Part shown: piece by piece, positions 1 to 64,000 of the stretch
Layout: each line of letters starts with the position of its first letter
Position numbering within the stretch: the first letter of the stretch is position 1
DNA from: Clostridia bacterium
Lineage (GTDB): Bacteria; Bacillota; Clostridia; Monoglobales; Monoglobaceae
Direction of reading: 5' to 3'
NCBI GenBank assembly: GCA_017397725.1
Contig: JAFQIA010000027.1
Location: 1 to 64,000 of the forward strand
DNA length: 64,000 bases
Translations under genes and position numbers: made by a program
Notes under the pieces: generated by a model
What the model saw: only the letters and a program-made list of their open reading frames with translations
The model's database searches: none
What the model was told of the DNA's origin: nothing

Positions 1-1
1 T

Positions 2-151
2 GAATTTGAGGATTTGCAAAAGGTTGAAGACCGTTTAATAGACGGGCCTTATATTCATCATTTTGTTGAAATGGAAGGCGATTATAAGAAAGAAATCAAA
101 GAATTCTGTAAGTATTTCCAAAATCTTAACTATGATTCATCCTTAGAATAA
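2..151 (+). CDS. C-terminal end of a protein, possibly L-fucose/arabinose isomerase-like
   Basis: An open frame enters from the left edge and stops at TAA 149-151, giving the last 49 residues of a protein. The tail contains DGPYIHH followed by GDY and EFCKYF. This resembles, from memory, the C-terminal end of the L-fucose isomerase-like family, where a GPYIHH segment precedes a final helix. A sugar isomerase would suit the carbohydrate cluster that follows on the same strand. The fragment is too short to be sure, and the family call is tentative. Confidence 0.4.
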   Translation, partial: EFEDLQKVEDRLIDGPYIHHFVEMEGDYKKEIKEFCKYFQNLNYDSSLE

Positions 152-338
152 GCTATATGAAAAGGAAAATGATAATAAAATCAGGTGCAAAATAGGCGAA
201 AGTAAACAAAAAGTCATATCGAGATAAGAAATTGACCGTATACAATAACGAATTTAGTGTGGTACAATAAAGCATATAAATACAGTGGATTGTTCTATCC
301 ATTGCAAATATAAAATCTTTTTAAGAAAGGTGAGAGCG

Positions 339-3122
339 ATGAAAAAAAGAAGTTCAAAAATACTTGCATTGCTGTTATGCCTGTCGATGCTTCCTGTAGC
401 AGGAATTACTGTGAATGCAGCAGCTGGAACATCAGCAAACCTAGTAAAGATTGTTGAGTTTACAGGTCAGGAGGAGACAGCGACGGTTCCTGCTGTAACT
501 AATGCAACCGCAAAGGTGTCAGAAATAGTTCTTCCGGGAAGAACAGCTGACGACAAAGGAATCGAAATTGACATAACAGCAGGAAAAACAACTGCTTATG
601 CTGATTTGGATGTAACTGTTGAAGCGGAAAAGGGGGGTCCTCCTTCTTCTCGTACTGTTGTTTTTGATATTTATCCTAATGATACGATTACAAAATTGCA
701 GTTTAGAGGAAGAGCAAACTGTACTGTTAATAAAGAATTGAATATGTCAACTGAGATCCCTGTATCTGCTTTAAAGACCGGACAGTGGAACAAGGTTATG
801 TTTATCTATAATCCTGAGGGCTATCATTCCGTATATATCAATAATGCTCTATACGAAAATACAAAGTATGACACTCATTTTGGTACTATAGCTACAAACT
901 CTTGGCGTAAAGCCAATATCAGACTGTATGCATATACTGATGCAACAGAAGGAGCATATTTACTGCTTGATAATATCCAGACAGCTCAGGGTACAGCAGT
1001 TACTCCTGTTATCACAAGTTCAAAATACATAGTTGCAGACAAGATTTATGAGTACGGCACCGGTGAAACAGTTGCTGGGCTGCTTGAAAGTATTACATAC
1101 AACGGTACAGCAGTTGCAGTAAAGAATGCATCGGGAGAAGATATTACCGAGAATACTGAAGCAACAGTTGCAAGTGGCGATTCTGTATGGGTATATGACG
1201 GTGGCATTTGTACCGGAGTTTACTATCTTGACGCACATAAACCTCTTGTTTCAAACTTCAACTATGAATTTAGTGATAACGATATCGCAAACTTTGCTAA
1301 TAACAGTACAAATGCAACGCTTTCAGAAGAAAATGGTACAAATTACAAAAAGCATGCAGATAATAAGGTAATGAAGATTGCTGCAAGCGATACAGACGGA
1401 TATTATTCACAGCAGACAGTTGCTGCAGAAGATGTAAGCAAGATTTCTACATTATCTTTTGAAGTATATCCTGACGGAACATGGCAGCGTATATCCGTTG
1501 CTACAAGATATAGCACGGCGTTTGCGTCCATTCCTGCGTCAAAGCTTGTTCCGAACGAGTGGAACCGAATTACAGTTTATATAGGCGGAGATAAAACTGT
1601 AAGACCGAACACTGCTTATGTAAACGGAAAACAGCTTTCTCATGAAGGTACTACTGACGCTTCTCAGGTAAGAATCAATGGGACAGTGAATATTACCAAC
1701 AATCTTATAAGAATTGTGACAGATGGAACCATTTCTGAAAATTCATCTGTAGTAATTGACGATTACTATTATGCAGAAGGTATTGCAATTGTACCGTCTG
1801 TAACTTCACCAAAATATGAAATTGAAGAAGTTACTATCAATGAATTTAAAAATGATACTGTTGCTGATGTGAAAGCAAATATCACACATAACGGAAGCAG
1901 TATGAAAATTGTAAGTGCAAATGGCACAGATATAACAAACGATGATGCTGCAGTTATTGCAAGCGGTGACCATTTGTATATATATGATGGTGAATTTGTA
2001 ATAGCTCATTACAGATTTGATCAGGCGCATGTAGCACCTGTCATTATTAACAGCTATATTGATAGTTTTGATGGAATCACAGCGACAAACGGTTCTGTAG
2101 AAACAGAAAACGGCGCGGAAGGCAAAGCGCAGTCTGATGTTTCTTTGAAACTTACAGCCGATACATCAAAAGCAAATGCAACTACAAACGCCGGAACTGT
2201 TTATTTTGCAAGTGATGTGCTTGATTCTGTAAACAAGACAATTCCTGCAACTGCAGTATCATTTGAAGTTTATCCAAACGATACAATCACTGAAATCGTA
2301 GTGGCAGGAAGAGCAAGCTCACCGGGCTATGAGGTTAAATTGGGAGCAGTTCCTGCATCAGCACTTGTGGCTAATCAGTGGAACAGAATTGTATTTGTAT
2401 ATAACACAACAGGGGATAATGAGGTATATCTGAATGGTGAGTTATATTCAAGTGAAGACAGCGGTCACTTTTCTTCTACGGTAACTTCAGGCGTTTTCCG
2501 TATTAAAGCAAACTATACAAAGCAGGATGGGGTTACTCCTTATGTATATATAGATGAGATCCAAACTGCACACGTAACAGATGTAGATCCAAGAATACAG
2601 ACCGATGATTACGGTATTGACGGTAACTTAATCAGAGGATGTCTTGATACTGTATCAGATGTAAAGGCAAATATCGAAACATCATTCGGAACAAGTGTTA
2701 AGATTAAGACTCCTGCAGGTGTGGAATTAGCTGATGATGCAACAGTATCGGCAGGAGACGGTATCTACGTTTATGACGGTGCTATGATTCTTGGTCACTA
2801 TTATGCAGCGGCAGGAAAGCTGGTTGTAAATACGCCTGTGATAACACATACAGGAACTGACAAGGGTGATACTGTTGATGCAACGGTAACTTATTCAGAT
2901 ACTGCCGGTACACCGGATAGCTTCTATATATTTATTGCATCCTATGGTGACAATGGCAGCCTTATCGATGTGAGTGTAAAGTCGATAAAGACAAGCGGCA
3001 GTGATGGTGTTAAGACGGTATCGGCAGAGACGCTTACCCTTACAGAAACTGCGAAAGAAATCAAGGTAATGGTTATGGACACGGAGGACATTGCTCCGCT
3101 TTGTGATTATGGTTACGTTTGA
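339..3122 (+). CDS. exported modular surface protein with LamG-like modules and three tandem repeats; ends at an in-frame TGA
   Basis: A 927-residue product if started at ATG 339, which follows a GGTGAG ribosome site; an upstream start at 285 would put 18 residues before the signal peptide. Residues 1-28 form a signal peptide (basic KKR, hydrophobic core, VNAAAG). Three LamG/concanavalin-like beta modules, each with an F(D/E)(I/V)YP core, alternate with three copies of an about 75-residue unit at roughly 220-297, 483-560 and 747-815. Each unit ends in (V/I)(A/S)(S/A)GD-x4-YDG. A C-terminal module (about 829-927) recurs at the ends of the products of 18278-20617 and 26121-28022. The frame stops at TGA 3120-3122, but the next codon continues in the same frame into an SGNH hydrolase domain, so the intended product may be about 1221 residues. 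The likely role is binding polysaccharide at the cell surface and presenting the esterase. Confidence 0.75.
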   Translation: MKKRSSKILALLLCLSMLPVAGITVNAAAGTSANLVKIVEFTGQEETATVPAVTNATAKVSEIVLPGRTADDKGIEIDITAGKTTAYADLDVTVEAEKGGPPSSRTVVFDIYPNDTITKLQFRGRANCTVNKELNMSTEIPVSALKTGQWNKVMFIYNPEGYHSVYINNALYENTKYDTHFGTIATNSWRKANIRLYAYTDATEGAYLLLDNIQTAQGTAVTPVITSSKYIVADKIYEYGTGETVAGLLESITYNGTAVAVKNASGEDITENTEATVASGDSVWVYDGGICTGVYYLDAHKPLVSNFNYEFSDNDIANFANNSTNATLSEENGTNYKKHADNKVMKIAASDTDGYYSQQTVAAEDVSKISTLSFEVYPDGTWQRISVATRYSTAFASIPASKLVPNEWNRITVYIGGDKTVRPNTAYVNGKQLSHEGTTDASQVRINGTVNITNNLIRIVTDGTISENSSVVIDDYYYAEGIAIVPSVTSPKYEIEEVTINEFKNDTVADVKANITHNGSSMKIVSANGTDITNDDAAVIASGDHLYIYDGEFVIAHYRFDQAHVAPVIINSYIDSFDGITATNGSVETENGAEGKAQSDVSLKLTADTSKANATTNAGTVYFASDVLDSVNKTIPATAVSFEVYPNDTITEIVVAGRASSPGYEVKLGAVPASALVANQWNRIVFVYNTTGDNEVYLNGELYSSEDSGHFSSTVTSGVFRIKANYTKQDGVTPYVYIDEIQTAHVTDVDPRIQTDDYGIDGNLIRGCLDTVSDVKANIETSFGTSVKIKTPAGVELADDATVSAGDGIYVYDGAMILGHYYAAAGKLVVNTPVITHTGTDKGDTVDATVTYSDTAGTPDSFYIFIASYGDNGSLIDVSVKSIKTSGSDGVKTVSAETLTLTETAKEIKVMVMDTEDIAPLCDYGYV

Positions 3123-4004
3123 AGGGCAGATATCGCCTGCTGGGGCGATAGTCTGACTTATGGACAGGGTGCAACAAATCCGGCAACGGGGTCGTACCCT
3201 GCGCTGCTTGCAGAGCTGACAGGAAAAGACGTTCAGAACATGGGCGTTGCAGGCGAATCAGCCATGAGTATTGCTGCAAGAATGGGCGCGTATGATATTA
3301 TCACTACAGAGGATGTGTATATCCCTGAAAACGAGCCCGTAGCATTTGGAGTGACCTCCACAGGCGGAGATATTGCTCCTTGCAGTATTATATACGGTGG
3401 TTGGAATCCATGTACCATCGGTGGTATACACGGAACAATCAAATTGGATGTAGAATGGTATGCAACACCAAGAAAGCTTAATGCAGTGATATTCTCACGT
3501 GATGAATATGGCGAGCGTGCATTCATTTCAAAAGGAACAAGGTTTATTCCTTCTGCACAGACGACGTCGGCTGACTGGAATGTAATTTTTGTAGGCACCA
3601 ACGGAGGCTGGTCAGAGGATAATCTTACAGGTGTAGAGCATGTTGCTAACGGCGATGAGGCGAAGCTGGTTACCCTTGTGGAGAATATGGTAAACAATAC
3701 ACCGGATACGGAAAAATGTATTATCATCGGAATTACTGCAAGTGACGATAAATTTGTAAAAGTTAACAATATGCTTGCTGAAAAGTTTGGCAATAGATTC
3801 ATTGACGCAAAGACATATTTTTGTTCGGAACAGGCATTTACTGATGCAGGAATCGAACAGACAGCAGAAGATACCACGGCCATGGAACAAATGAAGGTTC
3901 CGCCATCATTTTTGGTTGATGGCTTGCATTTTAATGATGCGGGATATGCACTTATTGCTGATCTTGTATATGATAAGCTTATTGAATTAGGATTCAGAAA
4001 ATAA
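3123..4004 (+). CDS. SGNH/GDSL hydrolase (esterase) domain, 3' part of a TGA-interrupted gene
   Basis: In the same frame as the gene before it, directly after TGA 3120-3122, the sequence reads into a complete SGNH esterase domain. Block I is CWGDSLTYGQGA with the nucleophile Ser, a GTNGGW segment is the Asn block, and DGLHFND holds the catalytic Asp and His. No ATG, GTG or TTG lies in frame between the stop and ATG 3240, and 3240 is already past the catalytic Ser, so an independent start would give a dead enzyme. The domain is therefore made only as a fusion, by readthrough, by a strain in which the codon is sense, or not at all. Family members deacylate carbohydrates, which fits the cluster. 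The solute-binding gene starts 18 bases downstream, so this stretch is probably still transcribed. Confidence 0.75.
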   Translation, partial: RADIACWGDSLTYGQGATNPATGSYPALLAELTGKDVQNMGVAGESAMSIAARMGAYDIITTEDVYIPENEPVAFGVTSTGGDIAPCSIIYGGWNPCTIGGIHGTIKLDVEWYATPRKLNAVIFSRDEYGERAFISKGTRFIPSAQTTSADWNVIFVGTNGGWSEDNLTGVEHVANGDEAKLVTLVENMVNNTPDTEKCIIIGITASDDKFVKVNNMLAEKFGNRFIDAKTYFCSEQAFTDAGIEQTAEDTTAMEQMKVPPSFLVDGLHFNDAGYALIADLVYDKLIELGFRK

Positions 4005-4022
4005 AAAAGGAGATTGATAACT

Positions 4023-5564
4023 ATGAAGCATAAAAAGAAAATTGCAGTAATACTTGCATGTATTCTTTCTGTATCAGTTCTTGCAAGTTGCGGAAACAAA
4101 GCGGAACAGACAGCATCTGAAAAATCACAGCTTGAATGGTGGATGCCATTGGATACTACTGCCGCTACAGTTGTAAAGAGCTTTGAACAAACCAATCTGG
4201 CACAGCAACTAATGAAGGTTACTGATACTGATATTAAATTCGTTCATCCTCCTCAGGGGCAGGAAAGCGAAAAGTTTAATCTGCTGACTGCATCAGATGC
4301 GCTTCCTGATATCATTACATATAATTGGGAAAAATATCCCGGTGGTCCACAACAAGCGATTAAGGAAAAAGTTATTATTGACTTGAATCAGTATAAGGAT
4401 AAGCTTCCAAACCTGATGAAGTATTTGGACGAGAATCCTGAAATTAAGAGAATGGCTTCAACAGATGACGGACAGTTGTATTCCTTCCCGTTTATAAGAG
4501 GCAATGATACATTGTGCGTGTCAAGCGGATTGATTGTAAGAAATGACTGGTTAAAAGAACTTAATATCGAAGTCCCTGAAACAATGGATGATTGGGAAAC
4601 GATGCTGACAGCATTCAAGGAAAAGAAAGGTGCAACAGCACCATACTGCTCTACAAACATATATCTTTTCGCAGGTGCATTTAACACATCTTCAGGATAT
4701 TATCTTGATGATGGAAAGGTAAAATACGGACCTTTTGATCCTTCCTATAAGGATTACATCGTAACTATGAACAGATGGTATAAAAACGGACTTATTGATG
4801 CTGACTTTGCTACCCGAAATCGTCAGGCTACACAGTCAAACATATTGAACGGTGTAAGCGGTGCTACAAACGGTTCCATCGGTTCAGGTATCGGTGCGAT
4901 GATGACTGCAGGTGCAGATATTGAAGGCTTTGACCTTGTTGGGGTTCCCTTCCCGACACTTACAGGCGGAAAACCTGAATTTGGCTTATATCAATCTCCG
5001 GTTACTCCTACAAACCTGTCATTCTCAGCTATTTCAACAACTTGTGAAAATATAGACGCAGCACTTAAGCTTCTTGACTATGGTTATTCAGAAGAAGGTC
5101 ATATGCTTTACAACTTCGGTGTTGAAGGCGAAAGCTATGAAATGAAAGATGGTTATCCTACATACACAGAAAAGATTACCAACAACCCTGAAGGTCTTTC
5201 AATGAATGCAGCGATGTCTACATATATGCTTTCATATTCATCAGGTCCTTTTGTTCAGGATGTTCGTTATATGGAGCAGTATGCACAGCTTCCGCAGCAG
5301 AGAGAAGCTTGGGAAACATGGTCAAATTCAAATGCAAAGGAACATCTTATCCCCAATCTTTATATGAAGGAAGAAGAGCTGTCCAGATATGCAGAGCTTA
5401 AAAATTCAGTAGACACAAGAGCAAATGAAATCACCCTTAAGTTAATTATAGGTACAGAGCCTATGGAAAACTACGATAAGCTTATTGAAGAGCTTAGAAC
5501 AAGGGGCGCAGACGAAGTTGTTGCAATGCAACAAGCTGCTTACGACAGATTCTTGTTAAGATAA
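4023..5564 (+). CDS. ABC transporter extracellular solute-binding lipoprotein (LplA/YtcQ type)
   Basis: A 513-residue lipoprotein. The signal peptide ends in a lipobox, VLASC, with the lipidated Cys at residue 23. ATG 4023 is preferred over TTG 4014 because AAGGAG sits 10 bases upstream of it. After the anchor the protein has the two-lobe pattern of large oligosaccharide-binding proteins of the CUT1 type, including ITYNWEKYPGG near residue 100 and a LVGVPFPTLTGG segment near 305. Two permease genes follow, so the three form an importer of the LplABC/YtcQP class known to take up uronic-acid or mannuronate-type oligosaccharides. No ATPase gene lies here; such systems normally share a general MsmX-type ATPase encoded elsewhere. 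Hairpins after the stop may keep this subunit more abundant than the permeases. Confidence 0.9.
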   Translation: MKHKKKIAVILACILSVSVLASCGNKAEQTASEKSQLEWWMPLDTTAATVVKSFEQTNLAQQLMKVTDTDIKFVHPPQGQESEKFNLLTASDALPDIITYNWEKYPGGPQQAIKEKVIIDLNQYKDKLPNLMKYLDENPEIKRMASTDDGQLYSFPFIRGNDTLCVSSGLIVRNDWLKELNIEVPETMDDWETMLTAFKEKKGATAPYCSTNIYLFAGAFNTSSGYYLDDGKVKYGPFDPSYKDYIVTMNRWYKNGLIDADFATRNRQATQSNILNGVSGATNGSIGSGIGAMMTAGADIEGFDLVGVPFPTLTGGKPEFGLYQSPVTPTNLSFSAISTTCENIDAALKLLDYGYSEEGHMLYNFGVEGESYEMKDGYPTYTEKITNNPEGLSMNAAMSTYMLSYSSGPFVQDVRYMEQYAQLPQQREAWETWSNSNAKEHLIPNLYMKEEELSRYAELKNSVDTRANEITLKLIIGTEPMENYDKLIEELRTRGADEVVAMQQAAYDRFLLR

Positions 5565-5570
5565 GTAAAA

Positions 5571-5614
5571 TTAAATTCCGGTGTCCGATGAAACATCGGA
5601 TGCCGGAATTTTAA
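5571..5614 (+). terminator. stem-loop after the solute-binding gene, without a clear U-run
   Basis: Two 17-base arms (5573-5589 and 5595-5611) pair with two G-U wobbles around the loop GAAAC, and outer A/T bases extend the stem with one bulge. The sequence that follows is TAATTGTA rather than a long T run, so this looks like a partial terminator or mRNA-stabilising hairpin that lowers permease expression relative to the binding protein. Confidence 0.6.
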
Positions 5615-5670
5615 TTGTATGAGAAAACCACCGGCACGGCCGATAGTTATGATTTTGACAAGGCATGACG

Positions 5671-5724
5671 GTATGTAATCTGATTAGCTTAAACTCCTAG
5701 TTTTAAGCTAATCAGATTACATAC
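5671..5724. repeat. perfect 23-bp inverted repeat with 8-base loop
   Basis: Arms 5671-5693 and 5702-5724 are exact reverse complements, separated by CTCCTAGT. It lies between the solute-binding gene and the first permease gene, 60 bases after another hairpin. No T run follows, so it is not a standard terminator. It could be an mRNA processing or stability element, a regulator site, or a small mobile palindrome. Confidence 0.85.
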
Positions 5725-5778
5725 AATTTCAGTATTATAATATGCACTTTGTATGTGGAAAGGAATGGATATATATTT

Positions 5779-6696
5779 ATGAAGAACACATTTTTTAGCG
5801 GATGGAAAAAAGAATTAACACAAAATGGTGCGTTGTACATAATGATGATTCCTGTAGTAGCATTTTTTATAATTTTTTGTTACAAGCCTATGTATGGTGC
5901 ATTGATTGCATTTAAGGATTACTCACCCAGGTTGGGAATATTGGAAAGTCCTTGGGTTGGCTTTGAGCATTTTCAATCATTCTTTTCATCGCCTGACTTT
6001 GGGAGAACGTTAAAAAATACTCTTACAATCAGCTTGACATCACTGATTTTCAGCTTCCCTGCGCCAATTTTATTTGCGTTACTGCTAAATGAAATAAAAG
6101 ACGGACTTTTTAAGAAGACGGTGCAGACGGTTTCCTATATGCCTCATTTTATTTCTACGGTGGTTATCTGCGGAATGATTAAATCCTTTGTAGGCAGTGA
6201 GGGAATTATAGGTTCTTTGGTAAATAGCATTACAGGAAATACAGGCAGCTTGCTTATGCAGCCGGATAAATTTGTACCCATATATATTATATCGGGTATA
6301 TGGCAAGGTATGGGCTGGAGTGCGATTGTTTATCTTGCTGCACTCAGTGGCGTTGACCCGCAGCTTTATGAGGCGGCAGACATTGATGGTGCAGGTAAAT
6401 TTTTGAAGATATTTAAAATTACACTTCCTTCTATTATGCCTACGATCATTACGATGCTGATTTTACAAGTTGGTCGTATCATGAGTCTGGGTTATGAAAA
6501 GGTAATACTTTTATATAATCCGCTTATATACGAAACAAGTGATATTATTTCTTCATATACATACCGTATGGCTTTTGAAACACGAAATTGGGGATACAGC
6601 ACAGCCGTGGGCTTGTTTAATTCCGTTGTTAATCTTATATTGCTTATTATTTCAAATAAAATGAGTAAGAAGTTTACAAATTCGGGATTGTGGTAA
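5779..6696 (+). CDS. ABC transporter permease (LplB/YteP type)
   Basis: A 305-residue inner subunit of the sugar importer. ATG 5779 gives the usual N-terminus (KNTFFSGWKKELTQNG) for this family, although the GGAAAGG site is about 14 bases upstream; TTG 5749 is possible. About six membrane segments are visible, beginning with MMIPVVAFFIIFCY. The EAA motif that contacts the ATPase is YEAADIDGAGKFLKIFKITLP around residues 195-215. It pairs with the second permease directly downstream and with the lipoprotein upstream. The order lipoprotein-LplB-LplC is the standard arrangement of CUT1 oligosaccharide importers in Firmicutes. Confidence 0.93.
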   Translation: MKNTFFSGWKKELTQNGALYIMMIPVVAFFIIFCYKPMYGALIAFKDYSPRLGILESPWVGFEHFQSFFSSPDFGRTLKNTLTISLTSLIFSFPAPILFALLLNEIKDGLFKKTVQTVSYMPHFISTVVICGMIKSFVGSEGIIGSLVNSITGNTGSLLMQPDKFVPIYIISGIWQGMGWSAIVYLAALSGVDPQLYEAADIDGAGKFLKIFKITLPSIMPTIITMLILQVGRIMSLGYEKVILLYNPLIYETSDIISSYTYRMAFETRNWGYSTAVGLFNSVVNLILLIISNKMSKKFTNSGLW

Positions 6697-6774
6697 TTGT
6701 TGGTGCGTACAGCCTGTTCGGTTCTTCACGGATTAGAACTTGCAAGTTTTCCGGATTTGATGGGAGGTTTTATT

Positions 6775-7680
6775 TTGAAAGTCAACTTAATAAAAAGAAA
6801 TGGAAATAAAATAAAAAAAAGCAGAGGCGCGGCAATATTTGACGCTGTGAATATTCTTTTAATGATCGCTATATCCATGTGTATGCTATATCCTATTCTT
6901 TATGTGGTTTTTGCATCGTTCAGCGATCCGACTGAGTTTACAAAACATAGCGGATTGCTTATGAAGCCTGCAGGGTTTTCTCTTGAGTCATACAAGCTGG
7001 CATTTGAAAATCCCATGCTTTTCAGGGGGTACCTTAACACTATAATCATTATTCTTGCAAGTGTAACATTGAGCATGATCCTTACATCCCTTTGTGCTTA
7101 TGTCATTTCGAGAAAAGATTTTAAGTTAAAAAAATTCTGTACGATTGCGATCGTTGTAACAATGTTCTTTAACGGCGGAATGATTCCATTCTACTTTACC
7201 GTTAGAGACCTTGGACTTGAAAACAGCATGTGGGCACTTATTTTACCCACTGCAATTAACACCTTTAATATGATTATATTGAGAACAAGCTTTGAATCTG
7301 TTCCGGATGCATTGATTGAAGCAGCACGGATTGATGGAGCGGGGCACTGGACGGTTCTGTTTAGAGTTATTCTTCCGCTTTCAAAGGCAACGCTTGCCGT
7401 GCTGGTTCTTTATTATGCTGTTGCAAACTGGAACTCATGGTTCAACGCGATGTTGTTCATCAATGACCGAGAAAAGTACCCGTTGCAGTTGGTATTAAGA
7501 GAAATTCTTATTACATCTGATACTTCTTCCATGACTGCAGGAGAATCTGATCAGGAGTTTATCGGCGAAACAATTAAGCATGCTATCATTGTTATATCGA
7601 CGGTTCCTATTTTATGCATATATCCGTTTTTGCAAAAGTACTTCGCAAAGGGTGCAATGGTTGGTTCTGTAAAGGGTTAA
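6775..7680 (+). CDS. ABC transporter permease (LplC/YtcP type)
   Basis: A 301-residue second membrane subunit. TTG 6775 is chosen because GGGAGG lies seven bases before it; ATG 6760 would overlap the ribosome site. The N-terminus is basic, followed by a membrane segment near IFDAVNILLMIAISMCMLYPI. The motif after it, FASFSDP, and the EAA loop EAARIDGAGHWTVLFRVILP are typical of LplC/YtcP proteins. The C-terminus KGAMVGSVKG is a hallmark of this subunit. It completes the importer started at 4023. The N-terminal sequence extended upstream of 6775 has no family character, supporting the shorter start. Confidence 0.93.
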   Translation: MKVNLIKRNGNKIKKSRGAAIFDAVNILLMIAISMCMLYPILYVVFASFSDPTEFTKHSGLLMKPAGFSLESYKLAFENPMLFRGYLNTIIIILASVTLSMILTSLCAYVISRKDFKLKKFCTIAIVVTMFFNGGMIPFYFTVRDLGLENSMWALILPTAINTFNMIILRTSFESVPDALIEAARIDGAGHWTVLFRVILPLSKATLAVLVLYYAVANWNSWFNAMLFINDREKYPLQLVLREILITSDTSSMTAGESDQEFIGETIKHAIIVISTVPILCIYPFLQKYFAKGAMVGSVKG

Positions 7681-7726
7681 TCGGGTGCGTTGAGCATAAG
7701 AGAATGATTGTGTGTAATGGTTGAAC

Positions 7727-7750
7727 GGTTTTGAAAATCAAAAACCTTTT
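7727..7750 (+). terminator. weak possible terminator after the importer genes
   Basis: The arms GGTTTTGA and TCAAAAACC flank AAA with one bulged base, and TTTT follows. The stem is low in G+C. It could end the importer transcript before the regulator gene, but readthrough is likely. Confidence 0.3.
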
Positions 7751-7803
7751 CTGGTAAGTTTTATTGTATCTATATACGATTTGTGAGAGGAATTGGGGAT
7801 TTC

Positions 7804-10089
7804 ATGTTAGACTCTTATAAAAAAAAGAATTTACTATTTAAATGGGGTATATCATATTCGATTATACTCTGTTTAACAATCACGGTGAATATATTGGCCT
7901 ATGCGATTGTTGAAAAAAGAATAGTAGAGATGAATAACAGAAATGCTATTGAAGTGTTGGAACATAAAAAACAATCAACAGATGACCTCATAGCCAACCT
8001 GACAGATATTTCTTATGGAATATCGCAGGATTCCACTGTGCGTAATCTCGCAATCAATGTAAGTGAAGTTGATGCAAGCAATCGTATGGATTTTTTCAAT
8101 ATTATGGAAAAAAGCAAGCGATATGTTGGCGTTGATTCTAATTTTGAAAATGTTTTTATCTATTTCAATAAAGCTGATTATATCGCAAGCTATAGAGGAA
8201 ATGCTGATTCCGGACAGTATTATGATTTTTACTATACCGACAGAAATATGAGTAAAAGCGAATGGTATTCGATTTTATCTTCCAATCATTACGGGGAATT
8301 GATGGATTTTTCTTTAAAAAGTGAAGGAGAAAAAAAGGGAAATATGTTATTTCTGTACTCTTTGTACGGAAGCGAACGTTTTAAGCCTTATGCAACCATA
8401 GCAATAGAAATCCCACGTTCAAACTTTTTCCTTGAATCCTCTGATAAATATTCCAAGAGTAAGTTTCTTGCTGTAGACGATAAGCAGAATATTGTCATTG
8501 CTGATAAAAATGTTGATATGGAGTTTGCCGAGGAATTTTTGAAGAAAAACAAGCTGGAATCCGGAATAACAGATTACGGAAGCTTTGTTGTCGTATCTGT
8601 TCCTTCTGATGATGGTAGCTTGACCTATTTAGATATCATAACCAAGGACTATTTCAAAAAAGATATCAATAGATCGAGAATGGTTATCATTATATGTAAT
8701 ATTTTGTGTTTGGGAGTGTTAAGTTGGCTTATATTTGTTCTAAATAATAGAAATTATCGACCTGTGAAGCATATTATCGATATTTTTAATGATGGAGAAC
8801 AGTCTGTTGAGCAAGATGAGTTTCAATATATCAACTCTAAAATTAGTGATATGATTGAAGAAAACAAAGATTTTAACCAAAGTAAGCAGAAACAGGATGA
8901 AATGCTTAAGGAACTGTTTTTGCTGAAATTGCTCAGCAACAGTGCATTGCCTAAGAATAAAGACGAACTTTTTGCTGAGTTGGGAATTTTTATGCCATAT
9001 AAAGATTTTATGTGCATGCTGTTTTGTATTGAAATGAACGAAGATATGTTTTTTGTTAATAACAAGACCGGCAGAGATACCGACTATGAGCTTGCAAAGT
9101 TTGCATTGATGAATATACTTAATGAAAAACTTGAGGGAAAATGCTTTAATTATTACTGCGAGATTGATGGGAATTTTTGTATGATTTCAAATCTGTGTGC
9201 ACCTGAACATAGCGAAATGATTTTCAATGTCATATGCGAACTGCAGGAGTTTGTGCTCAAGAAATTTAATATAAAGTTTTCTTGCGGTATTTCAAGAATA
9301 CATGAAACCTTCGATAATATATCGTTATGTTATAACGAGGCCAGGGAATGTGTTAGTTTTCGTTTCTTTGAAGGGAAACAGATTATAAAATACGAAGAAG
9401 GCAAGCATATTGATAATGGAGGATATTATTATCCGTTTAATCAAGAGAAGCAGCTTGTAAGAATGATAAAAATCAGCGATGTGGAAGGCGCCATCAAGCT
9501 TCTTGATGAATTATTTGATGTAAACATAACGGAACTGAAAATATCGCCAAGTAAGTCAAAGTATTTTCTCTTAGCGTTGGCCAATACTATAGAGGAGAAC
9601 TTTGATTTGAATGAAGAGAGGATAACGGCTGTGCAAGAACTGAAACGAGTGATTGAGAAGGAAGAGATAACTTTTTCATCGGCAAAACAGGAAATATATA
9701 ATGCTGTGATAAACACTTGCGGTAAATTTGATGGTGAAAAATTATATATTGATGATATGATAGAAAGAATAAAAGAGTATATTAATAACAATTATTCCGA
9801 TCCTGATTTGAATGTAAATACTATGGCATTAAAATTTGGAATTACTGCGTCGTATTTATCCACAGTATTCAAAAAAAATAATGTGATAGGGCTAAAGGAA
9901 TATATCATATCTGTACGAATGGAGCGCGCAAAAAGTATTTTAAGTATCACAGATTATACCGTTGATAAAGTAGCAGTCATGGTGGGATATACCAATTCGC
10001 GTTCTTTCTCACGCGCATTTTTGAAGTATGAAGGAATTTCGCCGGGAAAGTATAAAGAAATGAATTGTGAAGATTTAAGAGCAAAATAG
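7804..10089 (+). CDS. membrane-bound AraC-family transcriptional regulator
   Basis: A 761-residue sensor-regulator. A first membrane helix lies at about residues 10-35 and a second at about 292-313, enclosing an external sensor domain of some 250 residues (Cache-like in layout). After the second helix come a cytoplasmic linker and middle domain with a CGISR segment, then a C-terminal AraC-type double helix-turn-helix (about 652-755) with the family pattern LKEYI-x3-RMERAK and VGYTNSRSFSRAFLKYEGISPGKY. ATG 7804 is preferred over GTG 7783. Regulators of this build commonly sit beside LplABC importers and polysaccharide-degradation genes and respond to extracellular sugar. Here it lies between the importer and the degradative genes, so it probably activates both. 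The ligand is unknown. Confidence 0.9.
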   Translation: MLDSYKKKNLLFKWGISYSIILCLTITVNILAYAIVEKRIVEMNNRNAIEVLEHKKQSTDDLIANLTDISYGISQDSTVRNLAINVSEVDASNRMDFFNIMEKSKRYVGVDSNFENVFIYFNKADYIASYRGNADSGQYYDFYYTDRNMSKSEWYSILSSNHYGELMDFSLKSEGEKKGNMLFLYSLYGSERFKPYATIAIEIPRSNFFLESSDKYSKSKFLAVDDKQNIVIADKNVDMEFAEEFLKKNKLESGITDYGSFVVVSVPSDDGSLTYLDIITKDYFKKDINRSRMVIIICNILCLGVLSWLIFVLNNRNYRPVKHIIDIFNDGEQSVEQDEFQYINSKISDMIEENKDFNQSKQKQDEMLKELFLLKLLSNSALPKNKDELFAELGIFMPYKDFMCMLFCIEMNEDMFFVNNKTGRDTDYELAKFALMNILNEKLEGKCFNYYCEIDGNFCMISNLCAPEHSEMIFNVICELQEFVLKKFNIKFSCGISRIHETFDNISLCYNEARECVSFRFFEGKQIIKYEEGKHIDNGGYYYPFNQEKQLVRMIKISDVEGAIKLLDELFDVNITELKISPSKSKYFLLALANTIEENFDLNEERITAVQELKRVIEKEEITFSSAKQEIYNAVINTCGKFDGEKLYIDDMIERIKEYINNNYSDPDLNVNTMALKFGITASYLSTVFKKNNVIGLKEYIISVRMERAKSILSITDYTVDKVAVMVGYTNSRSFSRAFLKYEGISPGKYKEMNCEDLRAK

Positions 10090-10106
10090 GATAAGGGGTG
10101 ATAGAA

Positions 10107-13100
10107 ATGAACTTAGTGTTAAAAAGACTTTTTGCAATGATTATTGCTTCTTCGATTATAATAAGCATGTTTGTGCCTGTATATGCACAGAATAGCGAAT
10201 TTGCCGCAGAATTAACGATTGCCGGACGGGTGTATCGCATTTCCGGATTGGGAGAGAGTCGTTATATCAATGCGATAATTATGCCGGCAGATGTTCATAT
10301 TAACGAGTTAAGTATGCAAAAACTCAATGAACCGACCTATCTTTCATTTTCAATAAAAAACGATGATGGCTTTACAAAGAGTTTTACTTTGCCGTCTGCA
10401 TTTACAGATGGTGAATATAAGACGGTTGTATATGATGGTGCGGAAACGTTAGAGATCTATTTTATGCTTGGAAGCGATGCATTCAAAAACAACTTGCTGA
10501 ATACCAAAATTGACAATGGGGAACTTGACAGTGTGATTGAAAAATACGGGCATCAATATGAAATTGACAGCGAGTATTATGAGAGCGTGAAACCGAGTGT
10601 AAAATCTGCAATGAGTCAGAAACTGTCAAGCGGTACAATTACGGATTTCAAAACGCAATATCATACACTCCTTTTGCAAGAAACATTTCAGTCCATAGAA
10701 ATTGCCGAAGATGTATATGATGTGTTGGTTTTAGTTGGAACGGATTTTACATATTATAACCAAATTGATGAATATGCACAGCAGGAAATCCTGCTTAAGC
10801 TGTTAAAGAATTTGCCCAATACAACAAACGAACTGAAAAGTCTTGCCGAACAGTACAGCAAGGAGGCATACCAAGCCGACCCCCAACCGGACAATCCTGG
10901 GACAAACCCACTTGGACCGAATGCGGGAAGTGTAGCTGTTATAGGACCGGGGGCAACACCGGGTTACATACCTTCACTACCCTCTTCCCATGGGCTTGCT
11001 GATATTGCAGAGCATTGGGCAAAGGATTGTATTACAGAGTTGTACGGGCTTGGCATTGTTTCCGGAAGCAATGACGGAAATTTTTATCCGGAAAACAATA
11101 TTACTCGTGCTGAATTCTCAAAAATGCTTGCAGGTGTAACAGGGATAGAGCCGGACACAAGAGCAACTCAAAAGTTTTCTGATGTGGGTAAAACCTCGTG
11201 GTATTACGGATATGTAATGTCTATCTATGAGTATGGAATAATGACAGGCTACACAGAAGATATGTTTGGACCTGATAATAACATTACAAGACAGGAAATG
11301 GCTGCTGCAATTTATCGTTTTTTAGAAACCTATGGAATTGCGATGAATGAACAGGCGAGCTTTGCTGATATTGATACAGCCAGTGAATATGCACAAGCAG
11401 CGATTGAAAAGCTTAGTGGGGCAGGGATCCTTTCAGGCTCAGATGGAAAATTTAGACCTACTGACAACTTAACAAGAGCCGAAGCAGCAACGGTTATGCT
11501 GAAAATATACAATAAGCTGAAAGATGCTGTAAAGGACGATTCGAAAAATAAGCTGACTTCTCGTGTGATAACCAAGATGACACAAAAAGAAGCAAGAATC
11601 ACTGAGGCAGAGCAGCTTATTCCGAAGCTTTTGAAAAGACCTTTACGGGGGGTTACCAGAGCTGGCTTTATTTCAGATGTATATGATCTTGCATATCATT
11701 TTGAGGCAAAGGCAGAAAACCAATACTTTGAAGATTTGCATATTTCAAGAGAAGAGACAGCAAGCATACAAGCTGCAGTAGATGCAGGGCTGATTGAGAA
11801 AGGCGAAAAATTCCGCCCTGATGAAATCATTACAGGATATGATGCAATTTGTGCTATCGTGAGTGCATTAGGATATAAAGAATATGCTGATCTTGTCGGA
11901 TATATGAAGGTGGCAGGGAATGCAGAGTTATTATATAGCCTTTCCAAAGGTTTTCAAATAGCAGCTCCGCTCGATGAGGAAACGGCTAAGATTATCCTTC
12001 TTAATATGCTTCAGTCACGAATGGCTACGAAAAATTCATTTTCTTCGGATGGTAAATTTGAGCTTGCTGTAGGCGAAGAGACGATGCTTGAGAGAGTATT
12101 CGGTATTTCTATGAACAGCGGCATTGTAAGAGAAACAAATCTTAACAGTCTCAGTAGAGTAGGAATATACAAACAAAACAATGTTATCATTGGTGATAAT
12201 AATTATAAAGCTGATGAGGGAGATGATTATATCTCTTATCTCGGTTATGATGTTAATGTATATTATACTGAGAACAATGAACTGTTTATGATAGCGAAGA
12301 CGGATAAAAACAAAACCGTAAGCTTTCCGGTGGATGGAGCATTTATGCCGGAAAATCTTACCATCCAGTATGCGGGTGACAATGATACAGGAACATATAG
12401 GCACAGGCTTAATGAAGATTATTCATTTCTCTACAATTCTGCTTTGAGTGCAAGAAATGCCAGACAGGTAGTTGACGAAACCGATGATGGAATTGTGGAG
12501 ATCATAGATAATAATGATGATGGGATCTATAATATCGTAACTGTAAAAAAGCCGGAATATGTAATCGTTGACAGTGTTAGCAAGCTTAACAAACAGATAT
12601 ACGATAAAAATTCATCGGAAAATATGATTGATGTGTATGATGATGAGGTCGTTTTTTCATTTGAAGGAAGGAACGGCGATATTAGACTTTTAGATATCGC
12701 TTCCGATGAAATATATGAAGTATATACATCCGAGGATAAAAAACTGATAGAAATGAAGCTCATGAGTACTATCGTTGCCGGAAATGCATCTTCTCTATCA
12801 GAGGATAGAATCACTATTAACGGAGAAGAATATAAGACTACAGAATATTTTGATGCGTATTATTCTGATAAATTTGAGTTAGGAAAGGAGTATTCCTTTA
12901 CTATTTCATCTGCAGGAAAACTTATATGTTATTCGAAATCAGGAAAGGATATGCAACCGGGATATATTATCAATGCATACATAGAGGAACCCTTCGGAAG
13001 TGAACTAAGCATAAAAATGTTCACCCAAAATAACAAATTTGAAACCTATACCCTGAAAGGTCGTATTTTAGTTGACGGTCAAGCAACGAAAATAAAAGAG

Positions 13101-14072
13101 TTAAATGATAGGTTGAAGATGGGCGGGGGGATGAATGATCAGCTTGTGTATTATAGCGTTGATGATAACGGAAATATCAAAGCGATTGATTTTGCGCAAG
13201 TCAGAACAGGCGCTGAAATAGATGCAATGAGGCAAGAGAACAACGCATTGACGGAACATAAGTTTGATGAGACCTCATTTTTATATAGAAGCACCGGTGC
13301 ATTGATGTATCCTCGATTCAATGTTTCTGATAGTATGGTATTTATCATCCCCAATGATATTCGTGATGAGGATGAGTTTAGAGTAACGAATAATTCCTTT
13401 TTCTCAGATAATACCAGCTACAGTAATATAAAAGCATATAACCTGTCACAAAGCGGAAGCGCAGAAGTTGTCGTTGTTCGTTCCGATATTGCTTTGCCGG
13501 GATTTTCGTCAACGCAAGGATCTCTTGCGATAGAAGAGATCATCCACGCCTTGAATGAAGATGGTGAAGTTCTGAAGAAAGTAAGCGGATGGGTAGATAC
13601 AAAGTATGTGTCCTATTTTATCGATGATAGCATCACAACCTATAAGGCTTCCGGTGAAGAACTTGGATTTGGAGATATCATTAGATTCCAGGCAGATGGT
13701 GATGTGATAAAATCAATGGTATGCGACTTTGATGCCAATGAAAATGTGTTTGCGAGAAATGATGCAACGAATGCCTCCGAAATGAATGGCGGCTATAAGA
13801 ACTTCATGTATCAGTTCGGAGAGGCATATTATGTAGGTGATGGTTACATATATATTGGCGGAGGGGACGATGGTACAGACTTCGCATCATCGAAATTGCG
13901 TAATTTTGCTGTAAATACAACCAATATTGCTATCATAGATATGGAAGAGCAGACTGTGAAAACAGGAAAAATTTCTGATATCAAGTCATATTTGAATTTC
14001 GGCAAAGGAGATTTTGTACTTATCAGACAAAGAAATCTGCTTACTATGGCGGTATATGTATATGTAAGATAA
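10107..14072 (+). CDS. large SLH-domain cell-surface protein
   Basis: A 1321-residue exported protein. ATG 10107 follows AAGGGG by eight bases; the in-frame GTG 10098 overlaps that site. Residues 1-28 are a signal peptide ending VYAQ. An N-terminal domain of about 250 residues leads to a Pro/Gly-rich linker, then three SLH motifs at about 296-470 that should bind secondary cell-wall polymer (for example ITRAEFSKM, ITRQEMAAA and LTRAEAATV). A more diverged SLH-like stretch follows to about residue 620. The remaining 700 residues are beta-rich with many Asp/Asn and no catalytic motif that I recognise. Having SLH motifs in the middle rather than at an end is less common. Its position between the regulator and the lyase suggests a surface scaffold or glycan-binding role, but that is inference. 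Confidence 0.85.
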   Translation: MNLVLKRLFAMIIASSIIISMFVPVYAQNSEFAAELTIAGRVYRISGLGESRYINAIIMPADVHINELSMQKLNEPTYLSFSIKNDDGFTKSFTLPSAFTDGEYKTVVYDGAETLEIYFMLGSDAFKNNLLNTKIDNGELDSVIEKYGHQYEIDSEYYESVKPSVKSAMSQKLSSGTITDFKTQYHTLLLQETFQSIEIAEDVYDVLVLVGTDFTYYNQIDEYAQQEILLKLLKNLPNTTNELKSLAEQYSKEAYQADPQPDNPGTNPLGPNAGSVAVIGPGATPGYIPSLPSSHGLADIAEHWAKDCITELYGLGIVSGSNDGNFYPENNITRAEFSKMLAGVTGIEPDTRATQKFSDVGKTSWYYGYVMSIYEYGIMTGYTEDMFGPDNNITRQEMAAAIYRFLETYGIAMNEQASFADIDTASEYAQAAIEKLSGAGILSGSDGKFRPTDNLTRAEAATVMLKIYNKLKDAVKDDSKNKLTSRVITKMTQKEARITEAEQLIPKLLKRPLRGVTRAGFISDVYDLAYHFEAKAENQYFEDLHISREETASIQAAVDAGLIEKGEKFRPDEIITGYDAICAIVSALGYKEYADLVGYMKVAGNAELLYSLSKGFQIAAPLDEETAKIILLNMLQSRMATKNSFSSDGKFELAVGEETMLERVFGISMNSGIVRETNLNSLSRVGIYKQNNVIIGDNNYKADEGDDYISYLGYDVNVYYTENNELFMIAKTDKNKTVSFPVDGAFMPENLTIQYAGDNDTGTYRHRLNEDYSFLYNSALSARNARQVVDETDDGIVEIIDNNDDGIYNIVTVKKPEYVIVDSVSKLNKQIYDKNSSENMIDVYDDEVVFSFEGRNGDIRLLDIASDEIYEVYTSEDKKLIEMKLMSTIVAGNASSLSEDRITINGEEYKTTEYFDAYYSDKFELGKEYSFTISSAGKLICYSKSGKDMQPGYIINAYIEEPFGSELSIKMFTQNNKFETYTLKGRILVDGQATKIKELNDRLKMGGGMNDQLVYYSVDDNGNIKAIDFAQVRTGAEIDAMRQENNALTEHKFDETSFLYRSTGALMYPRFNVSDSMVFIIPNDIRDEDEFRVTNNSFFSDNTSYSNIKAYNLSQSGSAEVVVVRSDIALPGFSSTQGSLAIEEIIHALNEDGEVLKKVSGWVDTKYVSYFIDDSITTYKASGEELGFGDIIRFQADGDVIKSMVCDFDANENVFARNDATNASEMNGGYKNFMYQFGEAYYVGDGYIYIGGGDDGTDFASSKLRNFAVNTTNIAIIDMEEQTVKTGKISDIKSYLNFGKGDFVLIRQRNLLTMAVYVYVR

Positions 14073-14096
14073 ACCTTCGAGGAAAGGAGGATGAAC

Positions 14097-17000
14097 ATGA
14101 TATTATTCAAAAAAATCAGTGCACTTGTGCTGGCGTGCGGATTGTTAGCCGGTACCATACAGACTGTGGCTGCTGCGCAGGACAAGGTGTATTTTTATGA
14201 GGATTTTAATGGCTATGCTACCAATGAGTCAGAGACGACTGTTTTGGGAGAAAATGCTTTGATGTATGTCAAAGAATACGCAAAAGAAGATAAGGCAATA
14301 GAAGTAAACGCCGGAATATCAAAAAGTAAGCTCAAGATTGATTGGAAGGATCAGTCTGACAATGTTGTTATGGCATTTGATGTAAAATGTTGTGAGGCAA
14401 GATCAGCCATTCGTATGTATGCTGCAGATGCAAAAGGAAATGAAGTTGTTCTTTTGGAATTTACCCCTGAAGGCGAGATAAAAACCTATGACGGAAAGCA
14501 GATCGGTGGTTTTTCAACCAATGGAGTAAAGAAAATTGCTGTAGCAGTCGACAATATCAATGAACAATATGATGTTTATGTTGACGGAAGAGGCCGATTA
14601 TCCAATTGGGATGTACCCAGTTCGATAGTGCCTAATGGTATGGTTATTTCGATAAGCAGCGGAGAGAAGATTAATGTGCCTGTGTACCTTGACAATATTC
14701 GTGTGTACTCCGGAACAAATGCGAAAAAGAAGTTTACAAAAACGAAATATAACCCGGACAGTGTAGAGCTTATTTCTCAACCGGAAAAGGTTGGGACAAC
14801 AATTATAGCAAATGCGGAATTTGAATTACCGGTAGGTGAAGCACCGACAGTTCTCAATGAGCTTAGAACGAATATGAAATCAAATCTCGCGGAAATTATA
14901 GCAGGTGCAGATAGTTCCTATCTGCGTATGGAAAAAACCAATTCCAGTGACTTCCATATTGACACAGCGTTTACGAATGACGTGAATTATCTTGCACTGC
15001 AATCCGATTTCAGGTTTGAAAAATTTGGTGCAACAATATATCCGTTTATTGCAAGAGATAATGTTACCAGCGCATCAAATGCAGATGAAACATTTGCTAC
15101 GATTGATAAGAATGGTACGTTGAAGTTGAGCAATGGCGAAAGTGTATATAAATTTGGATTGGGTAAATGGTATAATATATCAGCAGTATTCAATTTGAAT
15201 CAAAGAGTGGTAAATGTATATGTAAACCACGAGCTTGTAAAACAGAATCTGCCATTTAAAAACGATAATTTCTATAGTCCGAGAATGATCCGAACCTGGT
15301 GCCAAGGAACGGGTGGAGCGGTTTTTGCGCTGGATAATTATCGAATTTATGAAGCCATTGAGCCGTACGCTGATTTGACTGAGCTTGAAAATCAGACTGT
15401 GTCGATTATGAGTGACGGTAAAAGAGAGCAGTCCATGCTTGATGGAAAAACAGCGATGTGTTTAGGGAGCGGGATTATCTACAAAGACGGAGTTAAGGAA
15501 CTTGCTGAAATTCCGCAGGAGAAGGATGGCGACTACTATGTAACCTTGGCTACGGCACAAAAACTGCTTGGCGATATTCATTCAAAATATGGAAACTCCG
15601 TTCCGCTTAAAGCTGTTGCATCTGAAAAGGGTATGTATGTATATGAAAATGCGGAAAAGTATCTTCTTATCTTTGCGGATAAGAGATTCGTTGCCGATGA
15701 CGAGCTAATCAATGAAGTTTCTACATATCTGAAGATGCTTATGCCGAGTGCAGAAAGGATCCAAGCAGATTTTGAAGCAAAAAATGAGCAGCATCCAAGA
15801 ATATTGGCAACTGCATCAGATTGGGAAAGAATAAAGAATAATATTGAAACAAATGAGGAATTTGCCCAGTGGCACGAGAAAATTATGGGGCAGGCAAACA
15901 CAAAACTCAATACGCCCGTTGAATATTACCATTATGAGGGACAGGAAAATATTCTGCAGGTAGCAAGAAGATTCAAAGAAAAGATGATGTATTGGGGCTA
16001 TGCATGGAAGATAACAGGTGACAGAAAATATGTTGACCATGCATGGAAGGAAATGCAGGCGGTTTGCGAATTCCCGGATTGGGGCCCTGTTCATCCCCTT
16101 GACACAGGCGAAATGCTGTTTGGCTCTGCCATAGGCTATGACTGGATGTATGAGGCTTTAACAGAAGAACAGAGAAAGGTTATTGAAGAAGGAACACGAA
16201 GACTTGGTATAGAAGTTTTACGAAGTGCATACTATGGTAAGCTTCACGTTCCGCTAAGGTTCGGAAAGCTTTCAGGCGGCAACTTTGTTATGAGTGATAC
16301 CAACTTCAATGCGGTTGTAAATGGTGGTCTTGTCGCTGCGGCTATGGCATATGCAGATGTGTATCCTGAAGAATGCTTTGATGCTGCATCAAAGGCAATT
16401 CAAAGTCTTGGATATATGCTTCCGGGCTTTGAACCATCAGGAGAATGGAAGGAAGGACCGAACTATTGGGACTACACTACAGCATACCTTGCAAATATGG
16501 TAAGTGCGCTTGATACTGCTTGCGGAACAGATTATGGTATATTAAGACATCCGGGTGTAAGCCTTACCCCTTACTATGCAATCTATCTTGATTCGCCACA
16601 GGGACTTAACAATTTCAGTGATACCTCAAAGGGTGTTACATGGAATTCACCGCAGTTCAGTTGTTTTGCAGAAATTATGAATGAGCCGGCGTTTACCAAT
16701 CAGAGATATAAGGCGATAACAGTTAAAAACAAAGCTCCATCTATTTATGATATGATATGGCTTGATATGGCATACAAGGATGTCAAGAAGGAACTGCCAC
16801 TTGATTATTTATCTCCTGAGATGGCGCTTGTAAGTATTCGTGAGGATTGGGAAAAGACCGATGCGCTGAACTTCGGAGTACACGGCGGAATGAATAATTC
16901 TTATCACGGACATTATGACGGCGGTAGCTGGATATTTGATATTTTAGGCGAGCGTTGGGCTATGGATTTGGGTATGGATTACCAAAGCTATGTTGGTTAT

Positions 17001-18278
17001 GATATGAAAGACCTTTACAGAACTCGCGCAGAAGGTCACAATATGCTCGTATTTAATCCAAGTAAGGATATAGACTTTGTCAAACAGTCTTACACGTCGC
17101 TTATACGATATGAAACCGCACCAAAGGGCGGAATTGCTGTTTACGATAACTCCGAAGGTTATAAGAGATGGACCTCTAATGTTACAAGAGGATTCTATAT
17201 TGGAGATGACAGAAGAAGTCTTACCGTGCGTGATGAATTTACTGTAAATTCAAATGATACCGTTGTTTACTGGAATATGCAGACCCCGGCAGACATTGAG
17301 GTTGACGGCAACAAAGCAATCCTTACAATCAATGATAAAAAACTGTGTGTTGAATTTTTGACCGATGCAAAGGATTTTGAAGTACTTGCGTTAAAGGCTG
17401 AACCTCTTCCGGGAAGTATTGAAAATGACTTTATGACAAAGGATCCGGATATAAACAAGCTTGCACTTCGTGCTACGGTAGATAGGAGTGCATATATAGA
17501 AGCAAAGCTGTATGTGCCGGGGGAACCTTCATCAAGGTCAGGAATGCTCAATAAGCCTATATCCGAATGGACGCTACCGGAGGGTGCGTTAATTCCAAGA
17601 GGTGATTCCAGACTAAGCGGTATTACTGTAGATGGAAAGAATCTTGCAGAATTTAAGCCGGATAAGACAACATATGCTATCGCAGTTCTTGAAGGTGAGA
17701 AGATACCTGTTATTGGTGCAACATCCGAAAATGGTAAGGTTGAAATAAAACAGGCAACCTCAACTGATGATGTTACAACGATTACAGCGTATGACAGTAA
17801 CGGATTGTATACGACTACTTATGTAATTAAGTATTCACTTTTGAAGGCTCCTCAGGATGTATTCGAGATGACACGAAATATTGTTTATGATTTGCAGGTA
17901 AGCGCAACACCGGAAGAAGCAAACGTCGGTCCTAATATGCTTGACGGAGATTTGACGACTCGTTGGGCAGGACAGGGAATCGGCGAATGGGCAGTGTTTG
18001 ATATAGGTTCAGTAAAGCCGATTGATGCTATAGCCATTGCGTACGAATGGGGCGATGAGCGTATATATAGCTTCTCTGTGGAAGTTTCAGAGGACGGAAA
18101 TTATTACACTGAAGTTTATAACGGTGAAAACTCGGGTACGACAGAGGAAATGGAGCTTATGAAGCTTAGCAGCCGCGTCAATGCAAGATATGTAAGATTT
18201 GTAGGTGGCGGAAACACGAAAAACACTTGGAACGGCGTCAGAGAATTTGCAATCCTGACTCAGAAAGGAGCTTGGTAA
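14097..18278 (+). CDS. secreted heparinase II/III-like polysaccharide lyase with LamG-like and discoidin modules
   Basis: A 1393-residue exported enzyme. GGAAAGGAGG ends directly before ATG 14091, so ATG 14097, six bases further on, is the better start. After a signal peptide (to about residue 25) come two LamG-like modules and a small domain around 430-540. An alpha/alpha toroid starts at HPRILATASDWERI (about 565) and has the conserved TNFNAVVNGG element. The heparinase II/III C-terminal beta domain starts near 903 and contains the His-rich YHGHYDGGSW motif. A cadherin-like beta domain (about 1170-1251) and an F5/8 type C (discoidin) carbohydrate-binding module (about 1273-1393) follow. Relatives eliminate at uronic-acid residues in acidic polysaccharides, leaving an unsaturated uronate that the GH105 product of 20722-22779 could remove. 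The stop overlaps the next ATG (TAATG). The exact lyase family and substrate cannot be read by eye. Confidence 0.82.
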   Translation: MILFKKISALVLACGLLAGTIQTVAAAQDKVYFYEDFNGYATNESETTVLGENALMYVKEYAKEDKAIEVNAGISKSKLKIDWKDQSDNVVMAFDVKCCEARSAIRMYAADAKGNEVVLLEFTPEGEIKTYDGKQIGGFSTNGVKKIAVAVDNINEQYDVYVDGRGRLSNWDVPSSIVPNGMVISISSGEKINVPVYLDNIRVYSGTNAKKKFTKTKYNPDSVELISQPEKVGTTIIANAEFELPVGEAPTVLNELRTNMKSNLAEIIAGADSSYLRMEKTNSSDFHIDTAFTNDVNYLALQSDFRFEKFGATIYPFIARDNVTSASNADETFATIDKNGTLKLSNGESVYKFGLGKWYNISAVFNLNQRVVNVYVNHELVKQNLPFKNDNFYSPRMIRTWCQGTGGAVFALDNYRIYEAIEPYADLTELENQTVSIMSDGKREQSMLDGKTAMCLGSGIIYKDGVKELAEIPQEKDGDYYVTLATAQKLLGDIHSKYGNSVPLKAVASEKGMYVYENAEKYLLIFADKRFVADDELINEVSTYLKMLMPSAERIQADFEAKNEQHPRILATASDWERIKNNIETNEEFAQWHEKIMGQANTKLNTPVEYYHYEGQENILQVARRFKEKMMYWGYAWKITGDRKYVDHAWKEMQAVCEFPDWGPVHPLDTGEMLFGSAIGYDWMYEALTEEQRKVIEEGTRRLGIEVLRSAYYGKLHVPLRFGKLSGGNFVMSDTNFNAVVNGGLVAAAMAYADVYPEECFDAASKAIQSLGYMLPGFEPSGEWKEGPNYWDYTTAYLANMVSALDTACGTDYGILRHPGVSLTPYYAIYLDSPQGLNNFSDTSKGVTWNSPQFSCFAEIMNEPAFTNQRYKAITVKNKAPSIYDMIWLDMAYKDVKKELPLDYLSPEMALVSIREDWEKTDALNFGVHGGMNNSYHGHYDGGSWIFDILGERWAMDLGMDYQSYVGYDMKDLYRTRAEGHNMLVFNPSKDIDFVKQSYTSLIRYETAPKGGIAVYDNSEGYKRWTSNVTRGFYIGDDRRSLTVRDEFTVNSNDTVVYWNMQTPADIEVDGNKAILTINDKKLCVEFLTDAKDFEVLALKAEPLPGSIENDFMTKDPDINKLALRATVDRSAYIEAKLYVPGEPSSRSGMLNKPISEWTLPEGALIPRGDSRLSGITVDGKNLAEFKPDKTTYAIAVLEGEKIPVIGATSENGKVEIKQATSTDDVTTITAYDSNGLYTTTYVIKYSLLKAPQDVFEMTRNIVYDLQVSATPEEANVGPNMLDGDLTTRWAGQGIGEWAVFDIGSVKPIDAIAIAYEWGDERIYSFSVEVSEDGNYYTEVYNGENSGTTEEMELMKLSSRVNARYVRFVGGGNTKNTWNGVREFAILTQKGAW

Positions 18279-20617
18279 TGAGAAATAAGAAAAAGAAAAT
18301 CCTTTCAGTTTTGCTCATTCAACTTATAATTATTGCATCTTGCGCAAGCGTTTTTGCAAGCTCGATGATAAATTATAACGGAAGCTTGCATAGACTTGTG
18401 TTAAAAAGCGATAAGAGTAAAGATTTCTCGTCCAGCAGTCAAGTGGTGGGCAATGACAATGGTAAAGGAACGATTGCTCTTGAAACCATTGACGCAGAGC
18501 ACGGAACCAGCGTAGTACTAAAGGCTGACAATGTTGATAGCTATACAACGGAAGGACCGTGGGTTCAATTCGACGGGGATAATACGTTAGATCTTTTGAT
18601 GTATGAGTTTGACCTGTATCTAAGAGAACTTAGCGGAGAAATAAAATTCCAGGTAAAGGCAAATGGCTCGTTTGACTGTCTGAATATTAACGCAGACGGC
18701 ATAGGCTTTGGCAGCACCAGGACGGGATTCACTGTTGGGCAATGGAACAAGATAAGAATGATGTTTGATCGTTCCGGTTCAAACAGAAAGATGTACTTAT
18801 ATGTAAATGATGCGGGGCCGATTGAATTCACAGGAGGTTCATTATGGCGTTTAGGCAGAGGTATCGAGTATGTAAGAATGATTCTTGTAGGTGCTACAGA
18901 TGCATATGTGGCGGCAGATAACTTTCATTTATACGAAGTGAAAGCGATGCCTTCTGGTTATCAAACTCCGGCTCTTACATTAACTGCGCCCAGCGGTATC
19001 ACTGAAAGAGAGGAAGCTCGAATTGAAGCGGAAATAGGAACGAATACGCCAATTGAGAATGTAAAGTTTTATGTAAATGATAGTCTGATATATACGGATG
19101 CAGAAGCTCCGTATATATTGGAACATCTGTTTGCAAAAGGAAACCACACCATTCGTGCGGTAGCAACCGATGAATTTGGTGAAACGGGAGAACGTACGAT
19201 AACCATCACATCTCTTGGCGACACAAGACCCAAAATTGAGATGTTTCTGGAAAACGGCAAGGTATATGACAGAGATATTCTTAGGAATGTTTCGGTTTCT
19301 GTATCAATGAGCGACGCATCTCTGGCAAGCGGAAAACTCTATGTTGATAATATAGAAAAGACATCATTTACAAGCGCTGCAAATACTTTTGATCTGTCTT
19401 CGCTCTCTCTTGGCGTGCATACTGTAAAGGTGTATGCTGAAAACAATCTTGGTGAAAGCAGTGAAAAATCAGTACAGATTACCGTTTCAAAATCCTCTGA
19501 TGATGTTATAGGAACAATGAATTTCAATGACGGAACAGTGGTTGGTCAGCTTAATGGAGATGGTCAGTTTATCAGACGTGAAGTGCTTCGCAGTGATTTT
19601 AAGGAAAGTCTTTTGGTAGGTGCAAACACTACGCAGGACACCTCCAAGCAGGGCGCGTGGATCCCCATAAACCTGAATAGTACCACATCTGTGGCAAAGG
19701 TGGATTTTGATATTTATTTCAACGGCATAAACGGTGGCGGAGTTGTAATTCAGGCTATGCCTAAATGGGTTGAATTATTCAAAATAACAAATCAGGGAAT
19801 CGTGGCAGGTGGTCAAACACATCCCTTTGCAGCAGAGCGCTGGTATCATATGACCATTGTGTTGGATGCACAGGGCGCAACGTTCTCGATTTACCTTGAT
19901 AATGAATTGATATTTGATGGTTTAGAGTCATCAAATATGCCGCAAGCAATCGACTCTATTCGTGTGATATCAATGCTTCAGGGAACGGAGGAAACCTATT
20001 TTGCTATTGACAATATTGTGGCACGCCAGGTAACGAAGGCAGCTTCGATTACAAAAATAACCTCTGAAAATGGCGACACCAATGTTGTTTCCGAAAGAGA
20101 CAGAGAGATTAAGGTTTATTTCTCAGGGGCTCTTCAGGCAGCAAGTGTCTACCCTGCCAAGTTTCGATTAAATGGTGCCACAATTGAGAAAGCGGTATAT
20201 GATTCGGAACATTTTTATGTTACTCTTACCCTAAAAGACCCATTGTCTGCGGGTACCTATCGTCTGGAGACTGCTGAAAATCTTGTAATGAGCAACGGTG
20301 AAATCTATGCGGAAAAGCTATACGGAGATTTCTCAGTAAAAGCATCTGTAGTTGAAGCGCAGGGATTGACGGTAACCGGTGATACAATTACGACAAGTAT
20401 TGTGAACCATTCTCAGGATAATAAGTTTGCTTATATGATTATCAACTTATATAGCGGTGATGTGATGAAATCAAGTATAGTGAAAGGGCTCGTCTTGGTT
20501 TCGGGGCAGAACAATATCGGGGAGCGGATTGACAATTATGCAAGCGGCGATGTTGTCGAGGTATTTATATGGGATTCTCTAAAGAATCCGGTTTGTATAA
20601 TGAGTACTGCTGATTAA
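18278..20617 (+). CDS. exported multi-domain protein with LamG-like, bacterial Ig and Big_5-like modules
   Basis: A 779-residue protein whose ATG overlaps the TAA of the lyase gene, with AAAGGAGC upstream, so translation is probably coupled. The signal peptide is residues 1-28, ending SVFAS. The order then is a LamG-like module (about 40-225), a bacterial Ig module with the GNHTIRAVATDEFGETGE signature (about 235-315), a second Ig-like repeat ending GVHTVKVYAENNLGESSE (to about 410), a second LamG-like module (about 415-590), a Big_5-like domain (about 595-700) and the C-terminal module shared with the products of 339-3122 and 26121-28022. No catalytic motif is visible. It probably binds polysaccharide or helps the lyase at the surface. 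A terminator follows. Confidence 0.8.
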   Translation: MRNKKKKILSVLLIQLIIIASCASVFASSMINYNGSLHRLVLKSDKSKDFSSSSQVVGNDNGKGTIALETIDAEHGTSVVLKADNVDSYTTEGPWVQFDGDNTLDLLMYEFDLYLRELSGEIKFQVKANGSFDCLNINADGIGFGSTRTGFTVGQWNKIRMMFDRSGSNRKMYLYVNDAGPIEFTGGSLWRLGRGIEYVRMILVGATDAYVAADNFHLYEVKAMPSGYQTPALTLTAPSGITEREEARIEAEIGTNTPIENVKFYVNDSLIYTDAEAPYILEHLFAKGNHTIRAVATDEFGETGERTITITSLGDTRPKIEMFLENGKVYDRDILRNVSVSVSMSDASLASGKLYVDNIEKTSFTSAANTFDLSSLSLGVHTVKVYAENNLGESSEKSVQITVSKSSDDVIGTMNFNDGTVVGQLNGDGQFIRREVLRSDFKESLLVGANTTQDTSKQGAWIPINLNSTTSVAKVDFDIYFNGINGGGVVIQAMPKWVELFKITNQGIVAGGQTHPFAAERWYHMTIVLDAQGATFSIYLDNELIFDGLESSNMPQAIDSIRVISMLQGTEETYFAIDNIVARQVTKAASITKITSENGDTNVVSERDREIKVYFSGALQAASVYPAKFRLNGATIEKAVYDSEHFYVTLTLKDPLSAGTYRLETAENLVMSNGEIYAEKLYGDFSVKASVVEAQGLTVTGDTITTSIVNHSQDNKFAYMIINLYSGDVMKSSIVKGLVLVSGQNNIGERIDNYASGDVVEVFIWDSLKNPVCIMSTAD

Positions 20618-20636
20618 CAGATAATGACATGCCAGG

Positions 20637-20681
20637 CTGCAGCAAATGAGTCATAAATCGTGCTCATTTGCTGCAGTTTTT
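20637..20681 (+). terminator. intrinsic terminator
   Basis: Perfect 14-bp arms (20637-20650 and 20663-20676) enclose a 12-base loop and are followed at once by TTTTTG. It ends the transcript of the surface-protein genes and separates them from the intracellular enzyme genes that start at 20722. Confidence 0.9.
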
Positions 20682-20721
20682 GTCATAACGAGAATGTTAA
20701 AAGGAGTTTAGGTAGTATAAG

Positions 20722-22779
20722 ATGAAAAAGTATTTTGAAAATAAAGAATGTATAAGCGGAAGCGACGAAAGCGTAATGAAAAAAATTGCATACAGATATA
20801 TGGAGGATAATCCAATAGAACCTTTTTCTTATCGTGCATTTAATACGCTTGGTTTTAAGAGAGGAAATGACGGCAGATGTATTCTTGATTTTGACGAGAA
20901 ATTTCCTGATGCTCAAAATGGCGATTATGCTTACGCAGTTTCAAAGATTTACTGTGTCAGCGATGGCATGACAGCTCTTTCAATATCTTGTAAAAACCCG
21001 TGTGAAGTATATGCAAATGGAGAGCTTGTTACATCTACAACTATTTATGACGAAACCATTCACGAGGGCCGGAAAATTGATTTTGAAGCACATAAAGGGT
21101 ATAATACTATCTTTATAAAATGCAGAAAAAACGTACTTGGATTTAAGTGTATCATCGGCTGTTTTAACCCTAAGTGGAGACCGGTTAATTTTTATACTGC
21201 ATTTCAGGAAAATGAGGGAGAACTCGGATGGAACTATTGCGGCGTATATCAATCTGACGAGATATCTGTAATCGGTGAAGAAAACACACCTATGGGAGAT
21301 GAATGGCTTCCAAAGATAGAGAGCAACGATGTATATTTTACAGATAAAAAGATGTATGCGGTAAGCTTTATCAAGTGTGAAGCGGACAGCACCACGATAC
21401 GCTGCAGGACGGACAAGGAATTTAAGTTCTATATTGACGGAGAATATGCCTTTGACGGTGTTGGAAATGTAGAGAAAAGTCTTAACATTGCAACAGGGGA
21501 ACACAGAATTTCAATGGAATTTGAAAAAGCTCCCAATGAGCTTGCGGTGTCGCTGCAAGAGGGTGAGGTATTTCTTCCGGATTTTATAAAAGGTGTACGT
21601 GGTAACCTCCTGTTTATAGAAACGGATGACGAGAGGGCGAAAAACGGTTTTGATGAATTCCTGTTATACGGAACAGAACATAAGGAATATTTCAAAAGTG
21701 GTAAAAACTCCTACCTCCGACCTGTTCTTGAAAGACCGATATTCGGAAAAAGCAATTACCCGATAGGTGTCGTGCTATATGGTCTTTTGATGGCAGGAAA
21801 AACCCTTGGCGACAGCACAATGGTTGACTATGCACACAATCATCTTCTGCGTTGTTGCCTGATAAAAGATTATTCAGAGTGGGATTGTGAAAAGTTTGGT
21901 TCGGCTTGTGTCAACCATCAGCTTTTGAATTTGTCAGCACTTGACGACTGCGGTTCTTTTACATCGGCAGTTCTGGAAGATTATCTGAATTTTTCAAAGG
22001 ATGAAAGAGTTCTTCCATTGGTTGATTATGTTGGAGATTATATTAGATTCAAACAGGAACGATTGGAAAATGGCGCCTTTTTCAGAGAAAAGAAAGGGGA
22101 ATTCCACCAGTATACTGTTTGGGCAGATGATTTGTATATGGGAACGTTGTTCCTGATGAGATATTCTGTATTAAAGAATGATGCTTCCATTCTTGACGAT
22201 GCGGTGAATCATTTTATACAGTTCAAGAAACTTCTGTTTATGAAGGACAGTAAGCTGATGAGCCATGTATATAATTTGAGATATGAAAAGCAGACGGGCG
22301 TTCCTTGGGGACGGGGCAACGGCTGGGCTTTGTTCTCGTTGTCGGAATTATTAAAATTCCTTCCTGAAAGCCACCAGAGTTATGAAGAAATAAAAACATT
22401 CTTTACAGAACTCGCAGAAGGCTTTTTGAATGTAATCGATGATGATGGTATGTGCCATCAAGTAATTGATGATATTGAGTCCTATGCGGAAGCTTCATCT
22501 ACGGCCATGTGCGCCGCTTCCTTTGCCCGTGGCGTAGTGATGGGAATTTTGCCGGTTGAGCCATATGCAAAAGCGGCAAGAAAAGCTGTAGAAGCCCTAA
22601 AGAAATATTGCATCGACGAGGATGGAAATATTTATGGTGTATGTATAGGTTCGGGATATTCCTTTACAAGAGAATACTACAAATACAATCTCAGATGGAA
22701 TATCAATGATACCCATGGAACAGGAATTGTTCTTATAGCAAATCAAGAGGTTTACAATATGGAGAAGACATTAAACTAA
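20722..22779 (+). CDS. GH105-type unsaturated uronyl hydrolase with long N-terminal beta domain
   Basis: A 685-residue protein without a signal peptide, so probably cytoplasmic. Residues from about 332 to the end match the GH105/GH88 fold: SNYPIGVVLYGLL, WADDLYMGTLFLMRY with the candidate catalytic Asp, WGRGNGWALFSLSELL, EASSTAMCAASFARGV and NDTHGTGIVL. These enzymes hydrate and release the 4,5-unsaturated uronic acid left by polysaccharide lyases. The first 330 residues form an unfamiliar beta-rich part with two similar halves (YANGELV and FYIDGEYAF segments), about twice the usual family length overall. The function pairs with the lyase encoded just upstream; oligosaccharides would arrive through the importer. 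Start ATG 20722 has AAAGGAG about 15 bases upstream, a loose fit. Confidence 0.88.
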   Translation: MKKYFENKECISGSDESVMKKIAYRYMEDNPIEPFSYRAFNTLGFKRGNDGRCILDFDEKFPDAQNGDYAYAVSKIYCVSDGMTALSISCKNPCEVYANGELVTSTTIYDETIHEGRKIDFEAHKGYNTIFIKCRKNVLGFKCIIGCFNPKWRPVNFYTAFQENEGELGWNYCGVYQSDEISVIGEENTPMGDEWLPKIESNDVYFTDKKMYAVSFIKCEADSTTIRCRTDKEFKFYIDGEYAFDGVGNVEKSLNIATGEHRISMEFEKAPNELAVSLQEGEVFLPDFIKGVRGNLLFIETDDERAKNGFDEFLLYGTEHKEYFKSGKNSYLRPVLERPIFGKSNYPIGVVLYGLLMAGKTLGDSTMVDYAHNHLLRCCLIKDYSEWDCEKFGSACVNHQLLNLSALDDCGSFTSAVLEDYLNFSKDERVLPLVDYVGDYIRFKQERLENGAFFREKKGEFHQYTVWADDLYMGTLFLMRYSVLKNDASILDDAVNHFIQFKKLLFMKDSKLMSHVYNLRYEKQTGVPWGRGNGWALFSLSELLKFLPESHQSYEEIKTFFTELAEGFLNVIDDDGMCHQVIDDIESYAEASSTAMCAASFARGVVMGILPVEPYAKAARKAVEALKKYCIDEDGNIYGVCIGSGYSFTREYYKYNLRWNINDTHGTGIVLIANQEVYNMEKTLN

Positions 22780-22803
22780 CCTTCAGAAAAGGAGAATAAA
22801 ACA

Positions 22804-25218
22804 GTGAAATACGGATTTTTTGATGATAATAAAAGAGAATATGTGATAACCACTCCGAGAACGCCTCTGCCATGGATAAATTATCTTGGGACAAACGGAT
22901 TTTTCTCTTTAATTTCCAATACAGCAGGCGGATATTGCTTCTACCGTGATGCAAAGCACAGAAGAATACTTCGCTACCGCTACAATAATATCCCTGCGGA
23001 TAACGGCGGAAGATATTTTTATATCCATGACGGTGATGATTCTTGGACCCCTTCCTATATGCCCATGAAGAAAAAGCTTGATTTTTATGAGTGTCGCCAC
23101 GGTATGGGATACACGAAAATTACCGGTGAGAGAAATGGAATAAAGGCAGAAGAAACATTTTTTGTACCTGTAAATGACACTTGTGAAATACATAGGATAA
23201 AGGTTACCAATACTTCAGCGGAAGAGAAGAATTTCAAGTTGTTTTCCTTTGTGGAATTTTGTTTGTGGAACGCTCAGGATGATATGCTTAACTATCAGAG
23301 AAACTTAAATACTGCTGAGGTTGAAATTGAAGGTTCGACAATATACCACAAGACAGAGTACAGAGAAAGAAGAAACCATTATGCGTTTTATAGTGTCAAT
23401 GCAGACATTGACGGCTTTGAAACAGACAGAGACACTTTTCTGGGAGCATTTAACGGCTTTGATACTCCGGATTGCGTAATAGAAGGGAAAACAAACAATT
23501 CTGTTGCATCGGGCTGGTATCCTATTGCATCACATATGATCAATGTTTCTCTTGCAAAAGGCGAGGAAAAAGAATTTATTTTCGTTTTGGGATATGTGGA
23601 AAATGAGCAGGAAAAGAAGTTTGACAGTCTGAATGTTATCAATAAAGATAAGGCTTATGATATGATTGCAAGATACCATACAACAGAGCTCTGCGATCAG
23701 GCATTTCAAGAGCTTCATGAGTATTGGGATAAGCTTCTTTCGGTTTACACAATAAAGTCAAATGATGAAAAGCTTGACAGAATGGTAAATATCTGGAATC
23801 CGTATCAGTGTATGGTAACATTCAATATGTCAAGAAGCGCATCATACTATGAATCAGGCATTGGCAGAGGCATGGGCTTTAGAGATTCCAATCAGGACCT
23901 TTTGGGCTTTGTGCATCAGATACCGGAAAGAGCAAGAGAAAGAATTATTGATATTGCATCCACACAGTTTGAAGACGGCAGTGCGTATCATCAGTATCAG
24001 CCACTTACCAAAAGAGGTAATAACGAAATAGGTGCAGGCTTTAATGATGACCCACTATGGCTTATCCTCGGCACAACTGCATACATAAAAGAAACCGGCG
24101 ATTTTTCAATCCTTTCGGAGCAGGTGCCGTTTGATAACGATAGAAACAATACAGACACTCTGTTAGGACATCTCGACCGTTCTTTTGCTCATGTTACAAA
24201 CAATCTGGGACCTCACGGACTTCCTCTTATCGGTCGTGCAGACTGGAACGATTGCCTTAACTTGAACTGCTTCTCTACGGAGCCTGATGAGTCCTTCCAG
24301 ACATATGGTACGGCAGAAGGAAAGGTTGCAGAGTCGGTTATGATTGCAGGAATGTTTGTATTCATAGGTGAGCAGTTTGCCGACCTTTACCAAACGCTTG
24401 GAAATGAAAAAAGAGCAGAAGAAATAAAAGCCGATGTGGATAAAATGATTGAAGCAATCAAAGAACACGCTTGGGACGGTGCGTGGTTCTTAAGAGCTTA
24501 TGATGCTTTTGGCAATAAAGTAGGCTCAAAAGAATGCGAGGACGGAAAGATATTTATTGAATCCAACGGCTTCTGCGTAATGGCAGGGATCGGCAAAGAT
24601 GACGGAAAAGCACAAAAGTCTCTTGATAGCGTGGAAAAGTATCTTGAATGTGAGTACGGTATAGTACTGAACTATCCGCCTTATTCCGTTTATCACACGG
24701 AGCTTGGTGAAATTTCGTCATATCCTCCGGGATATAAAGAAAATGCGGGAATATTCTGCCATAATAATCCATGGATTATCATAGGTGAGACCGTAATGGG
24801 TAATAAGGACAGGGCATTTGACTTGTATAAAAAGATTGCCCCCGCATATCTTGAAGAAATCTCCGATATACATGCAACGGAGCCGTATGTATATTCACAG
24901 ATGATAGCAGGTCGTGATGCGGTGCGAGCAGGACAAGCAAAAAACTCCTGGTTGACAGGTACTGCGGCATGGAACTACTATGCAATATCCCAGTATATTT
25001 TGGGTATCCGTCCTGAATTTAACGGCCTTAGAATTGAGCCTTGTATAAGTAAGGATATCAATGATTGCACCATCAAGCGTAAGTTCAGAGGCACAGAGTA
25101 TATGATAACCATCCATAACAATACAGGTAAACATGAGATCATTGCAGACGGTAAAAAAATGGAGGGCAACATCGTTCTTTCGGATAAGCCCGTTTGCAAT
25201 GTGGAGGTTAACATTTAA
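22804..25218 (+). CDS. cbp: cellobiose phosphorylase (GH94)
   Basis: An 804-residue cytoplasmic enzyme, close to the usual length of about 811. It cleaves cellobiose with phosphate to alpha-glucose 1-phosphate and glucose. The N-terminus [16 protein letters not shown]-x-PRTP-PWINYLG, the [20 protein letters not shown] block, [15 protein letters not shown] with the catalytic Asp (about 480-483) and [20 protein letters not shown] all match clostridial cellobiose phosphorylases closely, as I recall them. The start is GTG 22804, eight to nine bases after AAAGGAG. It lies 24 bases after the GH105 gene. A substrate with a Glc-beta-1,4-Glc unit is therefore implied once the uronate is removed. A cellodextrin or other beta-glucosyl disaccharide phosphorylase is the main alternative. 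Confidence 0.92.
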
Positions 25219-25267
25219 GATTAAAGGATGCGGTGGATACATATTGACAGGAAAGAAGGAAGCCATT

Positions 25268-26089
25268 ATGAAAAAAGGAATAAGAGGTCACGATGTGGAG
25301 GCAAAAGGCCTGGAAAATATTTGGGATACTGCAAAGAAAGCCGGCATGGAATATCTGCAACTTGTGTTAGAAAAAAGCCTGGATGATTTTAAAACAGGTG
25401 ACTTCACCGAAGAATATGCAGAAAAAATCAAAGTGCAATTAGGAGATGCCAAGGTTGCAATTTTGGGAAGTTATATCAATCCGTCAAATCCTGATGATGA
25501 GAAACTGAGGGAAGAGATAGAAAAATTCAAGGAAAAAATCAGATATGCAAAAATATTAAAACCGATTGCGGTAGGCACTGAGACAGGGAAATATAAGGAA
25601 GGGGAAACCTATTCGGAAGAGGCATATCAAAGATTGCTTGAAACGATGAGAGAAATCGTAAAATATGCGGAGAAATATGACGTGAATATTGGAATTGAGG
25701 GCGTCTGCTGGTTTGTCATCAATGATCCTAAAAAGATGAAAAGGATCATTGATGACCTCGCATCTCCCAATGTAAAGGTTATTTTTGATCCGGTTAATTA
25801 TTTGAATTTTGATAATTACCGGAATCAGGATGAAATGATAAGGGACGCCTTTGATTTGTTTGCAGACAGAATATGTGCAATTCACGCAAAGGATTTTACG
25901 GTTGAAGATGGCAGGCTCAAAGGTGCAAAGATAACAGAGGGAATGCTTAATTATAATCTCATATTTGAAAAAATGCGAGAATATAATCTGGATATTCCGA
26001 TAATCTGTGAAGGAATAAACGAAAAAGATGCAATTGTAGCATTTGAAAAGTTAGAAAATATAAAAGACATGATGTTTGATATTAATTAA
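25268..26089 (+). CDS. sugar phosphate isomerase/epimerase family protein (TIM barrel)
   Basis: A 273-residue protein of the xylose isomerase-like TIM-barrel superfamily. ATG 25268 follows GAAGGAA; longer in-frame starts read into the end of the phosphorylase gene and lack family character. Visible barrel landmarks are NIGIEGVCWF with the metal-ligand Glu (about 143), VIFDPVNYL with an Asp, CAIHAKDF with the metal-site His, and PIICEGIN with the final Glu. The arrangement Glu-Asp-His-Glu is that of the metal site in this superfamily. Members isomerise or epimerise sugars and their derivatives. In this operon it could act on the unsaturated uronate product (a ketose or keto-acid) or another monosaccharide; the exact reaction is not readable. 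Confidence 0.8.
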   Translation: MKKGIRGHDVEAKGLENIWDTAKKAGMEYLQLVLEKSLDDFKTGDFTEEYAEKIKVQLGDAKVAILGSYINPSNPDDEKLREEIEKFKEKIRYAKILKPIAVGTETGKYKEGETYSEEAYQRLLETMREIVKYAEKYDVNIGIEGVCWFVINDPKKMKRIIDDLASPNVKVIFDPVNYLNFDNYRNQDEMIRDAFDLFADRICAIHAKDFTVEDGRLKGAKITEGMLNYNLIFEKMREYNLDIPIICEGINEKDAIVAFEKLENIKDMMFDIN

Positions 26090-26120
26090 TATTCGAAACT
26101 TAAAATACAGGAGAATATCT

Positions 26121-28022
26121 ATGATGAGAAAAAAATTAAATATAGTTTTATCCATTTTGATGATTTTCATATTTTTTACACAAACTGTCAGTGCTGCAAC
26201 CCTTACTATAACGGGCACAGCTGACCATGAAGCTTTAGGAATTACGGTTTTAGTTTTGAACAAGGGCACAAAGATTTCCGGGGCAAATAAAGATAATGTT
26301 GTGTATGTAAATCAAACCAATATTAGCCCTGATGGGAAATTTTCATTCACGCTTCCTTTGATTGATTCCGATGAATATGAGTTCTATTCTAATATGAATT
26401 TTGATGTTGTTGAGGATAGCGGAGAAATGCTTGATGTGGTATATGTTTCATCGAAAGGAAACGATTACGGCAACGGTTCATCAGAATTTCCGTTTGCAAC
26501 ATTAAGCCGGGCATACAGCAGGATGGCGGAAAATGGTAAAATCATAATAAAGGATTCGGCTGATTATGTGCCATCTTCCAAAAAGGCTATCATAGAAGGT
26601 GAAACCAATGCAGTTACTCTGGCATTGGGCAGTGAGGTTATTCTTCAAAATGACCTTACCTTATCAAACATAACATTAAGCGGTTCTGCCACAATATATG
26701 CCGAGGGTTACTCTCTAACTGCAGAAAACACAGTTTCTACCACAGATCGTCTCAATGTTTATGGTGGAAGTAGATTGAAAGATATTTCCGGAGACACCAA
26801 TATCACACTTCTTGGCGGTAAATACAACAATATTTTTGGCGGTGGTTATACGAAAAAAGTAACAGGTAACACAAATGTAGTACTGGGAGGAACTGCAAAC
26901 AAAGGGGAAGGTATTGATGATGGCGATGAAGACACACTGTCACCGTGCATGGTTTACGGCGGCGGAAATAACGGCGCGGTTTTAGGAAAGACAAATGTAA
27001 CGCTACAAGACGATGCTGTCGCTAAATATCTCGTTGGTTCAGGTTATAATGAAAATGGAGCAGCTGCAGACACAAATATTTATATTAAAGGCGGTAAGGT
27101 TATGAATGTGTATGCCGGTTCGCGAAATACAGTTCTTCCAAATGGCACAACAACCCATGTCACAATAACAGGTGGTATGGCAGAATCAATTTTTGGTGGT
27201 TGTGAATCAGTTGCACTTACAGGGCACACATTCGTAAATCTTATTGGCGGTCAGGTTACAAGAAGAGTTTATTCGGGTTGTTACAATGGTACTGGAGGTA
27301 TATTCAATATAACATGGAACGACTCAAGACACGTAAAAGGAACAACCAATATTTCAATTGGCCCCAATGTAAAACTAAACACAGAGGAGGGGCTCTCGTC
27401 TGGTAACCGTGCAAATGTTGGTGTTTTTGCGGGAAGCCGTATGGAATCACAATTTGATGAAGAGCAAAATACAATCATTTACCTTGACGGATGTTATTCT
27501 TCGCACAATCAATATATAGGAGACGAATATAGTTCTTCTTTTAAGAGTTTTGAAGATTATATTGTCAAAAGTGCTGGTAACGGTTCTGTAGTTGCAACTA
27601 CTACTCCGGGTACGGTATACGTTGCTCCGGACAGAGGGTATTTGGCTTCTGTTGGAGGAGGCGAGTACGAAAATGAAAATGTGATTATATCAGCAGGAAC
27701 CACAGGAGTGAACTTTATAGAAAAGGATTTCTTTATCAGTTCACTTACTGCAGGAGAAATCACAGCAACCGGATTGAATGGTTTTGTAGATATTTTTGCA
27801 AACAATCGTGCCAATAGAGAAGAACCCAAGATTTATATTGCGATATATGACAAGGATCAGCTTGTATCCGTATGCTTTCAGTCAGTTACAAAGTCCAATG
27901 ATAATCTTACATTTGATCTTAAATGCAAGTTGGAAAAAGGGAAGACCTATACTGTCAAGGCTATGATCTGGGACAAAAATATAGAGCCTCTTGCCACAGC
28001 ATATGAGATTATGGTAAGATAA
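26121..28022 (+). CDS. exported beta-helix repeat protein with shared C-terminal module
   Basis: A 633-residue protein with a signal peptide ending SVSAA. ATG 26121 sits seven bases after CAGGAG; an ATG three bases on is equivalent. After a small N-terminal beta domain, residues from about 110 start with YVSSKGNDYGNGSSEFPFAT, the entry motif of right-handed beta-helix proteins of the pectate-lyase-like fold. Then come irregular coils rich in Gly and Asn (for example LGGKYNNIFGGGY, MVYGGGNNG and MAESIFGGC) to about 470. The final 100 residues repeat the C-terminal module of two other exported proteins here. No catalytic residues can be named. It could be a lyase, a hydrolase or a binding protein. 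It closes the intracellular operon although it is itself exported. Confidence 0.75.
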   Translation: MMRKKLNIVLSILMIFIFFTQTVSAATLTITGTADHEALGITVLVLNKGTKISGANKDNVVYVNQTNISPDGKFSFTLPLIDSDEYEFYSNMNFDVVEDSGEMLDVVYVSSKGNDYGNGSSEFPFATLSRAYSRMAENGKIIIKDSADYVPSSKKAIIEGETNAVTLALGSEVILQNDLTLSNITLSGSATIYAEGYSLTAENTVSTTDRLNVYGGSRLKDISGDTNITLLGGKYNNIFGGGYTKKVTGNTNVVLGGTANKGEGIDDGDEDTLSPCMVYGGGNNGAVLGKTNVTLQDDAVAKYLVGSGYNENGAAADTNIYIKGGKVMNVYAGSRNTVLPNGTTTHVTITGGMAESIFGGCESVALTGHTFVNLIGGQVTRRVYSGCYNGTGGIFNITWNDSRHVKGTTNISIGPNVKLNTEEGLSSGNRANVGVFAGSRMESQFDEEQNTIIYLDGCYSSHNQYIGDEYSSSFKSFEDYIVKSAGNGSVVATTTPGTVYVAPDRGYLASVGGGEYENENVIISAGTTGVNFIEKDFFISSLTAGEITATGLNGFVDIFANNRANREEPKIYIAIYDKDQLVSVCFQSVTKSNDNLTFDLKCKLEKGKTYTVKAMIWDKNIEPLATAYEIMVR

Positions 28023-28150
28023 TATAAGCAGGATTCATGCCTGTATATCAGGAGCTGCAGCTTGTTGGCCAATCTGCGGTGAAAATCAGGAATTTTCTGA
28101 TATGGATTGTATGGGGATAAAAAATTTAAGATAATTGGAGAATCGGTTGT

Positions 28151-28948
28151 ATGGAGATAATGAATTTATGGGAAAATGTACCGGGAATGTGTGAGGAAAT
28201 TCCTACGCTAACTGCATATATCCCGGAGGTAAAAAAAACAGATATGGCTATTGTGATTTTACCCGGTGGTGGTTATAGAATGAGAGCAGAACATGAAGGA
28301 AAAGGTTATGCAGAGTTCTTGAATCAAAATGGCATAACTGCTTTTGTTGTTGATTATCGTGTGTCGCCTCACAGATTTCCGCTTCCTCTTCTTGATGCAA
28401 GAAGAGGCGTTCAAATGGTACGGCATGATGCAGAAAAATATGGAATAGACAAAAATAAAATTCTTATTATGGGTTCATCGGCTGGAGGACATCTTGCGGC
28501 ACTTACGTCTACATATTTAGAAGAAATAGATGATTTTGAAATTAACGATGAAATTTCTAAAGAGAGTTTTCTTCCAAACGGACAGATCCTTTGCTATCCG
28601 GTAATTAACCTACAAGGAAAACCCAGCGAGATTCATGTGTGGTCAGGAATGTATCTGCTGGACAAAAAACATGCTGAATTAAGCTACGCTCTAACTCCTG
28701 CAAATATAGTATCTGAAAAAACTCCGCCGGCATTTCTATGGCATACTTTTGAGGATGAGGCGGTAAATGTAAAAAATAGTCTTAGTTATGCAAACGCATT
28801 AAAAGACTGTGGAGTTTCGGCTGAAATGCATATTTATCCTCATGGAAGACACGGATTGGGTATACCAAAGCCGGATTCAAAACTTCATACACATGTATTA
28901 CAATGGTCAGAGAGTCTATTAAAATGGCTTCATTATATGGAGTTTTAA
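28151..28948 (+). CDS. alpha/beta hydrolase, probable carbohydrate acyl esterase
   Basis: A 265-residue cytoplasmic enzyme of the BD-FAE/acetyl-xylan-esterase-like alpha/beta hydrolase group. An oxyanion-hole segment LPGGGYRMRAEHEG lies near residue 40. GSSAGGHLAAL carries the nucleophile Ser (about 116), and HGRHGLGI the catalytic His near the end. The acid residue is probably the Asp or Glu in HTFEDEAV. Relatives remove acetyl groups from imported oligosaccharides. It lies 128 bases after the beta-helix gene with no strong terminator between them, and a terminator follows, so it may close the cluster. In the gap between the two genes I see nothing convincing. Confidence 0.83.
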   Translation: MEIMNLWENVPGMCEEIPTLTAYIPEVKKTDMAIVILPGGGYRMRAEHEGKGYAEFLNQNGITAFVVDYRVSPHRFPLPLLDARRGVQMVRHDAEKYGIDKNKILIMGSSAGGHLAALTSTYLEEIDDFEINDEISKESFLPNGQILCYPVINLQGKPSEIHVWSGMYLLDKKHAELSYALTPANIVSEKTPPAFLWHTFEDEAVNVKNSLSYANALKDCGVSAEMHIYPHGRHGLGIPKPDSKLHTHVLQWSESLLKWLHYMEF

Positions 28949-29019
28949 ATAACAAAAAGGTGTATTTGCTTACGCAAAGCTTATTTTATGTGTGGCATCT
29001 AAAACGTTCGGCTTTTCCA

Positions 29020-29050
29020 AAAATCCGTACACGATTGTGTACGGATTTTT
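29020..29050 (+). terminator. intrinsic terminator ending the polysaccharide cluster
   Basis: The 13-bp arms (AAAATCCGTACAC and its complement) enclose the loop GATT, and the right arm ends in TTTTT. It separates the AT-rich cluster from the GH13 unit. The stem resembles those at 30758 and 50336. Confidence 0.9.
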
Positions 29051-29066
29051 ACTTTATGAAAACAAA

Positions 29067-29095
29067 TTGCATCTTTGCGGGGAATATGGTATAAT
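29067..29095 (+). promoter_or_regulatory. sigma-A promoter of the GH13 gene
   Basis: The -35 is TTGCAT (29067-29072), the spacer 17 bp, and the -10 TATAAT (29090-29095), preceded by TGG, an extended -10. The ribosome site AAAGGAGGG and ATG 29116 follow closely, so the leader is short. Confidence 0.8.
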
Positions 29096-29115
29096 AATAA
29101 AAAAGGAGGGAGCAT

Positions 29116-30732
29116 ATGGCTTGGTATGATGAAGCGATATTTTACCATATCTATCCGTTAGGTATGACAGGGGCGCCAAAACAAAATTCCTATGGGGAAC
29201 CGGAACATAGATTAAACACTTTGATTCCTTTTGTTTCGCAAATCAAAGAGCTTGGGTGCAATGCGCTCTATATCGGGCCTCTTTTCGAATCGGTAGGGCA
29301 TGGCTATGAAACCACCGATTATAAAAAGCTGGATACACGGCTTGGTACCAACGAAGATTTAACTGCGTTTGTTGCAGAATGTCACAAGCATGGAATACAG
29401 GTGGTTTTGGACGGCGTATTCAATCATACCGGACGGGATTTTTTTGCGTTTGAGGATATTAGAAAAAACAGAGAAGCTTCCCGATACAAGGATTGGTACT
29501 GCAATGTGAATTTCAGCGGGAACAATGCATACAATGATGGATTTTCCTATGAAAATTGGGGCGGATATGACCTGCTTGCAAAGCTCAATCAGCACAATCC
29601 CGAAGTGAGAGCGTATATTTGCGATGTGGTCCGTTTTTGGGTAGAGGAATTTGATATTGACGGCATTCGTCTGGATGCGGCAGATGTGCTGGATTTTAGT
29701 TATATGCAGATGCTAAGACAGGTGGCAAACGAAGTGAAACCTGATTTTTGGCTCATGGGCGAGGTGATTCACGGCGATTATAGTCGCTGGGTCAATGGTG
29801 ATACGTTGCACAGCGTCACCAACTATCACTTGCATAAGGCGTTATATTCCGGTCATAACGATCACAACTATTTTGAAATCGCCCATACGGTAAAGCGTTT
29901 GTATGAGATGGGCGGCAATCGGTCGGATGGACTCAAGCTATACAATTTTGTGGACAACCACGATGTTGCGCGTATTTACACAAAACTGAGCAACAAAAGA
30001 CATTTTATACCGGTTCATATTCTGATGTATACCCTGCCGGGTATTCCGTCGATTTATTACGGTTCGGAATTTGGGATTGAGGGGCAAAAGGAACGCGGGT
30101 CTGACGATTCTTTAAGACCGGCGATTTTCTATGAACAATATATAGATGCGATTCGGGACAATGAATTTGTGAATCTGATTGCAAGATTAGGGGAAATACG
30201 CCTTAAAACAAAAGCTTTATCCTATGGGGATTATCAGGAACTGCTTTTGACAAACGGGCAGTACGCATTTGCAAGAAATGATAATGGCGCATCGGTGATT
30301 GTGACCGTGAATAATAGTGATGATGATTTTGCAATGCGTCTTCCTGTTCAAAATACAGGGGAATACCTCGGCGGACTTTCCTGCATGAAGGTATCTGTCA
30401 AAGACGGAACCCTATCGGTGAATGTAAAGGCAAATTCCGGGGAGATTTGGCTGCCGGTATGTGGGACTCAGGTTCAGCCAATCAAAGAAAAGACGGAGGA
30501 GATAGTAACAGCCCCAAAAGTCGTGGAAATTCCAGAACCGGTGTCAGAGGAACCATTGGTTGAAATAGAAAAGTGTGATAAACCCTTTGAAGAAATGACG
30601 GTGGAAGAACTTCAACAAGCCATACTGGCGAGAATGAAACGGAATGGTCCTGTCACCGAGCAGATGAAAAAGGATGTCTTGGAAAATGTCTATCATAATT
30701 CTTTGGTAACATGGATTAAAAGCTTTCAATAA
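29116..30732 (+). CDS. GH13 alpha-amylase-family glycosidase (cyclomaltodextrinase/maltogenic type)
   Basis: A 538-residue enzyme without a signal peptide. All four GH13 regions are present: DGVFNH, GIRLDAAD with nucleophile Asp187, the general acid Glu216 in MGEVI, and FVDNHD with Asp283. The start MAWYDEAIFYHIYPLG is that of clostridial intracellular amylases acting on maltodextrins or cyclodextrins. After the barrel and a beta domain (to about 450), the protein adds an acidic, Pro-rich linker and a helical tail ending in TWIKSFQ that is not part of the catalytic fold. It is a single-gene unit with its own promoter and terminator. The probable role is breakdown of alpha-1,4-glucans, perhaps stored glycogen. 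Confidence 0.9.
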   Translation: MAWYDEAIFYHIYPLGMTGAPKQNSYGEPEHRLNTLIPFVSQIKELGCNALYIGPLFESVGHGYETTDYKKLDTRLGTNEDLTAFVAECHKHGIQVVLDGVFNHTGRDFFAFEDIRKNREASRYKDWYCNVNFSGNNAYNDGFSYENWGGYDLLAKLNQHNPEVRAYICDVVRFWVEEFDIDGIRLDAADVLDFSYMQMLRQVANEVKPDFWLMGEVIHGDYSRWVNGDTLHSVTNYHLHKALYSGHNDHNYFEIAHTVKRLYEMGGNRSDGLKLYNFVDNHDVARIYTKLSNKRHFIPVHILMYTLPGIPSIYYGSEFGIEGQKERGSDDSLRPAIFYEQYIDAIRDNEFVNLIARLGEIRLKTKALSYGDYQELLLTNGQYAFARNDNGASVIVTVNNSDDDFAMRLPVQNTGEYLGGLSCMKVSVKDGTLSVNVKANSGEIWLPVCGTQVQPIKEKTEEIVTAPKVVEIPEPVSEEPLVEIEKCDKPFEEMTVEELQQAILARMKRNGPVTEQMKKDVLENVYHNSLVTWIKSFQ

Positions 30733-30757
30733 TGCATTGATTTCGTATTGAAAACTC

Positions 30758-30789
30758 AAAAATCCGCACACGAAAGTGTGCGGATTTTT
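30758..30789. terminator. bidirectional intrinsic terminator
   Basis: The 14-bp arms AAAAATCCGCACAC and complement flank a GAAA tetraloop. The A run on one side and T run on the other let it end both the GH13 gene and the converging HTH gene. Confidence 0.9.
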
Positions 30790-30818
30790 ATTTATAGATA
30801 TTGCAAATCAGTCAGTTG

Positions 30819-31022
30819 CTACTCTTTTTCAAACTGAATGATGTCGCTGATATCGCAATCAAGGGCAGTGCAAATGCGGTCTAAAACAAAACTGTCATAA
30901 CGCACGACCTTATTTTTGTAATATTTATCAATGACTTGATATTGTATGCCTGTTCGCTTTGCCAGCTCGTATCTGGTAATATGATGTTTCTTCATAGCAT
31001 TGTCAAGAACCAGTTTTATCAT
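30819..31022 (-). CDS. small Cro/CI-type helix-turn-helix regulator
   Basis: A 67-residue protein, essentially one XRE-family helix-turn-helix domain: ITRYELAKRTGIQYQVIDKYYKNKV forms helices 2 and 3, and LDRICTALDCDISDIIQFE is the usual C-terminal part. ATG 31022 is chosen because GAGG lies eight bases upstream on the minus strand; GTG 31031 overlaps that site. It is divergent from the zinc-ribbon gene, and their control regions occupy 31023-31151. Regulators of this size often control themselves and the divergent neighbour. The effector is unknown. Confidence 0.85.
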   Translation of the reverse strand: MIKLVLDNAMKKHHITRYELAKRTGIQYQVIDKYYKNKVVRYDSFVLDRICTALDCDISDIIQFEKE

Positions 31023-31034
31023 AAAAACCACCTC

Positions 31035-31044
31035 GAATATATTC
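31035..31044. promoter_or_regulatory. candidate operator palindrome near the HTH gene
   Basis: GAATATATTC is a perfect 10-bp palindrome just upstream of the HTH ribosome site. Related AATATAT sequences recur at about 31049 and 31082 around the divergent promoter. It could be the binding site of the HTH protein, but such AT-rich palindromes also arise by chance. Confidence 0.35.
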
Positions 31045-31062
31045 TATTCAATATATATTTTG

Positions 31063-31091
31063 TTGACAATTTGCCTGAATGAATATATACT
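31063..31091 (+). promoter_or_regulatory. sigma-A promoter of the zinc-ribbon gene
   Basis: The -35 is a consensus TTGACA (31063-31068), the spacer 17 bp, and the -10 TATACT (31086-31091). AAAGAGG and ATG 31152 follow about 50 bases downstream. Confidence 0.8.
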
Positions 31092-31151
31092 TATATAGGT
31101 ATACGCCAAAATGCGTTCCGATTATGCATTTGGCAAGAAAGAGGTAATCTT

Positions 31152-31418
31152 ATGGCTGAGTTTTGTTTAGAGTGTTGGAACAGAATCAATGAAACTGATG
31201 ATGATGCCAAAAAATATGTAATATCTAAGGATTTGTGGTTGTGTGAGGGGTGTGCCGAATTCAAGCCGGTTATTATTGCTGAACGTAAATATTATTATTT
31301 GCGAAAGTTAAGAGTTGTTCTATTCCCTGTTCACCTGTTTTGTTTGATTGTGTATCTGCTTTGGAGAATTCTCCTTTTGCCCTACCTGCTTTGGGATTGT
31401 CATCGGAACAAACAATGA
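31152..31418 (+). CDS. small zinc-ribbon membrane protein of unknown function
   Basis: An 88-residue protein. The N-terminal half has two CxxC pairs, CLEC (residues 5-8) and CEGC (about 34-37), which should hold one zinc ion. The C-terminal half is a hydrophobic helix (VVLFPVHLFCLIVYLLWRILLLPYLL) ending in a short basic tail. The start has AAAGAGG seven bases upstream, and a near-consensus promoter precedes it. It is divergent from a small HTH regulator, which may control it. I do not recognise the family. No clear terminator lies before the next promoter at 31444. Confidence 0.75.
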   Translation: MAEFCLECWNRINETDDDAKKYVISKDLWLCEGCAEFKPVIIAERKYYYLRKLRVVLFPVHLFCLIVYLLWRILLLPYLLWDCHRNKQ

Positions 31419-31443
31419 CAGGAACGTTTTCCCATTTTTCATC

Positions 31444-31471
31444 TTGCAATTCTGCTATGGTGTGTTATAAT
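31444..31471 (+). promoter_or_regulatory. sigma-A promoter of the GH95 gene
   Basis: The -35 is TTGCAA (31444-31449), the spacer 16 bp, and the -10 TATAAT (31466-31471), preceded by TGT as an extended -10. Confidence 0.7.
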
Positions 31472-31503
31472 GAAGGAAAAGAAGTGCTTAAGGGGATGAG
31501 AGG

Positions 31504-33699
31504 ATGGAAAGATACCTAACCTATTGTACGGAGCCAAATGCGTGGTTTGAGGGATTGCCGATTGGCAGCGGCAGACTTGCGGCAATGGTGTTGTCCTATG
31601 CTGACTGCGATAAGCTTTCCTTAAACAATGAGTTTTTATATACCGGGGAGTATCGGGACCGGACGGTAGAGGATGTGGCGCATTTTTTACCCTATGTCAG
31701 AGATTACCTGAAAAAGGGGGATTATTTCCGTGGCACTATGCTGGCAAACACCGCCTTTGCGGGACTTGGCGGTATATCGGGATTTCCCAGTCGGGTGGAG
31801 GCGTATCAGCCTGCAGGTGATTTATATCTGGAATTTATAGGGGAGAGTGCATTGCTTTCCAGAGAGCTGGACATTACTACCGGACTGTGCACTGCAAAGC
31901 GGCGCGTCCAAGGGGCAGAGGTATCTGCGAGGATGATTTGCCATTGCGAACAGGACTTGATTTTTTATGAGGCAACTGCGAAAAATCCCTTTTCGGTCAA
32001 GGTCAACTACCGTCGGGTTGCGGACGAAAAAGCAAAGACGGAGACTATCTACAACCAAGAGGGGTTGGAATTTACTTGTAGCTTTGTCGGGAGCGGGTTT
32101 CGGACCTTGGCGCGGGTGTTTACCGATGGCAAGAAAGCGGTCGGCGACGACGGTATTTTGGTTGAAAATGCAACCTATCTGCGGATAGCGGCAGATATTC
32201 TTGCCGAGCCGGATACGGAAAAGCCGTTGCCGGAGCCGGAGGAACAGACTTTCCAAACCCATTGCGATGCGTTCAAAGAAAAAATGGGGGGATTTTCGTT
32301 CCGGCTTTTCGGGGAGGAATTGAAGCTGCCTACCGACCAAAGACTCCAAAGATATTGTGCGGGAGAAGAAGACCTTGGGCTTGAGGAGCTTTACTGTACC
32401 TATGCCAGATATTTGTTGCTTTCCTGTTCTCTTTGCGGCAAATACCCTGCCAACCTGCAGGGGAAATGGAATGACAACATCAACCCGCCTTGGAAGTGCG
32501 ATTATCACAACAACATCAATCTGCAAATGTGCTACTGGTTTGCAGAAAAGTGCGGAATGGGAGAATGTGCGAAGTTGCTCTCAGACTTTGCATTGAAATT
32601 ACAAAAAAACAGCGGGGATATCCCGAAAAAGCTTTTTGGCTGTCGGGGGACATTCATCCCTTTGCAGACCGACGGCTGGGCGATTCCCACCCCGGAATCC
32701 TTTGGATGGGGCGTGTGGGTGGGTGCTGCGGCGTGGATTGCCCAACACCTTTGGTGGCATTATTGTTATAGTGGGGATGTGACCTATCTCAGAGAAGAGG
32801 CATACGGCTTTTTCAAAAGTACCGCTTTGTTTTTTGAGGACTTTTTGGAAGAGGATGAACATGGCATCTTCCAGATTATCCCCAGCCAGTCTCCGGAAAA
32901 CGGATTTCAGGAAGGCGGTCAGGGGCCGGAGGTCACCCTTTGTGTGTCCTCATCCTTTGATGTGCAGCTGGTACAGGATTTGCTCACCTACTGCATCGAA
33001 AGTGCGAAAATCCTCGGGGTGGATGAGGATAAACAGGAACTATGGAAAGATATTAAAAATCGTCTGCCCAAGCCTCAGGTGGCATCAGACGGAAGAATTG
33101 TGGAATGGGATAAGGATGGGTATACCGAGAACCAACCCGGGCATCGGCATCTTTCACCCCTTTACGGCATTTTTCCCTCGGAACTGTTTACGCCGGAAAA
33201 GAATCCCAAGCTTTATGATGCCTGCATCAAGTCGCTGGACTATCGAATGAGTCACGAGGGTGGACCCTCCGGCTGGAGTCGGGCTTGGTGCGCCAATGTC
33301 TATGCCAGAGTGAAGAATGCAGAAAAGTTTTATCAGCATTTTTCAATTCTGCTCAACGATTTCAGTACCAAATCCTTGCTTGATTTGCATCCGCCCGGTG
33401 TGTTCCAGATTGACGGAAATATGGGTGGTGCATCGGCGGCAATCGAGGCGGTGGCAACCTATTATGATGAAAAAGTATACCTTTTGGGGGCGTTGCCGGA
33501 GCATTGGCGGCAAGGCGAAGTGAAAGGTTTTTGTACTCCCGGCGGGCACAAAATAAGCTTTGCTTGGAAAGACGGCAAGCTCACCACTCTTGCGGTGGAG
33601 CTTGGCTATGGAGAAACGATAGAAATCGCACCCTGTCAAGGTTTGAAAGCGGGAATAAAACTCTCCGGAAAAGCGGGAGAAAAAGTAAATGTTTTGTAA
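31504..33699 (+). CDS. GH95 alpha-L-fucosidase/galactosidase-like glycosidase
   Basis: A 731-residue enzyme lacking a signal peptide. The N-terminal beta domain has WFEGLPIGSGRLAAM and YQPAGDLYLEF. The catalytic alpha/alpha toroid has LQGKWNDNINPPWKCDYH with the conserved Asn pair, PSQSPENGF with general acid Glu465, and FQIDGNMGGASAAIEAV with Asp637. These are the GH95 landmarks for inverting 1,2-alpha-L-fucosidases; some members prefer alpha-L-galactose. It acts on imported oligosaccharides, for instance from xyloglucan or host glycans. It is a single-gene unit with its own promoter and terminator and does not belong to the cluster upstream. Confidence 0.92.
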   Translation: MERYLTYCTEPNAWFEGLPIGSGRLAAMVLSYADCDKLSLNNEFLYTGEYRDRTVEDVAHFLPYVRDYLKKGDYFRGTMLANTAFAGLGGISGFPSRVEAYQPAGDLYLEFIGESALLSRELDITTGLCTAKRRVQGAEVSARMICHCEQDLIFYEATAKNPFSVKVNYRRVADEKAKTETIYNQEGLEFTCSFVGSGFRTLARVFTDGKKAVGDDGILVENATYLRIAADILAEPDTEKPLPEPEEQTFQTHCDAFKEKMGGFSFRLFGEELKLPTDQRLQRYCAGEEDLGLEELYCTYARYLLLSCSLCGKYPANLQGKWNDNINPPWKCDYHNNINLQMCYWFAEKCGMGECAKLLSDFALKLQKNSGDIPKKLFGCRGTFIPLQTDGWAIPTPESFGWGVWVGAAAWIAQHLWWHYCYSGDVTYLREEAYGFFKSTALFFEDFLEEDEHGIFQIIPSQSPENGFQEGGQGPEVTLCVSSSFDVQLVQDLLTYCIESAKILGVDEDKQELWKDIKNRLPKPQVASDGRIVEWDKDGYTENQPGHRHLSPLYGIFPSELFTPEKNPKLYDACIKSLDYRMSHEGGPSGWSRAWCANVYARVKNAEKFYQHFSILLNDFSTKSLLDLHPPGVFQIDGNMGGASAAIEAVATYYDEKVYLLGALPEHWRQGEVKGFCTPGGHKISFAWKDGKLTTLAVELGYGETIEIAPCQGLKAGIKLSGKAGEKVNVL

Positions 33700-33701
33700 G
33701 A

Positions 33702-33743
33702 AAAAGGCAGAATCCGGAAAGAATCTTCCGGATTCTGCCTTTT
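33702..33743 (+). terminator. intrinsic terminator after the GH95 gene
   Basis: Perfect arms 33702-33719 and 33726-33743 (18 bp) surround a six-base loop; the right arm ends in TTTT. Confidence 0.92.
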
Positions 33744-33755
33744 ATCATTTTTTTA

Positions 33756-33785
33756 TTGAAAAAGTGTAGGAAGTTATGCTATAAT
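33756..33785 (+). promoter_or_regulatory. sigma-A promoter of the cupin-to-trxB operon
   Basis: The -35 is TTGAAA (33756-33761), the spacer 18 bp, and the -10 TATAAT (33780-33785), preceded by TGC as an extended -10. Confidence 0.75.
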
Positions 33786-33813
33786 AAATAAAAATAGCAT
33801 TGAGGTGAAAAAT

Positions 33814-34158
33814 ATGTTAAAGAATAAAAATGAATTAACGGTTACCACCGAGGCGAACAGTTTTGGAAAAACCAAAATGCATCTTTCTCATTTGAAGGAT
33901 TTTCCTGGTATCAATCAAAAACTTAGGATGTATGCGCAGGTAGACCTTTTGCCCGGTGAGAGCGTGGAATATCATATGCACATTGATGAATGTGAGATTT
34001 ATTACATTCTTTCGGGTAAGGGCTTATACAATGACAACGGACAGAGCGTAGAGGTTCTGCCGGGTGCTGTCACCTATACCCCGTCGGGTGAGGGGCACGG
34101 CATCAAGAATATTGGAGAAGAAACCCTTTCCTTTATGGCATTGATTCTTTTGGATTAA
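33814..34158 (+). CDS. small cupin-domain protein
   Basis: A 114-residue single-domain cupin. ATG 33814 follows GAGGTG by eight bases; GTG 33805 overlaps it. The first cupin motif lies around VEYHMHIDECEIYYILSGKG with two His and a Glu placed as metal ligands, and the second around PSGEGHGIKNIGEE with the final His. It leads an operon with a ZIP metal transporter, flavodiiron protein, thioredoxin and thioredoxin reductase. It might be a metal-binding or sugar-isomerase-like cupin; the reaction is unknown. Confidence 0.85.
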   Translation: MLKNKNELTVTTEANSFGKTKMHLSHLKDFPGINQKLRMYAQVDLLPGESVEYHMHIDECEIYYILSGKGLYNDNGQSVEVLPGAVTYTPSGEGHGIKNIGEETLSFMALILLD

Positions 34159-34171
34159 AGGAGGAAGCACC

Positions 34172-34927
34172 ATGCAGATGGTTTGGCTTACGGCATTGGG
34201 AGTTGGAGGCGCAACGGTGGTTGGGTCTTTGATTGGCTTTGCATTCAAAAAGATTTCCCACACCTTTAGTGACTTGATTCTTTCTTTTGCCGCGGGCGTG
34301 ATGCTTTGTGCAGCGGTGTTTGGGCTGATTATGCCCTCGCTATCTTATGGTGGCAACTTCTCGGTTTTTGTGACTATTCTTGGGGTATTTTGCGGTGCAG
34401 GGATTTTGAATCTGATGGACAAAGCAGTCCCCCATCTTCATCGGCTTTCCGGTGTGGAGCTGGAACATCACGGAGAGAAAAACGAAACCCTTGACAAGGT
34501 ATTGTTGTTTGTGATGGCGATTGCTATTCATAATCTGCCGGAGGGAATCGCGGCAGGCGTGGGCTTTGGCACCGGCAATACCGCAGAGGCGTTGACCATT
34601 GCGGGGGGGATTGCCCTGCAAAACATACCGGAGGGTATGGTGATTATTGCACCGATGCTTGCTGCGGGTATGAGCAAGGGCAGAACCTTGCTTACTGCAT
34701 CCTTGACCGGAGTGGTGGAGGTTATCGGGACTCTCTTGGGATATTTTGCGGTGAGTCTTTCCAATACTATTTTGCCTTTTGCCCTTGCTTTTGCAGGCGG
34801 TACCATGCTTTATGTGATCAGTGATGAAATGATACCCGAAACCCACCACGGCAGTCAGCGAGGGGCAACCTATGCCCTGCTGGTGGGCTTTTGCTTTATG
34901 CTTTTGATAGACTTTTATTTAGGATAG
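34172..34927 (+). CDS. ZIP-family divalent metal transporter
   Basis: A 251-residue membrane protein with about eight helices. It carries the two ZIP signature motifs, HNLPEG in helix IV and QNIPEG in helix V, which form the metal-binding centre. A His-containing stretch (HLHRL and LEHHGEKNE) lies in the loop between helices III and IV. Relatives such as ZupT import zinc, iron and other divalent ions. The gene starts 13 bases after the cupin gene with a strong AAAGGAGG site. In this operon the metal may serve the di-iron enzyme encoded next; that is inference. Confidence 0.92.
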   Translation: MQMVWLTALGVGGATVVGSLIGFAFKKISHTFSDLILSFAAGVMLCAAVFGLIMPSLSYGGNFSVFVTILGVFCGAGILNLMDKAVPHLHRLSGVELEHHGEKNETLDKVLLFVMAIAIHNLPEGIAAGVGFGTGNTAEALTIAGGIALQNIPEGMVIIAPMLAAGMSKGRTLLTASLTGVVEVIGTLLGYFAVSLSNTILPFALAFAGGTMLYVISDEMIPETHHGSQRGATYALLVGFCFMLLIDFYLG

Positions 34928-34939
34928 GAGGAGAAGGGG

Positions 34940-36094
34940 ATGAAAATTACGGATTGCATCCACAGTGTGGGTGTGAATGATTATGATATTGATTTGTTTG
35001 AAGGACAATTTAAAGTAGAAAAAGGGATGGCATATAATTCCTACCTGATTGTGGATGAAAAGATTGCGGTAATGGACACCGTGGATAAAAAATTCGGGGA
35101 TGTATGGCTGAAAAACCTAAAGGATATAATAGGAGATAAAGCGCCGGATTACTTGATTATCCATCATATGGAGCCGGACCATTCGGCAAACATTCATCGG
35201 TTTATGGAGGAATATCCCGATGCAACGGTTGTTGCAAGCGCCAAGTCCTTTGGAATGATGAAACAGTTTTTCGGCACCGATTATCCGGACAGACAATTGG
35301 TGGTCAGCGAAGGGGAAACCCTGAATCTGGGAAGTCATACCCTCACCTTTGTGATGGCACCCATGGTTCATTGGCCGGAGGTGATGATGAGCTACGAAAG
35401 CAGTACCAAAACGCTGTTTTCTGCGGATGCCTTTGGCAAGTTTGGCACAGGGGATGCAGAGGAAGCGTGGGCGTGCGAGGCACGGCGGTATTATTTTGGT
35501 ATTGTTGGAAAATTCGGGGCGCAGGTACAGGCGGTACTGAAAAAGGCATCGGCACTTTCTATCGAAAGAATCTGCCCCCTCCACGGACCGGTGCTTTCGG
35601 AAAACCTGTCCTATTATCTGGACCTTTATCATACCTGGTCTTCTTATCTGCCTGAGAGTAAGGGTGTGGCGATTTGTTATACCTCAGTCTACGGCAACAC
35701 CGAAGAAGCGGTCAGACTTTTGGAACAGGCGCTCAAGGAAGAAGGCTGTGAAAAGGTTGCGGTGTCTAACTTAGCAAGATGCGATATGGCAGAGGCGGTG
35801 GAGGATGCGTTCCGGTATGACCGGTTGGTGCTTGCCACCACCACTTATAACGGAGGGGTATTCCCCTTTATGCAGGAGTTTTTGCATCACCTGACCGAAC
35901 GGAATTTTAAGAATCGGACGGTGGGGATCATCGAAAACGGCAGTTGGGCACCGATGGCAGAAAAGGTCATCAAGGCAAGCCTTGAAAAGTCCCCGAATCT
36001 GAAGTTTACCGAGGCGGGCGTACACATCAAATCCGCGCTGAATGAAGAAAATCGTAAAGAGATTCTGGCTCTTGCCAAGGAGCTCTGTCAATAA
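34940..36094 (+). CDS. flavodiiron protein (A-type flavoprotein, O2/NO reductase)
   Basis: A 384-residue class A flavodiiron protein. The N-terminal metallo-beta-lactamase-like domain has the di-iron motif H76-x-E78-x-D80-H81 (HHMEPDHSA), followed by HWPEVMMSYE, the bridging Asp in FSADAFGKFG, and the last His in CPLHGPVL. The C-terminal flavodoxin domain starts near residue 250 with YTSVYGNTEEAV, the FMN phosphate loop. The protein reduces oxygen to water or NO to N2O and protects anaerobes from both. No rubredoxin domain is fused, so electrons must come from a separate donor. Trx and TrxR follow in the same operon. Confidence 0.95.
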   Translation: MKITDCIHSVGVNDYDIDLFEGQFKVEKGMAYNSYLIVDEKIAVMDTVDKKFGDVWLKNLKDIIGDKAPDYLIIHHMEPDHSANIHRFMEEYPDATVVASAKSFGMMKQFFGTDYPDRQLVVSEGETLNLGSHTLTFVMAPMVHWPEVMMSYESSTKTLFSADAFGKFGTGDAEEAWACEARRYYFGIVGKFGAQVQAVLKKASALSIERICPLHGPVLSENLSYYLDLYHTWSSYLPESKGVAICYTSVYGNTEEAVRLLEQALKEEGCEKVAVSNLARCDMAEAVEDAFRYDRLVLATTTYNGGVFPFMQEFLHHLTERNFKNRTVGIIENGSWAPMAEKVIKASLEKSPNLKFTEAGVHIKSALNEENRKEILALAKELCQ

Positions 36095-36108
36095 AGGAGG
36101 AAAAAGAA

Positions 36109-36414
36109 ATGGCAGTAATTGTAATTACAAGTGAAAATTTTGAACAGGAAATTTTGCAGAGCGACAAACCGGTGCTTTTAGATTTTTGGGCAAGCTGGTG
36201 CGGACCTTGTAAAATGCTCTCTCCCATTGTGGATGAACTGGCGGAAGAACACCCTGAAATTAAGGTGGGTAAGGTCAATGTGGACGAACAGACTGCGCTT
36301 GCTGCACAGTTCAAGGTGATGAGCATTCCCTCCCTGTTTGTGATGAAAAACGGAGAGATTGTTAACCAGTCGGTTGGGGTAAAAACCAAGCAACAGATTC
36401 TTAGTATGTTTTGA
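36109..36414 (+). CDS. trxA: thioredoxin
   Basis: A 101-residue thioredoxin of normal length with the active site WCGPC (Cys31 and Cys34), the cis-Pro segment SIPSLFVMKNG, and FWASW before the active site. It carries electrons from the reductase encoded next to disulfide substrates. AAAGGAGG lies before ATG 36109. It is in the same operon as the flavodiiron protein, an oxidative-stress arrangement common in clostridia. Confidence 0.97.
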   Translation: MAVIVITSENFEQEILQSDKPVLLDFWASWCGPCKMLSPIVDELAEEHPEIKVGKVNVDEQTALAAQFKVMSIPSLFVMKNGEIVNQSVGVKTKQQILSMF

Positions 36415-36424
36415 GGTGTTGAAG

Positions 36425-37351
36425 GTGGAACGACATTGCTATGATGTGATTGTCATCGGCGGAGGCCCGGCAGGGTATACCACGGCACTATATACCACAA
36501 GAGCAGGGCTTGATACCTTGGTGATAGAAAAATTTTCTGCCGGCGGACAGATGACCCAGACATCACAAATTGACAATTATCCCGGTTTTGACGAGGGGGT
36601 AGATGGGTTCACCTTGGGCTTTAAGATGCAGAATGGCGCAGAGCGGTTCGGGGCGGAAACCCTGCAGGCAGAGGTGCTGTCGGTAAAGCTGAATGCGCCT
36701 GTCAAGGAGATAGAAACCTCGGTGGGAAGTTTCCTTGCCAAAGCGGTAGTTGTGGCTACCGGAGCCGAACATCGGCATCTGGGACTTCCCGATGAAGAGG
36801 CGTTGATTGGCAAAGGCGTGGGTTATTGTGCCGCCTGTGACGGGATGTTTTATCGGGATAAGACTGTGGCGGTAGTCGGCGGCGGAAATTCTGCAGCCGC
36901 GGATGCACTTTTGCTTTCTAAAATCTGCAAAAAGGTGATTCTGATTCATCGTCGGGATACCCTGAGAGCGACACAGGTTTACCATCGTCCGCTGATGCAG
37001 GCAGAGAATGTGGAATTTTTGTGGAACAGCAGCGTCAAGGAGATTTTGTTTGAGGAAACGGTTTGTGGAGTCAGGGTGGCAAACAAACTGACAGGCGAGG
37101 AAACGGAGATTCCTTGTGACGGGCTTTTCATCAGTATCGGGCGTGCACCGGAAACCGCGTTGTTTCAAGGACAGCTTGCTATTGATGAAAATGGTTATAT
37201 CATCGCAGACGAAAGCACCAGAACCAACATTCCGGGGGTGTTTGCGGTGGGGGATGTGCGCACCAAAGCGGTGCGGCAGATTGTGACCGCTGTGGCAGAC
37301 GGGGCAACCGCATCTCATTTTGCAGAAGAATATCTGGCAAATCATAAATAA
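36425..37351 (+). CDS. trxB: thioredoxin reductase
   Basis: A 308-residue flavoenzyme of the low-molecular-weight class. The FAD-binding GGGPAG lies near residue 12, the redox-active CAAC is Cys135-Cys138, and GGGNSAAADALLLSK with HRRD is the NADPH site. The C-terminal FAD motif is GVFAVGDVR. The start is uncertain: GTG 36425 has GAGG eight bases upstream, while in-frame TTG 36419 and GTG 36416 lie too close to it. It reduces the thioredoxin encoded just upstream. No terminator is obvious before the riboswitch region. Confidence 0.95.
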   Translation: MERHCYDVIVIGGGPAGYTTALYTTRAGLDTLVIEKFSAGGQMTQTSQIDNYPGFDEGVDGFTLGFKMQNGAERFGAETLQAEVLSVKLNAPVKEIETSVGSFLAKAVVVATGAEHRHLGLPDEEALIGKGVGYCAACDGMFYRDKTVAVVGGGNSAAADALLLSKICKKVILIHRRDTLRATQVYHRPLMQAENVEFLWNSSVKEILFEETVCGVRVANKLTGEETEIPCDGLFISIGRAPETALFQGQLAIDENGYIIADESTRTNIPGVFAVGDVRTKAVRQIVTAVADGATASHFAEEYLANHK

Positions 37352-37407
37352 GGACTCTCCAAAAAATAGGGGGAAGTAAAGATAACAATTTCATAGCTTC
37401 ATACAAA

Positions 37408-37594
37408 GTGTCGACGGCACCGAGGGGGTGCCGTGGGTGAAAAGGGAACACGGTGAGAATCCGTGACGATACCTGTCGCCGTATACATCTAAGGTTTTTA
37501 TGCTCGTCGGTGAAAGCCGGTCATTGGGAAACTGAGAAGGCAGAGCACAAAAACGCCGTTGATTCGATAGGATGTGAGTCGGAAGACCTGCTTT
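37408..37594 (+). promoter_or_regulatory. cobalamin riboswitch
   Basis: The leader contains the core features of the B12 riboswitch. A GC stem (GACGGCACC...GGTGCCGT) is followed by AAAAGGGAACACGGTG, then GAATCCGTG and ACCTGTCGCC. The B12-box is GAGTCGGAAGACCTGC at 37576-37591. The central part ACGATACCTGTCGCC differs somewhat from the common GC-GCCCCCGC form but keeps the order of elements. Downstream hairpins can act as the expression platform. It controls the gene pair 37746-40878, so those genes should be turned down when cobalamin is plentiful. Confidence 0.88.
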
Positions 37595-37595
37595 G

Positions 37596-37625
37596 ATATC
37601 ATTCCGTATGGGAATGGTGTTTTTG
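37596..37625 (+). terminator. hairpin right after the riboswitch core
   Basis: Arms 37596-37605 and 37611-37620 pair over 10 bp with three G-U pairs around GTATG, and TTTTG follows. It could be a weak terminator or part of the expression platform. Confidence 0.45.
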
Positions 37626-37670
37626 TGCGCCCAAAAAGCGCCCAAATTATGAATATCACAGGAAAACACA

Positions 37671-37714
37671 GCTGTGGTAATTTTCTTTTTCGGAAAATTA
37701 CCGCAGCTTTTTTA
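37671..37714 (+). terminator. intrinsic terminator in the B12-riboswitch leader
   Basis: Arms 37671-37685 and 37693-37707 (15 bp, one G-U) are followed by TTTTTTT, 32 bases before the ATG. A terminator in front of the gene it precedes only makes sense as a regulated element, so transcription termination controlled by the riboswitch is likely. Between 37623 and 37670 I see nothing further. Confidence 0.8.
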
Positions 37715-37745
37715 TATATAACAACAAGGAAAAGGAGAGAAAAAG

Positions 37746-40259
37746 ATGAAAAAATTTTTGGCGTTATGTTTGGCACTGGTGTTGCTGATAGGGATTGTTC
37801 CGGTAGGGGCAGAGGGAATGAATGTTGCAATCACGGTTTATCTTTCTATCAGTCAATACGGCGAGTTTGTGACCACTGGGGATGGCGATACCTTTGCCTA
37901 TCTTCCAGTGAATCTGGAGGGACAGGAAAGCTATAACCTTGATGATGTACTTGTGACGGCACATAGTCTTTATCATCCCGATGGCGCAGAGGCGTATGCC
38001 TCCAGTGTTGGAGATTGGGGGCTTAGCATCGACAAGCTGTGGGGGGACACCAGCTACAATTTTGGGTATCAGGTTAACGGCGGCAGCGAGTCGGTAATGG
38101 GACTTTCCCATATCGTAGAGGAGGGAGATGTGATTGATGCATGCATCTATCGCAGTCAGTCCCCCAAAACCGAAAGCTATTCCTGCTTTGATTTTCAACA
38201 ACAAGAGGCGAAAACAGGAGCAGAAGTGAATCTGACTTTATCCTATGCAAGTGGTTATGATGACAACTGGGATATGGTGTTTTCCCCTTGCGAAGATGCT
38301 GTCATCACCATCAATGGTGTGGAAACGGAAGTAATCACCGATGCAAACGGATTTGCAACCCTGACCTTGGACGAGGTGGGAACCTATATCATTTCTGCCA
38401 AAAAGAGCAAAATGGACGGAGGCAATGAGGTGACTGCCATTACTGCACCGGTTTGTATGGTTACCGTAACCGATCCGGTAGAGGAGATCTTGGAAGGGAT
38501 TGCCGGTGTTTATGCAAGCTGCAATCTAGAGGAGGCAGGCGGAAATCTTCCTTGGATTCTTGCGGATATGATGGTATATGAAACCTTGTATCCGGAGAGT
38601 GCCAGCATCTTGAGCGAAAGCAAAAAAGAAGAAGGCTTTCAGGCGTTGGTTGCCTTTGCTGGTAAGGCGGAATTCCCCGGTGATTTGGCAAAATCCATTC
38701 TGGCTTTGCGGGCGATGGGCTATGATGCCAAGCAGGTGTATACCCAAGATTTTGAGAAAGTAGATTTGGTTGCCAAGTTGACAACGCTGATTGATGCACA
38801 GGCTGAAAGTGTGACCAATATCTATACCCTTCCTTATGTGATGCTTGCTTTGAATCAGGCGGAAGGGTATACTACGGCGGAACAAAAAGCTTGGATGATT
38901 GGGGCGGCACTGCAAAGCAAAGGAGACTGGCAATCTACCGCAGATGGAACCGATGCGATGACTCCAATGATTCTGGCGCTTTCGCCTTATTACCATACCA
39001 ATGCTCAGGTGAAAACGGCGATAGATGAAGCGGTGGAAATTTTGAAAGCAGAGCAACGGGAGGATGGACTAATTGACGGATTTGCAGGGTATGAGCCTGC
39101 ATCCACCGGACTTGCCATCTGCGCCCTTTCCTCTATGGGTATCAGTGCAAAGGAAGTGATTTGCAGCGAAAATAGTCTGATTGATGGATTGCTTTCTACT
39201 GCAAATCCCGAAAAGAACGGATTTCCCAATGCCTTTGCCACCGAACAAGGCTTCCGCGGCCTTTTGGCGTGGTGCTTGCTGATTGAAAACGCCGGAAAGG
39301 CGATGTATGATTTTTCAGATTGTGCGATGGAAGAAGCAAATGCATCGGGGGCACAGCTCTGTCCGGTGGTCTTTTCTGTCACCCCCAACACTGCAACGGT
39401 AACCATAGAGGGACAGCAAGCGATTAAAAATTATGTCTTTGATCTTGCGGCAGGAACCTATACCTATACTGCAACAGCATCCGGATACCAAACGGCAACC
39501 GGAACCCTTACCGTGACTGAGGCAGAGGAAACTGCACGGACAGCAAAGACCATAGCGGTTTCTCTTTCTTCCAACTATGTTGGCGGAGGAGGCGGTGGCG
39601 GAGGATATATTCCGCCTGTGAAAGAAGAAAAACCGGAAGGAGTAAAGCCAGAAGAAGAAAAGCAACTGGAAGAAGTGAAACCGGAACAGCCGGTATTCAC
39701 CGAGGCAACCTTCTCAGATGTGCGCAAAGAGGATTGGTATTATCCGTCGGTTGCGTATGTGTATGAGAATAACTTGTTCCAAGGGACAGAAAATGGGTTT
39801 GAACCCAACACCGCAATGTCAAGGGCCATGCTGGTGACCGTGCTTTATCGCCTTGCGGGAGCAGAAGACAGTCAAGAAGAATCTGCCTTTGCTGATGTGC
39901 CCGAGCATATGTGGTATACCCAAAGCATCAACTGGGCGGCAAAAAATCAGATTGTCAGCGGAGTTTCTTCCACCGAGTTTGAGCCGGATGCCGATATTAC
40001 CCGGGAGCAGATGGCATTGATTCTGTATCGGTATGCTGCTTTTTGCGGATATGATAACGAGGTATCAGGCGAGAAAAACCTTTCTTACCAAGACGGCAGT
40101 CAGGTGTCGGAATATGCCAAGGATGCCATTGCCTATGTGGTTGCAAGCGGTGTGATGAATGGTAAGTCGGACAAGATGCTTGCGCCTTTGGATGGAGCAA
40201 CCAGAGCTGAAGTGGCAACCATGCTGATGCGGTTTGTGGAGATGACCAATGAAAAGTAA
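37746..40259 (+). CDS. SLH-anchored surface protein with DUF4430-like and alpha-toroid domains, probable cobalamin-binding
   Basis: An 837-residue exported protein under a cobalamin riboswitch. The signal peptide (1-20) ends VGAEG. Residues 22-140 form a DUF4430-like beta domain (DDVLVTAH, WGLSIDKLWG, GYQVNGG, EEGDVIDA). An Ig-like domain follows (about 150-240). Residues 240-535 show helical repeats typical of the alpha6/alpha6 toroid of prenyltransferases and transcobalamins (DLAKSILALRAMGYDA, SVTNIYTLPYVMLALNQAEG, YEPASTGLAICALSSMGI). A PEGA-like domain comes next (about 535-610), then eight glycines, a Glu/Lys/Pro linker and three SLH motifs (653-837) for wall anchoring. Transcobalamin and intrinsic factor also combine this toroid with a DUF4430-like domain. 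I infer surface capture of B12. The next gene overlaps by 11 bases. Confidence 0.8.
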   Translation: MKKFLALCLALVLLIGIVPVGAEGMNVAITVYLSISQYGEFVTTGDGDTFAYLPVNLEGQESYNLDDVLVTAHSLYHPDGAEAYASSVGDWGLSIDKLWGDTSYNFGYQVNGGSESVMGLSHIVEEGDVIDACIYRSQSPKTESYSCFDFQQQEAKTGAEVNLTLSYASGYDDNWDMVFSPCEDAVITINGVETEVITDANGFATLTLDEVGTYIISAKKSKMDGGNEVTAITAPVCMVTVTDPVEEILEGIAGVYASCNLEEAGGNLPWILADMMVYETLYPESASILSESKKEEGFQALVAFAGKAEFPGDLAKSILALRAMGYDAKQVYTQDFEKVDLVAKLTTLIDAQAESVTNIYTLPYVMLALNQAEGYTTAEQKAWMIGAALQSKGDWQSTADGTDAMTPMILALSPYYHTNAQVKTAIDEAVEILKAEQREDGLIDGFAGYEPASTGLAICALSSMGISAKEVICSENSLIDGLLSTANPEKNGFPNAFATEQGFRGLLAWCLLIENAGKAMYDFSDCAMEEANASGAQLCPVVFSVTPNTATVTIEGQQAIKNYVFDLAAGTYTYTATASGYQTATGTLTVTEAEETARTAKTIAVSLSSNYVGGGGGGGGYIPPVKEEKPEGVKPEEEKQLEEVKPEQPVFTEATFSDVRKEDWYYPSVAYVYENNLFQGTENGFEPNTAMSRAMLVTVLYRLAGAEDSQEESAFADVPEHMWYTQSINWAAKNQIVSGVSSTEFEPDADITREQMALILYRYAAFCGYDNEVSGEKNLSYQDGSQVSEYAKDAIAYVVASGVMNGKSDKMLAPLDGATRAEVATMLMRFVEMTNEK

Positions 40260-40878
40260 AAAAGGAATATGGATTGGAATTTTGGCAGTATTGGTTTTGG
40301 CGATTGCTCTTTTTGTAGGAAATCGCCAACCTGTGCCTGAACCCGAAATACCAAAAGCGGAGGAAGAAGTGGTTCTTCCCTCCGCTACTCCGTCGCCAAC
40401 CAAAGAGATTCCCAAAAGTGAGCCGGTCAAGACTGTGCAGAAGACCGCGGAACCTACGGAAAAACCGGTGGAGGAGAAGACGGAGGAGGTGCTTACCTGC
40501 ACCCTGTCGGTTCGTTGTGATGCTGCGCTGCGCAATGCCGACAAGCTCAAAGAGGGGAAACTGGAGGTCCTCCCAAGCAACGGTGTGATATTTCAAGAAC
40601 AAGCGGTGGCGTTTGCTGAAGGGGAAAGTGTGTTTGATGTTCTGCTTGGTCAGATGCAGAAAAACAAAATCCACTTTGAATTTGTGAAAACGCCCATGTA
40701 TGACTCGGCATATATCGAGGGAATCGGCAATTTGTATGAGTTCGACTGCGGGGAGTTGTCAGGCTGGCTCTATCGGGTCAATGGAGTCCGACCAACCTAC
40801 GGCTGCTCCCAGTATCCGGTGAAAAAGGATGACAAAATCGAATTCTTTTACACTTGTGATTTCACCGCTGAAACATAA
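40249..40878 (+). CDS. membrane-anchored DUF4430 (transcobalamin C-terminal-like) protein
   Basis: A 209-residue protein with one N-terminal membrane helix (about 7-23) and no lipobox. A Pro/Glu/Lys-rich spacer (25-83) leads to one DUF4430 domain (about 84-205). Family marks are the repeat of short beta strands, EGESVFDVLLGQM, YIEGIGNLYEFDCG, SGWLYRVNGVRPTYG and KKDDKIEFFYTCD. The Pfam family is related to the C-terminal domain of transcobalamin, which closes over the bound cobalamin. The ATG lies inside the end of the upstream gene (11-base overlap, GGAG upstream), so the two are translated together under the B12 riboswitch. It could receive cobalamin from the wall-anchored partner and hold it near an importer not encoded here. 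Confidence 0.88.
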   Translation: MKSKKGIWIGILAVLVLAIALFVGNRQPVPEPEIPKAEEEVVLPSATPSPTKEIPKSEPVKTVQKTAEPTEKPVEEKTEEVLTCTLSVRCDAALRNADKLKEGKLEVLPSNGVIFQEQAVAFAEGESVFDVLLGQMQKNKIHFEFVKTPMYDSAYIEGIGNLYEFDCGELSGWLYRVNGVRPTYGCSQYPVKKDDKIEFFYTCDFTAET

Positions 40879-40909
40879 AAAAGGCATACCCCATAGGGGT
40901 ATGCCTTTC
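40879..40909. terminator. bidirectional intrinsic terminator
   Basis: The arms AAAAGGCATACCCC and GGGGTATGCCTTT flank the loop ATA, with A and T runs at the two ends. It serves both the B12-regulated pair and the converging acyl-CoA ligase gene. Confidence 0.9.
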
Positions 40910-40914
40910 TGCTC

Positions 40915-42561
40915 TTATACATGCAAGAGATTTCTTTTGATTTTCTTGGTGGTAGTCTTTACAAACTCGGTATCTCTGAACTTTACCTTTTTAATTTGCT
41001 TATAAGCGGCAAGGCTCTTGTTCATTTCCATAATGTCTTCTTTGATTTGTGCCTGCACCGCCTCGATGTTTTCCTCTGCATTGGTGTAAACCTCTGCCAC
41101 AATCAGCTCATTCTCCTGATAGACGACCGCCTCGGTGACGTTCTCTATGTAGGAGATTAAGGTTTCGATTTCCTCGGGGTAAACATTCTTTCCGTTGCCA
41201 AGGATAATCAGGTTCTTCTTTCTGCCGGTGATGGAGAGGAAGTTGTTTTCAAACTTACCAATATCTCCGGTGTTGAACCAGCCATCCTTCAGTACCTTTG
41301 CGGTTTCTTCCGGTTTGTTGTAATAGCCTAGCATCACGATGTCGCCCTTTACCCAAATTTCGCCCTCGCCATTTTCGTCGGGGTCTACAATCTGAATCTG
41401 GGTGGTGGGAACAGGGTTTCCTACTGTGCCAAAGCGGATATTGTTGTTCCGGTTCAGTGCAACGATGGGGGAACATTCGGTAATGCCGTAGCCGTTGATG
41501 ATGGTCACGCCCAAATCGTCAAAGCCTTTCATATACTTGTCGGAAATGGGAGCGCCGCCGGAAATAATCATCTCCAGATTGCCGCCAAAGTTGTCAATGA
41601 TGCTCTTGAACAGCTTCTTTCTCAGGTCAATGCCAACCTTACGCAGTGCATTGCTGATTACAATCATGGTTTTTACCAGCTTGGTTTTGCCCTGCTTGTC
41701 AATTCCTTTCCAGATGTTCTTGTAAAAGCTTTCTACATACAAAGGAACCACTGAAATATGTCCCGGTTTTGCATCCTGAATATCTTTCAGTACCATCTTT
41801 AAGCTGTTGTTGATAAAGATGGTATGTCCCATCCACAACTGGCAGATGATACTTGCCATGGCACCAAAGGTATGGTTAAGCGGCAGAATTGCACAGGTGG
41901 TTTCGGGGATAATCATACAGGACATTGCGTGATACGCATTGCTTGCCAAGTTTTTGTGACAGAGCATAACGCCCTTGGGGTCGCCGGTGGTACCGGAGGT
42001 ATAGATGATGGCACTCATCTTGTCACGGTCAATCACCACATCGTCATAGGCGTGACCGCCAGCCTGACGTAACGCCTTTCCTTTTTCCAATACTTCTGCA
42101 AAGGAATCCTCCATACACAGGAAGTTCTGAGTGGTAACCCCGTTTGCTTTCATCTCTTCCACACAAGCATTTTTGGATGCGGCGTGTACCAACAGTGCCG
42201 ACGCACTATCGTTAAGAAGGTGAATGATTTCAGCGGGTTTTAATTCCTTGTCAATAGGAACCAATACATTGCCGGTGTTCATAACCGCAAAGTAGGTAAC
42301 CACCCAAGCGTAGCTGTTTTCGCCAAGCAGGGCGATTCGGGTTCCATCGGTATAACCCTCAGAGAGCAGATATTCACCCAAGGCGTAAACATCTTCGGCA
42401 AACTGACAGAAGGTAACATCAATAATGGTGTTATCCTTTCTGTAACGGAATGCCAGTTTTTGATTATAATCTCTCTCTCCGTAGGCAATCAATTCTTTTA
42501 AGTTTTCCAGATATTGGCGCTCTACGTGCTGATCAGGAATTTGTTTTGGCAATAGACTCAT
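40915..42561 (-). CDS. AMP-binding acyl-CoA synthetase (long-chain fatty acid-CoA ligase type)
   Basis: A 548-residue adenylate-forming enzyme. The phosphate-binding loop is YTSGTTGDPKGVM, GYGITECSPIVALN is the A5 motif, FNTGDIGKFE carries the A7 Asp, and GRKKNLIILGNGKNVYPEE is the hinge and A8 region. The C-terminal Lys in KTTTKKIKRN would be the catalytic Lys. It activates an acyl acid with ATP and transfers it to CoA or another thiol. The start is uncertain: AAAGGA is adjacent to ATG 42561 and eight bases from an in-frame TTG at 42552. It is a single-gene unit between two terminators. Confidence 0.9.
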   Translation of the reverse strand: MSLLPKQIPDQHVERQYLENLKELIAYGERDYNQKLAFRYRKDNTIIDVTFCQFAEDVYALGEYLLSEGYTDGTRIALLGENSYAWVVTYFAVMNTGNVLVPIDKELKPAEIIHLLNDSASALLVHAASKNACVEEMKANGVTTQNFLCMEDSFAEVLEKGKALRQAGGHAYDDVVIDRDKMSAIIYTSGTTGDPKGVMLCHKNLASNAYHAMSCMIIPETTCAILPLNHTFGAMASIICQLWMGHTIFINNSLKMVLKDIQDAKPGHISVVPLYVESFYKNIWKGIDKQGKTKLVKTMIVISNALRKVGIDLRKKLFKSIIDNFGGNLEMIISGGAPISDKYMKGFDDLGVTIINGYGITECSPIVALNRNNNIRFGTVGNPVPTTQIQIVDPDENGEGEIWVKGDIVMLGYYNKPEETAKVLKDGWFNTGDIGKFENNFLSITGRKKNLIILGNGKNVYPEEIETLISYIENVTEAVVYQENELIVAEVYTNAEENIEAVQAQIKEDIMEMNKSLAAYKQIKKVKFRDTEFVKTTTKKIKRNLLHV

Positions 42562-42608
42562 CCTTTCTAAATACAATCATTGAGTAAAAGCCTTGTTGCA
42601 ATGCTTAT

Positions 42609-42637
42609 ATTCTATCATACCTTTCGGCATTGCACAA
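42609..42637 (-). promoter_or_regulatory. candidate promoter of the acyl-CoA ligase gene
   Basis: On the minus strand: -35 TTGTGC (42637-42632), spacer 17 bp, -10 TAGAAT (42614-42609), preceded by TGA as an extended -10. Confidence 0.5.
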
Positions 42638-42657
42638 GTTTTTCTTTCAAAATTCCT

Positions 42658-42693
42658 AAAAAAATTCCTGCAACTTACGTTGCAGGAATTTTT
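42658..42693 (-). terminator. intrinsic terminator after the HlyD-like gene
   Basis: The arms AATTCCTGCAAC and GTTGCAGGAATT flank TTAC. On the minus strand a run of eight T follows the stem. Confidence 0.88.
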
Positions 42694-42697
42694 ACAA

Positions 42698-44386
42698 TTA
42701 CAAGGTTGCTGTGGGAGCGGCAGAGGGGTCAGGTGTGGGAGTGGGAGTCTTTTTCTTTTTGGGTTTTTCCATTTCGGTCAGAATCTCTTCCAGACTCTTT
42801 TCTTCCTCAATATCCTTCGGATTCAAATCCGGCAATTCCCGTTCGGGGTCAAAGGCGACGATTTCGCCCTCTTCCAGCCCCGAAGTGATTTCCACATTCA
42901 CACCGTCACAAACGCCATAGGCAACACGAATCAGACGGCAACCTTCCGGTACCCGAATCCAAGGATAATCCAGAGATTCGTCCTCAAGCCCTGTTTTGTT
43001 GGTATTATTCAGGGTGGGGATTTCGGTTTCCTCAGGGGCATCCTTGACCAGAACCATTGCAGTACTGCCATCCGGCTCCATCAAAGCGTGGCGGGGAACG
43101 CAAACCACATTGATTGCAGAACCCAGAACCACCTTTGCAGTTACCTTCATACCGGGTTTTAAGTCACCGGGCTTTTTCACGGTTACATCCACCTCAAACA
43201 GGGGACCGCCATTCTCGTTGGGAATGCCCTCCGGAGAGATGCGGGTTACTTCGCCGGCAAAGGTTTCTCCGGGCAGGGATTCGCTCTTTACCACCGCTTT
43301 CATACCAAGCTCCAAATCTCTTGCGGTAGATTCATCTACACGGAAACTGAACTTGAGTGCATTGGTGTCCAAAATCACCATCATAGGCTTGTCCGTATCG
43401 GTAATGTCCACATTGTCGCCCACCTTTGCGTGCTTTTCAATGATAACACCCTTGATGGGGGATTTGATGGTGTAGTTTTCTAAGTAAGCCTCTGCGGCTT
43501 TGACATCCAGTTCGCTGCTCTTTTGGTCATACACCCCGGTTGCTTGTGCATTGCTCTGTGCCGCACTGCGCACCGAAGCAATCAGGCTGTTGATGGAAAC
43601 ACTCTTTCCCTGGCTGATATAGACGGTGGTAACGGTACCTGCAACCTGAGAGGTAACGGCAACCACCGATTCATCGGCTCTTTTGATGGTGGCAACCACC
43701 TGACCGTAAGAAACATTGCTGCCGGAACGGATATTCACAGTATGAATGGTACCGGTATCGGTTGCATAAATCTTTTCGGTATCGGCTGCCGATGCACTGC
43801 CTGCTGCCTTTGCTCTTAAAGCTTGGTTCTTGGCTCTTTCCAATGCCAGCTTGGCATCAGTGTCATCCAACTTGTAAAGAATGGCATTGGCGGGTACCTC
43901 TTCTCCTGCTTCAAAGGCAGAAGAAATAATTTTACCGGGAACCAAGGATGTAATCTCATAGCGTGCATTTGCCTCTAAAGTGCCGGAAACATCAATGGAA
44001 TGAATTACGCTGCCTTTTACGACTCCTGCCTGTGCATAGCCTCTGAGGGGATCGCTCAAAACCGAGCCGCCCCAGAAGGCAACAATCAGCAAAGCAATAG
44101 CGGCAATCACTGCAATGCCGCCAAGAATCAGGCGATTGCGTGTTTTGCGCACCTTGTTATCTTCTTCATCCTGAAAAGCCAAAGCGTATTCGCTGACACC
44201 CTCTTCGGGGATATCGGCGGTCTCTTCAAGCATTTCATCATAAATCGAGGGGATTTCACCAGTGTCATCCATCGATGTATCAACCACTTCTTTTTCGGGT
44301 TCTTCTGCATCCTGACGGAGCAGAACAAAGTCTTCCATATCTTCCGAATTGGAAGAATTTTCTGATTTACGGAACCAATCTGCCAT
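42698..44386 (-). CDS. HlyD/RND-type membrane-fusion (adaptor) protein, orphan
   Basis: A 562-residue protein. ATG 44386 has GGAGG seven bases upstream. It starts with an acidic cytoplasmic segment of about 95 residues, then a single membrane helix (LILGGIAVIAAIALLIVAFWGG). The outer part has the barrel-sandwich (lipoyl-like) halves GTLEANARYEITSLVPGKI and YTIKSPIKGVIIEKHAKVGD, a helical hairpin of Ala/Lys, and a beta-barrel with DVTVKKPGDLKPGMKVTAKV. The tail is Lys- then Thr/Pro-rich. Adaptors of this type normally work with a MacB-like ABC exporter. No transporter gene is next to it here, and the N-terminal acidic segment is long for the family. Confidence 0.87.
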   Translation of the reverse strand: MADWFRKSENSSNSEDMEDFVLLRQDAEEPEKEVVDTSMDDTGEIPSIYDEMLEETADIPEEGVSEYALAFQDEEDNKVRKTRNRLILGGIAVIAAIALLIVAFWGGSVLSDPLRGYAQAGVVKGSVIHSIDVSGTLEANARYEITSLVPGKIISSAFEAGEEVPANAILYKLDDTDAKLALERAKNQALRAKAAGSASAADTEKIYATDTGTIHTVNIRSGSNVSYGQVVATIKRADESVVAVTSQVAGTVTTVYISQGKSVSINSLIASVRSAAQSNAQATGVYDQKSSELDVKAAEAYLENYTIKSPIKGVIIEKHAKVGDNVDITDTDKPMMVILDTNALKFSFRVDESTARDLELGMKAVVKSESLPGETFAGEVTRISPEGIPNENGGPLFEVDVTVKKPGDLKPGMKVTAKVVLGSAINVVCVPRHALMEPDGSTAMVLVKDAPEETEIPTLNNTNKTGLEDESLDYPWIRVPEGCRLIRVAYGVCDGVNVEITSGLEEGEIVAFDPERELPDLNPKDIEEEKSLEEILTEMEKPKKKKTPTPTPDPSAAPTATL

Positions 44387-44439
44387 AGTAATACCTCCAC
44401 TTGCGACCCTTGTCGCAGAATCAGACAATAAACTATTAT

Positions 44440-44468
44440 AGTTTATCACAGAAAAAAAATTTCTGCAA
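44440..44468 (-). promoter_or_regulatory. candidate promoter of the HlyD-like gene
   Basis: On the minus strand: -35 TTGCAG (44468-44463), spacer 17 bp, -10 TAAACT (44445-44440) with TGA before it. An overlapping TATAAT just downstream is an alternative -10. Confidence 0.45.
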
Positions 44469-44514
44469 GAAGTTTCTTCAAATTATTTGTGAACAATATG
44501 TAAAATTTCAAAAG

Positions 44515-44540
44515 AAAAGGCTGAACGGATGTTCAGCCTT
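44515..44540 (-). terminator. intrinsic terminator after the ferritin-like gene
   Basis: The arms AAGGCTGAAC and GTTCAGCCTT flank GGAT and overlap the last bases of the gene. On the minus strand a T-rich stretch follows. Confidence 0.8.
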
Positions 44541-44973
44541 ATAAATAACAGCGAATGTCGTCGGTGAGCTTTAGCTCCAATGCAATCAAATCCTCTGCGA
44601 TACCCTTGGAAGTTTCATCCGCTGCCTGATATTTGTTCAAATAGCGGCTGAGGGATTTGACACCCATATTACAACCATCGGTCATCAGGTCGGCAACGGT
44701 GTGGTCGCTGTCATTCATCTCCAGCATCACATTGGTCTTAATCCAGGACATTCCCCGTGCCATTGGGTTGGGCTCTTTGCCTGCCTCACCGTAACGGTTC
44801 AACGCCTCGTGGAGCTTGCTGCCCAGCTGTTGATGCCGTTCCTTGTTTTCCTGCAGGGTTTGTTTGAATTTGCTGTCTTTTACATTGTCCAGCACATCCT
44901 CGATGGAGGTAACCCCCATCTTTACGCCGGCATTACACTCTTTGAGTAATGCAATGGTATCGTGTTCAATCAT
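44539..44973 (-). CDS. ferritin-like helical protein (DUF2383 type)
   Basis: A 144-residue, all-helical protein. ATG 44973 is preferred because AAAGGAG lies upstream at the usual spacing; longer starts run into the FeoB gene. The pattern of long amphipathic helices with Glu and His at ferritin-like spacing (ENKERHQQLGSKLHEAL) and a second helical half (ADLMTDGCNMGVKSLSRYL) fits the DUF2383 ferritin-like group. It is the last gene of a feoA-feoB operon, so iron or metal handling is likely. No ferroxidase site can be confirmed by eye. Confidence 0.75.
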   Translation of the reverse strand: MIEHDTIALLKECNAGVKMGVTSIEDVLDNVKDSKFKQTLQENKERHQQLGSKLHEALNRYGEAGKEPNPMARGMSWIKTNVMLEMNDSDHTVADLMTDGCNMGVKSLSRYLNKYQAADETSKGIAEDLIALELKLTDDIRCYL

Positions 44974-45016
44974 TTGCTCATCTCCTTTGTAGTTAGATTG
45001 TGCAAAAGAATGGTTT

Positions 45017-47095
45017 TTATACCAACATTTTAATGAGGACAAACATCCCGTTGGTTGCCATACAAACCAGGATTGCGGTCAGGGTAGGAATCAAAAATCC
45101 CAACAGCATCCACAGGGTACTGCCGCTTTCTTTTCGAATGGTCCAAAGAGTGGTGGCACAAGGGAAATGCAGCAACGAAAAAAGCATCACATTGATAGCA
45201 GTAATCAGGCTCCAACCATTGTCCAGAAACAGGGCTTTGAGGGTAGTCAGGTTTTCCATATCGGTCATTTGTCCGTTTGCCAGATAGCCCATCAAGAGGA
45301 TGGGCAGTACGATTTCATTGGCAGGCAGTGCCAGAAGAAAGGCCAGCAGAATCATCCCGTCCAGTCCCATCAAGGCGGCAAAGGGATGGAAAAAGTTTGC
45401 CGCCAACTGCAAAAGACTGTTCCCGCCCAAGGTGATGTTTGCCAAAAGCCAGATGATGGCACCTGCCGGAGCAGAAACCCGAATGGCACGGAACAGAATG
45501 GTCAACGTGCGGTCCCAAAAAGAACGGATGAGGGTTTCGAGAATTTTTGGCTTGCGAAAGGGCGGCAGCTCCAGAAAGAATCCGTTTGGCTCTTCTTTGA
45601 AAAAAAGAAGAGTTAAAATTCGTGTGACCCCAAGGGATAAAAGCACCCCCACAATCAGCAGCAAAAGGATGAACAATGCGGCAACGGGGGTTTCCAAAAA
45701 GGCGGGGAAGTTTGGACTGACAAACAGAATCGACAGGGTAATCAGCATGGAAAAACGGCCGTTGCAAGGGATAAAGCAGTTGGTAATCATGGCGGCAAAA
45801 CGCTCCCGTCGGGAGGAAAAGATACGGCAACCGGTTACCCCTACCGCATTGCAGCCAAGTCCCATACACATGGTAAGCGCCTGTTTGCCGCAAGAAGCGG
45901 CTTTGGAAAAACAACGGTCCAGATTGAATGCCAGCCGTGGCAGAACCCCAAAATCCTCTAAGAGGGTAAAGAGGGGGAAGAAGATTGCCATAGGGGGCAG
46001 CATGACCGCAGTTACCCAAGCGGTGGTGTGATAAACCCCGTCCACAAGCAAGGAAACCCAAAGGGACGGTAGTTGCAGAGCAGAGAGGACATTGGTAAGG
46101 AGTGCCCTGAGAGATTCCAGAAAGGAGAGGAGGAGGCGGGAGGGGAGATTGGCGCCCCAGACGGTAATCCATAACAGCAATCCCAAAAATCCAATCATTA
46201 TGGGGATTCCCCATTTTTTGGAGGTCAGGATGCGGTCAAGGGGGGTGGCACCCCGCTCTTGTAGGGAGCTATCCTGGGTGCAGAGAGCCGCCAAAGCGGT
46301 TGCTTTTTCCGCAATGGCACCGACGATGGCATCCCGCAGATGAATGGCATCAAGGCCTCGCTCGCAAAGCTCCTTTTTGATTGTAGCAACCCGATGGAGA
46401 AGTTGGGTGCGCACCTCCTGCGGGAGAGAAAGATGGTCAAAAAGCTCAGGCGTGATACAGGGGTTGTCTAAAAGCTTAAGGGCAAGATGTCTGCCAAGAC
46501 AGGGGGTGGGAAGATAAGGGGTCAGGGATGTCCCAATGGTAGCAATGGCATCTTCCACCTCGGGGGGATAGAGGACGGGTGCAGCATGGTCAGGAAAATC
46601 CCAATGGACAAGGCGGGTGAGAAACTGTTCCAGACGCCGCATATCCCGACGGTTTTTGGCGCTGATACCAATGACGGGGATGCCCAACTGCTCATGGAGT
46701 ACCTCCAAATCAATCCAGATGCCGCGGCGTTCTGCCTCGTCGGTCAGGTTGATACAAAGTGCTGTCCTTGGAGTGATTTCCAGAATTTGCAGCAGAAGAT
46801 TGAAGTTGCGGGCAAGACAGGTGGCATCTGCAATCATCAGGGTGCAGTCGGCATCGCTGAAGCAGATCGCATCCCTTGCGATTTCTTCCTCAGGGGAATT
46901 GGAAATCAAAGAATAGGTACCGGGCAGGTCGCTAAAGTGGAACCGACAGTCCTTGACCGTCAAGGAACCGGAGGCAAGCTCCACGGTCTTTCCTGACCAG
47001 TTGCCGGTGTGTTGTTTCAGACCGGTCAGAGCGTTGAAGATGGTGCTCTTTCCCACATTGGGATTACCCGCAAGCAGAATATGAAAGTCTGTCAT
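45017..47095 (-). CDS. feoB: ferrous iron transport protein B
   Basis: A 692-residue membrane protein that imports Fe(II). The N-terminal cytosolic G domain has the P-loop GNPNVGKST (10-18) and DLPGTYSL (about 57). A helical guanine-dissociation-inhibitor-like region follows, then about eight to ten membrane helices with the conserved gate segment GLGCNAVGVTGCR and the FIPCNGR motif. ATG 47095 has AAAGGAGG seven bases upstream. It overlaps feoA by four bases (ATGA). The nearby flavodiiron operon and the ferritin-like gene suggest that iron supply and defence are coordinated, but they are separate transcripts. Confidence 0.97.
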   Translation of the reverse strand: MTDFHILLAGNPNVGKSTIFNALTGLKQHTGNWSGKTVELASGSLTVKDCRFHFSDLPGTYSLISNSPEEEIARDAICFSDADCTLMIADATCLARNFNLLLQILEITPRTALCINLTDEAERRGIWIDLEVLHEQLGIPVIGISAKNRRDMRRLEQFLTRLVHWDFPDHAAPVLYPPEVEDAIATIGTSLTPYLPTPCLGRHLALKLLDNPCITPELFDHLSLPQEVRTQLLHRVATIKKELCERGLDAIHLRDAIVGAIAEKATALAALCTQDSSLQERGATPLDRILTSKKWGIPIMIGFLGLLLWITVWGANLPSRLLLSFLESLRALLTNVLSALQLPSLWVSLLVDGVYHTTAWVTAVMLPPMAIFFPLFTLLEDFGVLPRLAFNLDRCFSKAASCGKQALTMCMGLGCNAVGVTGCRIFSSRRERFAAMITNCFIPCNGRFSMLITLSILFVSPNFPAFLETPVAALFILLLLIVGVLLSLGVTRILTLLFFKEEPNGFFLELPPFRKPKILETLIRSFWDRTLTILFRAIRVSAPAGAIIWLLANITLGGNSLLQLAANFFHPFAALMGLDGMILLAFLLALPANEIVLPILLMGYLANGQMTDMENLTTLKALFLDNGWSLITAINVMLFSLLHFPCATTLWTIRKESGSTLWMLLGFLIPTLTAILVCMATNGMFVLIKMLV

Positions 47096-47343
47096 TGTCG
47101 GGCCTCCTTTGGGAGCGGGAGAATCTGTATGTTTTTGGCATCTTCTTTCCGTAGGGCGATGATGCTCCCCATGACCGCATAGGCGGTGGGGTCTCCAAGA
47201 GGACTGACAAAGAGCGGCGTGATGATGCTTCCGGGAGTGAATCCCAAATCCAATAGTCGTCTGCGCAGGTCACCCCGAATGGTGATGGTATCTATGTAGG
47301 CGCTTTGAAAAAGCGGCAAAGCTGCAAGGGTATTTAAGGACAT
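47092..47343 (-). CDS. feoA: ferrous iron transport protein A
   Basis: An 83-residue SH3-like protein with the family core RRRLLDLGFTPGSIITPLF. FeoA binds FeoB and tunes its activity. It starts at ATG 47343 after AAAGGAG and its stop overlaps the feoB start, so the two are translationally coupled. Confidence 0.93.
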   Translation of the reverse strand: MSLNTLAALPLFQSAYIDTITIRGDLRRRLLDLGFTPGSIITPLFVSPLGDPTAYAVMGSIIALRKEDAKNIQILPLPKEARQ

Positions 47344-47382
47344 TGCAAAAAACTCCTTTCCGAAACAAATTACGTCTATTAA

Positions 47383-47412
47383 AGTATATGAAGGATGGAA
47401 AAGGAGTGTGAA
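47383..47412 (-). promoter_or_regulatory. candidate promoter of feoA-feoB
   Basis: On the minus strand: -35 TTCACA (47412-47407), spacer 18 bp, -10 TATACT (47388-47383). It lies just past the murA hairpin. The -35 is imperfect. Confidence 0.35.
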
Positions 47413-47447
47413 AAAACGAACCCACCCGAATGGGTGGATTTCGTTTA
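47411..47447 (-). terminator. intrinsic terminator after murA
   Basis: The stem pairs ACCC-GGGT around GAAT and extends through AAACGAA and TTCGTTT with a small bulge. On the minus strand it ends in TTTTTT. Confidence 0.75.
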
Positions 47448-48698
47448 TCTTTTTTCAATATTTACGCCGATACTGCGCAATTTTTCAGGGAAATGTTCAT
47501 AGCCGCGCTCTAAATGCTCAATGTTGTCAATGACGGTCTCTCCCTGCGCCGCAAGGGAGGCAATGACCAAAGCCGCGCCGGCACGCAGATCGGTGGCGGT
47601 TACCTTCGCACCGCTCAGCCGTTTGCTGCCGTCCACCACTGCGGTTCTGCCGTCAATTTTGATTTTGGCACCCATCCGCAAAAGCTCCGGAACCTGCATA
47701 AACCGATTTTCAAACACGGTTTCTACCACAATGCCTGTCCCCTCCGCCACGCTCATCAGCGCCATAAACTGGGACTGCATATCGGTGGGAAATCCCGGAT
47801 GAGGCAACGTTTTGATGTCTACGGAGCGAAAGCGCTCACAGGGGGAGATATGAATCATATCCTCGCCCACCTCCAACAAAAAGCCCATCTCCTCCAATTT
47901 GGCAAGCACCGGTTTGCTGTGGGCAGGGCAGACGTTTTTCAGGGTCACATCCCCGTGCCCTGCGGCGGCAAGAGCGAGGAAGGTACCCGTTTCGATGCGG
48001 TCGGGGATGATGGCGTGATGGCAGGGGTTTAAGGATTCCTTGCCGTAAATATGCACGGTGTCACTGCCTGCCCCTTCAATCTCGGCACCCATTTTGGAAA
48101 GACAGGCGGCAAGGTCTGCAATTTCCGGCTCGGCGGCAGCATTTTCAATGATGGTTTCTCCTTGGGCGAGGGTGGCGGCAAGAATCAGGTTTTCGGTGGC
48201 ACCTACACTGGGGAAATCCAGATAAATGCTCCCGCCCTTGAGCCGGTCACAGCTTGCCTCTACATAGCCGTGCCCTTGACGGATTTTGGCACCCATCACC
48301 GAAAAGCCTTTCAGGTGCAGGTCGATGGGTCGGGCACCGATTTGGCAACCTCCCGGCAGGGGAAGCCGCACCCGCCCGCAACGGGCAAGAAGGGGTCCCA
48401 TAATCAAAAAGGATGCACGAAGCTTATTGACCAGCTCTAAAGGAGCGGTCTTTCTTCGCCCGCCCGACGGAAAGGATACTGTGACAGTGCCATCCATATG
48501 GCGGGCATAGTTTGCACCCATACAAAGAAGAAGCTCCCCCATACACGCTGTGTCGGAAAGCTCCGGAATATGAGAAAAAACAGACTCGCCCTCGGACAAA
48601 AGACCGGCGGCAAGAATCGGGAGTGCGGCGTTTTTGCTGCCGCTGATGGAAACGGTTCCAAAGAGATTACCCTCAGGAGAAATGATGTATTGGGACAT
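47445..48698 (-). CDS. murA: UDP-N-acetylglucosamine 1-carboxyvinyltransferase
   Basis: A 417-residue enzyme of full family length. It transfers enolpyruvate from PEP to UDP-GlcNAc, the first committed step of peptidoglycan synthesis. The active-site loop is PGGCQIGARPIDLHLKG with the catalytic Cys118, the residue that fosfomycin alkylates. SGSKNAALPIL near the N-terminus and FPTDMQSQFMAL with ENRFMQVPELLRMGA are also conserved. AAAGGA lies nine bases before ATG 48698. Many Firmicutes have two copies, murA1 and murA2; I cannot tell which this is. Confidence 0.96.
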   Translation of the reverse strand: MSQYIISPEGNLFGTVSISGSKNAALPILAAGLLSEGESVFSHIPELSDTACMGELLLCMGANYARHMDGTVTVSFPSGGRRKTAPLELVNKLRASFLIMGPLLARCGRVRLPLPGGCQIGARPIDLHLKGFSVMGAKIRQGHGYVEASCDRLKGGSIYLDFPSVGATENLILAATLAQGETIIENAAAEPEIADLAACLSKMGAEIEGAGSDTVHIYGKESLNPCHHAIIPDRIETGTFLALAAAGHGDVTLKNVCPAHSKPVLAKLEEMGFLLEVGEDMIHISPCERFRSVDIKTLPHPGFPTDMQSQFMALMSVAEGTGIVVETVFENRFMQVPELLRMGAKIKIDGRTAVVDGSKRLSGAKVTATDLRAGAALVIASLAAQGETVIDNIEHLERGYEHFPEKLRSIGVNIEKR

Positions 48699-48762
48699 AG
48701 CAGTATTCCTTTCCGCAATCTGTAATACTTATCAGTATAGACAGGATTTTCAGGTTCTATGC

Positions 48763-48785
48763 GGGCGGATACAAAATATCCGCCC
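48763..48785. terminator. hairpin downstream of the small hypothetical gene
   Basis: The 9-bp perfect arms GGGCGGATA and TATCCGCCC enclose five bases. There is no T run on either side, so termination is doubtful. Confidence 0.35.
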
Positions 48786-48791
48786 ATAGGC

Positions 48792-48947
48792 TTAAAACAG
48801 CGGTAGCCGCTTTCCGGGTTCTTCCCAAAAGGCAATCGGTGGAATCAGGGGCACAGAGTCATTATTTTGAAACAATGCTACTGCATAAATCGGTAAAAAA
48901 GTTCTTCCGTAGTCCACATCTTCCCAAAAACCAACCATAGCATCCAT
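48792..48947 (-). CDS. small hypothetical protein
   Basis: A 51-residue open frame from ATG 48947, with GGGAGG ten bases upstream on the minus strand. The product starts MDAMVGFWEDVDYG and ends EEPGKRLPLF; it has several aromatic and Pro residues, no membrane helix and no motif that I know. It lies upstream of murA on the same strand, with a 9-bp hairpin between. It may be a genuine short gene because of the ribosome site and isolation in an otherwise empty 390-base gap, but conservation is untested. Confidence 0.45.
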   Translation of the reverse strand: MDAMVGFWEDVDYGRTFLPIYAVALFQNNDSVPLIPPIAFWEEPGKRLPLF

Positions 48948-49020
48948 AGTATCAAATCCTCCCTTTTGCATATCATAATTTTGTGACAATGTTAGTTTGA
49001 AGAAAATCAAAAAATATATG

Positions 49021-49050
49021 TTGCAAAAACTATGGCAGATGTGATATAAT
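49021..49050 (+). promoter_or_regulatory. sigma-A promoter of the CorC/CNNM-type gene
   Basis: The -35 is TTGCAA (49021-49026), the spacer 18 bp, and the -10 TATAAT (49045-49050), preceded by TGA as an extended -10. Confidence 0.75.
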
Positions 49051-49092
49051 AACCCTGATTTATAAAAAATTTTTTAGGGGGAATTTTTCCTT

Positions 49093-50337
49093 ATGGACAG
49101 TAGTCTGGGGCTGATACTTTGGCTCGTTGTACTTATCCTGTGTTCGGCGTATTTTTCGGCAACGGAAACGGCGTTTTCCTCGCTGAACCGGATTCGACTG
49201 AAAAATCTTGCCAATGGCGGTAACAAGAGAGCGGAATTGGCGCTTTCTATGTCAGAAAATTATGACAAATTGCTTTCCAGTATTTTGATTGGAAACAATG
49301 TGGTCAATATTGCGGCATCTTCTCTTGCAACCGTGTTGTTTTTGAAATATTTTCCGGTTTACGGGGTGACCCTTTCTACCATAGTGATGACGGTTCTGGT
49401 TTTGATTTTCGGTGAGATTTCACCCAAAAGCCTTGCCAAGGAATCACCGGAGAACTTTGCTATGTTTTCCGCACCCATTCTGCGGGTGGTGATGACCATC
49501 CTTGCACCTTTTAACTGGCTGTTCGGACTTTGGAAAATTCTGCTCAACAAACTGTTCAAGACCAAGAACCCGCAAGGAATTACCGAAGAAGAGCTTCTTA
49601 CCATTGTGGAAGAGGCTCAGAGTGAGGGCGGGATTGACGAGCAGGAGGGCGACCTGATTAAGAGCGCCATTGAGTTTAACGATATGGAGGCGGGCGAGAT
49701 TCTGACACCCCGTGTGGATTTGACCGCTGTGGATATTGAGGAAGACCATCAAGTCATTTACAACACCTTTATGGAAACCAAGTTTTCGCGGATTCCGGTT
49801 TATAGGGAAACCATCGATAACATTGTGGGCGTGATTCACCAACGTGACTTTTTTGTGATGCTCCGCACCAAAGGCCAGACCTTGGAGGAAATCATCAAGC
49901 CGGCAATCTTTGTGTCGGATTCCATTAAGATTTCCAAACTGATTAAGCATCTGCAAAAATCTCAGGCACATATGGCAATCGTTGCGGACGAATATGGTGG
50001 TACCAAGGGTATCGTTACCATGGAAGATATTCTGGAAGAATTGGTGGGCGAAATCTGGGACGAGCACGATGATGTGGTTGAGGATGTGGAAAAACTGAGC
50101 GAAACCGAATGCTTGGTTTCGGGCAGTGCAGACATTGAAGAAATTTTTGAGCTTTTTGATATCCGGGAGGAAACGGAGCAGAATACCGTCACCGGATGGG
50201 TGATGGAAAAATTGGAAAAAATGCCCGAAATCGGGGACGTGTTTGAAACCGATACCCTGCGAGTGACTGTCAAGGAATTGGACGGCAGACGGGTAGGTAA
50301 GGTGCTGATGGAATCCATCCCCGCAAAAGAAGAATAA
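49093..50337 (+). CDS. CNNM/HlyC-CorC family membrane protein with CBS pair
   Basis: A 414-residue protein. The N-terminal DUF21 (CNNM) membrane domain has the motif YFSATETAFSSLNRIRLKNLA and four helices. A CBS domain pair follows (about 205-330), containing ILTPRVDLTAVD and HMAIVADEYGGTKGIVTMEDILEELVGEI. The C-terminal CorC_HlyC domain runs from about 340 to the end with GWVMEKLEKMPEIGD. Family members export or regulate Mg2+ and Co2+; the old name hemolysin is not a guide to function. AGGGGGG lies ten bases before ATG 49093. Confidence 0.92.
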   Translation: MDSSLGLILWLVVLILCSAYFSATETAFSSLNRIRLKNLANGGNKRAELALSMSENYDKLLSSILIGNNVVNIAASSLATVLFLKYFPVYGVTLSTIVMTVLVLIFGEISPKSLAKESPENFAMFSAPILRVVMTILAPFNWLFGLWKILLNKLFKTKNPQGITEEELLTIVEEAQSEGGIDEQEGDLIKSAIEFNDMEAGEILTPRVDLTAVDIEEDHQVIYNTFMETKFSRIPVYRETIDNIVGVIHQRDFFVMLRTKGQTLEEIIKPAIFVSDSIKISKLIKHLQKSQAHMAIVADEYGGTKGIVTMEDILEELVGEIWDEHDDVVEDVEKLSETECLVSGSADIEEIFELFDIREETEQNTVTGWVMEKLEKMPEIGDVFETDTLRVTVKELDGRRVGKVLMESIPAKEE

Positions 50338-50370
50338 AAAATCCGTGTGGCTTTGCCACACGGATTTTTT
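50336..50370. terminator. bidirectional intrinsic terminator
   Basis: The 16-bp arms AAAAAATCCGTGTGGC and complement flank TTT. A run and T run allow termination from both sides, between the CNNM-type gene and the converging topoisomerase gene. Confidence 0.92.
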
Positions 50371-52572
50371 CTATTCTTCGGGGATTCCAAAATCAAAACC
50401 GATTTGTTCGATTCCCTTGTCCGCATCCCGAATGATGCTTCCCGCTGCGGGGATGTTCCGGCTGCGGTAGTGGGAGGTGTTCCCGATTCCGCTTTGGTCT
50501 GCCGGAGTGACCTGCTTGACCGTTGCATTTTTTCGCAGGGTGAAGACATTCACGCCCTGACTGCTGCGGGTGGTCTTTACCGGAATCTTTTCGGTGTTTA
50601 CGGTCAGTGCCTTGTCAGCGGTGCTGATCAGCATAATCTCAATATCTTGCTTTAAGTGGAGCATCCCCACCAAGGGTGAATTGGTGGAGAATCCACCGGT
50701 CAGCTTTTTGCGGTTGGACTTGGTGGCATAACTGCTCAGCGGAATCTTGGCACATTTTCCGTTTGCAAAGGCAAAGAGCAGATGCCCGCTGTAATCGTCG
50801 CTGAGGATCATACCGAGGATATTATCCTTTTCTGCCATACCCAAAAGGTTGGGGAGATACTCACCCAATTGACTGGCTTTGCCGTCGGGAATATCGCTGG
50901 CGCGGAGTTTATACACATCGCCGCTTTCGGCAAAGAACAACAGCTCGCTGCGGTTGGAGGCATCCACCTCCTGAATGATACAGTCGTCCTCTTTCAGCCG
51001 CTGTTCCCCGCTGGTGCGCAGAGAAACCAGAGAAATCTTTTTCAGGTAGTTATCCTTGGTGCGGAACAGCTTGATGGGGTAATCCTCCACCAACTGTTCT
51101 TCTTTGATATCTACCGATACCTCTTCTTCAGAAATCAGTTGGGTACGGCGGTCAAAGCCATACTTCTTTGCTGCCTCCCGCAACTGCTTTTCAATGATTT
51201 TGTTGACCTTTGCCTTGCTTTTTTGCACCTCTTCAAGGTCTGCAATCTCCGCTTTCAGGTTTTCAATCTCTGCCACATGCTTGAGGATGTAATCCTTATT
51301 GAGGTTGCGCAGCTTGATTTCTGCCACAAACTCTGCCTGCACCTCGTCGATACCAAAGCCTGCCATCAGGTTGGGTACCACAAGGGAGTCTTCTTCGGTT
51401 TCCCGTACGATTTTTACCGCCTTGTCAATGTCTAAAAGAATCAGGGCAAGACCCTCTAACAGATGGAGCTTGTCACTCTTTTTGGCAATGTCAAATGCCA
51501 CCGAGCGCAGTACACAGCTGCGACGGAACCGTAGCCATTCGCACAGAATGTCATTGACCCCAAGTACCAGCGGAGAACCCTCCACCAAAATATTGAAGTT
51601 ACAGCCAAAGCTGTCCTGCAGGGGGGTCATACGATACAGCTTTGCCATCAGCTTTTCAGGGTCGGTGCCCCGCTTTAAGTCGATGGTCAGCTTCATACCG
51701 GTTTTGTCGGTTTCGTCACGGATATCCGAGATTTCTTTGATTTTGCTTGCCTTGACCAAATCTACGATTTTTTCAACGATGGCCTCCACTGTGGTGGTAT
51801 AGGGAATCTCAGTAATATCAATACAGTTCTGCTTTTTGTCGTAAGAGTAGGTGGCGCGCATCTTAAAGCTGCCTCTGCCGGTTTTGTATATTTCCCGCAT
51901 CTCATCCTTGTTGTAGATGATGGATGCGCCAAAAGGAAAGTCCGGTGCCGGCATTACCTCAAGCAAATCCGCCTCAGGGTCTTTCATTACTAAAACCGTT
52001 GCCTCGCAAAGCTCTCTTAAGTTAAAGCTACAAATATTGGACGCCATACCTACCGCAATACCCTGATTGGGGTTTGCCAATACATTGGGGAAGGTGGTAG
52101 GCAGCAGCACCGGTTCCTTCATGGTGCCGTCATAGTTGTCTACAAAGTCGATGGTGTTCTTGTCCATATCCCGAAAAATCTCACTGCAGACTTTAGAAAG
52201 CTTCACCTCGGTATAACGGGAGGCGGCATATGCCATATCACGGGAATACTGCCGGCCAAAGTTACCCTTGGAATCCACCAAAGGCAGGAGCAAAGAGCCG
52301 TTACCCTCGGTCAGACGCACCATAGTTTCATAAATCGCTTGGTCGCCGTGGGGGTTTAACCGCATGGTCTGTCCCACCACATTGGCGGACTTGGTCCGGT
52401 TTCCGCTGAGGAGACCCATTTTATACATGGTATAGAGCAGTTTGCGGTGAGAGGGCTTGAATCCGTCAATTTCCGGAATGGCACGGGAGATGATCACACT
52501 CATGGCATAGGGCATATAGTTTTGCTCTAAGGTTTGGGTGATTTGTTGTTCTTCAATCATCGGTTGTTTCAT
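50371..52572 (-). CDS. type IIA DNA topoisomerase subunit A (GyrA/ParC-like, divergent)
   Basis: A 733-residue breakage-reunion subunit. The catalytic Tyr120 lies in AYAASRYTEV, and GNFGRQYSRDMAY precedes it. The N-terminus FKPSHRKLLYTMYKMGL replaces the common KPVQRRILYAM pattern. A coiled-coil of about 60 residues (IENLKAEIADLEEVQKSK) and a C-terminal beta-propeller-like domain with repeats follow. ATG 52572 has AAGGAG seven bases upstream; GTG 52578 is closer to it. It lies 11 bases after the B-subunit gene, so the pair forms one complex. It is probably a second topoisomerase besides housekeeping gyrase, most like topoisomerase IV in role, but that is inference. Confidence 0.9.
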   Translation of the reverse strand: MKQPMIEEQQITQTLEQNYMPYAMSVIISRAIPEIDGFKPSHRKLLYTMYKMGLLSGNRTKSANVVGQTMRLNPHGDQAIYETMVRLTEGNGSLLLPLVDSKGNFGRQYSRDMAYAASRYTEVKLSKVCSEIFRDMDKNTIDFVDNYDGTMKEPVLLPTTFPNVLANPNQGIAVGMASNICSFNLRELCEATVLVMKDPEADLLEVMPAPDFPFGASIIYNKDEMREIYKTGRGSFKMRATYSYDKKQNCIDITEIPYTTTVEAIVEKIVDLVKASKIKEISDIRDETDKTGMKLTIDLKRGTDPEKLMAKLYRMTPLQDSFGCNFNILVEGSPLVLGVNDILCEWLRFRRSCVLRSVAFDIAKKSDKLHLLEGLALILLDIDKAVKIVRETEEDSLVVPNLMAGFGIDEVQAEFVAEIKLRNLNKDYILKHVAEIENLKAEIADLEEVQKSKAKVNKIIEKQLREAAKKYGFDRRTQLISEEEVSVDIKEEQLVEDYPIKLFRTKDNYLKKISLVSLRTSGEQRLKEDDCIIQEVDASNRSELLFFAESGDVYKLRASDIPDGKASQLGEYLPNLLGMAEKDNILGMILSDDYSGHLLFAFANGKCAKIPLSSYATKSNRKKLTGGFSTNSPLVGMLHLKQDIEIMLISTADKALTVNTEKIPVKTTRSSQGVNVFTLRKNATVKQVTPADQSGIGNTSHYRSRNIPAAGSIIRDADKGIEQIGFDFGIPEE

Positions 52573-52583
52573 ATGCACACTCC

Positions 52584-54563
52584 TTACATTACATCGGTAA
52601 GGTCAATAAATTGATGCCCTACATTTGCAATATGCTCTTTTCTGCCCGCCAGATTGTCACCCAACAACAAATCAAACATGATCTGTGTTTTTTCCACATC
52701 GTCGGGCATCACCTTAATCAAGCGGCGGGTTTCAGGGTTCATGGTGGTTTCCCACATCATTTCGGGCTGGTTTTCACCAAGTCCCTTGCTTCGTTGAATG
52801 GTATATTTTTTCCCCTCAAGCTTTTTCAGAATGTCAGCTTTTTCGCTTTCATTAAAGGCAAAATAGGACTTGTCCTTACAGGTGATTTCATAGAGGGGGG
52901 ATTCTGCGATATACACATATCCCTTTTCAATCAGGGTGGGAACCAGTCGGTAAATCATGGTCAGGACCAAGGTGCGAATCTGGTAGCCGTCCACGTCGGC
53001 ATCGGTACAGATGATGACCTTGCTCCACCTGAGGTTGTTCAAATCAAAGGAGTTGAGGTCCTTGTTGTGTTTGGTGGAAATCTCCACTCCGCAACCCAAT
53101 ACCTTCAAAAGGTCGATGATGACATCGCTGCTGAAAATCTTGTTGTATTCTGCTTTCAAGCAGTTGAGGATTTTACCACGGATGGGGATGATTGCCTGGA
53201 ACTCACTGTCCCGACCAAGCTTACAAGCGCCCAGTGCCGAGTCACCCTCCACAATATAGACCTCTCTGCGGGTCACATCCTTACTGCGGCAGTCCACAAA
53301 CTTCTTCACTCGATTTGCCACATCCAGATTGCCGCTGAGCTTTTTCTTGATGTTGACGCGGGTTTTTTCTGCGGTTTCGCGGCTGCGCTTGTTCACAAGA
53401 ACCTGTTCACAGATTTTGTCTGCATCCATCTTGTTTTCGATGAAGTAAATGCTCAGCTGCTCCCGCAAGAATTCGGTCATGGAATCCTGAATGAATTTGT
53501 TGGTGATTGCCTTTTTGGTCTGGTTTTCGTAGCTGGTCATGGTAGAGAGGGAGTTGCTGACCAGAATCAAACTGTCCTCAATATCGGAGAACTGAATCTT
53601 GCTTTCGGTTTTGGTGTATTTGTTGTTCTGCTTGATGTATTGGTCGATGGCATAGACAAAGGCGTTCTTTACCGCCTTGTCCGGCGCACCGCCGTATTCC
53701 AGAAAGCTGGAGTTGTGATAATATTCCAAAGCATTGAAGGTGTTGTTAAAGCAGAAAGCAAAGCTCATCTTGACCTTGTATTCATCCAAATCGTCACGGT
53801 CGCGACCCTTCCGCTCGGTTTCGATAAAGTGGATGGAGGTCATTTCCTTTTCCTGACTGAGTTCTTTGACATAGTCCACAATCCCGTTTTCATAGTAGTA
53901 TTCAAAGCTTTCAAAGGTGCCGGGGGTGACCTCGTTTTTCAGTACAAACCGCAGTCCGGAATTGACCACCGCCTGACGCTTGAGCACACTTTGATAAAAG
54001 TCCAGAGGAATGTTGATGTCGGTAAACACGTTCAAATCCGGCTTCCAACGGATGCGGGTACCGGTATGGCGGTGGCGGAAGGGGGTTTTTTGAAGTCCGC
54101 CCACGTTTTCGCCCTTTTCAAAATGCAGATTGAATTTGCAACCGTCACGCAAGACCTCTACATCCATATATTCCGAGCTATACTGGGTGGCACAGGCGCC
54201 AAGACCATTGAGTCCCAAGGAATATTCATAGTTCCCGCCGGCATTGTTCTGATACTTACCGCCGGCATAGAGCTCACAGAAAACCAGCTCCCAGTTGTAG
54301 CGATTCTCCTTTTCATTAAAGTCCACCGGAATACCACGGCCAAAGTCCTCGACCTGAATAGACATATCCAAGTATCGGGTGATGTGTACCACGTCACCAT
54401 AACCCTCTCTTGCCTCATCAATGGAGTTGGAAAGGATTTCAAACATGGAATGCTGACAGCCCTCTATGCCGTCAGAGCCAAAGATAACCGCAGGGCGTTT
54501 CCGCACCCGGTCTGCACCCTTTAATGAGGATATGCTGGTATTATCATAGGTTTTTGCAGCCAT
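52584..54563 (-). CDS. type IIA DNA topoisomerase subunit B (GyrB/ParE-like, divergent)
   Basis: A 659-residue ATPase subunit. The GHKL ATP site has NSIDEAREG and VEDFGRGIPVDF. The TOPRIM domain has EGDSALGACKLGRD and DADVDGYQIRTL for magnesium binding, and the C-terminal part has QRSKGLGENQPEMMWETTMNPETRR. Compared with standard GyrB, EGDSAGGSAKQGRD is changed to EGDSALGACKLGRD, and DADVDGAHI to DADVDGYQI. The acidic catalytic residues remain, so the enzyme should be active. GGAGG lies seven bases before ATG 54563. Promoter TTGACA-17-TACAAT lies just upstream. Confidence 0.9.
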   Translation of the reverse strand: MAAKTYDNTSISSLKGADRVRKRPAVIFGSDGIEGCQHSMFEILSNSIDEAREGYGDVVHITRYLDMSIQVEDFGRGIPVDFNEKENRYNWELVFCELYAGGKYQNNAGGNYEYSLGLNGLGACATQYSSEYMDVEVLRDGCKFNLHFEKGENVGGLQKTPFRHRHTGTRIRWKPDLNVFTDINIPLDFYQSVLKRQAVVNSGLRFVLKNEVTPGTFESFEYYYENGIVDYVKELSQEKEMTSIHFIETERKGRDRDDLDEYKVKMSFAFCFNNTFNALEYYHNSSFLEYGGAPDKAVKNAFVYAIDQYIKQNNKYTKTESKIQFSDIEDSLILVSNSLSTMTSYENQTKKAITNKFIQDSMTEFLREQLSIYFIENKMDADKICEQVLVNKRSRETAEKTRVNIKKKLSGNLDVANRVKKFVDCRSKDVTRREVYIVEGDSALGACKLGRDSEFQAIIPIRGKILNCLKAEYNKIFSSDVIIDLLKVLGCGVEISTKHNKDLNSFDLNNLRWSKVIICTDADVDGYQIRTLVLTMIYRLVPTLIEKGYVYIAESPLYEITCKDKSYFAFNESEKADILKKLEGKKYTIQRSKGLGENQPEMMWETTMNPETRRLIKVMPDDVEKTQIMFDLLLGDNLAGRKEHIANVGHQFIDLTDVM

Positions 54564-54603
54564 CAAACTACCTCCAAAACATACTTTCAGTCATAATAAT
54601 TTT

Positions 54604-54632
54604 ATTGTAACACAAAATATTGCGGTTGTCAA
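54604..54632 (-). promoter_or_regulatory. sigma-A promoter of the topoisomerase operon
   Basis: On the minus strand: -35 TTGACA (54632-54627), spacer 17 bp, -10 TACAAT (54609-54604), 41 bases before the ATG. Confidence 0.8.
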
Positions 54633-54693
54633 AGCCTCTGATAAATAAATATTGTTACAAAAGGTGTCAAAAAATTTATTGGGGGTTACTTTC

Positions 54694-54722
54694 TTGACTT
54701 TGGGGAGGGATAAGTATATAAT
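54694..54722 (+). promoter_or_regulatory. sigma-A promoter of ddh
   Basis: The -35 is TTGACT (54694-54699), the spacer 17 bp, and the -10 TATAAT (54717-54722). It is divergent from the topoisomerase promoter. Confidence 0.8.
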
Positions 54723-54758
54723 ATGCAATAACGATAGACGAGAAAAGAGGCAATCAAT

Positions 54759-55739
54759 ATGCGAATTGGAATTTTTGGCTACGGCAATCTGGGCCGTGGT
54801 GTGGAGTCTGCCCTGTTGCAGAATCCGGATATGGAATTAAAGGCGGTATTCACCCGTCGGAACCCCGAAAGTGTGAAGATTCTGACCGACGGCGTGCCGG
54901 TACTTTCGGTAGAACAGGCAGAGGGAATGAAGGACGAGATTGATGTGATGATTCTTTGCGGCGGCAGTGCTACCGATTTGCCGGAGCAAACCCCTGCCTT
55001 GGCAAAGCTTTTCCATGTGGTGGACAGCTTTGATACCCACGCAAAGATTCCCGAACATTTTGCGGCGGTGGATGCTTCTGCCAAAGCAGGCGGCAAGGTG
55101 GGAATTATTTCGGTGGGTTGGGACCCTGGGATGTTCTCCCTGAACCGGATGTACGGCGGTGCCATTTTGCCCGAGGGCAAGGATTATACCTTCTGGGGCA
55201 AAGGGGTCAGTCAGGGACACTCCGATGCCATCCGCCGGATTGATGGGGTTGTGGATGCCCGCCAGTATACCATCCCGGTAGAAGATGCGCTTAATGCAGT
55301 CAGGAGCGGGGAGAACCCCGAACTTTCCACCCGCCAAAAGCATACCAGAGAATGCTTTGTGGTGGCAGAGGAGGGCGCAGACCTTGGCCGCATCGAGCAG
55401 GAAATCAAAACTATGCCCAACTATTTTGCGGATTATGACACCACGGTGCATTTTATCACCATGGAGGAGATGCGGCAAAATCACAGTAGCTTGCCCCACG
55501 GCGGTGTGGTGATTCGCAGCGGAAAGACCGGCTTTCAAAAGGAGAACACCAATATTATCGAATATAAGCTGACCTTGGATTCCAACCCGGAGTTTACCGC
55601 CTCGGTGATTGTGGCGTATGCCCGTGCGGCGTATCGAATGGGTCAGGAGGGGCAAAGCGGTTGCAAGACGGTGCTGGATGTGGCACCTGCTTACCTCAGT
55701 CCCCTCAGCGGTGAAGAACTGAGAAAAAGCTTGTTATAA
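54759..55739 (+). CDS. ddh: meso-diaminopimelate dehydrogenase
   Basis: A 326-residue NADPH enzyme that forms meso-diaminopimelate from tetrahydrodipicolinate in one step, for lysine and peptidoglycan. The Rossmann nucleotide site is IGIFGYGNLGRGVE (3-16), with TRRNPES as the NADP phosphate loop. ISVGWDPGMFSLNRMY and the WGKGVSQGHSDAIRRIDGV segment are strongly conserved in the Ddh family. LPHGGVVIRSGKTG contributes to the substrate pocket. AAGAGG lies before ATG 54759. It is a single-gene unit with its own promoter and terminator. Confidence 0.96.
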   Translation: MRIGIFGYGNLGRGVESALLQNPDMELKAVFTRRNPESVKILTDGVPVLSVEQAEGMKDEIDVMILCGGSATDLPEQTPALAKLFHVVDSFDTHAKIPEHFAAVDASAKAGGKVGIISVGWDPGMFSLNRMYGGAILPEGKDYTFWGKGVSQGHSDAIRRIDGVVDARQYTIPVEDALNAVRSGENPELSTRQKHTRECFVVAEEGADLGRIEQEIKTMPNYFADYDTTVHFITMEEMRQNHSSLPHGGVVIRSGKTGFQKENTNIIEYKLTLDSNPEFTASVIVAYARAAYRMGQEGQSGCKTVLDVAPAYLSPLSGEELRKSLL

Positions 55740-55741
55740 TC

Positions 55742-55777
55742 AAAAAGTCTTGGCTATGATAGCCAAGACTTTTTTTA
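55742..55777. terminator. bidirectional intrinsic terminator
   Basis: The arms AAAAAGTCTTGGCTA and complement flank TGA, with seven T on the right. It serves ddh and the converging hisF, whose stop codon it touches. Confidence 0.9.
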
Positions 55778-56536
55778 TAAGCGTACAGGTACTTGTTCTT
55801 GATTTAAGTAGTTTTTCAAATCCTTGATTTCGATTTCCCGAAAATGGAAGAGGGAGGCCGCCAATGCCGCATCCGCTTTTCCCACGGTCAGGGCATCCTT
55901 GAAATGGGACATTTCTCCCGCACCGCCTGAGGCGATGACCGGGATGGAAACATTTTCTGAGATGGTGCGGGTCAGCTCCAAGTCATAGCCCGCCTTGGTT
56001 CCGTCACAGTCCATAGAGGTAAGCAGAATTTCTCCGGCACCCATGGCATCGGCTTTCATTGCCCATTCTACTGCATCTAAACCTGTGTCAATTCTGCCGC
56101 CGTTGACATAGACATTCCAACCGCTGTTGTCGCTGCGACGCTTGGCGTCAATGGCAACCACTACACATTGCCGCCCGAACTTGTCTGCGGCGTTGGTAAT
56201 CAGCTCCGGTGTGCGGATGGCAGAGGAGTTGATGGAGATTTTGTCCGCGCCCTCTTTGAGTAGCAGACGAAAATCCTCCACAGTTTTGATGCCGCCACCG
56301 ATGGTAAAGGGGATAAAAACGGTTTCGGCAACCCGACGTGCCATGTCCAACACGGTGGCACGTGCCTCGTGGGTGGCGGTGATGTCTAAGAACACCAGTT
56401 CGTCGGCGCCTGCCTGATTATAGATTTTTGCAATTTCCACAGGGTCGCCTGCGTCTCTAAGGTTCACAAAGTTGACCCCCTTGACCACACGGCCGTTGTG
56501 GACATCCAGACAGGGGATGATTCGTTTTGCGTACAT
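55775..56536 (-). CDS. hisF: imidazole glycerol phosphate synthase, cyclase subunit
   Basis: A 253-residue TIM barrel. The start is [21 protein letters not shown] with the catalytic Asp (about 11), and the second half has [21 protein letters not shown] with the second catalytic Asp (about 130). [10 protein letters not shown] and [11 protein letters not shown] are the phosphate loops. It uses ammonia from HisH to make imidazole glycerol phosphate and AICAR. The ATG overlaps the hisH stop (TAATG). No other histidine gene lies nearby. Confidence 0.97.
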
Positions 56537-57153
56537 TAGTCATTCCCTCCTGTCGTGAGAAAGTTCTTCAAAATGGCAAGTCCCACATCGCCACTCTTTT
56601 CCGGATGGAACTGGGTGGCGAAGATGTTTTTGTGGCTCAACGCAACGGGGAGCTCTGCACCATAGGTACAGGTGGCAGCGATGATTTCTTTCTGCTCCGG
56701 CTGCATATAATAGGAATGCACAAAGTAGACAAAGGGGTTGTCAGACAGCCCGTGGAACAAGGGGGAATCCTTGGTAAAGGTCAGGGAATTCCAACCCATA
56801 TGGGGGATTTTCAACCCCTTACTATCCGGAATCCGGACAATTTTCCCGGGAAATATTCCAAGGCCCTTGGCATCGGGAGATTCCTCACTGGAGTCAAACA
56901 GCAACTGCATCCCAAGGCAGATGCCAAGGAAAGGCTTTTCCTGATGAATTGCCTGATGAATGGTGTCAATCAGGTTGTGCGCAGAAAGGCTCTTCATACA
57001 ATCTCCAAAGGCACCCACGCCGGGGAGGATCACCCGATCCGCAGAAAGAATTTCTTCCGGATTGGAGGTGATGTACGCCTTGGCGCCTACCGCCTCACAG
57101 GCTTTTTGGACCGAGCGCAGATTGCCCGCTCCGTAATCAATAATCGCAAGCAT
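56536..57153 (-). CDS. hisH: imidazole glycerol phosphate synthase, glutaminase subunit
   Basis: A 205-residue class I glutamine amidotransferase. The N-terminus is [16 protein letters not shown], the nucleophile Cys lies in [10 protein letters not shown] (about 79), and HPEKSGDVG carries the catalytic His and Glu. It supplies ammonia to HisF. The start ATG 57153 has GAGGTA about 10 bases upstream. It is the first gene of a two-gene unit with hisF. Confidence 0.96.
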
Positions 57154-57190
57154 AAACGATACCTCGTTTTTTCAAATAGTTGTTCTCCGT

Positions 57191-57196
57191 AGTATA
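57191..57196 (-). promoter_or_regulatory. candidate -10 element upstream of hisH
   Basis: On the minus strand TATACT (57196-57191) is preceded by TGT, an extended -10. A good -35 is not visible. Confidence 0.35.
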
Positions 57197-57252
57197 ACAC
57201 ATTTTTTTGCGATTGTATAGTATTTCTTGCGAAAAAGTTCATAAAATATACC

Positions 57253-57281
57253 TTGCCAATTCTATGGCAATATGCTATGAT
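57253..57281 (+). promoter_or_regulatory. sigma-A promoter of the fmt-rsgA operon
   Basis: The -35 is TTGCCA (57253-57258), the spacer 17 bp, and the -10 TATGAT (57276-57281), preceded by TGC as an extended -10. Confidence 0.75.
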
Positions 57282-57317
57282 AAAAGGAATAAAAACCATA
57301 GGATTGGATGGATGAGG

Positions 57318-58247
57318 ATGCGAATTTTGTTTATGGGCACACCGGATTTTTCGGTGCCTTGTTTGAAACAGCTGATTGAGGACGGACACCAGATTGTGGG
57401 CGCAGTCACCCAACCGGACAAACCTAAGGGCAGAGGACATAAGCTGATGCCTCCGCCTGTTAAGGAACTGGCAATGGAAAATCAGATTCCGGTCTTTCAG
57501 CCGGAAAGCTTGAAAAACGAGGGATTTCTTCCGGAACTCAGGGAACTCAACCCTGAACTGATTGTGGTTGTGGCATATGGCAAAATTCTGCCCAGCTATA
57601 TTCTGGATTATCCCAAATACGGATGCATCAACGTGCATGCCTCTTTGCTCCCCCAATATCGGGGCGCAGGTCCCATCCAATGGAGTGTCATCAACGGCGA
57701 GGCAGTGACCGGTGTCACTACTATGTATATGGCAGAGGCTTTGGATGCGGGGGATATGATTCTCAAAGCCGAAACCCCCATTGGGGAGGAAGAAACTGCC
57801 GGAGAATTGTTTGACCGTCTTTCCGAAATGGGCGCCAAACTGCTATCGGAGACTGTGGACGGCATCTTGTCCGGCAATGTGCCACGCGAGAAACAGGATG
57901 ATGCTTTGGCAACCTATGCACCCATGGTGAATCGAGATACCGGTCATATTGACTGGACCCAAAACGCCGAGACCATCCGCAACCTGATTCGGGGCACCAA
58001 CCCGTGGCCGCTTAGCTACAGCCTGTATCAGGGGACGGTGATGAAGGTGCTTCACGCCACCAAAGGCCCTGACCAAAAGGGGGAATCGGGCGAGATTCTT
58101 GGTGCAGACAAGCAGGGGATTCTGGTTGCTTGCGGTGAGGGAGAAACCCTGCTCGTCGATGAAATCCAGATGCAGGGCAGCAAGCGGATGCAGGTGCGGG
58201 ATTACCTCAACGGTCACGAGATTGCAGTTGGTACGATTTTAGAATAA
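57318..58247 (+). CDS. fmt: methionyl-tRNA formyltransferase
   Basis: A 309-residue enzyme that formylates initiator Met-tRNA with 10-formyl-THF. The start MRILFMGTPDFSVPCL is the family's usual N-terminus, so ATG 57318 is preferred; ATG 57312 adds two residues. INVHASLLPQYRGAGPIQW contains the catalytic Asn-His and SLLP loop, and TMYMAEALDAGDMI the Asp. The C-terminal domain for tRNA binding follows from about 205. It heads a tightly packed operon running to the right edge of the window. Confidence 0.97.
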   Translation: MRILFMGTPDFSVPCLKQLIEDGHQIVGAVTQPDKPKGRGHKLMPPPVKELAMENQIPVFQPESLKNEGFLPELRELNPELIVVVAYGKILPSYILDYPKYGCINVHASLLPQYRGAGPIQWSVINGEAVTGVTTMYMAEALDAGDMILKAETPIGEEETAGELFDRLSEMGAKLLSETVDGILSGNVPREKQDDALATYAPMVNRDTGHIDWTQNAETIRNLIRGTNPWPLSYSLYQGTVMKVLHATKGPDQKGESGEILGADKQGILVACGEGETLLVDEIQMQGSKRMQVRDYLNGHEIAVGTILE

Positions 58248-58261
58248 AAGGAGTGGAACTT

Positions 58262-58963
58262 ATGTTTTTCCCTTATTACTATTTTGATTGGACTTATTTG
58301 TTGCTGATTCCGGCATTGATTCTGTCCCTCTGGGCGCAGAGCAATGTGAACGGAACCTTTCGGAAATACGCCAAGGTAACTAGCCGGTTTGGCTATACCG
58401 GAGCGGATGTTGCCAGAAAAATTCTGGACATGAATGGACTTTATCAGGTCAAGGTGGAGCGGATTGCGGGGAACCTGACCGACCATTTTGACCCCAAATC
58501 CAATGTGGTGCGTCTGTCGGATGCCACTTACAGCAGTCAGTCGGTGGGTGCCATCGGGGTTGCCGCCCACGAGGTGGGTCACGCGGTGCAATATGCCACC
58601 GGCTATGCCCCCATTCGGGTGCGCAACAGTATTGTGCCGGTTGTCAATGTTTGTAATATGCTGTCGATGCCCATTTTGCTGATTGGTGTGCTTATGTCTT
58701 GGAATTCCACCCTGATTCAGCTTGGTATCATTCTGTTTTCGGCGACGGTACTGTTTCAGCTGATTACCTTGCCGGTAGAGTTTAACGCCAGCAACCGTGC
58801 CCTTGCAACCTTGCGGGATAAGAATATTCTGGACACCACCGAAATCAAAGGTGCATCGGCGGTGCTCAGGGCGGCGGCGCTCACTTATGTGGCGGCGGCG
58901 GTGAGCGCAGTCATGAGCTTGCTCCGTCTGGTACTTTTATTTGGCGGCAGGAGAAGAGATTGA
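58262..58963 (+). CDS. YugP-type membrane zinc metallopeptidase
   Basis: A 233-residue membrane protein. ATG 58262 follows AAAGGAG by eight bases; GTG 58253 lies inside that site. An N-terminal helix (about 11-25) is followed by a soluble part with the zinc motif HEVGH (H103, E104, H107), then two hydrophobic segments (about 120-165) and a third near the C-terminus. The layout is that of Bacillus YugP, a neutral zinc metallopeptidase family of unproven substrate. It is found between fmt and rsmB in many Clostridia. Confidence 0.92.
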   Translation: MFFPYYYFDWTYLLLIPALILSLWAQSNVNGTFRKYAKVTSRFGYTGADVARKILDMNGLYQVKVERIAGNLTDHFDPKSNVVRLSDATYSSQSVGAIGVAAHEVGHAVQYATGYAPIRVRNSIVPVVNVCNMLSMPILLIGVLMSWNSTLIQLGIILFSATVLFQLITLPVEFNASNRALATLRDKNILDTTEIKGASAVLRAAALTYVAAAVSAVMSLLRLVLLFGGRRRD

Positions 58964-60252
58964 TGGCAAATGCAAGAGAACTGGTGCTGAGGTCCCTGCA
59001 CCGGATTGAAAACGAGGGCGCATATTCCAATCGGGAGCTTACCAATCTCCTTGCGGAAAAAGAGCTTGCATCACAAGACAGAGGTTTTGTGACCGAGCTT
59101 TTGCTGGGCGTGGTACAGAACAAGCTTTGGCTGGATTATGTGATTGGACAGTTTTCCAATGTGAAATTAAAGAAGCTCAGTCCTTGGATTCACGGAATCC
59201 TGCGGCTTGGGATATACCAGATTCTTTCTATGGAGCGGGTTCCCGACAGCGCTGCTTGTAATGAGATGGTTAAGCTTGCGGGCAAGTATTCCCGTGGGGC
59301 GTCCCGTGGATTTGTCAATGGGGTGCTGAGAAATGTTTCCAGAAACAAAGCGGGGATTTCCTATCCCAAGGCGATAGACGAATCCCTTTCGGTGCGTTAT
59401 TCCTGTCCCCTGTGGCTGACGAAAAAGATGATGGACCAATACGGGACCGAAACCTGTGAAGAAATCTTAAAGGCGAGTCTTTGCAGATTTCCTGTCACCG
59501 TGCGGGTGAACCCCTTAAAAACCAACCAGACAGAGCTTCTGCAAGTCCTTCAAAAAGAAGGAATTTCGGCAGAACTGCCTGAGGAAAGTTCCCGCTATCT
59601 GGTGATTACAGGGGCAATCAATGTGAATCAGTCCCCATCTTACGGAGCGGGACTTTATACTCTGCAGAATACCAGCTCTATGGCGGCGGCAGCGATGCTT
59701 GACGCGAAAGAAGGGGAGCGGGTGTTAGACCTTTGTGCCGCACCGGGGGGAAAGACTACTTATCTTGGGGAGGAGATGCAGAATCAAGGCGAAATCATTG
59801 CCTGTGACCTGCATCCTCACAAGATTCCCTTGATTCAAAGCGGTGCCAAGCGGTTGGGAATTGAGAATGTCAAGGCGATGGTTCAGGATGGAACTATTTA
59901 CAACCCTGAGTGGGAGTCGGGCTTTGACAGAGTGCTCGCCGATGTGCCTTGCTCCGGTATCGGGGTGATACATAAAAAACCCGATATCAAATGGAAGAGG
60001 CAGCCGGAGGATATTTCTGCTCTGTGTGAAATCCAGCAAAAGATTCTTACAAACGCAGAAAGGTATGTGAAACAAGGCGGGACCTTGGTGTATTCCACCT
60101 GTACCATTTTAGAAGAGGAAAACCAAATGCAGACCAAGTGGTTTTTGGAGGCATTTCCTGAATTCTCTTTGGTGGAGGAAAAAACATTGTTGACCCACCA
60201 GACCGGTGGAAGCGGATTTTATATTGCAAAATTTTTGCGGGGAACAAAGTGA
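58963..60252 (+). CDS. rsmB: 16S rRNA (cytosine-967 C5) methyltransferase
   Basis: A 429-residue enzyme. The first 140 residues are the NusB-like RNA-binding domain. The SAM motif is LDLCAAPGGKTTYL, DVPCSGIGVIHKKPDIKW holds one active-site Cys, and YSTCTILEEEN the second. The ATG lies in TGATG with the stop of the peptidase gene; AGGAG lies upstream. It methylates C967 of 16S rRNA. Confidence 0.95.
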   Translation: MANARELVLRSLHRIENEGAYSNRELTNLLAEKELASQDRGFVTELLLGVVQNKLWLDYVIGQFSNVKLKKLSPWIHGILRLGIYQILSMERVPDSAACNEMVKLAGKYSRGASRGFVNGVLRNVSRNKAGISYPKAIDESLSVRYSCPLWLTKKMMDQYGTETCEEILKASLCRFPVTVRVNPLKTNQTELLQVLQKEGISAELPEESSRYLVITGAINVNQSPSYGAGLYTLQNTSSMAAAAMLDAKEGERVLDLCAAPGGKTTYLGEEMQNQGEIIACDLHPHKIPLIQSGAKRLGIENVKAMVQDGTIYNPEWESGFDRVLADVPCSGIGVIHKKPDIKWKRQPEDISALCEIQQKILTNAERYVKQGGTLVYSTCTILEEENQMQTKWFLEAFPEFSLVEEKTLLTHQTGGSGFYIAKFLRGTK

Positions 60253-61283
60253 TGAAAAACCTGAAAGATTATACCTATGAGGAATTGGAGCAACTGGTCA
60301 AGGAAGAGCTTGGGGAACCCAAGTTCCGTGCCAAGCAGATTTTTGCCTGGCTCTATCGGGGGGTCACCTCCTTTGATGAGATGAGTGATCTGTCCAAGTC
60401 TCTGCGGGAAAAACTGAAGAGCGCATACACCTTGGGCAATCTCACCATTGCGGAAAAATATGTTTCTTCTATTGACGAAACACGGCGATATCTGTTACAA
60501 TTAGATGATGGAAATTTTATCGAATCGGTATTGATGAAATATCATCACGGATACACCATCTGTATTTCCTCTCAGGTGGGTTGTGCTATGGGCTGTGCCT
60601 TTTGTGCCTCTACCCGTGGCGGCAAGGTGCGAAGCCTGTCTGCCGGTGAAATCATCGGGCAGGTGATGGCGGTTCAACAGGATTTGGGCGAAAAGATTTC
60701 CAACATTGTGATGATGGGAATCGGAGAGCCGCTGGATAACTATGATGCGGTGTGGCGGTTTTTGCAGATTGTTAACCATCCCTTGGGGCTTTGTATCGGG
60801 CATCGGCATATTTCCCTTTCCACCTGTGGACTGGTGCCGCAAATCAAAAGGCTTGCAGAGGAAGAGTTACAGATTACCCTTTCTATTTCTCTGCATGCAT
60901 CCAGCAACGAAACCCGGTCAAAAATTATGCCGGTGAATCGGCGGTATCCCATTGAGGAGCTTTTGGATGCCTGCCGGTATTATATTGAAAAAACCAATCG
61001 CAGAATTTCTTTTGAATATACCCTGATTCAAGGGGTCAATGATACCCCTGAGGAGGCAAAGGCGTTGCTGAAATTGCTCAAAGGGATGCTCTGTCATGTA
61101 AACCTGATTCCGGTCAATCCGGTGGCGGAAACCGGTTTCAAACAAGGGGACAGAAAGAGCATTGAAAACTTTCAGCATATTTTGGAGCAAGGCGGAATCG
61201 CCGCCACCATCCGCAGAGAGATGGGGACGGATATTCGTGCCGCATGCGGACAGCTGCGGGCGGCAAAAGGAAAAGAAAAATAA
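60252..61283 (+). CDS. rlmN: dual-specificity 23S rRNA/tRNA adenine-C2 methyltransferase
   Basis: A 343-residue radical SAM enzyme. The 4Fe-4S cysteines are C111, C115 and C118 in CAMGCAFC. GIGEPLDNYDAV and SLHASSNETRSKIMPVNRRYP are conserved, and the last resolving Cys is in AACGQLR. It methylates A2503 of 23S rRNA and A37 of some tRNAs. The start overlaps the rsmB stop (TGATG). Confidence 0.96.
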   Translation: MKNLKDYTYEELEQLVKEELGEPKFRAKQIFAWLYRGVTSFDEMSDLSKSLREKLKSAYTLGNLTIAEKYVSSIDETRRYLLQLDDGNFIESVLMKYHHGYTICISSQVGCAMGCAFCASTRGGKVRSLSAGEIIGQVMAVQQDLGEKISNIVMMGIGEPLDNYDAVWRFLQIVNHPLGLCIGHRHISLSTCGLVPQIKRLAEEELQITLSISLHASSNETRSKIMPVNRRYPIEELLDACRYYIEKTNRRISFEYTLIQGVNDTPEEAKALLKLLKGMLCHVNLIPVNPVAETGFKQGDRKSIENFQHILEQGGIAATIRREMGTDIRAACGQLRAAKGKEK

Positions 61284-61301
61284 CACAAGGAGGTGTTGGT
61301 C

Positions 61302-62045
61302 TTGGTGTTAGATGTTTATGGTGCAAGTGACAAAGGTCGGGTGCGTGACCTGAACGAGGACAGCTTCTGCTTGCACGGGTTTGATGGGCAGGAACCCTTG
61401 GGATTTTGTATCCTCTCGGACGGTATGGGAGGGCACAATGCCGGTGAGGTTGCCAGTCAGCGGACCGTGCAGTTTGCGGCAGAGGAACTGATTCGGGACA
61501 AGTCTTTCATGGAGGCACCCGGACTGCTGAATCAGGCGGTGAAAACTGCCAATGAGCGGGTTTATCAGATGGCAATGGCAAACCAGAGCCAGTACGGAAT
61601 GGGCGCAACCTTGGTTGCGGCGTGCATCTGCCCTGATGAGGCGTACATTGCCAATGTAGGTGACAGCCGCGCCTATGCTTATCGCAAGGGTGAGCTGATC
61701 CAGATTACCAAAGACCACTCCATTGTAGAAGAGATGGTGGCAAACGGGACCATCACCAAAGAAGAGGCAAGAAATCATCCCCAGCGGAACATCATTACCC
61801 GTGCCATCGGCGCAGATCAGGAAACAGAGGCGGACATCTTTGAGTATGACTATTATGCAGGAGATGTGTTACTCCTGTGCAGCGACGGACTCAGCTCTAT
61901 GCTGACCGACGAAGAAATCAAGGAAGTAGTAAGCGGGAATACAGATGCCAAGACAATGGTACGGTTGCTGATTGAGGCTGCCAATGACCGTGGCGGCAGA
62001 GATAATATCACGGTAATTTGTATCCGATTCATACAGGAGGGATAA
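61302..62045 (+). CDS. stp: PP2C-family serine/threonine phosphatase
   Basis: A 247-residue phosphatase that reverses PrkC phosphorylation. Metal-site residues lie in LNEDSF, SDGMGGHNAGEVAS, CSDGLSSMLTDEEI and GGRDNITVI. VGDSRAYAYRKG is also typical. The start is uncertain: AAGGAGG lies eight bases before TTG 61302, while GTG 61305 and GTG 61293 are also in frame. It is followed two bases later by the kinase gene, its regulatory partner. Confidence 0.94.
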   Translation: MVLDVYGASDKGRVRDLNEDSFCLHGFDGQEPLGFCILSDGMGGHNAGEVASQRTVQFAAEELIRDKSFMEAPGLLNQAVKTANERVYQMAMANQSQYGMGATLVAACICPDEAYIANVGDSRAYAYRKGELIQITKDHSIVEEMVANGTITKEEARNHPQRNIITRAIGADQETEADIFEYDYYAGDVLLLCSDGLSSMLTDEEIKEVVSGNTDAKTMVRLLIEAANDRGGRDNITVICIRFIQEG

Positions 62046-62047
62046 AG

Positions 62048-63742
62048 ATGAACTTGGTTGGCAAACGATTGGCAGGCCGTTATGAAATACAAGAAGAAAT
62101 CGGCAAAGGCGGTATGGCACAGGTCTACAAGGCTTGGTGCAACCTCTTAAATCGCTATGTGGCGATTAAGGTGCTGAAAGAAGAATTTAAAGATGACAAG
62201 GAATTTGTGCATCGTTTTAATGTGGAGGCGCAGGCGGCTGCCCGCATCTCCAATCCTCACGTGGTTTCTATCTATGATGTAGGCTATGAAAACGGACTTT
62301 ATTACATTGTGATGGAGTATGTAGAGGGAATTACCTTAAAAGAATACATCGCCGAAAAAGGCAAGCTCTCCTGGCGGGAGGCGGTAAGCTACGCATCTCA
62401 GATTTGTGAGGGGCTGGAGGCAGCACATAAGAATCAGGTCATTCATCGTGATATCAAACCCCAGAATATTATTATGGCACCGGACGGCACCTTAAAGGTG
62501 ACCGATTTCGGCATTGCCAGAGCCACCAACGGACAGGCAACCGTGACCATGGCAAACACCGCCATCGGGACGGTGCATTACCTGTCACCGGAACAGGCAC
62601 GGGGCGGCTATACCGATGCCAGAACCGATATTTATTCCATGGGTGTGGTTCTTTATGAAATGCTGACCGGCAAGCTTCCCTTCACCGATGACAGTCCTGT
62701 GGCGGTAGCGATTAAGCATATTCAGGAGGCACCGGCGCCCATCAAGGAGTTTGCGCCGGCGGTTCCCGATTCGGTTGCCAAGGTGACCATGAAGGCAATG
62801 GCAAAGAATCCGGAGGAGCGCTACGCAACAGCCGGAGCATTTGTAAAGGATTTGCGTCAGGTGCTCATTGACCCCAACGGAGAATTCAGTGTATCAGATT
62901 TCTATGGAACACCCAAGAAAGAAGATATGGATACCACACTCCAGATGAAAAAGGTGGATGATACCACCATCGAAGAGTATGCGCAAAAAATTGATCAGGA
63001 AGTGGAGGAGAAGAAGCTGAGAGAGATTAACGAAAAACGCGATATGCGTGCAGAAAAGAAAAAAGAACAAAAGGTTACCTTGCTGGCAGTATTGTCTGCA
63101 GTATTGGTGGTTGCCCTTTTGTGGATGGCGTTCTCCTCGTTGACCGGTGGCGTTGGCCTTTTTGGCGGAACCGAGAAAATCGACATTCCTGCTCTTTTGG
63201 ATATGGAATTGAAAGCTGCACAGGAACAATACAAAGACCAATTCAGCATTGTTCGCCGTTCTGAGACCCAGAGTGATAAGCCGGTTGGCGTGATTCTGGA
63301 ACAGACTCCTCAGGCAGGCGACAAGGTGAACAAGCGGGAAGATATTGTGATTTATGTGGTAGTCAGCGCAGGGAATGAGGTTATCACCCTCAATGACTAT
63401 GTTGGCAAACACCGTGACGAGGCAAGAACTGCGTTGATTGATGCGGGTTATCAGGTAAACATCATTGAAAAGTTCAGCGATTCTGAGGAAAAGGATAAGG
63501 TCCTTGCCCAAGAGCCTGCAGCTGGTGGTACTGTTGCCAAGGGTGGCTTGGTAACCCTGTATATCAGCAAGGGTTCGGAAACTGCGGAACCCACGGCATC
63601 TGCAACCGCATCGGCTGAACCGACCGCAACCGCAACGGCATCGGCAGAGCCTACTGCAACTACAACCGCAACCAAGCCTCCGGTGCAGACTGCACCCAAC
63701 GGCGACGGCGGAAATGGCGGCGCGCCCACCATCGGCGACTGA
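62048..63742 (+). CDS. prkC: Stk1/PrkC-type serine/threonine kinase with PASTA domains
   Basis: A 564-residue membrane kinase. The kinase domain (about 10-275) has GKGGMAQVYKAW, Lys41 in VAIK, HRDIKPQN with catalytic Asp135, and VTDFGIARA. A Lys/Glu-rich juxtamembrane part precedes the helix at about 342-365. Two PASTA domains outside (about 378-443 and 443-510) should bind peptidoglycan fragments or lipid II, fewer than the three of B. subtilis PrkC. The tail is a Thr/Ala/Glu/Pro repeat (SAEPTAT units) ending in Gly/Asp. ATG 62048 follows AGGAGGG. It works with the Stp phosphatase in cell-wall and growth signalling. Confidence 0.96.
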   Translation: MNLVGKRLAGRYEIQEEIGKGGMAQVYKAWCNLLNRYVAIKVLKEEFKDDKEFVHRFNVEAQAAARISNPHVVSIYDVGYENGLYYIVMEYVEGITLKEYIAEKGKLSWREAVSYASQICEGLEAAHKNQVIHRDIKPQNIIMAPDGTLKVTDFGIARATNGQATVTMANTAIGTVHYLSPEQARGGYTDARTDIYSMGVVLYEMLTGKLPFTDDSPVAVAIKHIQEAPAPIKEFAPAVPDSVAKVTMKAMAKNPEERYATAGAFVKDLRQVLIDPNGEFSVSDFYGTPKKEDMDTTLQMKKVDDTTIEEYAQKIDQEVEEKKLREINEKRDMRAEKKKEQKVTLLAVLSAVLVVALLWMAFSSLTGGVGLFGGTEKIDIPALLDMELKAAQEQYKDQFSIVRRSETQSDKPVGVILEQTPQAGDKVNKREDIVIYVVVSAGNEVITLNDYVGKHRDEARTALIDAGYQVNIIEKFSDSEEKDKVLAQEPAAGGTVAKGGLVTLYISKGSETAEPTASATASAEPTATATASAEPTATTTATKPPVQTAPNGDGGNGGAPTIGD

Positions 63743-63743
63743 T

Positions 63744-64000
63744 ATGGGGAATTATCAAGGAAGAATTATCAAAGGAATCGGCGGTTTCTACTATGTAGAT
63801 ACCGCCGACGGCATCTTTGAATGCCGTGCAAGGGGGATTTTCCGCAAGGAAAAGGTGACCCCGCTTGTGGGGGATGTGGTTCGGATTTCGGTGGATGAAA
63901 GTTCCAAAACCGGAGCGGTGGAGGAAATTTTTCCTCGCAACAATGTGTTGCTTCGCCCGCCGGTTGCCAATGTAACCCAGATGGCGGTGGTGGTGGCAAC
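63744..64000 (+). CDS. rsgA: ribosome small subunit-dependent GTPase A, N-terminal part
   Basis: The first 85 residues of RsgA, cut by the right edge. The N-terminal OB-fold is visible: GRIIKGIGGFYYVDT, FECRARGIFRK, PLVGDVVRIS, and IFPRNNVLLRPPVANVTQM, where the linker to the GTPase begins. ATG 63744 starts one base after the kinase stop TGA (63740-63742), with no good ribosome site, so translation is probably coupled. RsgA helps 30S maturation. Confidence 0.93.
   Translation, partial: MGNYQGRIIKGIGGFYYVDTADGIFECRARGIFRKEKVTPLVGDVVRISVDESSKTGAVEEIFPRNNVLLRPPVANVTQMAVVVA

Follow-up and report, generated by a model that had tools for sequence, protein, structure and literature searches.

A cobalamin riboswitch, a wall-anchored toroid protein and a membrane DUF4430 protein: a probable extracellular arm of corrinoid scavenging in a Clostridia bacterium

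Little is understood about how vitamin B12 gets through the wall of Gram-positive bacteria of the gut, where communities are shaped by competition for corrinoids. In a 64,000-nt stretch of the genome of a Clostridia bacterium (here called the window), two overlapping genes follow a cobalamin riboswitch, raising the question of what two surface proteins under apparent B12 control would do. We consider it probable that the pair is the extracellular arm of a corrinoid (B12) scavenging system, in which the corrinoid would be captured at the wall, handed to a DUF4430 station at the membrane and taken in by a CbrT-type energy-coupling factor (ECF) pump.

The riboswitch itself is secure: the covariance model scores the leader well above its gathering score, and RF00174 is the sole Rfam family match within the 64-kb window. 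A terminator lies downstream of it, with a long stem and a T-run, and is the probable expression platform; terminator-like hairpins also occur in the leaders of four relatives (L034, L035, L038 and L041). At low intracellular B12, the riboswitch would let transcription continue past this terminator. Cobalamin riboswitches were found at 13 of the 19 relative loci scanned, and a B12 box lies upstream of 32 of 49 toroid-plus-SLH genes in relatives; because the arrangement of riboswitch and gene pair is kept in relatives, it is not a product of chance. The two genes overlap by 11 nt, and every sequence element named in the initial annotation was found in its place (Table 1).

Table 1. Features of the riboswitch locus, in window coordinates
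Feature	Position	Strand	Evidence
Cobalamin riboswitch aptamer (RF00174)	37389..37609	+	cmscan 66.5 bits, E 3.3e-14; gathering score 31.5
B12 box	37576-37592	+	single copy across 64 kb; chance 0.01
Leader intrinsic terminator, probable expression platform	37670..37708	+	17-bp stem then T-run; z -5.8
ORF1 (protein 1, 837 aa), secreted, SLH-anchored toroid protein	37746..40259	+	ORF; Pfam; AlphaFold model of residues 22-612
Protein 1 signal peptide, residues 1-21	37746..37808	+	by eye; hydrophobic N-terminus, mean hydropathy 2.8
N-terminal beta-grasp/SLBB-like domain, residues ~22-134	37809..38147	+	model topology E-E-H-hairpin-E-E; weak profile match to protein 2 DUF4430
Ig-like beta domain, protein 1 residues ~139-243	38160..38474	+	all-beta part of model; MG4 match in relative L037
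Alpha/alpha toroid, protein 1 residues ~242-515	38469..39290	+	AlphaFold pLDDT 92.7, mostly >93; PF01122 E 1.4e-4
PEGA/CarboxypepD_reg-like beta domain, protein 1 residues ~527-607	39324..39566	+	PF13620 33.5 bits; model
Three SLH motifs, wall anchor, protein 1 residues ~655-835	39708..40250	+	PF00395 E 7.1e-34, 3 stretches
ORF2 (protein 2, 209 aa), membrane-anchored DUF4430 protein	40249..40878	+	ORF; PF14478 58 bits
N-terminal membrane helix, protein 2 residues 5-23	40261..40317	+	mean hydropathy 2.7; one hydrophobic helix at N-terminus
DUF4430 domain, protein 2 residues 125-202	40621..40854	+	PF14478 58 bits vs gathering cut-off 23.8
Operon terminator hairpin, 3' of ORF2	40880..40908	+	-22.7 kcal/mol, z -4.9

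Protein 1 has the two marks of an SLH wall-anchored protein, a hydropathy-based signal peptide and three SLH motifs; the latter were recovered by PF00395, and their region matches SLH structures of the S-layer protein Sap (6bt4/3pyw). The DUF4430-like domain that had been claimed in protein 1 held up in part. In the AlphaFold model, the N-terminal domain is arranged as a beta-grasp, its helix followed by a hairpin, and its profile aligns with that of the protein 2 DUF4430 over 33 columns only (hhalign 54%, E 1.3e-4), whereas Pfam does not recognise it, with no match to any family including DUF4430 (PF14478). On this model and short alignment, the domain is likely to be DUF4430/SLBB-like. Foldseek matches of protein 1 to complement and alpha-2-macroglobulin were rejected as reflecting the Ig-like domain beside the toroid (overall rmsd about 14–39 Å).

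Hydropathy and a strong PF14478 score bear out the membrane helix, spacer and canonical DUF4430 described for protein 2; its helix and the SLH motifs of protein 1 confirm the wall and membrane placement of the pair. The domain retains a conserved core (Y-I-x-G-I ... C-G-x-x-S-G-W-x-Y-x-V-N-G), and a lipobox-like motif near the N-terminus takes the place of the helix in 24 of 53 relatives. Mean column identity of the protein 2 alignment is 56%, with relatives in 30 of the 38 genomes of the family; the protein 1 type occurs in 28 of 51 genomes. Weak phmmer matches to protein 2, including cannabidiolic acid synthase, were set down to chance.

The proposed alpha6/alpha6 toroid of protein 1 is predicted with high confidence, and the predicted model superposes on intrinsic factor (3kq4; Z 19.3, rmsd 2.9, 237 residues) and on transcobalamin (2bb5; Z 18.5, rmsd 3.5, 248 residues). 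Squalene-cyclase-type proteins resemble it just as closely (Z about 20; profile E 1.7e-7). By its modelled fold, the toroid is of the alpha/alpha type found in the PF01122 (Cobalamin_bind) family; we do not count protein 1 as a member because residues 310–475 score 21.4 bits (E 1.4e-4), under the gathering cut-off of 25. Relatives score 22.5–23.8 bits.

Human transcobalamin, haptocorrin and intrinsic factor (PF01122) likewise combine an alpha/alpha toroid with a DUF4430/SLBB-type domain. Unlike in these carriers, the domains here are spread over two chains anchored to wall and membrane, the beta-grasp domain of protein 1 is N-terminal, and Ig, PEGA-like and SLH domains are added. The order of toroid and then beta domain in one chain is absent from protein 1, which has its SLBB-like domain at the N-terminus, the canonical DUF4430 lying in protein 2, and is present in relatives such as L047. 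In a Foldseek search, the 15 best matches of this natural toroid-plus-DUF4430 protein are all transcobalamin, haptocorrin or intrinsic factor. Both domains of the L047 model, in which part of the DUF4430 is of low confidence, align to transcobalamin in order at an overall rmsd of about 19 Å, so the relative placement of toroid and DUF4430 is not reproduced. A sequence-profile search of PDB sequences with the protein 2 DUF4430 alignment returned neither transcobalamin nor intrinsic factor; the relation of DUF4430 to transcobalamin thus rests on Pfam, on a 2007 paper discussed below and on the fold search of the natural fusion.

Decisive evidence for the predicted role of the system came from its conserved neighbours. 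The contig scan yielded three close relatives only, and whole-genome searches proved far more productive. Among 53 protein 2 genes from genomes of the whole phylum, 40 have a toroid gene immediately upstream and 35 have EcfT within 300 bp; the importer beside protein 2 in relatives comprises EcfT, EcfA–EcfA and an S-component, and in many it lies directly downstream in the same operon. SLBB, toroid and CbiO/CbiQ (ECF) genes share one operon at L038, L041, L042, L043, L045 and others. The source genome has its ECF genes at a separate locus on another contig, behind the sole other B12 riboswitch found there, which precedes EcfT and a fused EcfA–EcfA–S protein. This partner has an ECF ATPase (TIGR04520) and CbiQ/EcfT, both above cut-off, alongside a CbrT-like S-component, and we class it as an importer of ECF-CbrT type, with transport predicted.

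The nearest and sole clear solved relative of the fused S-domain is CbrT (6fnp; 6.4e-9); the domain also matches the Pfam riboflavin S-component model (1.1e-10), so its substrate is one that we infer. 6FNP is ECF-CbrT, a proven vitamin B12 transporter from Lactobacillus delbrueckii, whose S-component is itself the substrate binder, and the available portion of its report mentions no binding protein at the wall or membrane (PMC5997447); here, by contrast, S is fused to both ATPases. The earlier proposal that the pair captures B12 outside and delivers it inward is strongly supported, as a predicted function, by this conserved linkage to a CbrT-like ECF importer. Two of the three refuting conditions set in the initial annotation did not arise: a toroid is predicted, and the covariance model scores the leader. 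The source genome encodes a MetH-like enzyme, and no FecCD/BtuC-type importer, CbiD or CobS was found in it; as it is 84% complete, these absences are soft.

In the proposed relay, the SLH motifs would fix the exported protein 1 to the cell wall, where its toroid would bind the corrinoid, probably with the N-terminal beta-grasp domain taking part. Protein 2 would receive the corrinoid, its DUF4430 probably closing over the toroid mouth in the manner of the transcobalamin C-terminal domain, and would present it to the ECF importer with the CbrT-like S-component.

The initial annotation had gone further, taking the proteins for two halves of one transcobalamin. On this account, the wall-held or secreted toroid protein and the membrane DUF4430 protein would close together round one corrinoid and pass it to the ECF importer, an arrangement that we regard as possible and put forward tentatively. 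Part of the evidence favours it: protein 1 is the sole such toroid, and protein 2 carries the sole DUF4430, found in the 84%-complete source genome, where a search for a second toroid gene of the type common in relatives (~320–540 aa) also found none. Elsewhere, toroid-only secreted proteins are encoded directly before DUF4430-only membrane proteins. Against a strict version of it, protein 1 has an SLBB-like domain of its own, and protein 2 persists at L038 beside a protein 1 with a canonical DUF4430.

The same observations suggest a different division of labour, in which protein 1 would be a complete binder, its toroid closed by its own SLBB-like domain, and protein 2 an independent second receptor or an ECF docking subunit; we put this at somewhat less than an even chance. 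Besides the beta-grasp-like domain that protein 1 carries, this account draws on L037, L038 and other loci, where the protein 1 homologue has a canonical DUF4430 and the protein 2 gene is still in the operon, such that protein 2 may be a second station instead of a missing half. Protein 2 is also more conserved and more widespread than protein 1. However, 17 sampled toroid-only secreted proteins lack an SLBB domain and mostly adjoin DUF4430-only proteins, which fits a two-chain binder, as does the single toroid and single DUF4430 of the source genome.

It is rather unlikely that what is taken up is not cobalamin itself but a corrinoid precursor or another cobamide (cobinamide, cobyrinate diamide or pseudo-B12), although ECF-CbrT takes up both cobalamin and cobinamide (PMC5997447) and CbrUVT is annotated for cobyrinate-diamide uptake (PMC8123684). 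The MetH-like enzyme requires a complete cobamide, and with CobS and CbiD not found, precursors could hardly be completed, a point that is not conclusive in an 84%-complete genome. That protein 1 has a general role in the wall or as an enzyme and is merely repressed by B12 is highly improbable: its toroid scores as high against squalene-hopene cyclase and glycosidase folds as against B12 carriers, and toroids also occur in terpene cyclases and sugar enzymes, but this would leave unexplained the CbrT-like ECF operon, the repeated B12 riboswitches and the DUF4430 fusions in transcobalamin order.

If the two-chain reading is true, CbrT-type ECF transporters in many Bacillota would depend on external binding proteins, in a class of transporters in which substrate binding is ascribed to the membrane S-component itself. 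The pair would then be a living bacterial split counterpart of the animal B12 carriers and would represent the parts from which these may have been assembled. DUF4430, a domain of unknown function by its Pfam name, gains a concrete candidate role, and three subjects treated apart in the papers found are joined: DUF4430/toroid surface proteins, cobalamin riboswitches and CbrT-type ECF importers. In Bacteroides, BtuG has a beta-propeller fold and is associated with a TonB-dependent transporter. BtuG-type lipoproteins likewise capture B12 at the surface of a gut bacterium (PMC6143338), in an envelope that differs from that of the Gram-positive pair.

The kind of system is already known as a prediction. 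Burroughs et al. (2007) described secreted bacterial proteins with an SLBB domain of the transcobalamin C-terminal domain clade and an alpha/alpha toroid, in hosts usually without B12 synthesis; their operons often encode a pair of SLBB paralogues with a CbiO-like ATPase and a CbiQ-like membrane protein, and B12 scavenging and surface complexes were predicted (PMC1796856). Operons of that composition occur in relatives of the present system; here, in contrast, no canonical DUF4430 stands at the C-terminus of the wall protein, and the ECF genes lie at a second riboswitch locus. Word searches found riboswitches, S-layer and SLH unmentioned in that text (PMC1796856). No experimental test of the predicted scheme was found in the literature searched, nor any earlier report of the SLH or riboswitch link in the openly licensed literature; prior mention elsewhere is possible. 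The riboswitch, the SLH anchor, the CbrT-like partner and the naturally split forms, in which a toroid-only protein accompanies a DUF4430-only one, are new here. Neither the ECF transporter nor the earlier prediction of such a system, from 2007, had been noticed in the initial annotation.

The genomic context of relatives is the strongest evidence in the case. Of 51 genomes of the order, 28 encode a relative of protein 1, the 837-aa SLH-anchored toroid protein, and of 38 genomes of the family, 30 encode one of protein 2, the 209-aa membrane-anchored DUF4430 protein. In G018, G023, G011, G025 and G003, the operon runs from a protein-1-type gene through protein 2 and EcfT to an EcfA pair and S-component, either fused or separate, often with a second toroid protein of ~540 aa between the first two genes; identical order was also seen in genomes sampled phylum-wide. 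Among loci counted in related genomes and picked by similarity, which are therefore not independent trials, a toroid gene lies directly 5′ of 40 of the 53 protein-2 genes, EcfT lies within 300 bp on the same strand for 35 of the 53, and 32 of 49 toroid + SLH genes are preceded by a B12 box at no more than 900 bp. Of 19 relative loci scanned with Rfam, 13 have a cobalamin riboswitch; several of the others are truncated by contig ends or short flanks.

At the window locus, the two genes overlap by 11 nt, both downstream of a riboswitch leader whose B12 box is the only one in the 64-kb window and whose terminator has resembling leader hairpins at the relative loci L034, L035, L038 and L041.

Coordinates of the features (window positions unless a locus is given)
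Feature	Position	Strand	Remarks
Cobalamin riboswitch	37389-37609		66.5 bits; gathering threshold 31.5
Leader terminator hairpin	37670-37708		17-bp stem + T-run, 3′ of riboswitch
Protein 1	37746-40259	+	837 aa
Protein 2	40249-40878	+	209 aa
Strong hairpin	40880-40908		closes two-gene unit
Second cobalamin riboswitch	L003:11994-12229		contig 26 (G000:C26), 5′ of EcfT + fused EcfA-EcfA-S
EcfT + fused EcfA-EcfA-S	L003:8341-11876	-	under second riboswitch
Toroid-only genes	L038:12000-13628, L046:3799-4818, L113:6938-7882, others		directly 5′ of membrane DUF4430 gene
DUF4430-GLUG-toroid protein	L048:8779-13335	-	1518 aa, B12 box upstream
SLH protein	10098-14072	+	1324 aa
GH95-type glycosidase	31504-33699	+	alpha-L-fucosidase family
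Flavodiiron-type, thioredoxin-like, thioredoxin-reductase-like genes	34940-37351	+	consecutive, just 5′ of B12 leader

The assembly (1.74 Mb, 84% complete) yielded only two cobalamin riboswitches, the second preceding EcfT and a single chain with two EcfA ATPases and a CbrT-like S-component, whose S-domain matches the ECF-CbrT structure 6FNP (6.4e-9). Such three-part fusions are common to many relatives. Transport of both cobalamin and cobinamide by ECF-CbrT has been demonstrated experimentally (PMC5997447). A MetH-like cobalamin enzyme is encoded, and no FecCD/BtuC permease, CbiD, CobS or PF01923 adenosyltransferase was found in the 84%-complete assembly; this gene content suggests a B12 auxotroph whose recognisable importer is the CbrT-like ECF.

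Protein 1 carries three SLH motifs (Pfam, E 7e-34) and a beta domain of the PEGA/carboxypeptidase-regulatory-like type. Its match to PF01122, the family of human B12 carriers, stays below threshold (E 1.4e-4; cut-off 25 bits), several orthologues likewise falling slightly under that cut-off (22.5-23.8 bits). In the AlphaFold model, built with 28 relatives and confident (mean pLDDT 92.7, pTM 0.80), a beta-grasp-like domain, its helix followed by a hairpin, leads into an Ig-like domain and then the alpha/alpha toroid, with a beta domain last. By VIA-align, the modelled toroid reaches Z 19.3 with intrinsic factor (3kq4; 21% identity) and Z 18.5 with transcobalamin (2bb5; 18%), and squalene-type cyclases match equally well (Z about 20, 11-16% identity); its fold is secure enough, and the ligand cannot be read off it. 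The N-terminal domain weakly matches the protein-2 DUF4430 profile (hhalign 54%, E 1.3e-4, 33 columns).

Protein 2 consists of a single N-terminal hydrophobic helix, a Pro/Glu-rich spacer and a DUF4430 domain (Pfam, 58 bits) that is highly conserved across 28 relatives (mean column identity 56%), with an invariant S-G-W-x-Y-x-V-N core. In 24 of its 53 relatives, about half, a lipobox-like motif near the N-terminus takes the place of the plain helix; membrane anchoring is thus a trait they have in common.

Gene order, riboswitch, domains, anchors and the partner's family are established. In the mechanism that we consider probable, low B12 would turn on expression, the toroid of wall-held protein 1 would catch a corrinoid, membrane-held protein 2 would share in binding or take the ligand over, and the CbrT-like S-component would receive it for import by the ECF motor. 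Protein 2 may complete the binding site of protein 1, as a split transcobalamin. This is consistent with the window genome (84% complete), in which protein 1 is the sole toroid of its kind found and protein 2 the sole DUF4430, and with other relatives, where a secreted protein of about 320-340 aa with a toroid alone is encoded immediately 5′ of a DUF4430-only gene (17 toroid-only cases sampled). Alternatively, protein 2 may be a second station: at L038, protein 1 has its own DUF4430, yet protein 2 is still encoded.

Single chains with toroid then DUF4430, the transcobalamin order, occur at L042, L045, L046, L047 and L052. For the L047 model (pLDDT 81, pTM 0.78), Foldseek puts transcobalamin, haptocorrin and intrinsic factor in all 15 top places (E 7e-9 to 5e-6); at an overall rmsd of about 19 Å, the model does not reproduce how the two domains are placed relative to each other. 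The L048 protein, which combines DUF4430, GLUG motifs and a toroid, adds one more architecture of this general type. A separate toroid-only family in many relatives, either secreted (about 320-340 aa) or with SLH (about 540 aa), is labelled prenyltransferase/squalene-cyclase-like by Pfam, probably misleadingly.

Bacterial SLBB-toroid surface proteins were described by Burroughs et al. 2007 (PMC1796856), who found them sharing operons with CbiO/CbiQ-like transporter genes and frequently with another SLBB protein. They predicted that the bacteria, which usually lack B12 synthesis, scavenge B12 by this means; the window pair is therefore a variant member of an already predicted kind. Our analysis adds riboswitch control, SLH anchoring, a CbrT-like ECF partner, the arrangement over two loci and the toroid-only split forms. 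In the largely open-licence literature searched, no experimental test of any of these proteins came up.

Elsewhere in the window, the 1324-aa protein matches no Pfam family at E 1e-8 apart from its three SLH motifs. It is encoded near a GH88 hydrolase, an AraC-type regulator and a DUF4962/F5-F8-type-C protein, and the region resembles a cluster for polysaccharide use that includes a wall-anchored protein of its own. In the GH95-type glycosidase, the catalytic domain too has an alpha/alpha toroid fold. The genes just 5′ of the B12 leader probably form an oxygen-defence cluster outside the B12 system.
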